Below, one piece after another: positions 1 through 52,524 of a stretch of 52,524 bases of DNA. Numbering within the stretch: position 1 is the first letter of the stretch; each line of letters opens with the position of its first letter. Below the pieces are notes generated by a model that saw only the letters and a list, made by a program, of their open reading frames with translations, did no database searches and was not told the DNA's origin. Source of the stretch: Pseudomonadota bacterium (GTDB lineage Bacteria > Pseudomonadota > Gammaproteobacteria > Nitrosococcales > Methylophagaceae); contig JALIBN010000030.1 of assembly GCA_030576275.1 (NCBI GenBank), forward strand, positions 1 to 52,524. The letters run 5' to 3'. A program made the position numbers and the translations under genes.

Positions 1-1
1 G

Positions 2-604
2 TTTGATGATGCTGATATAACTGAATTGGAAGAGTTTAGAAAAGCAAACAAAGACATGGCTGCCAAACAAGGCGTGAACCTCACACCGCTGGTCTTTATC
101 ATGAAAGCAGTCGTCGCCAGTTTAAAAATGTACCCAGAATTGAACTCATCACTTAGTGAAGATAAAGAAAGCTTAATTATTAAAAAATATTACAACATTG
201 GTGTGGCGGTAGATACACCTAATGGTTTGATGGTTCCCGTGATCAAAGATGTTGATAAAAAAGGCTTTTTAGAAATAGCAGGTGAGTTAGGTGAAATTAG
301 CGCTCGAGCAAGAGATGGTGCTTTGACGGCTAAGGATCTACAAGGTGGCACATTCTCAATTTCTAGCTTAGGTGGCATTGGTGGTAGTTTCTTCACCCCA
401 ATCGTTAATGCTCCAGAAGTTGCAATATTAGGTGTTGGCCGTCATAAAATGCAACCCGTTTGGAATGGCAAAGAATTCGAGCCTAGGCTCATTTTGCCGT
501 TATCGGTATCTTACGACCATCGCGTAGTTGATGGGGCAATGGGGGCAAGATTTACAACAGCACTCAATAACATGTTGTCTGATATCAGAAAGGTCTTGTT
601 ATGA
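2..604 (+). CDS. aceF: Dihydrolipoamide acetyltransferase (pyruvate dehydrogenase E2), 5'-truncated
   Basis: C-terminal catalytic domain of the E2 acyltransferase, which moves the acetyl group from lipoyl-lysine to CoA in the pyruvate dehydrogenase complex. The frame is open to the left edge of the window; the residues before the TTG at 26 (FDDADITE) match the usual E2 sequence, so that TTG is not a start and the lipoyl and E1/E3-binding domains lie outside. The active-site motif DHRVVDG (HxxxDG type) is present near the C-terminus, and the [14 protein letters not shown] stretch is typical of E2. Its TGA overlaps the ATG of lpdA by 4 bases, so translation is probably coupled. A 2-oxoglutarate or branched-chain E2 is less likely, because the downstream E3 with its own lipoyl domain is the pyruvate dehydrogenase arrangement. 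Confidence 0.93.
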
Positions 605-2382
605 GCGTAGTTGAAATTAAAGTACCTGATATTGGTGATTTTGATGCGGTGGAGATCATCGAGGTTTTAGTGAGTGTCGGTGAGGAAATCGTCGCAAACC
701 AAGATGTTATTACTTTAGAGTCTGACAAAGCTGCTATGGAAATTCCTAGTAGTGTCGCTGGCAAAGTTGTCAGTGTAAATGTTGCGGTTGGCGAAAAAGT
801 TAAAGAAGGCAGTGTAATCTTAACCTTAGACACAGAAGCTGCGGCATCTATAGGTGATAAAGAACAAGCTACACCCGTTTCAGATAAAACACCTGAAAGT
901 AAGCCAAAGCCAGCAGAAGTGATTGCTAAATCTGCAGTTACCATTGCCAAAGGTGATGCGGATATTCATGCGGAAATTCTTGTTTTAGGTTCTGGGCCAG
1001 GTGGCTATACCGCCGCATTCCGAGCCGCTGACTTAGGCAAGCAAGTAGTGATGATTGAACGCCATGCCAAAATTGGCGGTGTTTGCTTAAACGTAGGCTG
1101 TATTCCATCAAAAGCACTACTACATACTGCACACATCATCAATGAAGCCGCAGATATTGCTGATCATGGTGTCAAGTTTGCGCAACCAGAAATTGATATC
1201 CGTAAAATAGAAAGTTGGAAAACTAGCATCGTTGATAAACTAACAGGTGGTTTAAAAGCACTCGCTAAACAACGCAAAGTAACTATCATTCAAGGTGAGG
1301 CCCGTTTTGCGGGTACGCACACTATGCAAGTCACTACAGCAGATGGCGAAAAAACGATTTCATTTGATAACTGCATTATCGCTGCTGGTTCACGCGTTAG
1401 CAAAGTACCTGTTTTTCCAAACGATGATCCTCGGATGATGGATTCTACTGACGCATTAGATCTAGCTGATGTACCAGAAAACCTTTTGGTTATTGGTGGC
1501 GGTATTATTGGTCTAGAAATGGCGACAGTTTATGATGCCTTAGGATCAAAGATTACTGTAGTTGAAATGCAAGATGGTTTAATTTCTGGTGCTGATAAAG
1601 ACATCGTAAAACCACTACTGAAAAAGATACAAAATAAGTACCAAGCTATTTATCTAAATACCAAAGTGGCTAAAATTGAACCTCAGAAAAAAGGGCTCAA
1701 AGTCACATTTGAAGGAAAAGATGCGCCTGAAACAGCGGTGTTTGACAAGATTTTAGTCGCGGTCGGGCGAACTCCAAATGGTAAGCTTATAAATGCTGAA
1801 CTTGCAGGCGTAAATGTTGATGATTATGGTTTTATCAATGTTGATGCTCAAATGAGAACCAACATGCCTCATATTTTCGCCATCGGTGACATTGTCGGTC
1901 AACCAATGTTGGCACATAAAGCGACGCATGAAGCCAAAGTAGCCGCTGAAGTGATTGCAGGTATGAAGTCAGCTTTTGATCCGATGACTATTCCATCTGT
2001 TGCTTATACTGATCCTGAAATTGCATGGATGGGCTTAACTGAAATTGAAGCAAAAGCGCAAAATATTAATTATGTTAAAGGTGCCTTCCCTTGGGCAGCT
2101 AGTGGACGTAGCCTGAGTGTAGGGCGTGATGAAGGTTTGACAAAAGCCTTATTCGATAAAGAAACAGGTCGAATTATTGGTGCAGGTATTGTAGGACCTA
2201 ATGCCGGCGAATTGATTGGTGAAGCCGTGTTAGCGCTTGAAATGGGTGCTGATGCCGAAGATATTGGCATGACAATTCATCCACATCCAACATTATCAGA
2301 AACCTTATGTTTTGCCGCAGAAATGGCAGAAGGTAGCATTACAGATTTATTGCCACCACGCAAAACCTTACATTCTAAATAG
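601..2382 (+). CDS. lpdA: Dihydrolipoyl dehydrogenase (E3) with N-terminal lipoyl domain
   Basis: Flavoprotein that reoxidises dihydrolipoamide in the pyruvate dehydrogenase complex and reduces NAD+. Residues 1-80 form a lipoyl domain with the lipoylation lysine in [10 protein letters not shown] (Lys43). A roughly 40-residue Ala/Pro/Lys linker follows. The E3 core then starts with the FAD-binding GSGPGG (130-135) and the redox disulfide in [13 protein letters not shown] (Cys162/Cys167), has a second dinucleotide fold with GGGIIGLE, and ends with the HPHPTLSE active-site base motif. At 593 aa it is longer than plain E3 (about 475 aa) because of the lipoyl domain, as in several beta- and gammaproteobacterial pyruvate dehydrogenase clusters. 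It is translationally coupled to aceF. Confidence 0.96.
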
Positions 2383-2396
2383 GACCGTCACGCTAG

Positions 2397-3188
2397 ATGG
2401 AGCAAGAGTTAACGCCATTACGGCCCCCGCTTAAATGGGCGGGGGGCAAGCGTTGGCTTATCCCAACGCTAGAGAAACTATGGGCTAAACATTCAGGCTG
2501 TAGATTAGTCGAACCTTTTTGTGGCGGTTTATCGGTGGCATTAGGTTTGCAGCCACAAATAGCATTACTAAACGATGTTAATTCAGCCTTAGTTAATTTC
2601 TATCAGCAAATTCAAAAAGGGTTAACGTTAGATATTTCACTTGAGAATGATGAAAAGGCATATTATCTTCGCCGGACTCAATTTAACGAATTAAATCAAT
2701 TGACAGGCGTTGATGAGACATTGGCCCAGCTTTTCTATTACCTCAATAGGACAGGCTACAATGGCTTATGTCGTTTTAATAAATCAGGTGGCTATAATGT
2801 GCCGTTTGGCCGTTATAAAAAAATAAATTATCAGACTGATTTTATGAAGTATCAGTCCGCGTTATCAGCTTGGGAGTTCACCAATAAAGATTTTTCTGAA
2901 TTAGCGATTGCTGACAACGATTTTATATATGCCGATCCACCCTATGATGTACCTTTTCATCAATATGCCCAAAAGGGTTTTAATTGGGATGATCAAGTTC
3001 GACTAGCCGAATGGCTAATAGAACATAAAGGCCCGGTTGTATTATCTAATCAAGCGACAGAACGAGTTGTTGATTTGTATAAGAAGCTAGGTTTTAAATT
3101 AAAATATTTAGATGCACCGCGTCGAATTAGTTGTAAAGCAAATGGCAGGCATGCTGTTAAAGAAGTTATAGCAACGTACGGCTTTTGA
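2397..3188 (+). CDS. dam: Dam-family (D12 class) DNA adenine-N6 methyltransferase
   Basis: S-adenosylmethionine-dependent DNA adenine methylase. It has the D12-class layout: the SAM motif LKWAGGKRWL near residue 13, the target-recognition stretch YLNRTGYNGLCRFN followed by NVPFGRYKK as in enterobacterial Dam, and the catalytic motif YADPPYDVPF. Length (263 aa) is normal for Dam. It starts 14 bases after lpdA, with no restriction endonuclease gene next to it, so it looks like a solitary regulatory or repair-guiding methylase rather than half of a restriction system. GATC specificity is inferred from family resemblance, not shown. Confidence 0.85.
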   Translation: MEQELTPLRPPLKWAGGKRWLIPTLEKLWAKHSGCRLVEPFCGGLSVALGLQPQIALLNDVNSALVNFYQQIQKGLTLDISLENDEKAYYLRRTQFNELNQLTGVDETLAQLFYYLNRTGYNGLCRFNKSGGYNVPFGRYKKINYQTDFMKYQSALSAWEFTNKDFSELAIADNDFIYADPPYDVPFHQYAQKGFNWDDQVRLAEWLIEHKGPVVLSNQATERVVDLYKKLGFKLKYLDAPRRISCKANGRHAVKEVIATYGF

Positions 3189-3194
3189 TATAAT
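3186..3194 (+). promoter_or_regulatory. Probable extended -10 promoter of argG
   Basis: TGATATAAT is a perfect extended -10 element (TGn followed by TATAAT). It lies 45 bases before the argG start and its TGA is also the stop codon of the methylase gene. No convincing -35 hexamer is seen, which fits an extended -10 promoter. Confidence 0.5.
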
Positions 3195-3238
3195 ACGCAC
3201 CATTAACAAACACAGAATTTTTTACAGGAACAATATAT

Positions 3239-4453
3239 ATGTCTAAGATCAATAAAGTCGTACTTGCTTATTCTGGCGGTCTTGATACCTCCATTATTTT
3301 GAAATGGTTACAAGATGTTTATGATTGTGAAGTCGTCACCTTTACGGCCGATATTGGTCAAGGTGAGGAGGTTGAACCTGCACGTGTCAAAGCAAAAGCA
3401 ATGGGAATTAAAGATATTTATATCGAAGATCTTCGTGAAGAATTTGCCCGTGATTATGTGTTTCCTATGTTCCGTGCCAACACTATCTATGAAGGTGAGT
3501 ATTTATTAGGGACCTCAATTGCGCGTCCACTTATTGCTAAACGCTTGGTAGAAATTGCAGCAGAAGTCGGTGCAGAAGCTATTTCGCATGGTGCTACCGG
3601 TAAGGGTAATGATCAGGTCCGTTTTGAATTAGGTGCTTATGCATTAAGTCCAGACATTAAAGTCATCGCACCTTGGCGTGAATGGGATTTGAATTCTCGT
3701 CAGAGCCTATTGGACTATGCTGAAAAGCATGGCATTCCAGTCGAAATGAAACGTGGTAAAAAATCACCCTATTCTATGGATGCTAACTTACTTCATATTT
3801 CTTATGAAGGTGATGTGCTTGAAGATCCTTGGACTGAGCCGGAAGATACCATGTGGCGGTGGACTGTATCTCCTGAAAATGCACCAGATAAAGCAACCTA
3901 TATTGAATTAACCTATGCAAAAGGTGATATTGTGGCCATTGATGGCGACGCAATGACACCCGCTGACGTTATGCAATATTTAAATAAAGTGGGTGGTGCC
4001 AATGGTATCGGTCGTTTAGATATGGTCGAAAATCGTTATGTTGGCATGAAAGCACGTGGTTGTTATGAAACGCCAGCCGGTACGATTATGATACCTGCTC
4101 ATCGTGCCATTGAGTCGATTACTGTTGATCGTGAAGTAGCTCACCTTAAGGATGAATTGATGCCACGTTATGCCAGTTTGATTTATAACGGCTATTGGTG
4201 GTCACCAGAGCGAGAAATGTTGCAAGTGATGATAGATAAATCACAGAATAATGTGAATGGAAAGGTTAGAATAAAACTTTATAAAGGTAATGTGATAGTC
4301 GTTGGTCGTGCATCAGAAACAGACAGCCTATTTGATGAATCCATTGCAACTTTTGAAGATGATGCTGGCGCATATAATCAAAAAGATGCAGAAGGTTTTA
4401 TTAAGTTAAATGCTTTAAGACTCAAAATAGCGGGCAAAAAGAAATTAAAATAA
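3239..4453 (+). CDS. argG: Argininosuccinate synthase
   Basis: Joins citrulline and aspartate with ATP to give argininosuccinate, the penultimate step of arginine synthesis, in the cytoplasm. The PP-loop ATP-binding motif AYSGGLDTS is at residues 10-18, and the conserved [13 protein letters not shown] and [16 protein letters not shown] blocks are present. Length (404 aa) is standard for the short bacterial form. No other arg gene is adjacent. Its own promoter appears to overlap the end of the upstream methylase gene. Confidence 0.97.
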
Positions 4454-4476
4454 GACATTTAGGAATATTAAGATAA

Positions 4477-5514
4477 ATGGACTATAACGAATATCAGGAT
4501 AAAGCGGCTGAATATATGCGTTTGGCAGTGCCATTGATGAAAAAAAATGGTGTGGCTGTGACGCCTGAAAATTATGCTGTCTGGTATGAATACGTTTCCG
4601 GTGGTAATGCAGCGCTCATTGATGCAGTTGATGAGCTTATTGATGGCAATCTGCTCCTCACAGATAAACAGAGCCGTGCTTTGTATGAACGTTTTTTTGA
4701 CCGAGACAAAGATCAAGCAGCCTTATTGGAAATGCGTCAGGACTTGCAACGCGTTTTGAGTGAGTTATTAAGTTTCATTTCGACAGGTAGTACGGCCTCA
4801 AAGCAAATAACTGAAAATTTATTATTAATAATCAATAATTTACATTCGGAAATGTCGGTTGATGAAGTACATCATGTTATTGAGAATGTACTCAATGAAA
4901 CACGATTATCTATGACCAATAGTAGTTTACTCACGGAACGTTTAAATACGACAGCCGCAGAAATTCAGGACTTGAAAAAAGATCTTGCAGTTGCAAAGCA
5001 TGAAGCGCATACAGATACACTGACAAATTTAGCTAATCGTAAAGCCTTTGATCAATTGCTTGAAAAAGCCACACGAGATGCTGATGCAAGTGGTTTAGAA
5101 TTATGTATGATATTTTGTGATCTTGATTTATTCAAAAATATAAATGATAAACATGGTCATTTAGTCGGTGACCAAGTACTAAAAATAGTAGGTAATACAT
5201 TAAAAGGTTCAGTGAAAGGGCGTGATCTAGTCGCCCGATATGGTGGTGAAGAGTTTGCTATTGTATTGTTAAATACTAGCCTCGAAAATGTTAAAAAACT
5301 AGCTGATAATATACGTATTGATATTGCATCTAAACGGATTCAACGTAAAGATACCCGAGAATCATTAGGTGCCATCACTATGTCATTCGGTGTTGCCCGT
5401 TACTTTCCCTCTGAAGGCCGTGAAAGCTTTTTGCAACGGGCTGATCGGGCTTTATACATGTCTAAGCGTAAAGGGCGTAATGCTGTCTCAGAAGCACCGC
5501 CCCCAGTGATTTAA
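4477..5514 (+). CDS. GGDEF-domain diguanylate cyclase
   Basis: Probably makes cyclic di-GMP from two GTP. Residues 1-170 form a helical region with a TPENYAVWYEY motif seen in other GGDEF proteins and no predicted membrane segment, so a soluble enzyme. The GGDEF domain follows an HTDTLTNLANRKAF start, with the metal-binding DLDLFK (from 215) and the active signature RYGGEEF (GGEEF at 256-260). The inhibitory I-site position reads KGRD rather than RxxD, so product feedback may be weak. It starts 23 bases after argG, with a weak AGGA upstream, and may be read through from it. Confidence 0.9.
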   Translation: MDYNEYQDKAAEYMRLAVPLMKKNGVAVTPENYAVWYEYVSGGNAALIDAVDELIDGNLLLTDKQSRALYERFFDRDKDQAALLEMRQDLQRVLSELLSFISTGSTASKQITENLLLIINNLHSEMSVDEVHHVIENVLNETRLSMTNSSLLTERLNTTAAEIQDLKKDLAVAKHEAHTDTLTNLANRKAFDQLLEKATRDADASGLELCMIFCDLDLFKNINDKHGHLVGDQVLKIVGNTLKGSVKGRDLVARYGGEEFAIVLLNTSLENVKKLADNIRIDIASKRIQRKDTRESLGAITMSFGVARYFPSEGRESFLQRADRALYMSKRKGRNAVSEAPPPVI

Positions 5515-5519
5515 AGTCC

Positions 5520-6122
5520 CTAAAAACTGTCTGTAAAAAAGACCTCGTTTAATGGCAGCTGACCTGAACGAGGTTTGGCATCTAGTTTCTTTTTACCGAT
5601 GGTAATCAGCATTGTGACGATATGATCGTGAGGTAAGTTGATTATTTTAGCAACCTTATCGAAGTCAAAACCATCCATCGGGCAACTGTCATAACCCATT
5701 CCTTTTGCCATCAGCATAATATTCATTGCTGCAATACTTGTTGAGCGAAAACATTCATCACGTTGCGCTTGATGATGATTAGTATAGTAATTTTCAATCG
5801 CTGGCAACAGAATGCCTCGAACGTTAGCAGGAGCGTCTTTAAAATAACGTTCTGGTTGCTTTTCCCATGCATTCAAATCTGCACATATGACTAGTAATAA
5901 GGCCGCTTCACTGACTTGCACTTGTCCCCAACTAGCCTCTTGAATTTGCTGACGTTTGTCTTTATCTTTAACATGAATAAACCGCCAATGTTGAATATTA
6001 AATGCTGTAGGTGATAAGATTGCATGTTGCATCAATTCTTGAATTTCTGCCTCAGTCATTTCATGTGTAGTATCAAAATGTTTTACGGAACGACGTTCTA
6101 CTATCGCTTGTTTAATATCCAT
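5520..6122 (-). CDS. Nitroreductase-family flavoprotein
   Basis: FMN-dependent NAD(P)H oxidoreductase of the nitroreductase superfamily; the natural substrate is unknown. The N-terminal block ERRSVKHFDTTHEMTEAEI, the LSPTAFNIQHWRF block (FMN contacts) and the C-terminal ITIGKKKLDAKPR are typical. The 200-aa length is normal. It converges on the diguanylate cyclase gene with only 5 bases between stops and no hairpin visible there. It is the last gene of a minus-strand run; the next gene upstream ends 19 bases before it. Confidence 0.88.
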   Translation of the reverse strand: MDIKQAIVERRSVKHFDTTHEMTEAEIQELMQHAILSPTAFNIQHWRFIHVKDKDKRQQIQEASWGQVQVSEAALLLVICADLNAWEKQPERYFKDAPANVRGILLPAIENYYTNHHQAQRDECFRSTSIAAMNIMLMAKGMGYDSCPMDGFDFDKVAKIINLPHDHIVTMLITIGKKKLDAKPRSGQLPLNEVFFTDSF

Positions 6123-6140
6123 AGGGTCTCTTAGTTAGAT

Positions 6141-6944
6141 TTATTGTGAAATGATTTCATCTACTCTGATGTAGATAAATTGTTGTTCTGAGTGACTAGT
6201 TTGATAATGAGCAGCACCAGCTTGAGTGATATTCTTATCATTACTAACTTGTCCGATTTCAAGCCAGGTACCTACTGATCCATAGATATTAGTAAACATC
6301 TGACTTTGAGTTATAACACCATCACGCTTAGACAAAGTGGTAAATTCGGGATAAATTTCAACACTAACTTGGTGGTTAGGAAGAATATTAGCTATTGCTT
6401 GAAATCCATTATTGATTTCAATATAGGTGGTATTAGTTTGAACCGCTCGAACACCATTGCTACTTAATAGTAAGTATTGTTCCTTTTGTGGCATTGCCTG
6501 GCCAGTTTTAATCATTACAGGTCGACCGGCTATGCCTCTTGCTTGATAGTGTTGATCTTTATTTCTACTGTTACTTGTTGACCAGTGGCGTATTGAGATA
6601 TCTGCCTTTAACGCACGTTGATCAATTATAACATTTGTATCAATTTGTGAACGTTGGATGTCAGATATGGCTTTGTCTGATTTTAATACACTTATCATTA
6701 GACTTTGAGCTGGCGTATCTAGTTGATTGATGAGCTGTTTAATTTCAGCATTAACCTTGGGGCTAGCCTGCAAAATAATGAAATCATTTGACGCTCGAGC
6801 AGTCGCTTCGTCGGGAAGAAAAGGCTGTATTTCAGCTAATACTTCTGCGTCGAGCCGGTGATTTAATTGTATGGTTTCAATTTCATTGTCAGCCAAAGCA
6901 AACAAGCTAAAAAGGCTAAATAGCGCTAGTGCTAAAATTCTCAT
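6141..6944 (-). CDS. Exported protein with secretin-N-like (NolW-type) domain
   Basis: Small periplasmic or outer-membrane protein of uncertain role. Residues 1-18 are a signal peptide (cleavage near ALA|DNE). Residues 22-80 (IETIQLNHRLDAEVLAE..., FIILQASPKVNAEIKQLINQLDTP) have the pattern of the short N domains of type II/III secretins: a beta strand, a helix, a 'does it matter numerically' strand, then a helix. The rest (about 185 aa) is beta-rich, with no secretin pore or membrane helix. No type II secretion or pilus genes lie nearby. Its start overlaps the stop of the PLD-like gene by 4 bases, so the two are translationally coupled. The domain call is from pattern resemblance only. Confidence 0.6.
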   Translation of the reverse strand: MRILALALFSLFSLFALADNEIETIQLNHRLDAEVLAEIQPFLPDEATARASNDFIILQASPKVNAEIKQLINQLDTPAQSLMISVLKSDKAISDIQRSQIDTNVIIDQRALKADISIRHWSTSNSRNKDQHYQARGIAGRPVMIKTGQAMPQKEQYLLLSSNGVRAVQTNTTYIEINNGFQAIANILPNHQVSVEIYPEFTTLSKRDGVITQSQMFTNIYGSVGTWLEIGQVSNDKNITQAGAAHYQTSHSEQQFIYIRVDEIISQ

Positions 6945-7447
6945 AAATGTAAACGCCTGATCGATAAATCAGCGGTGCTATGGTCCCAAATATTATCAAA
7001 TTGAGATTGTAGCCTTTGCACCTCTAGCCGATCATAAAAACAGGCTCTACCTTCATAATAGCTAGCTCTGGGGCATTTTAAATAAGCAAAATCATCAACT
7101 AATACTAAAATATTCTGGATGTCCGAGTGCTGACTATCTGGTTTACGTATATGAATAGAGCTAGTTAAGTGCTGGGCTAGGGGAATCACTCTGTGTCCTC
7201 GCTGCACATTAATTTTAGTTGCTTGCACGATGATTTTAATTTTGGCCCTTGGACTACTCAATGCCAATGTCTTTAGACATTCTACAAAATCAGCTGTATC
7301 AAATAAGGTTGTATCAATATTCGGGCCGATAATACAAATCTGTCGTTTTGCACGCTGAGCCAGAGTTAATACTAAAGGAATAGCTTCATCCCGACCTTCA
7401 AAGCGGATAAGCGCGGTGTCATCTTGAAGATCGAGAGAATCAGTCAT
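6941..7447 (-). CDS. Phospholipase D-like fold protein, probably non-catalytic
   Basis: A 168-aa cytoplasmic protein of unknown function. The order of elements (RQICIIGPNID..., strand IKIIVQATK, NILVLVDDFAYLKCP, then a C-terminal FDNIWDHS) resembles one PLD-like domain, but I find no HxK(x4)D catalytic motif, so it is likely a binding or regulatory version. It lies 2 bases after purB and overlaps the secretin-like gene, making a tight three-gene unit purB - PLD-like - secretin-like. The fold assignment is tentative. Confidence 0.55.
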   Translation of the reverse strand: MTDSLDLQDDTALIRFEGRDEAIPLVLTLAQRAKRQICIIGPNIDTTLFDTADFVECLKTLALSSPRAKIKIIVQATKINVQRGHRVIPLAQHLTSSIHIRKPDSQHSDIQNILVLVDDFAYLKCPRASYYEGRACFYDRLEVQRLQSQFDNIWDHSTADLSIRRLHL

Positions 7448-7449
7448 CT

Positions 7450-8838
<1,389 letters not shown>

Positions 8839-8935
8839 TTACGTAAAAAATAAATGAAATTATATCAGATCTGCTGTTTCGTTCGGAGAGCATGTTAAAA
8901 TGAATTTTTACTGTTTCAATTCTGGAGTGAACCAC

Positions 8936-11464
8936 GTGCTGATCGAATATCAAAAACACGTTGAAGAGCGTGCCCAAGAAGGTCTTCCCCCTTTAGCATT
9001 AAATGCTGAGCAAGTATCGGCATTAGTAGAGTTACTCAAACTACCTAAGCTTGAAGACAGTGAACAATGTTTAGAATTATTAATTCATCGCGTGCCACCT
9101 GGTGTAGATCAGGCCGCCTATGTGAAGGCAGGATTTTTAGCCGATGTGGCTAAGGGCGATGTGGCCTGCGCATTTATCGATCCGATTAGAGCGACTGAGT
9201 TATTAGGCACCATGATGGGTGGCTACAATATCCAGCCTTTAATCGATTTGTTAGATAAAGCCGATACCGCGGCCACTGCCGAAAAAGCGTTATCTCATAC
9301 TTTATTGGTATACGATGCTTATCATGATGTTATTGAAAAATCAGCCACCAATGATTATGCAAAACGTGTTGTGCAAGCTTGGGCAGATGCCAAATGGTTT
9401 ACATCACGTCCAGCATTAGCTGAGCGGATTATCTTAACCGTATTCAAAGTAGCGGGTGAAACCAATACAGATGATTTATCACCGGCAACTGATGCTTGGA
9501 GTCGCCCTGACATTCCATTACATGCGAAGGTAATGTTGATAAATACTATGGATGCGCCGATAGACGACATTATTGCCTTGAAAGAGAAAGGTCATCCTTT
9601 AGCTTATGTAGGCGATGTTGTCGGTACCGGATCTTCTCGTAAGTCTGCAATCAATTCGGTGTTATGGCATATGGGACATGATATTCCATTTGTCCCCAAT
9701 AAACGCCAAGGTGGCATCATCCTGGGCAATAATATTGCGCCTATCTTCTTTAATACCGCTGAAGATTCTGGTGCTTTACCTATTGAATGTGATGTACAAC
9801 ATTTGAATACGGGCGATGTCATCACTATTTTGCCGTATGAAGGTAAAATATTAAACGAAGCGGGCGATGTTGTTTCAACATTTACGCTACGACCAACAAC
9901 GATAGCTGATGAAGTGCGTGCCGGTGGCCGTATTCCTTTGATTATTGGCCGTGGTTTAACTGATCGAGCGCGTGAAACATTAGGTTTGTCAGCATCACAA
10001 ATATTTGTCCGTCCTATCGCTCCGACTGATACCGGAAAAGGCTTCACTTTAGCCCAAAAAATGGTGGGTAAAGCATGCGGTGTATTAGGTGTTCGCCCCG
10101 GTACTTATTGTGAGCCACGAGTTACCACGGTTGGTTCTCAAGATACTACGGGTGCAATGACTCGAGATGAATTAAAAGAATTAGCTTGCCTAGGTTTCTC
10201 AGCCGATTTAGTCATGCAGTCTTTCTGTCATACCGCTGCGTATCCAAAACCAGTAGATATTAAGTTACAACATGAATTGCCAGACTTTATCAGTACTCGT
10301 GCTGGGGTGTCATTGCGTCCAGGTGATGGGATCATCCACTCATGGTTAAATCGTATGGTTTTACCAGATACCGTTGGTACTGGTGGTGATTCGCACACCC
10401 GTTTCCCGATTGGTATCAGCTTCCCTGCGGGTTCAGGTTTGGTGGCTTTTGGCGCCGCATTAGGTGTTATGCCTGTTGATATGCCTGAGTCAGTATTAGT
10501 AAGATTCAAAGGTGAAATGCAGCCGGGTGTCACATTACGAGATTTGGTGAATGCTATTCCTTATGCCGCAATTCAAAAAGGCTTGTTAACGATTGAGAAA
10601 AAAGGCAAGAAAAACATCTTTAACGGTCGTGTATTAGAAATTGAAGGATTACCTAACTTAAAAGTTGAGCAAGCTTTCGAATTGTCTGATGCTTCGGCGG
10701 AACGTTCCGCTAATGGTTGCACAGTTCATTTGAATAAAGAGCCGATTATTGAGTACTTAAATTCAAACATTTCATTATTAAAATGGATGATTGCCGAAGG
10801 TTACCAAGATGCACGCACCATTCAACGTCGGATTGATGCGATGCAAGCGTGGTTAGCTGATCCTCAGCTAATGGAACGTGATGCTGATGCTGAATACGCC
10901 GAAGTGATTGAAATAGATCTGAATGAGATTAAAGAGCCATTATTAGCGTGCCCGAATGATCCTGATGATATAAAACCGCTATCAGAAATCTCTGGTGTTG
11001 AAATTGATGAAGTGTTTATTGGATCATGTATGACTAATATTGGTCATTACCGTGCAGCTGGTAAAGTATTGGAAAAACTAGGCAGTTTACCGACTAAACT
11101 GTGGATTGCGCCACCAACACGAATGGATCAACATCAACTGACTGAAGAAGGTTATTACAGTATCTTCGGTCGTGTTGGCGCACGTACTGAAATGCCAGGT
11201 TGCTCATTATGTATGGGTAATCAAGCACGAGTCGCTGACAATTCAACTGTGGTATCAACATCGACTCGAAACTTTCCTAATCGCTTGGGTAATGGTGCAA
11301 ATGTGTATCTATCCTCTGCTGAGCTAGCCGCTGTAGTGGCAAGTTTAGGTCGTTTGCCAACGGTTGCTGAATATTTGGAAAAAGTAGCTGATATCGAACC
11401 GTTGTCTGATGAGATTTATCGTTATCTTAATTTTAATGAGATGGATGAGTATCGTCGCGCATAG
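8936..11464 (+). CDS. acnB: Aconitate hydratase B
   Basis: TCA-cycle iron-sulfur enzyme that interconverts citrate and isocitrate; AcnB also acts on 2-methylcitrate pathways in some bacteria. The frame is open from an ATG at 8900, but AcnB homologues begin MLxEYxKHV, which here matches the GTG at 8936. That GTG is preceded by GGAG with good spacing (8924-8927), so it is the preferred start (842 aa; the ATG would add 12 unmatched residues). The [4Fe-4S] cysteines lie in GSCMTN and in CSLCMGNQ, and the [11 protein letters not shown] block is present. A strong intrinsic terminator follows. Confidence 0.95.
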
Positions 11465-11525
11465 TTAAATGTAAGATCTGGGCTAATTAATATGGCTTCT
11501 AAGTAAGCAATGTTATTAATATTAA

Positions 11526-11556
11526 GGCTGTTCTTTTATTGAGAACAGCCTTTTTA
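11526..11556 (+). terminator. Intrinsic terminator of acnB
   Basis: A perfect 9-bp stem GGCTGTTCT/AGAACAGCC with a 7-base loop, followed by TTTTTAT. It lies about 60 bases after the acnB stop. Confidence 0.9.
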
Positions 11557-11572
11557 TTGCGATAGACAATAA

Positions 11573-11791
11573 GCTCAGGTTTATGAGTTCGGTAATTCAA
11601 TGTTTGCGTTAGGTTTGATTGCATTACCTGACATGATTACAGGACATATATTGTCATGTGCGTCACAAATAGCAGCGGCAAATTATAAAATTGTAGTGAT
11701 ATGTGTGATTTTTGGTTCGACTGGATTGTCGACGACATGCTTTCTAGCGTTAACAAAATCAATATTTTACAAAATTATCAATAATGGTTAG
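11573..11791 (+). pseudogene. 3' remnant of a FetB/UPF0014-type ABC transporter permease
   Basis: The open stretch after an in-frame TAA encodes about 72 residues that match the C-terminus of FetB-type iron-exporter permeases: LPDMITGHIL corresponds to the family's LPGMMTGQIL, followed by a YKIVV...GLSTTCFLALTKSIFYK helix and tail. The rest of the roughly 260-aa permease and its ATPase partner are absent. The region directly upstream is the acnB terminator, so there is no room for the missing part. I read this as a deletion remnant. An ATG at 11600 could start a 63-aa peptide, but no ribosome binding site precedes it. Confidence 0.65.
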
Positions 11792-11895
11792 ATTCTAGTA
11801 TATGACATAGCTTAGTTTGATTACCGATAGGCCATCCATAAAAGGAGATGCTTAGTTTATAATTACTCGGAATAATTGCTGAGGAAGGAGCCTTC

Positions 11896-12759
11896 ATGTT
11901 CAATCTGGATAATAGTACTGCTGAAAAACTAATAAATGGTTTTCAAATACCCGTTAAGCCTGAAGTTCTAGCAGAAGTACAAGAAGAGCAGGCCAAGCCA
12001 TACCCCTCTCCTAATGTTATTGCCAAGATTATTGCTAAAGATGTTGCTTTGTCGGCGGCCGTTCTGAAATTGGTTAATTCTCCCATCTTTGGTTTAACAA
12101 GAAGAATAACAGACATCAGTCAAAGTGTAATACTGTTGGGCCGTAATAATGTCAGTAACTTAGTTACATTTTTTGAACTAAAGAAAAGCTTTCATAAAAA
12201 GTCATCTATATCTCACGAAAAATACTGGGATTTGGCGATGGAAACAGCCAATGTGATGATGCTCCTTCTCGAGTTATTAGGCACTAAAATAAAGTGCGCT
12301 AAAGAGGATGCCTATGCCTTTGGCTTATTTAGAGATTGTGGCATTCCATCAATGGCGATGAAATATTCTGATTATAAAACCGTGCTGATTGAAGTCAATA
12401 AACAGACTGAAACTGTAATGACAAAAATAGAAGATACTTACTATCAAACTAATCATGCGAGTGTGGGTTATTTTGTGGCACGGTCTTGGCATTTACCGAA
12501 GAGTTTATGTGAATTGATATTACGTCACCATGAACCTGAATTTTTACTAGCCAGCGATCCCAGTACAGAGCAGAAAGATTTATATGCACTTGCAAAACTT
12601 GCCGGTAATATATTGAGTCAGTATCACGCAATGAAAGATGAAGCTGAATGGAATCTGGTTAAGGAATCAGTATTAGGTCATATTGGCCTGGGTGATATAG
12701 AATACAATGACATCCGAGAAGATATAAAAGAAACTTTTATGGTTAAATTCGGAGGATAA
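11896..12759 (+). CDS. HDOD-domain protein
   Basis: Cytoplasmic signalling-type protein with an HDOD domain, a relative of HD phosphohydrolases usually lacking catalysis and often linked to c-di-GMP or chemotaxis networks. The conserved block PSPNVIAKIIAKDVALSAAVLKLVNSPIFG and the ISQSVILLGRNNVSNLV helix are clear near the N-terminus; GIPSMAMKYSDYK and the RHHEPEFLL region complete the fold. No other domain is fused (287 aa). AAGGAG lies 6 bases before the ATG. The exact pathway is unknown. Confidence 0.88.
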   Translation: MFNLDNSTAEKLINGFQIPVKPEVLAEVQEEQAKPYPSPNVIAKIIAKDVALSAAVLKLVNSPIFGLTRRITDISQSVILLGRNNVSNLVTFFELKKSFHKKSSISHEKYWDLAMETANVMMLLLELLGTKIKCAKEDAYAFGLFRDCGIPSMAMKYSDYKTVLIEVNKQTETVMTKIEDTYYQTNHASVGYFVARSWHLPKSLCELILRHHEPEFLLASDPSTEQKDLYALAKLAGNILSQYHAMKDEAEWNLVKESVLGHIGLGDIEYNDIREDIKETFMVKFGG

Positions 12760-12801
12760 GCTAAGTAATATTCAGGTTAATTAAACCATTTCTTGTGATA
12801 T

Positions 12802-14160
12802 TTATGACTGATCATGAGTTTTCTTAATCGCATCAGCTAGTTCTAGCTCAACCGCTTCATCGATATGCATACCATCGCCAACATTGCTTAAACCAGCATT
12901 AGGATCGACATACGTTGTTATATCTAGCTTGCCTTCACTTTTAGCAACGATAGTTGAAACGACGGCATCGCCAGAGACGTTAACAGCCGTTCTAATCATA
13001 TCCATTAGTCTATCAACACCTAATATCAAACCAATGCCTTCAATAGGTAAACCGACTTGTGCAAATACCATCGATAACATAATCAAACCAACACCCGGAA
13101 CACCTGCCGTACCGATTGAAGCTAAAACTGACATTATAATAACGGTTAAATACCCAGTGATACCTAAGTCAACACCGTATATGTTGGCAATAAATACTGT
13201 CGCGACGCCTTGCATTATGGCCGTACCATCCATATTAATCGTTGCGCCAAAAGGAACGGTGAAAGAGGCAATCGAATTATTCACGCCCATGCCTTCGATT
13301 ACTGTTCTCAATGTCACTGGAATAGTCGCATTTGAGCTTGCTGTACTGAAGGCAAAGACTTGTGCATCACGAATTTTTTTGATGAAAATGCTTGGACTCA
13401 GTCCCGAAAATACCTTGAGTACGATCATTAAGGTGATGAATAGATGCAACATTAAGGCGCTAAAAAGAACCAGAACATAACCTGCAAGTTGACTTAAAAG
13501 GTCTAAACCTAATTCGGCTATAGCTTTGGCGATTAAGGCAAATACGGCATAAGGGGCAACTGACATGACGATAGTTACCATCTTCATCATCACTTCATTT
13601 GCGATTTCAGCTGCTTCGATAAGACGTGAGGCTTTCCTACCGACCATCAATATACTGATACCGGCAAGTATCGAGTAGAAAATCAGTGGCAACATATCTC
13701 CATTCGCCATCGCTTTTACTGGGTTTGTTGGAATTATACTAATAAAAACATCTGTTAAAGGCGGTGCTACGTTAGCAGCAAATTGGCTGGTAGATTGTAG
13801 CTCCATACCTTCGCCGATTCCGACAGTTGCAGCTAGGGTAATGGCCATTGCAATAGCAATGGCGGTTGTTAACATATAGAGGATGAATGATTTTGAACCA
13901 ACACGACCTAAGGTTTTAATATTGCCAATGCCACAGACGCCACAAATTAATGAAAAGAAGACGAGAGGGACAACGAGCATTTTTAATGCATTAACAAACA
14001 TTTTACCAATGACATAGAACGCACCATCAACGATATAGGTATTGGTGAAGCTACCAATGACATTCAGCCCTGAAAGATTAATGGCTAAGCCGACAGTAAT
14101 ACCGAGTATCATTCCGATCACTACTTTCATGGTAAGGCTTACTTTTTTAGTTTGCTCCAT
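12802..14160 (-). CDS. Dicarboxylate/amino acid:cation symporter (DAACS family)
   Basis: Inner-membrane secondary transporter importing glutamate, aspartate or C4-dicarboxylates with Na+ or H+. It has the family's core motifs: a serine-rich hairpin followed by TIPVTL (FSTASSNATIPVTL), then the NMDGTAIMQGVAT motif of TM7 and the hairpin 2 stretch IGTAGVPGVGLIML. The 452-aa length and helices throughout fit GltP/DctA/GltT proteins. The exact substrate cannot be told from motifs. It stands alone, convergent with the HDOD gene. The 213 bases upstream hold no gene. Confidence 0.92.
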   Translation of the reverse strand: MEQTKKVSLTMKVVIGMILGITVGLAINLSGLNVIGSFTNTYIVDGAFYVIGKMFVNALKMLVVPLVFFSLICGVCGIGNIKTLGRVGSKSFILYMLTTAIAIAMAITLAATVGIGEGMELQSTSQFAANVAPPLTDVFISIIPTNPVKAMANGDMLPLIFYSILAGISILMVGRKASRLIEAAEIANEVMMKMVTIVMSVAPYAVFALIAKAIAELGLDLLSQLAGYVLVLFSALMLHLFITLMIVLKVFSGLSPSIFIKKIRDAQVFAFSTASSNATIPVTLRTVIEGMGVNNSIASFTVPFGATINMDGTAIMQGVATVFIANIYGVDLGITGYLTVIIMSVLASIGTAGVPGVGLIMLSMVFAQVGLPIEGIGLILGVDRLMDMIRTAVNVSGDAVVSTIVAKSEGKLDITTYVDPNAGLSNVGDGMHIDEAVELELADAIKKTHDQS

Positions 14161-14373
14161 TTAGCTCTCCAAAATTGTGCTCGACGGTCGTCAATGACTA
14201 CGGCATGGTGTATTTTATTGACGTGCAATTAGCTGTATTTATAGCTTCGTGTCGTCATATCAGCTCGTTATTATTCGAATAAAGAAGCAACAGGCTTAGA
14301 AAAAGACCCTTAATACACATGTGCAGAAATAATTAACACTAGGCAATGTAGCACAAACCGCGAGAAACATGGC

Positions 14374-16555
<2,182 letters not shown>

Positions 16556-17357
16556 CAGGTGATTTTATCATGGTCAGGTCAATAATAGGTGCGCTGACTT
16601 CACGCCATTGACCTGATTCAAGGTTATCTAAGGTCCAATCACCAATAGCGTAACGAATTAAACGTAAAGTAGGGTGACCAACGGCTGCTGTCATGCGGCG
16701 AACTTGGCGGTTTTTTCCTTCCGATATTTTGAGTTCAATCCATTGTGTAGGGATGGCCTGACGTTCTCTAATCGGTGGAACGCGTTGCCAAACCACAGGT
16801 GATTCAATTAATCGTGCCTGTGCTGGACGAGTCATGCCATCTTTGAGTGTTACACCATGGCGTAATGAGGCTAAAGCCTGCTCATTAGGAATGTTTTCGA
16901 CTTGAACCCAGTAAGTTTTTTCTAACTTATGTTTTGGATCACTAATGTAATGTTGCAAGGGGCCAGAATCAGTTAATAACACTAAGCCTTCACTATCCCG
17001 ATCTAAACGACCTGCCGGATAAACACCCGAGACATCTACAAAGTCTTTTAACGTTTGGCGACCCGCTTCATCAGTGAATTGGGTAAGTACATCAAAAGGC
17101 TTATTGACGAGAATCAGTTTGGTCATAGAAAGTGATTACTTATTAAAGTTTATTAGGCAGAGAACACTCGACGATATTCAACTATTTGAGCCAAATAAAT
17201 GGAGATTAGCTAAAAACTATTATGCCACAGATAGCCAAGAAACTCGGAAATGTCATAAAGCGAAAATGAGGCTGTTATCAACGTTATTTAAAATGCGCGA
17301 CGATGACGAAGCAAATATTAACGTCATTTGCATAAAGTAAGGTTTTTTCTGGAACGA

Positions 17358-17825
17358 TTAACTATTGTGACACTTCTTTATTTTTTTGCCACTGCCACAG
17401 AAACAGGTTTGATTCCGGCTGAGTTTAATCGGGTCTAAGATTTCGCCATCCACATAAAACCATTGATTATCTTTTTTAATAAAATTAGAGCGTTCATGTA
17501 ATTGGCCGATAGATTGATCTTGATAAAAGGCTACAAATTCGACAGTGGCATTATTGCCAACAGGTTTATGACGAATAATTTTCAAACCTAGCCATTGGGT
17601 GTCTTCAATAGTTTGACGAAGTATTATTTCATCATCAGCTTGTCGGTTATCGGGATGCAGGCTGGCGATAAGGTAAGTAATATTACCTGTAGCAAAGGCG
17701 CTGTAGCGTGAACGCATTAATTGCTCGGCACTACTCGCAATTAATTCGCCATCGTGAAGCGCTTGGCAACAGGCTTGATATGATGTTGTGTTATTGCAGG
17801 GGCAGGCTGATGGGGTGTGAATCAT
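17358..17825 (-). CDS. ychJ: YchJ/UPF0225-family SEC-C motif protein
   Basis: A 155-aa protein of unknown function with a cysteine cluster at the N-terminus (CPCNN...YQACC) and a zinc-binding SEC-C motif at the C-terminus (CFCGSGKKIKKCH). The RSRYSAFATG block and the NTF2-like middle (VEFVAFYQDQ...HERSNF) are characteristic. It ends at 17358, 231 bases before the rluE start region; that gap holds no supported gene. The small gene upstream lies 2 bases away, so they are likely co-transcribed. Confidence 0.9.
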   Translation of the reverse strand: MIHTPSACPCNNTTSYQACCQALHDGELIASSAEQLMRSRYSAFATGNITYLIASLHPDNRQADDEIILRQTIEDTQWLGLKIIRHKPVGNNATVEFVAFYQDQSIGQLHERSNFIKKDNQWFYVDGEILDPIKLSRNQTCFCGSGKKIKKCHNS

Positions 17826-17827
17826 AG

Positions 17828-18100
17828 CTAAGATCTATTTATTTTAATGACATTCATAACTTCAAAATCTAATCCAGCAATAGGTTCAGCACTAGGATAA
17901 TAAATTAGATCGACGCGAGCACCTTTCAGTGATTTATACATTTTTTGGCGTTTGTATTTAAAGGGTACTTCGTAACCCGCTAATAACACGGTGTTTTGAA
18001 TCCATTCGTCAGTTTGACGTTGTACATGAGATTCTACTTTTTGCATGCGGGAATGGATCAGTTTTTCATTTTCTATCAGTAGTTTCTTAAGTGGTTTCAT
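17828..18100 (-). CDS. Conserved-looking small protein of unknown function
   Basis: A 90-aa protein I do not recognise. The N-terminal half is helical and basic (MKPLKKLLIENEKLIHSRMQ), followed by a mixed stretch with VPFKYKRQKMYKSLKGARVDLIYYP and an acidic end. There is no signal peptide or membrane segment. Its ATG shares one base with the TAA of the lytic transglycosylase gene (TAATG), and ychJ follows 2 bases later. This close packing supports a real gene. Confidence 0.6.
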   Translation of the reverse strand: MKPLKKLLIENEKLIHSRMQKVESHVQRQTDEWIQNTVLLAGYEVPFKYKRQKMYKSLKGARVDLIYYPSAEPIAGLDFEVMNVIKINRS

Positions 18101-18783
18101 TAGCTGGCATGTTGGTAGCGATGATAGAGTATACCAACTCGTTCGACATAGACCTTCGTTTCGTTATAAGGCGGTACACCATTATATTTTCGTACTGCAT
18201 TAGGACCGGCATTATAGGCCGCCGTTGCCAATGCGATATCACCCTTGAATGTAGTCAATAATTGGGCGAGATATCGAATGCCACCTTGAATATTTTGCTG
18301 TGCATTAAACGCATTGCTAACGCCAAGTTCTAGTGCGGTGGCAGGCATGAGTTGCATTAAACCTTGGGCGCCCACACGTGATTTGGCATTAGGATTAAAA
18401 TGAGATTCAGCATGAATTAAGGCTCGCACTAAGGCGGGATCTACGGCATGCTGGTTAGCAGTAAGCTTAATTAAGTCGACATAGTCAGTCGTATTCAGTT
18501 GAACCGTATTCCAGTTAATTGTTGATGAAGGATTACACGCATAACAATCAAATCGTAAAACTTCATATTCTGTATTTATTGGTTTTTGATCTGAAAAGGT
18601 AACGACTGAATTCGTTTTTGATTTGTAGATAAATGTAGATTTACCAGCACTTTTATTGTTAGGGATATTAGAAAACTCTACAGTGCCGTCGTCAGCATAG
18701 TTCGATTGAATAGGAGCGGCAGACCAAACTAGCGCAGGTAGCAACACTGCGCCAATAATCAGAGTGAGTTTATATCGCAACAT
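18100..18783 (-). CDS. Exported lytic transglycosylase (SLT domain)
   Basis: Cleaves peptidoglycan glycan strands in the periplasm. The signal peptide covers residues 1-22 (ending VWSAA). The N-terminal ~70 residues contain YADDGTVEFSNIPNN, a DUF4124-like pattern common ahead of SLT domains. The catalytic domain has the ALIHAESHFNP motif (catalytic Glu126), GAQGLMQLMPATA and ATAAYNAGPNAVRKYNGVPPYNET. Length (227 aa) is typical for the small MltE/Slt-type enzymes. First gene of a probable three-gene unit with the 90-aa protein and ychJ. Confidence 0.92.
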   Translation of the reverse strand: MLRYKLTLIIGAVLLPALVWSAAPIQSNYADDGTVEFSNIPNNKSAGKSTFIYKSKTNSVVTFSDQKPINTEYEVLRFDCYACNPSSTINWNTVQLNTTDYVDLIKLTANQHAVDPALVRALIHAESHFNPNAKSRVGAQGLMQLMPATALELGVSNAFNAQQNIQGGIRYLAQLLTTFKGDIALATAAYNAGPNAVRKYNGVPPYNETKVYVERVGILYHRYQHAS

Positions 18784-18794
18784 GGCATGATGAG

Positions 18795-19250
18795 CTAAAT
18801 GTATCGGCCAGCAGAAGCAACGACTACAACAATCAAGCCAATAGTAAGATTGATAGCAATCAGTTTACGAATTTGGTTGAGCGCTTTGCCACCAGCTTCC
18901 CATTCCTTAGCGATAACAGCACGTTGTAACTTTTTGTACGGGCTGAAAAAAACATGCATAAACAGCAACATCATTACCAAGCCCAATGTCAGCATAATAT
19001 GAATATGTGGGCCCACAGCCGCCATGCCACCAAAACCCTTGATAATCATCCATAAACCACTTGCTAGCAGAATGATGACTGATGCCCAAACCCATGGGAA
19101 GAAGCGTTGAAAAACCTGTGACCACAAGGTGAGTCTTACTGGCGCTTCAAGTAGACTGCCTACAACAGGGCGTAATACCACGTAGGCGAAAAACATACCG
19201 CCAACCCAAATGACTGAAGATAAAAGATGTAATGCGATTGCAAAAATCAT
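18795..19250 (-). CDS. CopD-like membrane protein
   Basis: Four-helix inner-membrane protein related to the copper resistance protein CopD/PcoD family. Helix 1 carries HLLSSVIWVGGMFFAY, the family's hallmark His/Trp-Val-Gly-Gly motif, and a second His pair lies in HIHIMLTLGLVMMLLFMH. Length (151 aa) is that of the short single-domain form found without CopC. No copper genes are adjacent, so a role in copper handling is only inferred. It lies 11 bases ahead of the transglycosylase and 16 after fumarase. Confidence 0.85.
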   Translation of the reverse strand: MIFAIALHLLSSVIWVGGMFFAYVVLRPVVGSLLEAPVRLTLWSQVFQRFFPWVWASVIILLASGLWMIIKGFGGMAAVGPHIHIMLTLGLVMMLLFMHVFFSPYKKLQRAVIAKEWEAGGKALNQIRKLIAINLTIGLIVVVVASAGRYI

Positions 19251-19266
19251 ACAGTGTTCCTATAAA

Positions 19267-20796
19267 TTAGTGAGAAGTAACATTAAACGGAATATTAGCT
19301 ATTTTTTGCTTCCATTCTTTTGGACCTGAAGTATGAACAGATTGACCGCGACTATCAACTGCAACAGTGACGGGCATATTTTCCACGGTAAATTCACGCA
19401 CGGCTTCCATCCCGAGTTCTTCAAAGGCTACAATACGTGAGGCCTTGATGGCTTTTGATATTAAATAGGCCGAGCCTCCTACAGCAATCAATGAAACTGA
19501 ACGATGTTTCTTGATTGAATCAATAGCCATCGTTCCGCGCTCGGCTTTTCCTATCATACCGAGTAGCCCTGTTTTTTCTAACATCATATCTGTAAACTTA
19601 TCCATCCGTGTCGCTGTAGTTGGACCTGCTGGACCAACAATTTCATTTTTAACAGGATCAACAGGGCCCACGTAATAGACAAAACGACCATGGAAATCGA
19701 GCCCAGCTGGAAGTGCTTCGCCATTTGCAAATAGATCAGCAATCTTTTTATGAGCGGCATCACGTCCCGTTAGTAAATTTCCTGATAGCAATAAGGTATC
19801 ACCCGGTTGCCATTGTTCAATATCCGCTTGAGTGACGGTATTCAAATCTACATGACGGGTATTAGCGGCGGCTTGCAAAGTGATATCAGGCCAGTCCGAC
19901 AAACTAGGTGGGTCAAACTGTGCTGGGCCACTGCCATCAAGTGTGAAATGAGTATGACGGGTTGCAGCACAATTAGGAATCATTGCTACAGGTAGCGATG
20001 CTGCATGACAAGGGTAATCTTTAATTTTGACATCTAGCACAGTTGTTAAACCTCCAAGACCTTGGGCGCCTATGCCAAGTTGGTTAATTTTCTCATACAA
20101 CTCAATTCGCAACTTTTCAGCTGATGTTTGTGCGCCGCGTGTTATTAATTGTTGGATATCAATGGGTTCCATTAACGATTGTTTCGCCATCAACATTGCT
20201 TTTTCAGCAGTGCCGCCGACACCAATACCAATTTGACCTGGAGGACACCAACCCGCACCCATTTTAGGAATGGTGTTTAACACCCAGTCAACTAAACTAT
20301 CGCTAGGATTGAGGGTAACAAATTGCGCTTTGTTTTCACTGCCACCGCCTTTAGCTGCGATATCAATTTCAACCTTATCGCCCAGCACAATTTCAGTATG
20401 AATAATAGCGGGGGTATTATCTTTGGTATTAGTACGTGATCCTAGCGGGTCACTGACTATGGAAGCTCGTAAAACATTTTCAGGATGCAGGTAAGCGCGG
20501 CGCACGCCCTCATTAACCATATCATCAAGGCTTTGATCTGTTTGCCACTGCACATCCATACCAACTTTGATAAAGACATTCACAATGCCGGTATCTTGGC
20601 AAATTGGCCGTTTATCTTCGGCACACATGCGTGAGTTAACTAAAATCTGAGCAATGGCATCTTTAGCCGCCGCCGATTGTTCTAATTCATAGGCTGTGGC
20701 CATTGCTTGAATAAAATCTTTAGGGTGGTAACAGGCAATAAACTGCAAGGCATCGCTGATACTATCAATGAAGTCTTGTTGTTTTATAATGGTCAT
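19267..20796 (-). CDS. Fumarate hydratase, class I (iron-sulfur)
   Basis: Hydrates fumarate to L-malate in the TCA cycle with an oxygen-sensitive [4Fe-4S] cluster. It has the alpha-like region with RPICQDTGIVNVFIKVG (first cluster Cys) and the GAQGLGGLTTVLDVKI and CAATRHTHFTLDGSGP blocks, and the beta-like region with the swivel domain (PAGPTTATRMDKFT, FEELGMEAVREF). At 509 aa it is the fused single-chain form (FumA/FumB type). With acnB upstream it is the second oxygen-labile TCA enzyme in the window. The substrate could also be mesaconate or tartrate in homologues, but the context favours fumarase. Confidence 0.93.
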   Translation of the reverse strand: MTIIKQQDFIDSISDALQFIACYHPKDFIQAMATAYELEQSAAAKDAIAQILVNSRMCAEDKRPICQDTGIVNVFIKVGMDVQWQTDQSLDDMVNEGVRRAYLHPENVLRASIVSDPLGSRTNTKDNTPAIIHTEIVLGDKVEIDIAAKGGGSENKAQFVTLNPSDSLVDWVLNTIPKMGAGWCPPGQIGIGVGGTAEKAMLMAKQSLMEPIDIQQLITRGAQTSAEKLRIELYEKINQLGIGAQGLGGLTTVLDVKIKDYPCHAASLPVAMIPNCAATRHTHFTLDGSGPAQFDPPSLSDWPDITLQAAANTRHVDLNTVTQADIEQWQPGDTLLLSGNLLTGRDAAHKKIADLFANGEALPAGLDFHGRFVYYVGPVDPVKNEIVGPAGPTTATRMDKFTDMMLEKTGLLGMIGKAERGTMAIDSIKKHRSVSLIAVGGSAYLISKAIKASRIVAFEELGMEAVREFTVENMPVTVAVDSRGQSVHTSGPKEWKQKIANIPFNVTSH

Positions 20797-20816
20797 ATTG
20801 CTGGGATCCTTAATGT

Positions 20817-22532
20817 TTATTTTGCAACCAGTCGAGCTGTTAGTTCAGCAATAACATCCTTAATTGGGAATTCAGCGGCATCGCCATCAGCGCGACGTTT
20901 GTATTCAATGAGACCTTCATCTAATCCACGTTCGCCTAATACTAAGCGATGTGGAATACCCATCAATTCCATATCAGCAAAAGCAACTCCAGGCCGTAGG
21001 CCACGGTCATCAAATAGAATGTCAAAACCTGCCTCTACTAATTGAATGTACAACGCTTCTGCAGCTTCGCGCAATCGTATTGATTTATGGGCATTAATAG
21101 GCACTAAAACGATTTGGAAAGGGGCGATAGATAATGGCCAAATAATGCCACGCTCATCATGGTTTTGTTCGATAGCTGCTGCAACCACTCGAGATACACC
21201 AATGCCATAACAACCCATTGTTAGGATCTGAGATTTGCCGGTGTCTGCTAATACATTGGCATTGAGTTTTTTGCTGTAATTATCACCGAGTTGGAAAATA
21301 TGACCAACTTCAATACCGCGTGCAATATCCAAGGTACCTTGGCCATCTGGGCTCGCATCACCGACAACAACATTCCGTAAGTCCGCCGTTTCTGGTTCAG
21401 CTAAATCACGTGCCCAGTTAACGCCGGTTAAATGTTTCTCATCTTCATTTGCACCGCAGACAAAGTCAGCGGCATGGGCAGCCGCACGATCGACAATAAC
21501 AGGGATTTTTAAGCCGATAGGACCGATAGAACCAATATTGGCACCACAGGCTACTAATACTTGTTCAGGTGTTGCAAAGGTGAGCGGGGAGGCAACAGCG
21601 GGGTGTTTTTCAGCTTTAATGTCATTAAGATCATGATCGCCACGTAATACTAATGCCACTACAGTGCCTTCTTCAGCCCCTTCCACCAATAATGTTTTTA
21701 GACATTGTGTTGGTGGAATATTAAGAAACACGCAGACTTCATCGATAGTATGTTTTTTGGGTGTATCAACTACGGTCATAATCGCTGTTGCCGCGGGGCG
21801 TTGACCCGCAGGTGCAAGCGCTTCAGCTAATTCCATATTAGCTGCGTAATCACTGCCATTGCTGAATACAATGGCATCTTCGCCTGAGCTCGCCAATACA
21901 TGGAATTCATGAGATTGTTCACCACCAATGCTGCCCGTGTCTGCTTGTACTGGGCGAAAATTCAGCCCGATACGGTCAAAAATACGAGTGTAAGCGGCAA
22001 ACATATCATCATACGTTTCCTGCAATGATTCATGATCAAGATGGAATGAATAAGCATCTTTCATCAAAAATTCACGCGCGCGCATCACACCAAAACGGGG
22101 ACGAGTTTCATCGCGGAATTTAGTTTGAATTTGGTAAAAAGTGATGGGTAATTGTTTATAACTACGAATTTCTTGGCGCACTAAGTCGGTGATAACTTCT
22201 TCGTGGGTAGGGCCATAACAAAATTCATTATTATGGCGATCAGTAATTCTTAATAGTTCAGGCCCATATTTTTCCCAGCGCGCACTTTCTTTCCATAATT
22301 CAGCAGGTTGGATTGACGGCATTAATAATTCTTGTGCGCCAGCCTTAGCCATTTCATCACGGATAATGGCTTCGGTCTTACGCAATACTTTCAGCCCCAT
22401 GGGTAGCCAAGTATATAAACCTGATGCCAGCCGGCGAATAAGGCCGGCACGAAGCATCAGTTGATGACTGACTACTTCAGCATCAGCAGGGGTTTCTTTT
22501 AAGGTAGAGATAAGTATTTGAGAAGCTCGCAT
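20817..22532 (-). CDS. proS: Prolyl-tRNA synthetase
   Basis: Charges tRNA-Pro in the cytoplasm. Class II synthetase of the bacterial type: 571 aa with N-terminal motif 1/2 regions ([39 protein letters not shown]), a central YbaK-like editing insertion (about residues 230-390, with [11 protein letters not shown]) and the motif 3/anticodon-binding end ([44 protein letters not shown]). Complete and typical. Confidence 0.97.
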
Positions 22533-22579
22533 GTCGGGCTGTAATCCTATTTTATAATTTTTATAGTGGTTGAAATAAG

Positions 22580-22915
22580 TTAAAAGGTACTGTGATTCCA
22601 GCCCCAGTTTTGTCTTTCAGCATCCGCCATACTGATATAAATACGCGGCCCTGAAATGCCAAGATGTTCTGTAATTAATGAGCACAAGACGTCAGAAAAT
22701 TCCGTGCGATCAGCAGGCAAACCTATGGCTCGATAATCTAAAAATGCTGCGGGGTCATCGCTACCGCCCATAATTATATTGGCTTTTGCTTCTATAGATA
22801 CCATGACATAATTTTCAGGCTTGCCAGCAGCTTTAGCCACTGTTTGACTTACGGCTTTTAATAACGTGGCTGCATCAGGTACGGTTTGGTTAGTTACAAT
22901 ATTAAGATAAGGCAT
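22580..22915 (-). CDS. MIF/phenylpyruvate-tautomerase family protein
   Basis: Small trimeric tautomerase-superfamily protein; bacterial members are of uncertain physiological role. The catalytic Pro is in place after removal of Met (MPYLNI), and the C-terminal GWNHSTF matches the MIF family's GWNNSTF. The [15 protein letters not shown] block is also characteristic. Length (111 aa) is standard. It follows the DUF4124 gene by 12 bases on the same strand. Confidence 0.9.
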
Positions 22916-22927
22916 GATGTTGCTCCT

Positions 22928-23386
22928 TTATTGACAATATTTAGTTACATTTTCTTGCGATTCTTGGATTTTTTGCTGACGTTCTTCTTCTGCTAGGCGG
23001 GTTACATTACCATCAGCATCCATGATTCTTCTACCAGGATTGTTCTGATATTGTTCTAATTGTTGTTGAGCTATTTTGCAGTTTCTTTGTTGATTCGCTA
23101 TATTCTCTGCTTCAATTTTTTGTTGGTTCTGTTGCTCTAACTGTAATTGGTCTTCATCTTCTTGTTGACTGATCAGCTCATCGACTTGCTGTTGGGCAAT
23201 ATTAGGATCAATTGCTGGTGGCGGTGGGGTTTCGATGACCGTTGCGGGGATATCGCGCGGTGCTTGTTGGGAATAATGAGTTTGCCCATTTTCATCCACC
23301 CACTTATATATTTCAGCAAACGCTGCAGTGGCGAAGAGTGATAGCATAAAAGTGAGACAGACAAGCCGTAGATGCGGTATAAACAT
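22928..23386 (-). CDS. Exported DUF4124-domain protein with Gln-rich coil
   Basis: Periplasmic protein of unknown function. Signal peptide 1-24 (ending AAFA|EIY). A DUF4124 motif follows (EIYKWVDENGQTHYSQQAP). The rest is a Gln/Glu-rich helical stretch (VDELISQQEDEDQLQLEQQNQQ...) likely to form a coiled coil, ending in QESQENVTKYCQ. The divergent gene to the right is a pseudouridine synthase. Confidence 0.85.
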   Translation of the reverse strand: MFIPHLRLVCLTFMLSLFATAAFAEIYKWVDENGQTHYSQQAPRDIPATVIETPPPPAIDPNIAQQQVDELISQQEDEDQLQLEQQNQQKIEAENIANQQRNCKIAQQQLEQYQNNPGRRIMDADGNVTRLAEEERQQKIQESQENVTKYCQ

Positions 23387-23448
23387 AAATCTTCTCCTCT
23401 AAATATATTTTTAGTTCTAAATTCTACGCCAAAGCGGTCAATCATAAA

Positions 23449-24285
23449 ATGTCTGATATTCCTTCTCGATTTGAAAAACACATAGAAATCACGAGCCGTA
23501 ATACCGTTGCGGTTGATTTATTAGCTATAGAAACGGGGCTATCAAAACAACAGATCAAACAAGTCATGCAAAAAGGCGCGGTATGGATCAGTAAAGGTAA
23601 AAAAACACAGCGACTTCGCCGCGCTAAAAAAGCCGTCTATATTGGTGAAACGATACACATATATTATGACAAAATAGTGTTAGATAGAGTGCCTCCCGAA
23701 CCGACATTAATGGCTGATGAGGGTCGCTATAGTGTGTGGAATAAACCTTATGGCATGTTGTCACAAGGTTCAAAATGGGGGGACCATTGTACTATTACTC
23801 GCTGGGCTGAACAGCATCTTACGCCACAACGTGTGAGTTTCGTGGTGCATCGTCTTGATCGTGCGGCGAATGGTTTAATCGTTATTGCTCATGAAAAAAA
23901 TGCAGCCGCAGCATTATCCAAGTTATTTCAAGATCGCCATATAGATAAACGTTATCAAATTTGGGTTCATGGTCAGTTTAGTGAGCAAGCGACACGAGAT
24001 AATCCGGTGAAAGTAGACAGTGATATTGATGGTCGTTCAGCCGTCAGTTATTTCACACTACTCAAGTATCAAGCAAAACAAGACCGTTCACTGCTGGAGG
24101 TTTCTATTGATACTGGTCGAAAACATCAAATCAGACGACATGCTACATTATTAGGTTTTCCAGTAGTAGGCGACCGTTTACACGGCATTGAAGGTGATAG
24201 GGAAGACTTACAATTATCTGCCTATTATTTGGCCTTTAAGTGCCCTTACACCAGTCGTCAGAAGACATTTGATTTATTAAGCTAA
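23449..24285 (+). CDS. RluA-family pseudouridine synthase
   Basis: Modifies uridine in rRNA or tRNA; target not determinable. An S4-like N-terminal region (AIETGLSKQQIKQVMQKGAVWI, residues 26-47) precedes the catalytic core with VVHRLDRAANGLIV (catalytic Asp137) and the RKHQIRRHATLLGFPVVGD end motif. At 278 aa it is short for RluA/C/D proteins, but all core blocks are present. It stands alone between a divergent exported-protein gene and a decayed glycosyltransferase. Confidence 0.9.
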   Translation: MSDIPSRFEKHIEITSRNTVAVDLLAIETGLSKQQIKQVMQKGAVWISKGKKTQRLRRAKKAVYIGETIHIYYDKIVLDRVPPEPTLMADEGRYSVWNKPYGMLSQGSKWGDHCTITRWAEQHLTPQRVSFVVHRLDRAANGLIVIAHEKNAAAALSKLFQDRHIDKRYQIWVHGQFSEQATRDNPVKVDSDIDGRSAVSYFTLLKYQAKQDRSLLEVSIDTGRKHQIRRHATLLGFPVVGDRLHGIEGDREDLQLSAYYLAFKCPYTSRQKTFDLLS

Positions 24286-24299
24286 ATGAATTCTAAACT

Positions 24300-24346
24300 G
24301 ATAATTAGCTCAATCGAGAGAAGCAAAAGTTGGAGAGCTAATTATC
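24300..24346. terminator. 12-bp inverted repeat between converging genes
   Basis: GATAATTAGCTC (24300-24311) and its exact complement GAGCTAATTATC (24335-24346) flank a 23-base loop. It sits just past the pseudouridine synthase stop and covers the TAG of the glycosyltransferase pseudogene. A bidirectional 3' hairpin is the simplest reading; there is no clear T-run. Confidence 0.4.
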
Positions 24347-25384
24347 TTCAAAAGCAGTATTTGTTGCACTTGCCATTCCTTTAACTATCTCCCACTCAAT
24401 TTTAAGTAGGTTGGGTAGTTGTTTCAATGATTCATATTGTTGGGGTCGTGTTATTACTAATTTCTTATGTAAAGTTTCGTAGCAAGTCAATGCTTTGCTG
24501 GCGGAACTGGAAATAGAAAAATCGTCAGCAGTTTGTAAGGCATTAGCTGCATCCAGTCCTACTAGAGGTAAGCCAGCCGCCATGGCTTCAGTCAACATCA
24601 TACCTTGAGTTTCACTTTGTGACGTGAAGGCGAAAACATCCATGGCATGAGCAACGCTGAAGGTCCGGTACCCACCACCAGAAATTCGGCATGCGGCACT
24701 TTTTTCAAAAAATGGGCAACCGCAGTCGTTAAAAATTCTAAATTTTTCTCAGGAGCAAATCTACCAAGGTGACCGACGACAAATGCCTTCTCTGAAATGC
24801 CTAGTGATGGACGAAACCGTACGCCATCACCATGGCGAAAACGAGTGGTATCAGCACCTGTTGGTATTATGGTGATCGGTGATTTCACGCCTCGTTTGTC
24901 TAATAATTCAGCAATACTTTGACGGGGATCAAACACCTGATCACAAAGATTGGCATAACGAGTTGCAAGTTCGATTATAAAACGACTGAACGACAGTGAA
25001 TTCAATGGCACAATATGGGTATATTGTTCATACATCGTGTGATGAGTGAATACTCCGGGTAACTGAGGATAGCGCGCGATACGCAGTGCCGTCATACCCA
25101 GTAGATAGGGGGGGAGAATGCACTATGTCTGGTTGAAAAGTCTCCAAAATATCTTTTAATAGCCCAGAAATGGGCAAGGCAACGGAGAAATCACTACCAT
25201 TAAAATTCTGGATAGCAGGGAGTCGCACCACATCTATTTCATTGGAGGGTTGATTTTCGAATTCTGGGCCAACAACCAGCACTTTATGGCCACAATTTCG
25301 GTACTCGGCTGCAAATGTTTCAACCGATCCTGCAACACCACCGGCATGAGGCGTAAAGGTATTTGTTAGCATAATAATATACAT
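24338..25384 (-). pseudogene. Decayed GT4-family glycosyltransferase
   Basis: Three overlapping open pieces on the minus strand together spell one GT4 glycosyltransferase. The first (from ATG at 25384) has the N-terminal LTNTFTPHAGGVAGSVETFAAEYR domain. The second has FTHHTMYEQYTHIVP and GHLGRFAPEKNLEFLTTAV. The third has MDVFAFTSQSETQGMMLTEAMAAGLPLVGLDA. Piece 1 ends at a run of seven C (25108-25114 as G on the plus strand); six C would restore SPPYLLGMTALRIAR, so one base was inserted. Between GTGPS and HAMDVFAF about 35 residues of the usual fold are missing, with a frame change, and more is missing after LDA. It cannot make a full enzyme. Confidence 0.85.
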
Positions 25385-25461
25385 CTGCTTTCTCTACTGA
25401 GTGTGATCATTGTTTGATCTGCTGGTGTATTGAATCTAACTCTATGCTGGCCATTAATTGT

Positions 25462-26121
25462 CTAGGCCGAGCGAACTGAGGTTAGTTCTAGCTGATGAAT
25501 GAAGCTAATGCCTTCTGGATTGAAGGGACATAAGGCCAGGACCAACCAACCACCTAAATCGCTATATGCATTAAGATGCAAGTTGCATTCGGCCACATGA
25601 GCATTAAGTTTGACCGATGTCCGGTTCAGCAGTACCAGATCATTTTTTGCGGTTTCAGTAATCACTGCGAAACCAGCATTTAAATCTAAGTATTGTCCGA
25701 TTTGTTGTGCCTGCGATGGTAACAAGCAACGACCATCGTCGTTGAAAAGCCAGCTATCTAATGACCAGCCATCGTAAAGAGGCGTGACTAAACCTACGGT
25801 AGTCCAATCACGGTGTGTAAGATTGACGTCGGTGATCGAAAAAGCGCGAGCGATAAAGGCATCATCTGCCGGATCAAATTGGCGCTCGATCTAATATGGC
25901 CAGATCCAATTTAGATTATGTTGAATAATGCGTGCATTGATCAGCCCTCGCGCATGGAATATTACGCCAGCTCGTAGTAGTTCTATAAGTTCAGAAACTT
26001 CTGAGGGTTGAGCGAAACGATGAAGTATTGCCAATAAGGCTATCGGAACTAGGAAGCCGTGAGTATGAGCAATGCGTCGAATAATAAGTCGCCAAGGTAA
26101 TCAGTTTAACCACGGCATCAT
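25462..26121 (-). pseudogene. Decayed gene for a conserved protein, two in-frame stops
   Basis: One reading frame from the ATG at 26121 (preceded by GGAG on the minus strand) to the TAG at 25462 encodes a recognisable but broken protein: LPWRLIIRRIAHTHGF, FHARGLINARIIQHNLNWIW, FIARAFSITDVNLTHRDWT and VTPLYDGWSLDSW. It is interrupted by TGA at 26101-26103 (codon 7) and by TAG at 25891-25893, where WPY-stop most likely was WPYW (TGG to TAG). A short block also seems missing between TTVGL and VTPLYDGW. I recall similar proteins next to GT4 glycosyltransferases in other gammaproteobacteria but cannot name a function. Confidence 0.7.
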
Positions 26122-26163
26122 TCTTCTCCTCTTCTATCGACATCAGGCAAGTGATCTCACAAG

Positions 26164-26195
26164 TCAGCTAGCGTATAAGGCGAGTAGCTAGCTGA
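26164..26195. repeat. 9-bp inverted repeat upstream of nfeD
   Basis: TCAGCTAGC (26164-26172) and GCTAGCTGA (26187-26195) are perfect complements around a 14-base spacer, between the decayed gene and the nfeD start. Possible operator or terminator remnant; nothing more can be said. Confidence 0.5.
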
Positions 26196-26402
26196 TGGAG
26201 ATTGCTAAAATATTGTCATCATCGGCCTCATAATTAGTGTAAAGACATTATTATATATTGGGCTATTAACTATTCGATACACTAAAATATGGACAGTAAA
26301 TATAGGAGAAAATCCTTAAATAATCTTAATTAAATCAAGTTGTTTAATCATTTAGGGTGGAGTAGGCTAACAATAAATTGTAATATATTTTGGGGTATGG
26401 CT

Positions 26403-27782
26403 ATGAGATTGCGCCTTGTATTAAATATATGTTTATTGTTTATAAGTAGTGCATTTGCAGATGCATCTCCTGAACGCCTACCGCAGGGGGTTATACTCGA
26501 AATAAATGGTGTTATTAGTCCTGCAACCGCCGATTATTTTGAACGTTCATTGAATAAGGTCAATCAGATTAATACCGAGCTAATCCTGCTAAAAATGGAT
26601 ACGCCTGGTGGATTGGATCTATCAATGCGTACTATTATCAAAAAGATAATTTCATCACCTATTCCAATTGTTACTTATGTTTCGCCGAGTGGTTCACGCG
26701 CTGCCAGTGCCGGTACCTATATTCTTTATGCGAGTCATGTTGCAGCGATGGCACCAGCAACCAATCTTGGCGCCGCGACCCCAGTGAAAATGTTACCGTT
26801 AGCTAACCCTGATGGTAACCCTGCAATAAACAAAGATAATGCTGCCCAAGAAAAGCAGCCTGATTCACCGATAGTCATAGGTGATGCTATGAGTCATAAA
26901 ATGGTCAATGATGCCGTTGCTTATATTCGCGGTCTGGCAAAATTACGCGGACGCAATGCGGACTGGCCTGAGCAGGCAGTTCGCTCAGCGGCAAGTTTAA
27001 CGGCCGAAGAAGCATTGTCACTCAATGTCATTGATATGATTGCCAACAGTCAGGTTGAGCTTTTTCGGCAACTCGATGGGCGAACAGTGAATATTTTGGG
27101 AACGGATAAGGTGCTTAAGACCACAGGTCTTACCGTCAAGGAAATTGTACCCGATTGGCGTAACAAACTATTGCAGGTTATTAGCACTCCTAACATTGCA
27201 TATATTTTAATGCTGGTAGGTTTTTATGGTTTGATTTTTGAGTTTTCTAATCCTGGATCGATCTTACCAGGAACAGTGGGGGCGATATGTCTGTTGCTTG
27301 CCTTGTATGCTTTTCAGATATTACCTATTAATTATGCAGGATTAGCACTCATTTTACTTGGCATCGCCTTAATGGTTGGTGAAGCCTTTGTGCCTAGTTT
27401 TGGTGTTTTGGGTTTGGGCGGTGTTATTGCCTTTATCGTGGGCTCAATCATTTTGATTGATACTGATATGCCGGGTTATGGCATTAACATGGGATTAATT
27501 GCTGGACTTACGACGTCTACCGTTGCATTTTTTATATTAGCATTAGGTCTGGTATTTAAGGCTAGGCGTAACCCGATTGTTTCAGGAATTGAAGGGATGA
27601 TTGGTGCAGAGTGTGAGGCATTGGAGTCGTTTACTGAAAAGGGGCTAGTGCGCGTTCATAGTGAAATATGGACTGCTCACAGCAGGATGCCAATGAAAAA
27701 AGGTGAAAAAGCAAGGGTGCAAGCTATTCATGGCTTAATTCTGGATGTAACACCAGAAATATCAAAGGAGAAATCACTATGA
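26403..27782 (+). CDS. NfeD-family membrane-bound serine protease
   Basis: ClpP-class membrane protease of the NfeD (long form) family, thought to cleave or regulate its stomatin partner. The frame opens at a TTG at 26340, but the likely start is the ATG at 26403: GGGG lies 7 bases upstream and [19 protein letters not shown] is a signal peptide. The protease domain has [12 protein letters not shown] and [13 protein letters not shown] with the catalytic Ser (about residue 102). Four to five membrane helices follow (about 255-390), then a small OB-fold NfeD domain ending [18 protein letters not shown]. Its stop overlaps the slipin start by 4 bases. Confidence 0.9.
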
Positions 27783-28540
27783 CTTTATCTTTTTTATCAA
27801 TTTCAGGACTTTTGGTACTGATTTTACTGTTCAGTGCGATAAGAATATTGCGTGAATATGAACGCGGCGTAGTATTTTTACTTGGTCGGTTTTATAAGGT
27901 CAAAGGACCTGGATTTATCATCATTATTCCATTTATCCAACAAATGGAACGCGTTGATCTTCGAACGATTGTTATGGATGTTCCAACACAAGATGTCATC
28001 TCTCGTGATAATGTTTCAGTAAAGGTTAATGCGGTGGTGTATTTCCGCGTTATCGATCCTCAAAAAGCTATTATTCAAGTTGAACATTTTTACGATGCGA
28101 CCAGCCAATTAGCCCAAACTACATTGCGATCGGTATTGGGGCAACATGAACTAGATGAAATGCTGGCGGAACGAGACAGACTTAATGCCGATATCCAAGG
28201 CTTGCTGGATGCTCAGACAGATGCATGGGGAATCAAAGTGGCTAATGTGGAAATTAAACATGTCGATATTGATGAAAGTATGATTCGTGCCATTGCTCAA
28301 CAGGCTGAAGCGGAACGAACTAGGCGCGCTAAAATCATTCATGCTGAAGGTGAATTACAAGCATCGGAAAAATTGCTGGCAGCGGCCCAGATATTGGCAC
28401 AACAGCCGCAAGCGATACAGCTACGCTATTTGCAAACATTGACTGAAATAGCAGGAGATAAGTCATCGACAATTGTGTTTCCACTGCCCATAGATCTACT
28501 TAATACGTTAAGCAAAACTATGAAAGGCAGTGATTCATAA
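27779..28540 (+). CDS. Slipin / stomatin-like SPFH-domain membrane protein
   Basis: Membrane scaffold protein of the SPFH family, partner of NfeD proteases. One N-terminal membrane helix (residues 4-22) is followed by [27 protein letters not shown] and the SPFH core ([24 protein letters not shown]), then a helical region ([22 protein letters not shown]) and PLPIDLL near the end. Length (253 aa) and order match the slipin branch. The ATGA overlap with nfeD supports one functional unit. Confidence 0.94.
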
Positions 28541-28621
28541 TTAGGTACGAAACGAAGCTATTGGTCAAGGAAAGATCTTAGATATTTGGATTAATTAATA
28601 ATCAATGAGGAGTATCAAAAA

Positions 28622-29062
28622 ATGAAATCAAACATAGTCATAGTAGCGGATAATAGCCGTGCGAGGATATTTACAATAGATTCTCCAAAATCACCATTAC
28701 AGGAAATTGAATCGATGGTTCAATCAGAAGGGCGCTTGCACGAAGGGGACATGACTAGTGATTTGCCAGGTAAAATACTTGGTGGAGCAGGCGGTGGTCA
28801 TGCTTATGAGAGTAAAACAGATCCAAAACAACAGCAATCGATTAACTTTGCGAAACGGGTTGCTCAATACTTGGATTATGCTCGTAAGACCAATAAGTTA
28901 TACAATATATTGATTGTTGCTGCGCCACAATTCTTGGGTGAGTTACGTCAACATATGTCTGATGAAACAATGGAAATGGTTGTTTTTGAATTAGATAAAG
29001 ATCTTACTAAGCATAGTGTTGAAGATATACGGACACACTTGCCAAAATTTCTAACACATTAG
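28622..29062 (+). CDS. Host-attachment-protein family member
   Basis: A 146-aa cytoplasmic protein of the family named after an Agrobacterium protein needed for attachment to host cells; the biochemical role is unknown, though the fold resembles release-factor/baeRF-like domains. The N-terminus IVIVADNSRARIFTID, the middle GGGHAYESKTDPKQQQSINFAKRVAQYL, and LIVAAPQFLGELRQHM near the C-terminus are typical. A good GGAG precedes the ATG. It lies 81 bases after slipin and may share its transcript. The family name does not prove a host association. Confidence 0.88.
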   Translation: MKSNIVIVADNSRARIFTIDSPKSPLQEIESMVQSEGRLHEGDMTSDLPGKILGGAGGGHAYESKTDPKQQQSINFAKRVAQYLDYARKTNKLYNILIVAAPQFLGELRQHMSDETMEMVVFELDKDLTKHSVEDIRTHLPKFLTH

Positions 29063-29095
29063 TTATGAAAATTTAAATGGCTATTACTATTTTGT

Positions 29096-29743
29096 CTATA
29101 CCAATGGCACAAAACAGACATCAAGAATGTTCTTTGTCTTTATATTATTTTGTTGATCTTTGTTGATGAGCACTAAGGATTGACAACAATGGGCATGCCC
29201 GATAGGGATGACCATTGTTCCTTTTGGTTTAAGTTGTTCGAGCAGTGCTGGTGGAATAGAAGCTGCTGCAGCGGTTACTATGATTGCATCATAGGGAGCA
29301 TGTTCTGGCCAACCGTAATGACCATTAGCTATATGAAATTCAATATTAGAATAATTCAGCTTTTTTAAACGTTGTCTCGCTGAAAATGCTAATTCGTCAA
29401 TGACTTCAACCGAATAGACTTTATCCGCTAATAATGACAATACAGCGGTTTGATAGCCAGAGCCAGTCCCAATTTCTAATACCTTAGTATCAGGCTTAAG
29501 CGCTAGAAAATCAGTCATGAGGGCAACGATAAAGGGCTGTGAGATAGTTTGTCTACAACCTATTTCTAATGGGCCATTATGATAGGCAAAATCTTTTTGT
29601 TCTTGAGGTACAAATTTGTCGCGTGGAACGGCTCGCATTGCGGCCATTACTTCAGTGCTTAGCTTATCTTTACCAATAAAATCTCGGGTAAGATACGTTT
29701 CACGTTCAATATTAGTGAGCATTTTGTCAATGTCATTTATCAT
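29096..29743 (-). CDS. pcm: Protein-L-isoaspartate O-methyltransferase
   Basis: Repairs isomerised aspartate in aged proteins by SAM-dependent methylation. SAM-binding motif VLEIGTGSGYQTAVLS (near residue 88), the PRDKFVP and ISQPFIVALMTDFLAL blocks, and the DAIIVTAAAASIPPALLEQLKPKGTMVIPIG region are complete. Length (215 aa) is usual. Converges on the host-attachment gene with a 33-base gap. Confidence 0.93.
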   Translation of the reverse strand: MINDIDKMLTNIERETYLTRDFIGKDKLSTEVMAAMRAVPRDKFVPQEQKDFAYHNGPLEIGCRQTISQPFIVALMTDFLALKPDTKVLEIGTGSGYQTAVLSLLADKVYSVEVIDELAFSARQRLKKLNYSNIEFHIANGHYGWPEHAPYDAIIVTAAAASIPPALLEQLKPKGTMVIPIGHAHCCQSLVLINKDQQNNIKTKNILDVCFVPLV

Positions 29744-29979
29744 TATCTCGGCCTAAAAAATGAGGGAGCACCTGCCTTCTTGCTATGACGAAAGGTAGTT
29801 GCATTGCTCTTTAGTTAAAGATCAATCTAGATGTTTATTACTGCTAGTTTTAACTTAGCAAGTTCCTGAGCGACTTCTAAGTAGCATATTGTGTGCCTCG
29901 TTAGCCATTACTCTCTCTTCGATAAACTGATTATCTTTATCGGCGAGTCTAGGATCTTTGATGTCGCAAGCGATCTTGT

Positions 29980-31575
29980 TCATGGTGATCTATTTGCCTT
30001 GAAATACATTTTTATTTTGTTGATTAAAGAAGCTAAATCGTTAGATGATTCAGTATCAATGGTGATTACATTAGATAATTCATCTTGATGTAGAGACTGC
30101 CAATGAGCAAGTTGATATTCCAGTATTGATAAATCTGCATCTGACACTGTCTTTCCCCTGCATTTGATACGTTGCCGTAATGTGTCGTCGCGAGCAGTGA
30201 AATGAATAATTAAAAAGGGTACTTCATTGTCGGTAGCGACTTGACGTAATAACTCACGTTGCTCGAATTTAAGACAAGCAGCATCAATGATGACGGGGTA
30301 ATTGGCATGCAATACTAATTTAGCCGTTTCAGCTAGATACTGATAAGTGTGTTGAGTAGCATCAGGTGTGTAAATACCAGCGTTAGGAACAGCTGATTGA
30401 CTAGTTTGAGTGGTTATATTGAACTGACGTTTGCGTTCAACATCAGATCGAAGTCGAATGGCTACTAGTTTTTCAACCAATGGCTGAGTCAGCGTGCTTT
30501 TACCTGACGCTGACATACCACAGGTAATGATTAACAGCGGTTTGCTGGACTGAAGATAGGAATAAGCTAATTTGAGGTAACCATAACAAGCCCGATTAGC
30601 ATCTTTTTGCTGCTGAGACTTTATGACCATTTGTGATGCTCTTATCGCATCAACCTTGGCTCTAACCATAGCACGATAGACCAGATAGAATCGTAGTAGA
30701 CTAATGGCGGCATAATCGCCAGTTTTTTCAAAATAAGCATTGATGAATCGCTGAGCAAAATCATAGTGTTGGCGATCTTGTAAATCCATCATCAGAAAAG
30801 CAACATCATTGATGGTGTCAATCCAGCGTAATTCTGGATTAAACTCAATACAATCAAAAGCAACAGGGTGCTCATTAATCAAAACTAAGTTTCGAAGGTG
30901 AAGGTCGCCATGACATTCTCTAATAAACCCAGCCTGTTTACGTTGAGTTAAGGTTGATTCTATTAAGTTAAATGTTGATTTACTCCAGCTTTCTATGGGC
31001 GCGAGTAATCTAATAGTTTTATTATCACTAAGCAATTGATGAAGCAGAATAAAGTTTTCTGTTAGGGGGGTGTAGATTTGTTCTGGCTCGCCAAAATGGT
31101 CGTTTTTGTTAGCAACATCAGTTTTTTGATGAAACTTTGCCAGCAGAGTGGCGAGTGCGTCAATGTGTTCATTCTGAAGGCGTCCGGCTAATAGCACGCG
31201 ATCCAATTGCATTTCTTGTGGAAATTGAACCATCTTAATCGCGTAATCAATTATTTCAGATGAAGGTGAAAAACTAACATAGTTATCTAAACATGAGATA
31301 GGTAAGACATCAAGGTAAAGTGTGGGTGCTAATCTGGTATTTAAACGCAATTCTTCTTTGCAGTAAAAACGGCGTTTTGCTAATGTCGAAAAATCAAGAA
31401 AACCTAAATTGACTGGTTTTTTTATTTTGTATGCAAAGTTACCAGTAAGAACAACCCACGAAATATGGGTTTCAATAAGTTGAATATTATCTACGGTATG
31501 AGCATAACTATCAGGCTGAAGTAATAAAGATATATGAGCAGGTAGTGACCTTTCATCGTCTTTCATATCTGACAC
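29980..31575 (-). CDS. Fusion of aminoglycoside-phosphotransferase-like kinase and P-loop ATPase
   Basis: Two-domain cytoplasmic protein. Residues ~30-310 form an APH-like kinase fold with CHGDLHLRNLVL (catalytic loop, 221-232) and DCIEFNPELRWIDTINDVAF. Residues ~345-531 form a P-loop domain starting GMSASGKSTL (Walker A, 353-362), resembling small-molecule kinases such as gluconate kinase. This architecture is common in proteobacteria; the substrates are not known, and antibiotic resistance should not be inferred. Stand-alone; 236 bases separate it from pcm. Confidence 0.88.
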   Translation of the reverse strand: MSDMKDDERSLPAHISLLLQPDSYAHTVDNIQLIETHISWVVLTGNFAYKIKKPVNLGFLDFSTLAKRRFYCKEELRLNTRLAPTLYLDVLPISCLDNYVSFSPSSEIIDYAIKMVQFPQEMQLDRVLLAGRLQNEHIDALATLLAKFHQKTDVANKNDHFGEPEQIYTPLTENFILLHQLLSDNKTIRLLAPIESWSKSTFNLIESTLTQRKQAGFIRECHGDLHLRNLVLINEHPVAFDCIEFNPELRWIDTINDVAFLMMDLQDRQHYDFAQRFINAYFEKTGDYAAISLLRFYLVYRAMVRAKVDAIRASQMVIKSQQQKDANRACYGYLKLAYSYLQSSKPLLIITCGMSASGKSTLTQPLVEKLVAIRLRSDVERKRQFNITTQTSQSAVPNAGIYTPDATQHTYQYLAETAKLVLHANYPVIIDAACLKFEQRELLRQVATDNEVPFLIIHFTARDDTLRQRIKCRGKTVSDADLSILEYQLAHWQSLHQDELSNVITIDTESSNDLASLINKIKMYFKANRSP

Positions 31576-32210
31576 CTTTAACGGTTCATTATGAGTTATG
31601 TGAAACTAGTTGAACACGAATAATTGCTAAGGTACATCAAAACCTACATTGTTTACAAGCATGGCTTAGAACCATCATAGAAAGACAGTTTTATATTTAT
31701 TATCAGTTGTTTATTGGTGATTATGGTTTTTTGTTTTATGACTAGTTGCAGTATAAGCAGTAGTAGCGGCCTCTATCTTCTTCCATCAAATAATTATGAA
31801 ATATAAAGCATAATTTTAACAAGTGTGTAAATAATTGGTTACATACTTGTTAAATGATATTTTTACTATAAATATCAGTCGGATAGTAGTGACTTTTCGC
31901 TTTGTACTGTTAATTTTTGTTTACACACAAGTACCCTGCGTAAAAACAATTATCTAAGATTAGATAATATAAACAATGAGATAACTAGATGGCTCAGTAG
32001 ATGCATTGTTATTAGTGATGTACAAAATTGAGTGGCCATGATTTAAACCTGAAACCTGTCGTATTACTGCTTAAAAATATAATTAATGATTAGCACTGAT
32101 TATGGCGTCAGTGAATGCAATCTAAATAGATGGCTTTATTTTGTTATACAACAGGGTGTTCATCTCGTGGTAGATAATCAGATTTAAATTTGAGCATGGG
32201 GGGAAGTCAA
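31576..32210. other. Long intergenic region without a recognisable gene
   Basis: About 635 AT-rich bases between the kinase fusion (leftward) and the cbpM-like gene (rightward). I find no coding frame with recognisable content and no tRNA. The one striking element is the inverted repeat at 31815-31854. Confidence 0.6.
31815..31854. repeat. 16-bp near-perfect inverted repeat
   Basis: TTTAACAAGTGTGTAA and TTACATACTTGTTAAA are complementary at 15 of 16 positions (the remaining pair is G-T) around an 8-base AT-rich spacer. No T-run follows directly. It could be a regulator's operator or a stem-loop of an untranslated leader. Confidence 0.7.
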
Positions 32211-32537
32211 TTGGTTATCAAAGACAATAAAAAAATATTGGCAGATTTAATACTTACTGAAATCACTGATGACGAAACAATTTCATTGGTTAAATTATGT
32301 CATAGCATAGAAATACCCATAGAACAGATTTTTATGATGGTTGAATATGGCGTGCTCGAGCCTATTAATTATCGTTCAAGTCATATTCGATGGCGGTTTT
32401 ATGCCAACAGCATATCAAGAGTTCAGACTGCACTTCGCTTACAACGCGACCTTGATATAAATATGGCAGATGCCGCATTGGTAATAGAGTTAATGGATGA
32501 ACTCAAGGAGCTAAGACAACAAAACAATAGTTTTTAG
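32211..32537 (+). CDS. CbpM-like chaperone modulator / MerR-type small protein
   Basis: Small protein resembling CbpM, which binds and restrains the DnaJ-type co-chaperone CbpA. The pattern SLVKLCHSIEIPIEQIFMMVEYGVLEP is the MerR-like helix-turn-helix start, and ALRLQRDLDINMADAALVIELMDELKELRQQN matches CbpM's C-terminal helices. The frame is open from a TTG at 32190; I prefer the TTG at 32211 because GGGGGGAAG lies just upstream (32197-32205), giving 108 aa. No cbpA/dnaJ gene is nearby, which is unusual because the two normally form an operon. Confidence 0.7.
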   Translation: MVIKDNKKILADLILTEITDDETISLVKLCHSIEIPIEQIFMMVEYGVLEPINYRSSHIRWRFYANSISRVQTALRLQRDLDINMADAALVIELMDELKELRQQNNSF

Positions 32538-32693
32538 TATCAGGAAAAGATGGAAAATATTTTGTTAAATAATTAGAGGTGTAAAGATCGATGCTACAGC
32601 CTGACAGAGGATGGCTATCGAGATTGTCCCTAACATTACACTTTTTATTTTATTTTTACAGTACGTCTATTTTTAGGCATTAGGGGAACATCT

Positions 32694-33104
32694 ATGAATA
32701 GCATGATAAAAAAAGTCACTGATAATATATATCATTCGATAGTAGACGAAACCGATGTTGCAGGATTTTGTGGTCAAAATTTACTAGACTTTATTAAAAA
32801 AAACCAAGTCTCTAACCATAGCGCCTTAATCCTAGAAACGCGATCTAAAAGCTGCGATATGATATGTGATAGGGCTTTTTTACGGGCGTGCAGTCACTTT
32901 GATGATATTGCTTATGTGGTGAAGGAAGAGACTGCAACTTATAATCCTTGGAAACATGCAATGCTTATTCGTAATAGCAACAAGAACACCCATTATTTTG
33001 ACTGTTATGATGATGCCTTAAACTGGTTGACGATACATAACAATAAAAGTGAAATAAAAGTGCCACTGGATTTCACTGGCCAAGCTCGTAAAAGTAGCTG
33101 GTGA
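32694..33104 (+). CDS. Uncharacterised protein
   Basis: A 136-aa soluble protein I cannot place. It is rich in Cys, Asn and Lys with paired residues CDMICDRAFLRAC. The end, with a strand then FDCYDDALNWLT, faintly resembles SpoIIAA-like small domains, in which a helix with ALxWL closes the fold. AGGGG lies upstream of the ATG. It is 156 bases after the cbpM-like gene on the same strand and converges on feoB. Confidence 0.55.
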   Translation: MNSMIKKVTDNIYHSIVDETDVAGFCGQNLLDFIKKNQVSNHSALILETRSKSCDMICDRAFLRACSHFDDIAYVVKEETATYNPWKHAMLIRNSNKNTHYFDCYDDALNWLTIHNNKSEIKVPLDFTGQARKSSW

Positions 33105-33144
33105 TATCGCTGATCTGATTCACTTAACTATTCATGTTTATCGA

Positions 33145-34932
33145 CTAGTAACCTAAATAACGCGCTACTTGATAAAATCCTGTACTAACACTCCAGGCTA
33201 ATATAAGCGGCCAAGCTAATGACAAACTAGTAAACCATGTTGATTTAGCTTCTGAACGAATTGTCGCGATGGTTGATAAACAAGGGGTGTAGATTAAAGT
33301 AAACAGCATAAAGCTATAGGCTTGCACCCAGTCAATTTGTTGTGCAATACCTTGCATTAAATCAGCACCTTCCAAACCATAAATAACGGCTAAGGCTCCT
33401 ATTACAATTTCTTTGGCGACAAACCCAAAGATCAGTGCGATTGTCAGTTCAGGATTGATGCCTGCTGGCGATAAAATAGGCGCCATAAATTCGCCAATCC
33501 AACCTGACCAACTTGCAGCACTAGCAGGCTCAACGCCATATGGCATATTGGTTAAAATCCAAACAAGCACTACACCGATAGTGATGAATTTGGTTGCTCT
33601 ACGTAAGAAGTGACTGATTTCAAGCCAGCCACGTAGAAACATTTGGCGCACAGTGGGAAAGCGGTATGGGGGAAGCTCTAAGGCAAAGGGTTCTTGGCTG
33701 TTAAAGCGGCCTTTAAATAATAGCGCGGTGAAGATTACCGTGACGAAACTCATTATATAAAGACTAAACAATACCAGCGGCGCTTCACGAGGTGAAAATA
33801 ATGCTGTCGCCATAAATACAAAGACTTGTAGCCGAGCGCTACACAATGAAAAAGGTATCACTAACATGGTGAGAAGACGGAGGCCACGACTACGCATCGT
33901 GCGTGTACCCATTAACGCGGGTACATTACAGCCAAATCCCATCAGCAACATAACAAAGCTACGGCCATCGAGACCCATGCGAGTCATCAGAGCATCCATT
34001 AAAAATGCCGCTCGAGAGAGGTAGCCACTGTCTTCAATGATTGCCATCATTAAAAAGAATAAGATAATGACAGGCACAAACGACGCAACAGTGGCAATAC
34101 CGTCAAACACCCCTCCGATGAGAAAGCTAGAAAGTAAAGGGGGGAGGCTTGAAAGTAAGGGTACTAAAGCGAGGTCGCGGACATTGCCTAATAGCCAGGC
34201 AACCAGCTCTTGCATGGGAGCGCCGAGCGTGTAAATAGCTTGGAAGACCATAAACATAATGCTGAAAAATAGCGGTAAACCAAACCATCTATGTAATAAA
34301 ACATTATCTATTTTTTCGGTTAGGCTGTGGCTGATTTTTACAGGTACATCAACACTATGACGAATAATGGCATCGAGTTCTGCTTCCATTTTTTGATCAA
34401 CGGCAAAATTTTCTTCTAATGTTTGCACTGGAGCTGGCGTGCTGGTTTGTAATTCGGACTCAATTAGCCGGTAGGCTTGGGTATAACCTTGACCATATTT
34501 AGCGCTAATTAAAGCAGTTGGATAACCTAATTCCTTAGCCAGTTGGCTAACGTCGATAGTAATGCCTAAGTTTTTAGCTTCATCTGCCATATTAAGTAAT
34601 AAAACGGCGGGCAAGCCCAAACTGCGCAGTTGTAATGCCAGTGCCAATTGCCGATCGATTTGTGTCGCATTTGCCACGATCAATACTAAATCGATGGTGT
34701 TATTGCATAAAAAGTGTCGTACAACTTGTTCGTCATCAGAAAAGCCATGAAGATCGTAGATTCCGGGCAAATCGACCAATTCAGTCATATCACCAGCAAG
34801 TAATAGTTTAGCGGTCAGTAAATCAACAGTAAGGCCTGGCCAGTTGGCCACCTTGGCACTGGCGCCACTCATACGGTTAAATAATGTTGATTTCCCCGCA
34901 TTAGGCATACCGATTAGGGCGACACGTTTCAC
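33145..34932 (-). CDS. feoB: Ferrous iron transport protein B
   Basis: Inner-membrane Fe2+ importer with an N-terminal G domain. G1 is GMPNAGKST (8-16), G3 is VDLPGIYDL, and G4 is LNMAD, the usual FeoB variant. The membrane part has two Gate regions, with GFGCNVPALMGTRTM and CSARLQVFVFMATALF. At 595 aa it is shorter than E. coli FeoB (773 aa), with reduced spacer and C-terminus, but both gates are recognisable. It overlaps feoA by 4 bases. Confidence 0.95.
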   Translation of the reverse strand: MKRVALIGMPNAGKSTLFNRMSGASAKVANWPGLTVDLLTAKLLLAGDMTELVDLPGIYDLHGFSDDEQVVRHFLCNNTIDLVLIVANATQIDRQLALALQLRSLGLPAVLLLNMADEAKNLGITIDVSQLAKELGYPTALISAKYGQGYTQAYRLIESELQTSTPAPVQTLEENFAVDQKMEAELDAIIRHSVDVPVKISHSLTEKIDNVLLHRWFGLPLFFSIMFMVFQAIYTLGAPMQELVAWLLGNVRDLALVPLLSSLPPLLSSFLIGGVFDGIATVASFVPVIILFFLMMAIIEDSGYLSRAAFLMDALMTRMGLDGRSFVMLLMGFGCNVPALMGTRTMRSRGLRLLTMLVIPFSLCSARLQVFVFMATALFSPREAPLVLFSLYIMSFVTVIFTALLFKGRFNSQEPFALELPPYRFPTVRQMFLRGWLEISHFLRRATKFITIGVVLVWILTNMPYGVEPASAASWSGWIGEFMAPILSPAGINPELTIALIFGFVAKEIVIGALAVIYGLEGADLMQGIAQQIDWVQAYSFMLFTLIYTPCLSTIATIRSEAKSTWFTSLSLAWPLILAWSVSTGFYQVARYLGY

Positions 34933-35162
34933 AGTAAAACCTCAATGTTATGAGCATCTTGTCGTCTGAGCATAACGTCGGTATTGCCGAGTCTTAACTG
35001 TAATGGTCCGTTAAAAGGTGCGGAGCGAATAACCAGTAACGTTTTACCCGTTCGGAAACCTAGAGCATGTAAACGAAATTGAAAACCACTATCCACATGT
35101 AAGGCTTGAACTGTCGCAGTTTGACCTGCAGCCAAAGAGGATAAGCGGTGCAGAATGGTCAT
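34929..35162 (-). CDS. feoA: Ferrous iron transport protein A
   Basis: SH3-like 77-aa cytoplasmic partner of FeoB. The LGFRTGKTLLVIRSAPFNGPLQLRLGNTDVMLRRQDAHNIEV pattern is typical. Starts the feoAB operon; a perfect Fur-type palindrome lies 19 bases upstream. No feoC is seen downstream of feoB. Confidence 0.93.
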   Translation of the reverse strand: MTILHRLSSLAAGQTATVQALHVDSGFQFRLHALGFRTGKTLLVIRSAPFNGPLQLRLGNTDVMLRRQDAHNIEVLL

Positions 35163-35180
35163 GTGTTACTCCAAATCTAA

Positions 35181-35197
35181 ATGATAATGATTATCAT
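35181..35197 (-). promoter_or_regulatory. Fur box ahead of feoAB
   Basis: ATGATAATGATTATCAT is a perfect 8-1-8 palindrome matching the Fur consensus core, 19 bases before the feoA start codon. It implies iron repression of feoAB. Confidence 0.9.
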
Positions 35198-35349
35198 AGG
35201 GTTTCTAATGGAATAACTCAATGGTTGAATACTAAAATTTGAACAGAATAGATTAGCTAGCAAATACCCCGTGCGCTTTTTAGCGCTACAGAGTATTGGA
35301 AATCTGATGTGTTATAGGCTGTTAAGCTATGGAGCTAATCAAATGATAA

Positions 35350-37362
35350 TCAGGTTAATAGTGGCGCAATAACTAAACTTACTATCGCCATTACGTTAAT
35401 CAAAATATTCATTGCCGGACCAGAGGTATCTTTTAATGGATCACCCACGGTATCAGCGACTACTGTTGCGGTGTGAACATCTGAGCCTTTGCCGCCAAGA
35501 TTACCTTTTTCGACATATTTCTTGGCATTATCCCAAGCTCCACCTGCATTAGCCATCATTAATGCCATCATTACACCCGTCACCAAAGCACCCGCTAGCA
35601 TACCGCCTAATGCTTCAGGTCCTAATCCAAAGCCTACAACTACAGGCGCTAATACAGCTAATGTCCCTGGCAAGATCATGCGATTTAATGCCGCCTTGGT
35701 TGCAATATTTATACAACGCGCAGTATCAGGTTTGGCCGTTCCTTCTAATAAACCAGGAATATCCCTAAATTGACGACGAATTTCATGAATCATTTCAAAA
35801 GCGGCATCCCCAACTGCTTTCATGGTCATTGAGCTGACTAAGAATGGGAAAATACCGCCTAAGAACATGCCCACCATTACAGTTGGATTGTTGAGCAGTA
35901 ATTTAAAGTCGGGATCATTATGACTAATTGTTTCAATAAAAGCGCTGATTAAAGCCAGCGCAGCTAAAGCCGCTGCACCAATAGCAAAACCTTTGCCAAT
36001 GGCAGCCGTGGTATTACCTAATTCATCTAAAGAATCAGTGATTTCTCTGGTTTTTTTACCCATATCAGCCATTTCTGCAATGCCACCTGCATTGTCAGCA
36101 ATCGGTCCATAAGCATCAATCGCCATGGTGATTCCTACCGTTGCCAACATGCCAACAGCGGCAATGCCAACACCATATAAACCGGCAAAATGGGTGGAAG
36201 CTAATATAATTGCGGCTATGGTGATAACGGGTATCGCGACTGATTGCATACCAAGCGCTAAACCGCTTATTAGTATAGTCGCAGCACCGGTTTCGCCATC
36301 TTTGGCTAGTTTTCTAACAGGAGCACCACCGGTGTAATACTCTGTTACTAGACCAATTATTATCCCGCCAATTGCACCGACTACAACCGCTGCCCACAAA
36401 TTAACTGTAGCACCTAGCTGAATGATTAGTAAATAAGACACAGCAATAAATAATAATGATGCGCCTATGGTACCTATTCTAAGGGCAACTTCTGGACTTT
36501 TAGCTGAAAAAACTTTGATCGAAAAAATACCGGCTATCGAGCAGAGTAAGCCAATAGAGGCGAGTGCTAATGGCATGAACATTAGAATTTGTTGATTGTT
36601 AGCCAATGGCTCGATCGCCGCCAGACTCATCGTAGAGGCTATTGCGATGCTAGCAATCATGGCACCACAGTATGATTCAAAGATGTCACTGCCCATCCCT
36701 GCCACATCACCGACATTGTCACCCACATTATCGGCAATAACGCCTGGGTTTCGTGGATCATCTTCCGGAATGCCAGCTTCCACTTTTCCAACTAAGTCAG
36801 CGCCAACATCAGCACTCTTGGTAAATATACCGCCACCTACGCGAGAGAACAAAGCAACGGATGAAGCGCCCATACCAAAGCCGTGGATTATATGAGCCGT
36901 CTGAGGGTCGCCGCCGAATGCTAAGTATAATGAACCTAAACCCAACAAGCCCATTGAAGCAACAGTGAGTCCCATAATCGAACCGCCAAAGAAAGCGACC
37001 GTTAATGCCTGAGATGAACCGTGTTCTTTGGCAGCTACTGCGGTCCTTACATTCGCTTGTGTGGCCGCGTACATGCCTATATATCCTGCCGAAGCTGAAC
37101 AAATTGCACCTATAAAAAAGGCTAGCGCAGTGTGCCAGCCTAAATCACTTGCCCACAGTGCCGAAATACAAATTAGGCAGAAAATAGCCAGTCGACTGTA
37201 TTCAGCTTTCATAAAGACCATGGCACCTAAATGGATTTGGTCGCCGATATCGACTACTTTCCCTGATCCTGTTGGCGCCGATTTTACTTTAGTGTAAATA
37301 AAATAAGCACAACAAAGACCGAAAATGCCTAATAGAGGAGAAATGAAATGTAATGGTGACAT
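35350..37362 (-). CDS. hppA: Membrane-bound pyrophosphatase, K+-dependent type
   Basis: Pumps H+ (or Na+) across the inner membrane using pyrophosphate. The signature DVGADLVGKVE (185-195) and the metal/PPi-binding DNVGDNVGDVAGMGSD are present, with about 16 membrane helices over 670 aa. At the position that sets K+ requirement the protein reads GNTTAAIGKG (Ala453, Gly456), the residues of K+-stimulated enzymes; K+-independent ones have Lys and Thr there. The ion pumped cannot be decided from this alone. Divergent from the rubredoxin remnant and ppa. Confidence 0.95.
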   Translation of the reverse strand: MSPLHFISPLLGIFGLCCAYFIYTKVKSAPTGSGKVVDIGDQIHLGAMVFMKAEYSRLAIFCLICISALWASDLGWHTALAFFIGAICSASAGYIGMYAATQANVRTAVAAKEHGSSQALTVAFFGGSIMGLTVASMGLLGLGSLYLAFGGDPQTAHIIHGFGMGASSVALFSRVGGGIFTKSADVGADLVGKVEAGIPEDDPRNPGVIADNVGDNVGDVAGMGSDIFESYCGAMIASIAIASTMSLAAIEPLANNQQILMFMPLALASIGLLCSIAGIFSIKVFSAKSPEVALRIGTIGASLLFIAVSYLLIIQLGATVNLWAAVVVGAIGGIIIGLVTEYYTGGAPVRKLAKDGETGAATILISGLALGMQSVAIPVITIAAIILASTHFAGLYGVGIAAVGMLATVGITMAIDAYGPIADNAGGIAEMADMGKKTREITDSLDELGNTTAAIGKGFAIGAAALAALALISAFIETISHNDPDFKLLLNNPTVMVGMFLGGIFPFLVSSMTMKAVGDAAFEMIHEIRRQFRDIPGLLEGTAKPDTARCINIATKAALNRMILPGTLAVLAPVVVGFGLGPEALGGMLAGALVTGVMMALMMANAGGAWDNAKKYVEKGNLGGKGSDVHTATVVADTVGDPLKDTSGPAMNILINVMAIVSLVIAPLLT

Positions 37363-37623
37363 AGACTCTCTCGATGGTTATGGTTAGTGAAAATACAATT
37401 GTTAATTTAAAGTAAGCTATGCTTAAAAAATATATTCTTATGTAAAAGTTTCAAGTAATCTTCGAACCGTCTATTTTTATACCCTCATTAGTGATATATG
37501 TAAAGTTGTGTCATTGTCTGCTAATTTAACGCAGCGGTTAAACATTATTTTAGTGACTTAATTCTTGTGTTAACTACCTTTAAAATTGACTAAATATTCA
37601 GGGTGATATTTTGAGAAAAATGA

Positions 37624-37791
37624 CTATGTGTTGTATGTGGTTTCGTTTATGACGAAGCTGAAGGGTTACCTCATGAAGGTATCGCTGCAGGCACGCGCTG
37701 GGAAAATATTCCAGACAATTGGACTTGTCCTGATTGTGGCATGAGCAAAGTATCCTTTAAAAGATTCCTCTGCCATAGGGAGACTATTTGA
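37624..37791 (+). pseudogene. Rubredoxin gene remnant, frameshifted at its start
   Basis: The plus strand from 37627 reads a rubredoxin: CVVCGFVYDEAEGLP, AGTRW, then NWTCPDCG, with all four iron-binding cysteines, ending at TGA 37789. No start codon lies in this frame: a TGA precedes it at 37621. ATGs at 37620 and 37626 are in another frame, and adding two bases in the TGTGTTGT run would join them as MTMCVVCGFVY. A 2-base slippage deletion is therefore likely. The C-terminal residues after SKVSF also look unlike rubredoxin. The gene is too short and startless to be found by a length filter. Confidence 0.75.
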
Positions 37792-37889
37792 GCTGTTGTA
37801 AAATATCAAATGGTATTCAATTTTGTTTACTACACGCTTTCTTATATAATTGATCGATTTACTCACTATGCTATTGGAGCATCCATAAT

Positions 37890-38429
37890 ATGAATCTTGA
37901 CCGCGTTGGTTCAGGCAAAAATCTTCCTGATGATATTAATGTCATTATTGAAATCCCTTCACACTCAGATCCTGTTAAATATGAAGTGGATAAAGAAACG
38001 GGTGCTTTATTTGTTGATCGCTTTATGAATACAGCTATGTTTTACCCATGTAACTATGGCTATGTGCCACATACTTTATCTGATGATGGTGATCCAGTAG
38101 ATGTATTAGTGATCAGCCCATACGCTTTAATCAGCGGTTCTGTGGTGAAATGTCGCCCTGTAGGTATGTTGAAAATGACTGATGAATCTGGTGAAGATGC
38201 AAAAATAATTGCCGTTCCTCATGACCCTATGTATGACGACGTGCAAGATATTAAAGACGTTTCACCGCGATTATTATCTCAATTGTCCCATTTCTTTGAA
38301 CACTATAAAGATCTAGAGAAAAACAAATGGGTTAAACTTGAAGGCTGGGTAGGCATTGAAGAAGCAAAAGCAGAAATAATGTCAAGTGTTGCGAGTTATA
38401 ACGCCGCACCCGTTAAACCATATTTTTAA
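37890..38429 (+). CDS. ppa: Inorganic pyrophosphatase (family I, soluble)
   Basis: Hydrolyses PPi in the cytoplasm. Contains the family I signature DGDPVDVLV (metal-binding aspartates), [19 protein letters not shown] with the active-site lysine, and KVSPRLLSQ-like KDVSPRLL followed by [20 protein letters not shown]. 179 aa is the usual bacterial length. It lies 98 bases after the rubredoxin remnant and 0.5 kb from hppA, so both a wasting and an energy-saving PPi enzyme are encoded side by side. Confidence 0.97.
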
Positions 38430-38444
38430 GTTAGGGTTAACTCT

Positions 38445-38515
38445 TAATGCCACTATCTAGTGGTGTTAAAGGCTGTTTTTCGGCGAGCTGATTTAATAAA
38501 TTAGTCTCGCCGAAA
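38445..38515 (+). terminator. Two consecutive hairpins between ppa and serB
   Basis: Hairpin 1: TAATGCCACTA/TAGTGGTGTTA (38445-38468, two G-T pairs). Hairpin 2: TTTCGGCGAG/CTCGCCGAAA (38478-38487 and 38506-38515), extended inward by CTGATT/AATTAG with one bulge. Hairpin 2 lacks a T-run, so it may be a weak terminator of ppa or a leader structure of serB. Confidence 0.5.
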
Positions 38516-38537
38516 TATTATGCGCGATAGGTGAGTA

Positions 38538-39377
38538 ATGATTAAATTGGTGTTACAAGGATCAGCGTTGACCGCTGATGCTGCAAAAGAAATAACAGAT
38601 AGCGTGCAAGGTGAACTGCAAAACAATAACGGTTTTTTAACAATAAAATCCCCAAATATCTCAGCGATACAGTTATGTTCTTTACGAAGTGATTATCATT
38701 TCGATATTAATGTATTGCCTGATGGTTTTGATCCTATGGCCACAAAATTATTAATCACCGATATGGATTCGACATTAATTAATATCGAATGTGTTGATGA
38801 GATAGCTGATTTTATTAATGTTAAACCCCAAGTCGCCGCGATTACCGAAGCTGCAATGCGTGGGGAAATTGATTTTGAAACTTCATTACGCCAACGAGTG
38901 TCTTTATTAAAGGGGTTAGAAGTAAGTGCTTTGGATCGTGTATACGAAGAGCGCTTGCGCTTAAATCCCGGCGCTGAAATCATGATAAGTCGCCTTAAGC
39001 AACAAGGCATCAAGACAGCGCTAGTATCTGGCGGATTTACTTTTTTCACGGAGCGGTTGAAAAAAAGATTAGATTTAGACTTCACCATGGCTAATGTGCT
39101 GGGTGAGTATAATGGTCTTTTAACAGGTGAAGTGGTAGGTGAAATATGCGGTGCCAAAGCTAAAGCTGATTTTTTACTAAGTCATTGTGAGCTGTTGAAT
39201 ATCTCACCGTCACATGTTGTGGCGATGGGTGATGGTGCTAATGATTTGTTGATGATGAATAAAGCTGGTCTCAGTATTGCTTATCATGCAAAACCTACCG
39301 TGCAAGATCAGGCGACTTCAACACTTAATTATTGTGGTCTTGAAGGTGTCCTAGGATTGTTGCAACTAGATTTCTAA
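38538..39377 (+). CDS. serB: Phosphoserine phosphatase
   Basis: Last step of serine synthesis. HAD-superfamily motif 1 DMDSTL (nucleophile Asp75) followed by INIECVDEIADF, motif 2 ALVSGGFTFFTERL, and motif 3/4 VVAMGDGANDLLMMNKAG are complete. The 70-residue N-terminal region is shorter than the ACT-containing form of E. coli SerB (322 aa). Precedes grxD by 74 bases on the same strand. Confidence 0.95.
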   Translation: MIKLVLQGSALTADAAKEITDSVQGELQNNNGFLTIKSPNISAIQLCSLRSDYHFDINVLPDGFDPMATKLLITDMDSTLINIECVDEIADFINVKPQVAAITEAAMRGEIDFETSLRQRVSLLKGLEVSALDRVYEERLRLNPGAEIMISRLKQQGIKTALVSGGFTFFTERLKKRLDLDFTMANVLGEYNGLLTGEVVGEICGAKAKADFLLSHCELLNISPSHVVAMGDGANDLLMMNKAGLSIAYHAKPTVQDQATSTLNYCGLEGVLGLLQLDF

Positions 39378-39451
39378 TGAAATTAGATTGATATTGTAAT
39401 AATCGTCCCCATATAGAAAACGAAAAACAAATTTATTTAAAGAGGTTAAAG

Positions 39452-39772
39452 ATGGACGTAATGGATCGTATTAAACAAGCAATTGAATCAAACACAGTGA
39501 TTTTGTTTATGAAAGGCACACCTGAGTTTCCGCAATGTGGATTTTCAAGTCGTACTTCACAGGCATTATCTGAATGTGGTTCAGAGTTTGCGTTTATCAA
39601 TGTATTGGCAGAACCAGAAGTGCGTGAAAACTTACATCGTTATGCTAATTGGCCTACATTTCCTCAGTTATATATCGGTGGCGAGCTCATCGGCGGTTGT
39701 GATATCGTGATGGAAATGTATGAAAATGGCGATTTGAAAAAAGCTATAGAACAAGCACAAGCGAGTAAGTAA
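39452..39772 (+). CDS. grxD: Monothiol glutaredoxin Grx4-type
   Basis: Carries and delivers [2Fe-2S] clusters with glutathione. The active-site CGFS is at residues 29-32, in the FMKGTPEFPQCGFSSRT block; NWPTFPQLYIGGELIGGCDIVMEMYENG completes the fold. 106 aa is normal. An AAAGAGG ribosome binding site precedes it. It ends 5 bases before clpS. Confidence 0.97.
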   Translation: MDVMDRIKQAIESNTVILFMKGTPEFPQCGFSSRTSQALSECGSEFAFINVLAEPEVRENLHRYANWPTFPQLYIGGELIGGCDIVMEMYENGDLKKAIEQAQASK

Positions 39773-39777
39773 TAATA

Positions 39778-40104
39778 ATGAGTAAAGAACAAGATCAAGA
39801 CTGGCATGATGAAAATCAGTTAGTCGTCGCGCCCTCAAAACCGGCATTAAAGCAGCCGCCGAAATATCGGGTGCTAATGCTTAATGATGATTACACGCCA
39901 ATGGATTTTGTGATAGAAGTATTAGAAACTCTCTTCAGTATGGCTACAGATAATGCCACACGTACTATGATGCAGGTGCATACTGAAGGCCAAGCGCCTT
40001 GTGGAATTTACACTTTTGAAATTGCAGAAGCCAAAGTTGAGCAAGCAAATAGTTATGCCCAGTCGCATGGCCACCCTTTGCAATGTACCATGGAAGAAGC
40101 GTAA
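39778..40104 (+). CDS. clpS: ATP-dependent Clp protease adaptor
   Basis: N-end-rule adaptor that delivers substrates to ClpAP. The N-degron-binding block YRVLMLNDDYTPMDFVIEVLETLF and the HTEGQAPCGIYTFEIAEAKVEQ helix region are intact, after a flexible 30-residue N-terminus. Followed by clpA after 26 bases, the standard clpS-clpA order. Confidence 0.97.
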   Translation: MSKEQDQDWHDENQLVVAPSKPALKQPPKYRVLMLNDDYTPMDFVIEVLETLFSMATDNATRTMMQVHTEGQAPCGIYTFEIAEAKVEQANSYAQSHGHPLQCTMEEA

Positions 40105-40130
40105 TCAATACTGATTGGAGAATTTGAATA

Positions 40131-42377
40131 ATGCTAAGTAAAGAGCTCGAGCAAACCTTAAGTCAGGCATTTAGCTATGCTCGGAAACGTTCCCATGAGT
40201 TTTTGACATTAGAGCATATGCTTTTGGCATTATTGGAAAATGGCCAAGCTTTGGCAGTATTAACTGCATGCAACGTTAATATTGCCAATCTACGGCAAGA
40301 TTTAACGGACTTTTTAGCAGATAATGTTCCGGCCTTATCTGAAGATGCTAGCCGTGAAACGCAACCGACTTTAGCGTTCCAACGTGTATTGCAACGAGCT
40401 GTGATGCACGTTCAATCTTCGGGTGGTAAAGAGGTGACTGGTGCCAATATATTGGTATCTATTTTCTCTGAACAACAGTCTCAGGCAGTCTTTCTATTAT
40501 TGAAACAGGATGTTACGCGACTTGATGTGGTTAACGTTATTAGCAATAACCAAACCGATGAAGAAATTAATCTGGACTCAGTTGAGATCAAAGATGGTGG
40601 GTCGTCAGAAGAGGGGAAAAGCCCCCTTAGTTTATATGCGACTAATCTTAATACCTTAGCCGAACAAGGTAAGATTGATCCGCTTATTGGTCGCGCGCAT
40701 GAAATTGAACGTACGCTACAAATATTATGTAGACGCCGTAAAAATAATCCTTTATTTGTAGGGGAAGCTGGGGTAGGTAAAACAGCACTTGCAGAAGGTT
40801 TAGCTAGAAGAGTGGTTTTAGGAGATGTGCCGGAAGTACTTGAGAATTCAGTCATCTACTCATTAGATATGGGGGCCTTAGTCGCCGGCACCAAATACCG
40901 TGGTGATTTTGAAAAGCGTCTGAAAGCCTTGTTACGTGAAATAAATACGCAACCTGATGCAATCTTATTTATAGATGAAATCCATACTTTGATTGGTGCA
41001 GGTTCTGCGGGTAATAGTGCCATGGATGCGGCAAATCTACTCAAACCTTTATTGGCGAGTGGTGATTTGAAATGTATAGGATCGACCACTTACCAAGAAT
41101 ATCGTGGCATCTTTGAACATGATCGTGCTTTAGCTCGTCGTTTTCAAAAAATTGATGTGCCTGAGCCTTCTGTAGCTGAAACAATATTGATTCTAAAAGG
41201 CCTTAAGCCAGGTTTAGAAAAACATCACGGTGTGCGTTACAGCAATGCTGCTTTAGAACAAGCCGCTGAGCTTGCTGCCCGACATATTAATGATCGTTTC
41301 TTGCCTGATAAAGCGATTGATGTGTTAGATGAAGTGGGCGCCGCCCAGCGAATTTTGCCGAAGTCAAAACGTAAAAAAATGATTGGCGTGTCCGATGTGC
41401 AAAATATTGTGGCTAAGATTGCTCGTATTCCGGCAAAAACAGTCAATAACACCGACAAAGAAAATTTACGTAGTCTTGATAAAAATTTAAAACACGTCAT
41501 TTTTGGTCAAGACGAAGCGATTGCAACATTAGCTTCTGCGATTAAGATGGCCCGTTCTGGTTTGGGACATCCTGAACGCCCAACGGGGGCATTTCTTTTT
41601 GCCGGTCCAACGGGTGTGGGTAAGACAGAGGTTACCCGTCAACTAGCCCATAGTTTAGGTATAGAGCTTATTCGCTTTGATATGTCTGAATACATGGAAA
41701 GTCATACTGTTTCACGGTTGATTGGTGCTCCACCAGGCTACGTCGGTTACGACCAAGGTGGCTTATTAACGGAAGCCGTCACTAAACAACCTCATGCGGT
41801 GTTGTTACTGGATGAAATAGAAAAAGCGCATCCTGATGTGTTTAATTTACTATTACAGGTAATGGACCACGGTACATTGACCGATAATAATGGCCGTAAA
41901 GCAGACTTTAGAAATATCGTATTGGTGATGACAAGTAATGCCGGTGCTCAAGAAATGGGTAGGGCATCGATGGGCTTTACTCACCAAGAGCATCAAAGTG
42001 ATGGCATGGAGGTCATTAAACGAGCCTTCAGTCCAGAATTTCGTAATCGCCTTGATGGCATTATTCAATTCAAACCACTCAATAAAGACGCTATTTTACG
42101 GGTAGCTGATAAAGCAATACTTGAGTTGGAAATGTTACTACAGGATAAAAATGTCACGCTTGAAATTGATACTGATGCACGTCAGTGGCTAGCCGATCAT
42201 GGTTACGATGTGGCTATGGGGGCAAGACCAATGGCCAGATTAGTTCAAGAGAAAGTTAAGCGTCCACTGGCTGATGAATTATTGTTTGGCCAATTGAGTG
42301 AAGGCGGTCATGTAAGAGTTCTTTTACGTGATGATGAATTAGCTTTGGATTTTATCACTCAAACTGCAACAGTTTAA
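40131..42377 (+). CDS. clpA: ATP-dependent Clp protease ATPase subunit ClpA
   Basis: Hexameric AAA+ unfoldase feeding ClpP. Clp N-domain repeats (1-140), an AAA1 module with Walker A GEAGVGKT (211-218) and Walker B ILFIDEIH, and an AAA2 module with Walker A GPTGVGKTE and LLLDEIEKAHPDVFN. Short linker with no ClpB-type coiled-coil middle domain, as expected for ClpA. 748 aa matches E. coli. clpP is not in the window. Confidence 0.97.
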   Translation: MLSKELEQTLSQAFSYARKRSHEFLTLEHMLLALLENGQALAVLTACNVNIANLRQDLTDFLADNVPALSEDASRETQPTLAFQRVLQRAVMHVQSSGGKEVTGANILVSIFSEQQSQAVFLLLKQDVTRLDVVNVISNNQTDEEINLDSVEIKDGGSSEEGKSPLSLYATNLNTLAEQGKIDPLIGRAHEIERTLQILCRRRKNNPLFVGEAGVGKTALAEGLARRVVLGDVPEVLENSVIYSLDMGALVAGTKYRGDFEKRLKALLREINTQPDAILFIDEIHTLIGAGSAGNSAMDAANLLKPLLASGDLKCIGSTTYQEYRGIFEHDRALARRFQKIDVPEPSVAETILILKGLKPGLEKHHGVRYSNAALEQAAELAARHINDRFLPDKAIDVLDEVGAAQRILPKSKRKKMIGVSDVQNIVAKIARIPAKTVNNTDKENLRSLDKNLKHVIFGQDEAIATLASAIKMARSGLGHPERPTGAFLFAGPTGVGKTEVTRQLAHSLGIELIRFDMSEYMESHTVSRLIGAPPGYVGYDQGGLLTEAVTKQPHAVLLLDEIEKAHPDVFNLLLQVMDHGTLTDNNGRKADFRNIVLVMTSNAGAQEMGRASMGFTHQEHQSDGMEVIKRAFSPEFRNRLDGIIQFKPLNKDAILRVADKAILELEMLLQDKNVTLEIDTDARQWLADHGYDVAMGARPMARLVQEKVKRPLADELLFGQLSEGGHVRVLLRDDELALDFITQTATV

Positions 42378-42387
42378 CTTGACTCTA

Positions 42388-42421
42388 TTTTAGGGTGATA
42401 GTGCTTGCTATCACTCTAAAA
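42388..42421 (+). terminator. Hairpin after clpA
   Basis: A 14-bp stem TTTTAGGGTGATAG/CTATCACTCTAAAA with one G-T pair and a 6-base loop, 11 bases after the clpA stop. The T/A tracts are part of the stem, so termination could act on transcripts from clpA. Confidence 0.6.
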
Positions 42422-42704
42422 TTAGAGGCCAATACCCAAATCAAATAAAAGTTATTCACTGGAACCACCATTCATAAACCCTTTGTTAACAAAACCTTTG
42501 TAACTGCTTGATTTATAATAACTGATTCATAAGTTGTTGATATTTAATGGTATTGTTGGAGCGGTTAAGTTTTGACCATTTAGAGCTAAACGCTGATGCA
42601 TGAGGGACTTACGGGTTTACCTGCAAGTTAACCACAGACTTATCCACAGATATTGTGGGTAACTTTACAGTTTTATGACAGAGCATTTTTCCATGCCACA
42701 GCTA
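42422..42704. other. Intergenic region between clpA and cobO with DnaA-box trio
   Basis: No gene in about 280 bases. Three 9-mers close to the DnaA box consensus TTATNCACA lie within 35 bases: TTAACCACA (42628), TTATCCACA (42640, perfect) and TTACCCACA on the minus strand (42654-42662). Confidence 0.55.
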
Positions 42705-43313
42705 TTATAATTCTATGCCTTTTTGAGCGCGAATCCCTGCTCGGAAAGCATGTTTCACATCATCGATACGGCTAACAGTATCGGCGGCTTCAATGACGGC
42801 TTCAGGGGCACCTCGTCCGGTAATGATCACATGTTGCATGGTCGGTCGTGCTGCGATATCTGCCAATACAGTATCGGTATTGAGATATTTCATTTTTAAT
42901 ACAATGTTAAGTTCATCTAACAAAATGACATCGATAGCAGGATCACTTAATAAGCGTTTACACACTTCCCAACCGGCTTCGGCCGAAGCAATATCTTGTT
43001 CTAGGTTTTGGGTGTCCCAAGTAAAACCATCGCCCATTACATGATATTCAACTTCATTAGGAAAACGACGGAAGAAACTTTCTTCGCCGGTACTAAAAGC
43101 ACCTTTGATAAATTGCACAATACCTGCTTTCATATCGTGTCCTAAAGCACGGGCAATCATCCCGAAACCTGATGAACTTTTACCTTTACCATTACCCGTT
43201 ATTACTAATAACAAGCCTTTATCTTTATCAGCTTGCTGTGTTTTAGCATCAACAACCTCTTTGTGACGTTTCATGCGTTTTTCGTGACGCTGGCTTTTTT
43301 CTGTATCAGTCAT
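42705..43313 (-). CDS. cobO: Cob(I)yrinic acid a,c-diamide adenosyltransferase
   Basis: Attaches the 5'-deoxyadenosyl group to cobalt in corrinoids (CobA/BtuR type). P-loop GNGKGKSSSGFG (40-51), the QFIKGAFSTGEE block and VILLDELNIVLKMKYL (Walker B) are complete in 202 aa. It is third in a btuB-cobQ-cobO run on the minus strand, 129 bases after cobQ. Confidence 0.95.
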   Translation of the reverse strand: MTDTEKSQRHEKRMKRHKEVVDAKTQQADKDKGLLLVITGNGKGKSSSGFGMIARALGHDMKAGIVQFIKGAFSTGEESFFRRFPNEVEYHVMGDGFTWDTQNLEQDIASAEAGWEVCKRLLSDPAIDVILLDELNIVLKMKYLNTDTVLADIAARPTMQHVIITGRGAPEAVIEAADTVSRIDDVKHAFRAGIRAQKGIEL

Positions 43314-43442
43314 GTTTATTCCTAAATAATAACGGCAGTGATTAATATGGTTGTTTCAGTATTTTCAACCATGGCAAGGGTATATCTATTGTAGTGCTAC
43401 TCAAAAGTAATTCGATAGCATAACGTAAAATTAAGCTTATGG

Positions 43443-44909
43443 TCATTGGGAAGATTCCGATAAATGCAATAAACGTCGTAAAGCCTGAGTATCCAAATTA
43501 TCTTCAATCATATCTGCTAAACGCTCTATGTCGGCTTCTCGCGTAGCATAATAATCAAGTGTGTTGACGCCATGCAACCCTGCCCAAGTCAAGAGAGCAT
43601 TACAGGCGGACCTGTGTTCAAATAGTCCATGTATATAAGTGCCGAGGATCTGATTATCATCACTAATAGCGCCATCGCTCCCTGAGTCTAATAGGCAAAC
43701 AGGTTTGGATAAGTCGGCACCTTCTGTGATGCCAGCATGAATTTCATAACCCGTAATGGTTGCATTTTCTAAATTCAGAGTCCCTCTGACATTTCGTAAC
43801 TGTTTGGCTGGTTTTAAAGTGGTCGTTATATCCAATAAACCTAAGCCATTATCTTCTCCGGCAAAACTTTCAATACCTTGCGGATCATTAATCTGCTTGC
43901 CTAACATTTGAAAGCCACCGCAAATCCCGATGACTTTGCCGCCATAGCGAAGGTGTTTTTTAATTGCTTGTTCCCAGCCGGTTTCTCGTAACCAAGCTAA
44001 ATCAGTCCTCACACTTTTTGAGCCAGGCAAAATGATCAAATCTGCAGCAGGAATATTTTGTCTGGGAGCAATAAACTGTAAATCTACTTGTGGATGCAGC
44101 CGTAGCGGATCCAAGTCGGTGTGATTACTGATTCGTGGATAAACAGGCACAATGACTTTAAAGGTAGCATCGTTAGCTAATTGTTGGGTGTTGATGGCAT
44201 CCTCAGCTTCGAGATGTAAGTTATGCAAATAAGGTAAAACGCCTAATACAGGTTTTCCTGTGTACTGTTCCAGCCAATCAAGTCCTGATTGTAATAACGC
44301 AATATCACCGCGAAAACGATTGATTATAAAACCCTTCACTCGGTCTTGTTCAGATTGACTAAGTAGACTCAAAGTGCCCACTAAATGGGCAAATACGCCA
44401 CCACGATCAATATCTGCGACGATAATTACTGGGCAATCTACAGCTTCAGCAAAACCCATATTGGCTATGTCACGATCACGAAGATTGATTTCAGCTGGTG
44501 AGCCAGCACCTTCAACGATAATGGTTTGATATTGAGCTATTAAACGTTGGTGTGAGCTTAATACTGCTGCCATCGCGATGGTTTTATAGTGATGATAATC
44601 CTGTGCTTCCATATTACTAATGGCATGACCATGAATGATAACTTGAGCGCCAGTATCACTATTAGGCTTTAATAAAACTGGATTCATATCAGTATGCGGT
44701 GGCAATTTACATGCTTGGGCTTGCACGGCTTGAGCGCGGCCAATTTCACCACCATCAATGGTTACAGCACTATTTAACGCCATATTTTGCGGTTTGAATG
44801 GCACAACGGATACACCTTGGCGTTCTAACCAACGACATAAGGCAGTGACGACGGTACTTTTACCAGCATCAGATGTGGTGCCTTGAATCATTAAAGTGGT
44901 TGTTACCAT
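43443..44909 (-). CDS. cobQ: Cobyric acid synthase
   Basis: Amidates adenosylcobyrinic acid a,c-diamide at four carboxylates using glutamine. N-terminal dethiobiotin-synthetase-like ATP domain with [12 protein letters not shown] (8-19) and [17 protein letters not shown]-terminal class I amidotransferase with [10 protein letters not shown] (nucleophile Cys) and the IHGLFEH region. 488 aa is standard. Together with cobO and btuB it points to late-stage corrinoid work: salvage of imported cobinamide does not need it, so the cell may also make the ring elsewhere or salvage cobyrinate forms. Confidence 0.96.
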
Positions 44910-44938
44910 ATAATCAATCTACCTATAACTAATAGAAA

Positions 44939-44963
44939 AAAGGCGCCATAGCTAGGCGCCTTT
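44939..44963 (-). terminator. Intrinsic terminator between btuB and cobQ
   Basis: A perfect 9-bp stem AAAGGCGCC/GGCGCCTTT with a 7-base loop; read on the minus strand it is followed by three more T (44936-44938), making a TTTTTT run together with the stem's end. It stands between the btuB stop and the cobQ start and should limit read-through from the riboswitch-controlled btuB transcript. Confidence 0.8.
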
Positions 44964-44973
44964 ACAGAGATAA

Positions 44974-47007
44974 CTACTCAAATGCATATGAGAGTGAAAT
45001 GTTTGCATTTAGTTCTGGTAACGAATAGGCATTATATTTACCTGCGATAGAAGTACTATTTATCGCGTAGTTATAATATTTTTCATTGAATAGATTATTT
45101 ATTTGAAGAGCGAGTTCCAGATTGTTTATTTTCTTCTTCAATTTTAAATTAACCGTCTGATATGAAGGTATTTTTTGATCGAATGTATTTGACGAATCAT
45201 TTGACATATAGGCTTCATTGACATAATTCAGGTTCACAGCAACTAATATTTCATACGGTAATTTACTTTCAGCAGTAACGTTGAACGTATCTTTTGGAAT
45301 TAATGTTAGGTACTTGCCACTATTAGTACCATCAGTGAATTTAGCGTTGAGATATGTGTAATTTGCCCTTAGTTTGATGAAAGATAATTCTGTAGCAACT
45401 GATAATTCAATACCTTTATGTTTTGTATCATCTAAATTTACATTTTGAAATATAACTGGGTTGTACCTGATTTCATTACTGATCTCTTGCTCAAAGTAGC
45501 TAACTGTGGATTCAAACGTTGTGTTGTGAAATGATAAACCAAGCTCACGATCATTAGATGTTTGAGGATCTAACGCTGAAAAAACTTGTTGAAATGAATC
45601 ATTGTACTCAAACAAATCATCAACCGTGCCAAATCGTAAACTTCGGCCAAGACGACCGTAAATATCAAAATTGTCATTTAAGGCGTGTTTTAAGCCAATT
45701 TCATAACTGTTTTCGTAATCAGTTTGTTTGAAATCGGGTGCCTTTGAGCCATAACTAAAACCGGGTGCTGAAGCATTAAAATTATCACGAGCAGTTTGTT
45801 GAACTCGTTGAGTTCGCCAGCCTAAAGTCATTGATGTGAGTGAGTTTAAAGTAACTATCCCTTGTGCATACAAAGCAACGTTTTTTTGATCAACATCAAT
45901 CTTATGAATAGGCGTGTTTTGATTTTGTTGTAAATTTGCACGGTTTGATGTGTAGTCGTAAATATAAATATCTGATCCCACCGTCCAATTAGCCGGTAAA
46001 GAATAAATATCTCGTGTGAAATTAAAGCGTGGTGTGATAGACCATGTATCTAATTCAGTAGCAGTGAATGTGCTGTTATAGCTAGTGAAAAATTGTGAAT
46101 TTTGCTGTTTTTGACGAAGATTTGTATCGATAATGAATGAGTCGGTCGCATTAAAACTGTGACTATAGCCTAATGTTGCAAAAACAGTGTTTTCATCAGC
46201 CCAGTTTCTAGGAGTATTCGTACCTTTAGGATCAGTAATGAGTTGATTAATGTTATTAGCTAAATCAATTTGTCTTTCACCAGGTAGTTGTTGCTGTTGG
46301 GTATACCCACCTAATTTGAAATAGACTTCGCCCAATTCTGTAGGAACACGTAAATTGATTTGGCCGCTATCAAGATCAAAATTATTGTGATCACGATAGC
46401 CATCATCTTTTAGGCTGTTGATGTTAGCTGTGAGACCAAAATCATCAGTTGAATATGTCGCAGAACCATTAATTTCTTTATGATTAAAAGATCCCACAGT
46501 CGTTTTAATCATGGCATGTGGCGACGAATCACTTGGGTTTTTTGTGATGATGTTGATGATACCGCCAGTAGCGCCATCACCGTACAAAACTGAGCCACTG
46601 CCTCGCACAATTTCTATACGCTCAATATTTTCAATTGGTATAGCTGCAAAGTTAACAGATGAGAGATCAATATCATTCAATCTTCTGCCATCTAATAAAA
46701 TTAAGGTGTTTTGAGTCGCTGTTGAGCCACTGGATCTAATACCTACTGATGCAGTATTGCTGTGACTTGAAAAGCTGTTGGTATTAATACCGACTTGTTG
46801 GGCTAATAATTCTGGAAGCGTATTCGCTGGACTGTTAGCAATATCAACTGAATCTAAGATTGTAATATTTGCAGGCAATAATTCAACTGAATCTAACCTT
46901 GAGGATGTCACGACTAATTTATTTAATTCTGTTGTTGTCGATGAGAATGCTGGTAATGAGCCGAAGATTAATAATGCAATTGGAAGTGATTTAAACTGAG
47001 ATGACAT
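44974..47007 (-). CDS. btuB: TonB-dependent outer-membrane receptor, probably for cobalamin
   Basis: Outer-membrane active transporter, energised by TonB. Signal peptide 1-23; a TonB-box-like LNKLVVTSSRLDS; plug domain with LPELLAQQVGINTNS, IVRGSGSVLYGDGATGGIINIITK; and a 22-strand barrel with a typical TonB-receptor end, EKYYNYAINS... through LSYAFE. The last residue is Glu, not the usual aromatic, which instead is at position -2. The cobalamin riboswitch directly upstream and cobQ/cobO downstream make B12 the likely ligand; motif evidence alone would only say TonB receptor. Confidence 0.9.
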   Translation of the reverse strand: MSSQFKSLPIALLIFGSLPAFSSTTTELNKLVVTSSRLDSVELLPANITILDSVDIANSPANTLPELLAQQVGINTNSFSSHSNTASVGIRSSGSTATQNTLILLDGRRLNDIDLSSVNFAAIPIENIERIEIVRGSGSVLYGDGATGGIINIITKNPSDSSPHAMIKTTVGSFNHKEINGSATYSTDDFGLTANINSLKDDGYRDHNNFDLDSGQINLRVPTELGEVYFKLGGYTQQQQLPGERQIDLANNINQLITDPKGTNTPRNWADENTVFATLGYSHSFNATDSFIIDTNLRQKQQNSQFFTSYNSTFTATELDTWSITPRFNFTRDIYSLPANWTVGSDIYIYDYTSNRANLQQNQNTPIHKIDVDQKNVALYAQGIVTLNSLTSMTLGWRTQRVQQTARDNFNASAPGFSYGSKAPDFKQTDYENSYEIGLKHALNDNFDIYGRLGRSLRFGTVDDLFEYNDSFQQVFSALDPQTSNDRELGLSFHNTTFESTVSYFEQEISNEIRYNPVIFQNVNLDDTKHKGIELSVATELSFIKLRANYTYLNAKFTDGTNSGKYLTLIPKDTFNVTAESKLPYEILVAVNLNYVNEAYMSNDSSNTFDQKIPSYQTVNLKLKKKINNLELALQINNLFNEKYYNYAINSTSIAGKYNAYSLPELNANISLSYAFE

Positions 47008-47136
47008 GGTGAAACCTTAAATAATGCATGATTCCCGCCCGGGATCACGCTATTAAAAAAACCATGTGCAGAGAGGCATAAATTTTAAGAACAATACTAA
47101 ATGCCCTATAAAGCCCGCCGCAATATGGTTATGATC

Positions 47137-47325
47137 GTATCAGGCCGGTCTCCGGACTCTCGAGTGGTTTGATAATAGATTGCCTTCCCATGTTTTAAAC
47201 ACAGTGGCTAATGACCTATATACTCGATTACCGTTGCGGGGGCAGTGTTGGGATTGCGGCTTAAAGAGATTCGCGCACCAACTTCCCGATTATCTCACTG
47301 CAACTATGCAGTAAGCACCTTATAC
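47137..47325 (-). promoter_or_regulatory. Cobalamin riboswitch
   Basis: Read on the minus strand, the conserved order is AAGGTGC..., CGGGAAGTTGGTG, ACTGCCCCCGCAACGGTAAT, the B12 box AGCCACTG, GGGAAGGC, then GAGTCCGGAGACCGGCCTGATA. This is the standard adenosylcobalamin aptamer. The 130-base gap to the btuB start includes a GATCCCG/CGGGAATC hairpin (47031-47046) that may form part of the expression platform near the ribosome binding site. It should lower btuB expression when B12 is plentiful. Confidence 0.95.
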
Positions 47326-47345
47326 AAGGGCGAGACTATATGGGT

Positions 47346-47690
47346 GAGGTAACGCTTTGTCAAACCTAATAATGATCAAGAGATCTTAAAGAAAGCTTAA
47401 TGAAATTAAATATAGACATTCATCATATGTTGATAGAAATACGAAGCGTTCGGCTCAACTCTATGGAGTTAGGCGCTAGTCATCAGAGCAGATTCCTTCG
47501 GGTAGTGACGATCTTAGGGACAAATTGATCGTCGCTATTCGACGTTGAATTAAACTCTTATATAGTCCAATAATGTCACGTTTACGACGACACTCATGTG
47601 ATAGTCTTTGATGATTACAAATAAAACACTGGTCATGGCAGCTGAAGTTATTTTAGAATCACAGGCTTTCCGCTTTAAGAAAATGAGATT
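47346..47690. other. Intergenic region upstream of metZ, with hairpins
   Basis: No coding frame is supported. Several hairpins can form on the plus strand: CAACTC/GAGTT around 47456-47470, CC-TTCG-GG at 47495-47502, a 10-bp stem AGTGACGATC/GATCGTCGCT (47504-47513 and 47527-47536, one G-T pair), and CGTCG/CGACG at 47530-47544, which competes with it. The purF-cvpA genes that often precede metZ are absent. Confidence 0.5.
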
Positions 47691-48881
47691 ATGACGCAAT
47701 CGTTTGAAGGTAAAGGTTTTGCCACTCGTGCTGTTCGTGCCGGCCAAATTAGAACACAAGAAGGTGAACATGCTGAACCTATCTTCCCAACTTCTAGTTA
47801 TGTTTTTGAAAGTGCAGAACAAGCTGCAGCGCGTTTTTCTGGGGATGAGCCTGGCAATATTTACTCTCGATTTACTAACCCTACAGTGCGCACTTTTGAG
47901 CAACGGCTTGCAACGTTAGAGGGCGGAGAATCTGCCGTGGCCACCTCGTCAGGTATGTCCGCAATTTTATCGACATTTATGGCGCTATTATCTGCCGGTG
48001 ATCATATTGTGTCGTCGCGAAGCGTCTTTGGTACCACACGAGTTTTATTTGATAAATACCTCGCAAAATTTGGTGTTGAAACTGATTATGTGTCGCTGAC
48101 AGATTTAGATGATTGGCAACGGGCGATAAAGCCGCATACCAAAGCCTTGTTTTTAGAAACACCTTCCAATCCTCTCAATGAAATTGCTGATTTAGCTGCA
48201 TTATCTGCTTTAGCGAAAGCAAATGATTGTTTATTAATTGTCGATAATTGTTTCTGTACACCTGCTTTGCAACAACCGTTAGCTTTTGGTGCCGATATAA
48301 TAATACATTCAGCGACCAAATATATCGATGGACAAGGGCGCTGTGTTGGTGGTGCCGTAGTCGGAGATGCCCAGCTTGTCGGTCAAGAAATCTATGGGTT
48401 TTTGCGAACCGCTGGGCCAACGATGAGTCCATTTAATGCATGGACTTTTTTAAAAGGTCTTGAAACCTTAGACTTAAGAATGAAAGCGCATTCAGCATCG
48501 GCATTGACTCTGGCAATGTGGTTAGAACAGCAACCACAAGTGACAAAGGTGTTTTATGCAGGCTTACCTAGCCATCCACAACATGAACTTGCGAAAAAGC
48601 AGCAATCTGCCTTTAGTGGCATTATTGCCTTTGAAGTTAAAGGTGGTAAAGAGGGTGCATGGAAACTAGTAAACGCAACCGAGTGGTTGTCGATCACCGC
48701 TAATTTAGGCGACACTAAAACGACTATTACGCATCCAGCCACCACTACTCATGGACGCTTAACACAAGAAGCGCGTGATGAAGCTGGTATAAGCGATGGT
48801 TTATTGCGAATTTCTGTTGGCCTAGAAAATGTTGAAGATATTCAATCAGATCTTCAACATGGGTTTGATTTAATTCAATAG
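47691..48881 (+). CDS. metZ: O-succinylhomoserine sulfhydrylase
   Basis: PLP enzyme that makes homocysteine directly from O-succinylhomoserine and sulfide. The Cys/Met-metabolism PLP signature is DIIIHSATKYIDGQGR, with the PLP lysine at Lys210; SRFTNPTVRTFEQRLATLEGGE and SSGMSAILSTFMALL are typical. The FxGxxSHPQHELA region, GLPSHPQHELAKKQ, and length 396 aa favour MetZ over MetB or MetY. Weak ribosome binding site (GAGATT). Confidence 0.93.
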   Translation: MTQSFEGKGFATRAVRAGQIRTQEGEHAEPIFPTSSYVFESAEQAAARFSGDEPGNIYSRFTNPTVRTFEQRLATLEGGESAVATSSGMSAILSTFMALLSAGDHIVSSRSVFGTTRVLFDKYLAKFGVETDYVSLTDLDDWQRAIKPHTKALFLETPSNPLNEIADLAALSALAKANDCLLIVDNCFCTPALQQPLAFGADIIIHSATKYIDGQGRCVGGAVVGDAQLVGQEIYGFLRTAGPTMSPFNAWTFLKGLETLDLRMKAHSASALTLAMWLEQQPQVTKVFYAGLPSHPQHELAKKQQSAFSGIIAFEVKGGKEGAWKLVNATEWLSITANLGDTKTTITHPATTTHGRLTQEARDEAGISDGLLRISVGLENVEDIQSDLQHGFDLIQ

Positions 48882-49037
48882 TAGTCACAATATTTGTTTT
48901 CTTGGTTTGATATGAAATATTAAATCGGCATAAAACATGCATAAATTATCATAGCATTGTAACTATGCGTCAGGAAATCGTCGTTGTATTTCAGATGGTT
49001 AACTGATGCATCTAATAAAACAATAGGTTATGAATTT

Positions 49038-50978
49038 ATGATACATCCTTTGAAAATTGTTTGGCTGTTGATGGTATTGGCTTTGCTGATACCTCTGCAG
49101 CCGCTTTTCGCAACGCCTACAGCCCCCGTGAGTGATATTCGAGTATTAATCGATGTCTCGGGGAGTATGAAAAAAAATGATCCTAATAATTTACGTGCGC
49201 CTGCACTTCGATTGATAGTCGGATTGTTACCTAGTGATTCTATCGCGGGAACTTGGACATTTGGTAAGTATGTCAACATGTTAGTACCATTGCGTGAAGT
49301 AAATGATACTTGGAAATTAGAAGCCGAATTACAATCTAAAAATATTCATTCTTATGGTTTGTTTACTAATATTGAACAAGCGTTAAATAAAGCAACCGCT
49401 AACCAAAAAGGCATTGATCCTCGTTATCGTCGTAGTGTTATATTATTATCAGATGGCTTGGTAGATGTCTCGAAAGATGACAAGATCAATGAAAAATCTC
49501 GTCAACGAATCTTAGATAACATTGTGCCTCGCCTCAAAAAAAATAATGTTGCAGTTCATACCATTGCTTTATCTAATTCTGCTGATCATAACTTGTTACG
49601 CGCTATTTCATTAGCAACAGATGGTTGGTATGAACAAGTTGATAATGCCGATCAATTACAACGCGTTTTTCTTCATTTGTTTGAAAAAGCAGCAACGCGG
49701 GATACAGTTCCCCTAGTTGAGAATCAATTTAAGATTGATAACAGTGTCAGTGAAATGACCCTACTGATCTTTCGCCGTGAAGGTTCAAAGTCAACTGAAT
49801 TGTTATTACCTAATCAATCTCGTGTTAGCCTAAAAAATATGCCAAACAATGTTCGCTGGCACAGTGAAGGCAATTACGATTTGATAACGATTGATAAACC
49901 ACTTGTTGGTCAATGGCAGATCGATGCTGATATTGATCCTGATAATCGAGTCATGATAGTGACAGACTTGAAATTAAAAACAACAGATCTACCCAATAAT
50001 ATCTTAATTGGTGAAACGTTTGATTTTGATGTGAGTTTGACCGATAAAAATAAGCTAATCGTTCGTCAAGATTTTTTGAAATTGGTAGATGCCAAACTCA
50101 AAGAAGAGTCAGCAAACGCTGATCCTGTACATCGCAGTTTGAACGAAGAACAAAAGAAAGGCATCTATCGTACTCACGTTGGTGAAAATTTTCAGGCAGG
50201 TCAGAATGATCTGGTTATTACTATGACTAGTGCCACCTTTGAACGGCAACGTAGACAGAGCATTAATGTTGTCGAAACGCCTTTTGAAATGACTGTGGAA
50301 CAACTTACTGATAAGGTAACACGCACACATCGCCTGACATTGAAACCTGATGTCGACTTGATTAAGACTGACAAGCTCAGCATCGCTGCAATGCTGACCG
50401 CCCAAGATGGAAGTGAATGGTCGTATGATGTAATGAAGGTTGCTGATAACGAATGGCAATTGACGCTGGCTGATTTACAAATAGGTGAAAAATATACTGT
50501 GGCCTTACAGATTCGTGCTCAAACAGTGAAAGGGCGGCCATTATTTCTGCAACCTGCAGTAATAGAATTACTTGATGATCAAGTCGTTACAAAAACTGAA
50601 ATATCAACTGAATTACCTAAAAAAGACCACATTACACCAGAAGTTGAAAATGAAACTCCAGAACAAACTATAACACCTGAAACTATGCCTGAAGCAAGTG
50701 ATGAACAACAAGCCATTGTTGCTGATCAGGAGGTAGAAAAAACAATAACTGAGCGGGTAATCGATGAAATGTCTGGGAATGCAGATAGATTACTACCTGA
50801 AGTCACTAATGAAGTACCAAGTTTACTAAACGCCGCTGATAAAACAGAACAACAAGGCCTAAGCACCGCCAGTCAATTAGCAATAGGTAATGGTCTTCTC
50901 TTACTAATGATCGGTTTAGGCGTTTTCTTCTGGCGACGTAAGAGTGCAACCAGCACTAATCCTGGGGAGCAATTATAA
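49038..50978 (+). CDS. Exported von Willebrand factor A domain protein, membrane-anchored at the C-terminus
   Basis: Likely periplasmic with a C-terminal membrane anchor. The frame is open from a TTG at 48984, but the ATG at 49038 starts a signal peptide (MIHPLKIVWLLMVLALL..., cleavage near LFA|TPT) and is preferred (646 aa). The vWA domain follows at once with a full MIDAS motif, LIDVSGSM, then LLPSDSIAGTWTFGKYV and ILLSDGLVDVS. Two beta-rich regions and a Glu/Thr-rich linker precede the final helix GNGLLLLMIGLGVFFW and a basic tail. Similar vWA proteins exist in other gammaproteobacteria without assigned function. Its TAA is directly followed by the ATG of the next gene. Confidence 0.85.
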   Translation: MIHPLKIVWLLMVLALLIPLQPLFATPTAPVSDIRVLIDVSGSMKKNDPNNLRAPALRLIVGLLPSDSIAGTWTFGKYVNMLVPLREVNDTWKLEAELQSKNIHSYGLFTNIEQALNKATANQKGIDPRYRRSVILLSDGLVDVSKDDKINEKSRQRILDNIVPRLKKNNVAVHTIALSNSADHNLLRAISLATDGWYEQVDNADQLQRVFLHLFEKAATRDTVPLVENQFKIDNSVSEMTLLIFRREGSKSTELLLPNQSRVSLKNMPNNVRWHSEGNYDLITIDKPLVGQWQIDADIDPDNRVMIVTDLKLKTTDLPNNILIGETFDFDVSLTDKNKLIVRQDFLKLVDAKLKEESANADPVHRSLNEEQKKGIYRTHVGENFQAGQNDLVITMTSATFERQRRQSINVVETPFEMTVEQLTDKVTRTHRLTLKPDVDLIKTDKLSIAAMLTAQDGSEWSYDVMKVADNEWQLTLADLQIGEKYTVALQIRAQTVKGRPLFLQPAVIELLDDQVVTKTEISTELPKKDHITPEVENETPEQTITPETMPEASDEQQAIVADQEVEKTITERVIDEMSGNADRLLPEVTNEVPSLLNAADKTEQQGLSTASQLAIGNGLLLLMIGLGVFFWRRKSATSTNPGEQL

Positions 50979-52524
50979 ATGGATATAGTTCTAGATATGC
51001 TGGCTTATGAATTAGCGGCGGTATTTGCTGTTTTGAGTCTTTGGCTCATTTTGCGAAATAATAAAAAAGGTAAAGCTACACATGAGATAGCAAGTCAAAC
51101 CGTTGAAAAAATAAAAAAATCTAAAGATCTTAGAATTGAAAGTTTATCTAAAATTTTAGCCGAAAAGTACGGATTGACTGGTAACGCGTTATCGCAAGAA
51201 GCCACCGATTTTCAAAACCGCGAACAGCAAATATACAAAGTATTACTCACCGTTTTTGTTGAACAAGATGGCAAAGCCTTGCTGAATATTCCAGAACAAT
51301 TAGAAAAGGCGATTGATGCTAGTTTAGAACTATTGCCCGTGGGGATGCCCATCTCTTTGCCGGAGGTTGATGACAGTACGCTGACGGTAAGTGAGCAAAT
51401 AGAAACAACCGCACAACATTTAGAAGCGTTGATGGTTTTATTTAGACAAAATAATGATGAACAGCTTGTCAAAAAACAAGCTCCAGAAACAGATGATGGA
51501 TCTGAAAATGAAATTGATGTGTCAGCGGTCGATGGGCATGTTGATAAACAAAATGATGATACTGCGGTTGATGAAGTATCTGAATCATTTGAAACTCACG
51601 TTGAATCTGAAGTTCTTGTCGAAGAAGAGTTAGCAGAAACAGCAATACAAAAAGATGATGCTATTGAAATAGACATTACTGAGGAGGAAGAGCTCTCAAA
51701 TAGTCTATTCGATGACTTAGCAATTCCAGATACGGGTGTAAGTGAACAAACAATTAATGATGCTATGTCAGCAGACGATGTTGATGCCTTACTTGCTTCT
51801 ATGGATGATGAGCTTCAAGCTGATAGCGACGATGACGGCATTGATTTAATCGCTATAGATGCCGAAGATGGAATCGAGGAGCAAAGTCTAAAAAAGTCTG
51901 ATGCTGAATTAGTGGCTGTAACCGCTGATTTAGCTACAAGCATTAGCGATACACCAGAAGAATTAGAGATTACAGCCAAAACTGAAGATGCTGGAGAGCT
52001 TGACGTTGAAGCTGAACTAGAGGTCGAAGTTGAAGTTGAGCCAGCAGTTGAACCTGAAAATCCTGTAGCTCAGAAAAAGATGAGTGATTATATTAAGGGG
52101 GTGTGGACCAGTAGCGTGCCTGATATCTATGGCAAGGCTAATGTTGAATCTGAACCAGAAGTTGAAGCAAAGCCAGAATTCGAAGCTGAACCAGAATTCG
52201 AAGCTGAACTAGAATTCGAAGCTGAACTAGAATTCGAAGCTGAACTAGAAGTTGAAGCTGAACTAGAAGTTGAAGCTGAACCAGAATTCGAAGCTGAACT
52301 AGAATTCGAAGCTGAATTAGAATTCGAAGCTGAACTAGAAGTTGAAGCTGAACTAGAAGTTGAAGCTGAACCAGAATTCGAAGCAGAGCCAGAATTCGAA
52401 GCTGAACCAGAATTCGAAGCTGAACTAGAAGTTGAAGCAGAGCCAGAAGTCGAAGCTGAACCAGAATTCGAAGCTGAACCAGAATTCGAAGCTGAACTAG
52501 AAGTTGAAGCTGAACCAGAATTCG
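50979..52524 (+). CDS. Membrane-anchored acidic protein with C-terminal hexapeptide repeats, 3'-truncated
   Basis: Open from ATG 50979 (GGGGAG 9 bases upstream) past the window end; at least 515 residues. Residues 6-25 form one membrane helix (MLAYELAAVFAVLSLWLILR), followed by a basic then helical region (to about residue 165) and a long Glu/Asp-rich disordered stretch. Residues 264-278 read SADDVDALLASMDDE, like the xDxIDALL motif at the N-termini of FliM/FliN and some regulator proteins. From about residue 390 it is made of six-residue units EAE(P/L)E(V/F). It has no stop codon in the window. Gene overlap with the vWA gene suggests a shared role. I cannot assign a function. Confidence 0.8.
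   Translation, partial: MDIVLDMLAYELAAVFAVLSLWLILRNNKKGKATHEIASQTVEKIKKSKDLRIESLSKILAEKYGLTGNALSQEATDFQNREQQIYKVLLTVFVEQDGKALLNIPEQLEKAIDASLELLPVGMPISLPEVDDSTLTVSEQIETTAQHLEALMVLFRQNNDEQLVKKQAPETDDGSENEIDVSAVDGHVDKQNDDTAVDEVSESFETHVESEVLVEEELAETAIQKDDAIEIDITEEEELSNSLFDDLAIPDTGVSEQTINDAMSADDVDALLASMDDELQADSDDDGIDLIAIDAEDGIEEQSLKKSDAELVAVTADLATSISDTPEELEITAKTEDAGELDVEAELEVEVEVEPAVEPENPVAQKKMSDYIKGVWTSSVPDIYGKANVESEPEVEAKPEFEAEPEFEAELEFEAELEFEAELEVEAELEVEAEPEFEAELEFEAELEFEAELEVEAELEVEAEPEFEAEPEFEAEPEFEAELEVEAEPEVEAEPEFEAEPEFEAELEVEAEPEF
52164..52523 (+). repeat. Tandem 18-bp coding repeat, 20 units
   Basis: Twenty contiguous units of GAAGCTGAAC(C/T)AGAA(TTC/GTT) variants, no gaps, reaching the window edge. 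Units 3-7 and 8-12 share the same order of variants, showing a 90-bp higher-order duplication. Encodes EAE(P/L)E(V/F). Confidence 0.95.

Follow-up and report, generated by a model that had tools for sequence, protein, structure and literature searches.

The locus described here compares most closely with polar membrane proteins of flagellar motility and with the CheY-binding peptides of FliM and CheZ. HubP carries an acidic cytoplasmic repeat region, which differs in size between close species and is linked to flagellar motility (PMC8789113, PMC12918733; here and below, papers are cited from excerpts). In V. cholerae, MotV and MotW are HubP-dependent polar membrane proteins that regulate motility. 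MotW combines a signal peptide and a periplasmic region with a C-proximal helix and a short basic tail. MotV, on which changes of swimming direction depend, consists of an N-proximal helix and a helical cytosolic part, and mutations in FliM, FliG, and CheV4 suppress the loss of MotV (PMC8789113). FliM binds activated CheY through its N-terminal peptide, with contacts that include L6, Q8, and D12 in the E. coli complex, and CheZ uses the same face of CheY as FliM (PMC3774744).

The window, by which we mean the whole stretch of 52,524 nucleotides analysed, ends inside a gene for an acidic membrane protein, hereafter the tail protein. Its left part (50979..52524; this and all features below lie on the + strand) is listed as an ORF of 515 aa, open at the window edge, where a 100-N scaffold gap starts (contig C30, L003:3626-3725), and beyond this gap the gene reaches contig position 53491. 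The anatomy given in the earlier note holds at each point checked. The single N-terminal membrane helix covers residues 8-26 by eye (51000..51056), is supported by a LAYE...K signature conserved in alignment A1, and is also a helix in a low-confidence structure model; since basic residues follow it directly, the C-terminus should be cytoplasmic. A conserved helical N-domain, common to the gammaproteobacterial relatives in alignments A1 and A2, occupies residues 29-122 (51063..51344), and a further helical segment at residues 137-158 (51387..51452) is predicted by the low-confidence model only. The long acidic region claimed in the note is equally clear, with D+E making up 36% of the 385 aa past residue 130 in the left part, and by its sequence this arm is probably cytoplasmic and disordered. 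Within it we find the mid-protein SADDVDALLAS motif, here delimited as the FliM-N-like motif MSADDVDALLASM (residues 263-275, 51765..51803) from pattern, profile, and conservation, followed by two short segments, LKKSDAELVAVTADLATS (51888..51941), which recurs in several orthologues, and KKMSDYIKGVWTSSVPDIYGKA (52074..52139), which recurs in orthologues in up to three copies.

The arm then enters a tandem array of 18-bp units encoding EAExEx, with a 90-bp higher-order period, which ends in the assembly gap (52146..52524). We count 21 full units from 52146 to 52523 left of the gap, in agreement with the 20 or more first reported; this is rejected as a finished repeat count because the array enters the 100-N gap. 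Tandem Repeats Finder (TRF) gives a period of 18 with 21.1 copies and 88% matches, and a period of 90 with 4.2 copies and 91% matches, and the duplication proposed for units 3-7 and 8-12 is seen as 1 difference in 90 bases (0.989). To the right, where the note expected the rest of the protein, the repeat units resume and give way to a further acidic C-terminal region, which extends to L003:4589, with the stop codon to 4592.

The tail protein thus shares with HubP/FimV a single membrane anchor and a long acidic repeat-rich region, whose cytoplasmic side we infer. It differs in having about 7 residues before the helix, where HubP/FimV have a periplasmic LysM domain, as well as in its unrelated N-domain and its operon partner, a gene encoding a vWA protein. 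It may resemble MotV/ZomB (VC1909) in its N-terminal helix (by eye) and in a helical domain seen in the low-confidence model only, but an acidic repeat arm such as that of the tail protein is not described for MotV/ZomB in the excerpt of PMC8789113.

A search of the named collection with the tail protein returned a single match, in a Methylophaga MAG (L002, 77% identity in the best segment), and a plasmid search returned no match. The source organism is itself related to Methylophaga. Among 59 related genomes (own included), the tail protein is present in 27, of which 26 belong to the window's own family, f1 (36 genomes, G000-G035). Two rounds of widening gave the N-domain profiles A1, which detects the domain in 28 class genomes, and A2, which detects it in 81/369 at E<=1e-3, some of the A2 matches being weak (G094, G198, G336). 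The window's own N-domain has no match above cut-off in Pfam or NCBIfam. Across its relatives, in tallies of the best 25 of 133 and the best 25 of 240 families, the matches are scattered, the best being NCBIfam TraP (5/33 members, best E 6e-7) and Pfam ZapB (2/33, 3.9e-5, best among the families listed), and were taken as helix/coiled-coil noise. The N-domain family is without convincing Pfam or NCBIfam cover among the families listed. Matches of whole relatives to Trypan_PARP, ClfA/ClfB, and TonB involve repeat-composition models and are far under the cut-offs, and matches to solved structures, mostly designed or coiled-coil proteins among the matches listed (best E 4e-6), were discarded. FipA/DUF2802 (PMC11620751, excerpt) was considered and dropped, there being no Pfam match. 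Structure models built from two-row alignments reached a mean pLDDT of 52.2 for the N-domain and 37.6 for the vWA protein, both too poor for a fold search to be used.

The operon partner (49038..50978) encodes a signal peptide (by eye), a vWA domain, a TIGR03503-like region, and a C-terminal membrane helix (by eye). We place its start at ATG 49038, where the ORF list has TTG 48984, and its stop codon abuts the start codon of the tail gene. The vWA domain matches Pfam VWA (PF00092) at 7.8e-12, with 46.2 bits against a gathering score of 23.8, and the second half of the protein matches TIGR03503 with E 3.2e-45 and 154.7 bits, under the cut-off of 305.6; no match at 1e-3 was found among solved structures. 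A vWA gene with a TIGR03503 region lies directly upstream of the tail gene, on the same strand, in 50/51 loci (own included), mostly with a spacing of 0 or a few overlapping bases and at most 376 bp (L109). In 40 further loci an upstream vWA gene is present in 36 (34 by the gap filter; in the other two, L218 and L232, the tail ORF had been drawn too far upstream), giving 86/91 in total, with L099, L229 (contig edge), L235, L239, and L242 as exceptions. The last three, all from one genus, have no vWA gene nearby and no genomic TIGR03503 hit at 1e-10. The vWA gene of L049 is broken into two frames of 467 and 154 aa by a frameshift or sequencing error, and in L238 (G384) two tail-type ORFs stand close together behind the vWA gene.

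The same pairing is seen at the level of whole genomes. Among the 369 class genomes, TIGR03503 accompanies the tail protein in 75/81 tail genomes (p=6e-47; this and the other co-occurrence p-values overstate independence, given the shared descent of related species). In 6 of the 28 genomes that are TIGR03503-positive and A2-negative (G123, G196, G308, G348, G385, G402), a weak A2 match with E of 0.003-7.1, mostly membrane-helix similarity, occurs directly downstream of the TIGR03503 gene, which suggests that the partner may reach past the detection limit. The tail and vWA genes are a conserved two-gene module.

The vWA protein resembles MotW (VC2232) in its signal peptide, periplasmic region, single C-proximal helix, and TIGR03503-like region, and differs from it by an extra N-terminal vWA domain and by adjoining a tail gene. 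The TIGR03503 cut-off itself is exceeded in only 2/369 class genomes (G179 and G387, with ORFs of 439 and 502 aa). The 374-position model covers these ORFs from positions 1 to 373, which leaves no room for a vWA domain, and a hydrophobic stretch and a basic tail lie at their end. In both genomes the ORF sits beside ORFs reading by eye as rnhA and dnaQ. From this architecture and the rnhA-dnaQ neighbourhood, together with the Vibrio locus numbers, TIGR03503 probably corresponds to MotW. A literature search with Vibrio locus tags and dnaQ found no paper, and neither did one for TIGR03503 plus FimV, TIGR03503 being absent among the matches listed. In the excerpt of PMC12918733 MotW is described as specific to V. 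cholerae, which speaks against a wide MotW family under that name.

The module follows flagella. FliM was detected (E <= 1e-20) in 190/369 class genomes, 170 of them over the family cut-off and 20 below it. Genomes with the tail protein have FliM in 73/81 cases, the other 8/81 being without a FliM hit, compared with 117/288 of the genomes without the tail protein (p=1e-16), and FliM is present in 96/103 TIGR03503 genomes (E<=1e-10). Within the 36 genomes of f1, FliM occurs in 25/26 tail-positive and 3/10 tail-negative genomes (p=1e-4), the exceptions being G020, tail-positive without FliM and 84% complete, and G002, G024, and G026, tail-negative with FliM and assembled in 200-380 contigs. The tail profile found no tail protein in 16/16 searched genomes, the same profile having matched in other genomes. 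Four FliM-positive genomes of f2, another family of the same order (G038-G041), are all without the module, which shows that it is not needed for flagella as such, and the tail and vWA genes are not beside fliM. In the window's own genome, two successive FliL-like ORFs (by eye) lie upstream of fliM (L140). We consider it very probable that the module belongs to flagellar/chemotactic control, and we describe it as a conserved two-gene membrane module that accompanies flagella across the sampled Gammaproteobacteria, with a tail partner devoid of a convincing library label.

The most specific link to the motor is the motif in the arm. In a DNA pattern search of both strands, the strict form D[DE][IVM]DAL[LF] matches twice in the whole 2.37-Mb genome, in the tail gene and at C8:61562, at the start of fliM (C8:61547-62500), and the reversed control pattern matches 0 times in the same 2.37 Mb on both strands. 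With two matches against none for the control, the motif in the tail protein is above chance. The own FliM N-terminus starts MAVHDILSQDEVDALLSGM, and the two peptides of this genome can be compared directly, SQDEVDALLSGM in FliM and SADDVDALLASM in the tail protein. The earlier note had described the motif as FliM/FliN-like; the start of the own FliM and the genome-wide pattern bear out the comparison with FliM, whereas the one with FliN is unsupported, since only FliM and the tail protein match the pattern in this genome.

Conservation of the motif in orthologues, on which the note had made its idea of a protein-interaction tag depend, is also observed. The loose form [ILMV]S.DD[IV]DALL.G, applied so as to accept variants such as DAIL, DSLL, and EALL, is found at residue 216-304 in 22/22 f1 proteins that pass about residue 300 (own included), 13 of the 22 having the strict motif and the other 9 the looser form only. 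The four motif-less f1 proteins are three contig-edge fragments (L039, L047, L057) and L046. In the alignment of the 22 proteins, no 12-column window outside the N-domain is better conserved than that of the motif (0.70), the medians being 0.26 outside and 0.63 inside this domain. In 15/27 sequences a profile derived from FliM outscores all 300 shuffles, and it reaches p<0.05 in 6 more, the six remaining being L039, L046, L047, L052, L056, and the own right-hand fragment. The strict pattern occurs in 17/92 tail hits versus 1/469 background proteins from the same loci, and by the looser pattern some relatives hold many copies (14 in L036, 7 in L035, 6 in L044, 5 in L043). Outside f1, the strict motif is found in 4/64 class-level partners (shuffles average 0.01) and the looser motif in 6/64 (shuffles 0.14); with so few strict motifs outside f1, the module can exist without the motif.

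The correspondence with the CheY-binding peptide of FliM is one of sequence motif, at an internal position. In the E. coli FliM numbering, S7, D12, A13, L14, and L15 are retained in the tail motif and Q8 is not. The Gln8 contact of the E. coli peptide (PMC3774744, excerpt) therefore has no equivalent. The FliM peptide is N-terminal, whereas the tail motif lies mid-arm on a membrane tether and is multiplied in some relatives. Neither the FliM middle domain nor its C-terminal SPOA domain was found in Pfam and NCBIfam scans of the tail protein, and a search of solved structures with the FliM N-peptide matched no FliM chain.

A second, weaker likeness concerns the other end of the protein. The tail C-terminus SNQDELQSILSSIPSF resembles the end of the own CheZ, NNQDEVDDLLSSLGF, but its CheZ-like motif has no aspartate (acidic residue) and further residues come after it, the protein terminating in SNQDELQSILSSIPSFTEMNKKH. 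A CheZ-profile scan places its best site at the C-terminus in just two sequences, L041 and the own right-hand fragment, the latter outscoring all 300 shuffles. The end ILSSIPSF is present in 7/11 complete, uninterrupted f1 proteins and in the own right-hand fragment, and Pfam scans found no match to the CheZ domain (PF04344) in the tail protein. We regard this likeness as suggestive only. The genome G010 has FliM, a tail protein without the ILSSIPSF end, and no CheZ hit.

We hypothesize that the tail and vWA proteins act together at the inner membrane as a two-protein module of the flagellar/chemotaxis apparatus. The vWA protein would be periplasmic and held by its C-terminal helix, and the tail protein would be anchored by its N-terminal helix, with its long, negative, disordered arm reaching into the cytoplasm and presenting one or many peptides resembling the FliM N-terminus. 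Most probably the arm would capture CheY itself or a related receiver (CheV, for example) at the membrane, close to the motor or pole, and the captured receiver could act as a local reservoir, sink, or tether that alters the signal reaching FliM. The acidic repeats would serve as a spacer, or as a copy-number device where the motif lies within the repeat. Judged on sequence features, this is the best explanation as a whole, and we give it an even chance; whether the motif binds a CheY-type receiver in this way is, taken separately, about evenly balanced. The tail protein would then act like HubP, as an acidic membrane scaffold, and like FliM, as a CheY docking site, being a member of neither family by the features tested. 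The note had found no functional assignment for this protein; this stands insofar as the N-domain has no convincing library family, but a lead now comes from the vWA partner, from the co-occurrence with FliM, and from the neighbour's probable relation to MotW.

A more daring version, which we put forward tentatively, is a membrane-anchored CheY sponge that presents FliM-mimic peptides, at least one and in some proteins more than a dozen, along a repeat-tunable acidic brush and is encoded together with a periplasmic vWA/MotW-type sensor, and in which repeat expansion would shift motor bias through the buffering or positioning of CheY~P. The tail protein is predicted to rival FliM in binding CheY-type receivers. 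Should this hold, chemotactic signalling would have a membrane-bound buffer whose capacity is set by a fast-evolving repeat number, and a vWA/MotW-type periplasmic protein would be tied to motor control. Literature searches on FliM-like or CheY-binding motifs and on vWA proteins with flagella returned no such membrane protein in the titles and abstract starts of the matches listed.

The tail protein might instead be a general polar scaffold of the HubP/FimV type, whose acidic arm recruits many clients and whose motif is a generic amphipathic docking site, not specific to CheY. The plan is indeed that of HubP, an anchor and an acidic arm with repeats that vary between close species (PMC12918733, PMC8789113), the arm holds several further short conserved segments, and MotW, the probable relative of the vWA neighbour, is HubP-dependent (PMC8789113). 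Nevertheless, Pfam and NCBIfam scans of the own tail protein on both sides of the gap and of five complete relatives found neither a LysM nor a FimV/TPR domain; for the C-terminal FimV/TPR domain, nothing reached 1e-3 in the own right-hand part or these relatives. Moreover, the strict motif matches FliM and, beyond the tail protein, nothing else in the genome. We consider such a scaffold rather doubtful.

The gene neighbourhoods bear on whether the captured receiver would be CheY itself. An upstream gene cluster of window-metZ length is common to 22 f1 loci and to no other family, and flanks otherwise differ. Among 55 operon-like neighbours from other families, pooled as unrelated sequences in alignment A3 only for joint scanning, the receiver domain (Response_reg) is the most frequent Pfam family (4/55), followed in the tally by 3 TPR. 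A REC-TPR protein is encoded just downstream of the tail gene in L102 and L241 (Pfam), and the neighbour in L104 is probably also REC-TPR from its place, its length, and the tally. In L226 (G225), a gene for a CheW+receiver protein (CheV-type, Pfam) directly follows the tail gene, and in L210 (G085) a cheV-like gene (by eye) directly follows the vWA gene. These neighbours fit a receiver-binding arm, but they are a small share. They could also mean that the motif binds a receiver other than CheY, such as CheV, a REC-TPR response regulator, or a pilus-type receiver, as could the suppression of MotV loss by removal of the CheV4 receiver domain in V. cholerae (PMC8789113, excerpt). We think this unlikely: the 4/55, from a receiver scan that covered the other families, is small, and in f1 the module is flanked by different gene clusters, similar to one another in 22 cases upstream and in 10 downstream.

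The comparison across relatives, made between species with one genome per species, shows array length and repeat type to be strongly different; a loose pattern counts anything between 0 and 74 EA-type units in the f1 proteins. Repeat types include EAEPEV, EPEP, and ETDIDALLEQ, so that some are EP runs and some contain the motif itself. Among the 26 f1 tail loci, the contig stops within the gene in 11 and the sequence includes N/X in another 4; the relatives that are complete and uninterrupted, 11 in number, range from 307 to 2505 aa. D+E stays at 26-42% past residue 130 in all listed tail proteins except the 117-aa fragment L057. That the acidic array reflects neutral slippage within a disordered linker tolerant of it, only the N-domain and the vWA partner mattering, is improbable: unit type and length do differ between species, the own units match at 88%, and there are complete relatives of no more than 307 and 445 aa, but acidity is retained whatever the repeat type and short motifs are conserved within the variable arm, the FliM-like one in all 22 proteins.

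Two relatives stand out by their EP repeats. The 2505-aa protein of L053 (G034) contains an unbroken EP run of 143 residues. In L046 the tail ORF seemingly runs on, through ambiguous bases within EP repeats, into a C-terminus that looks TonB-like by eye; this is probably a mis-assembly.
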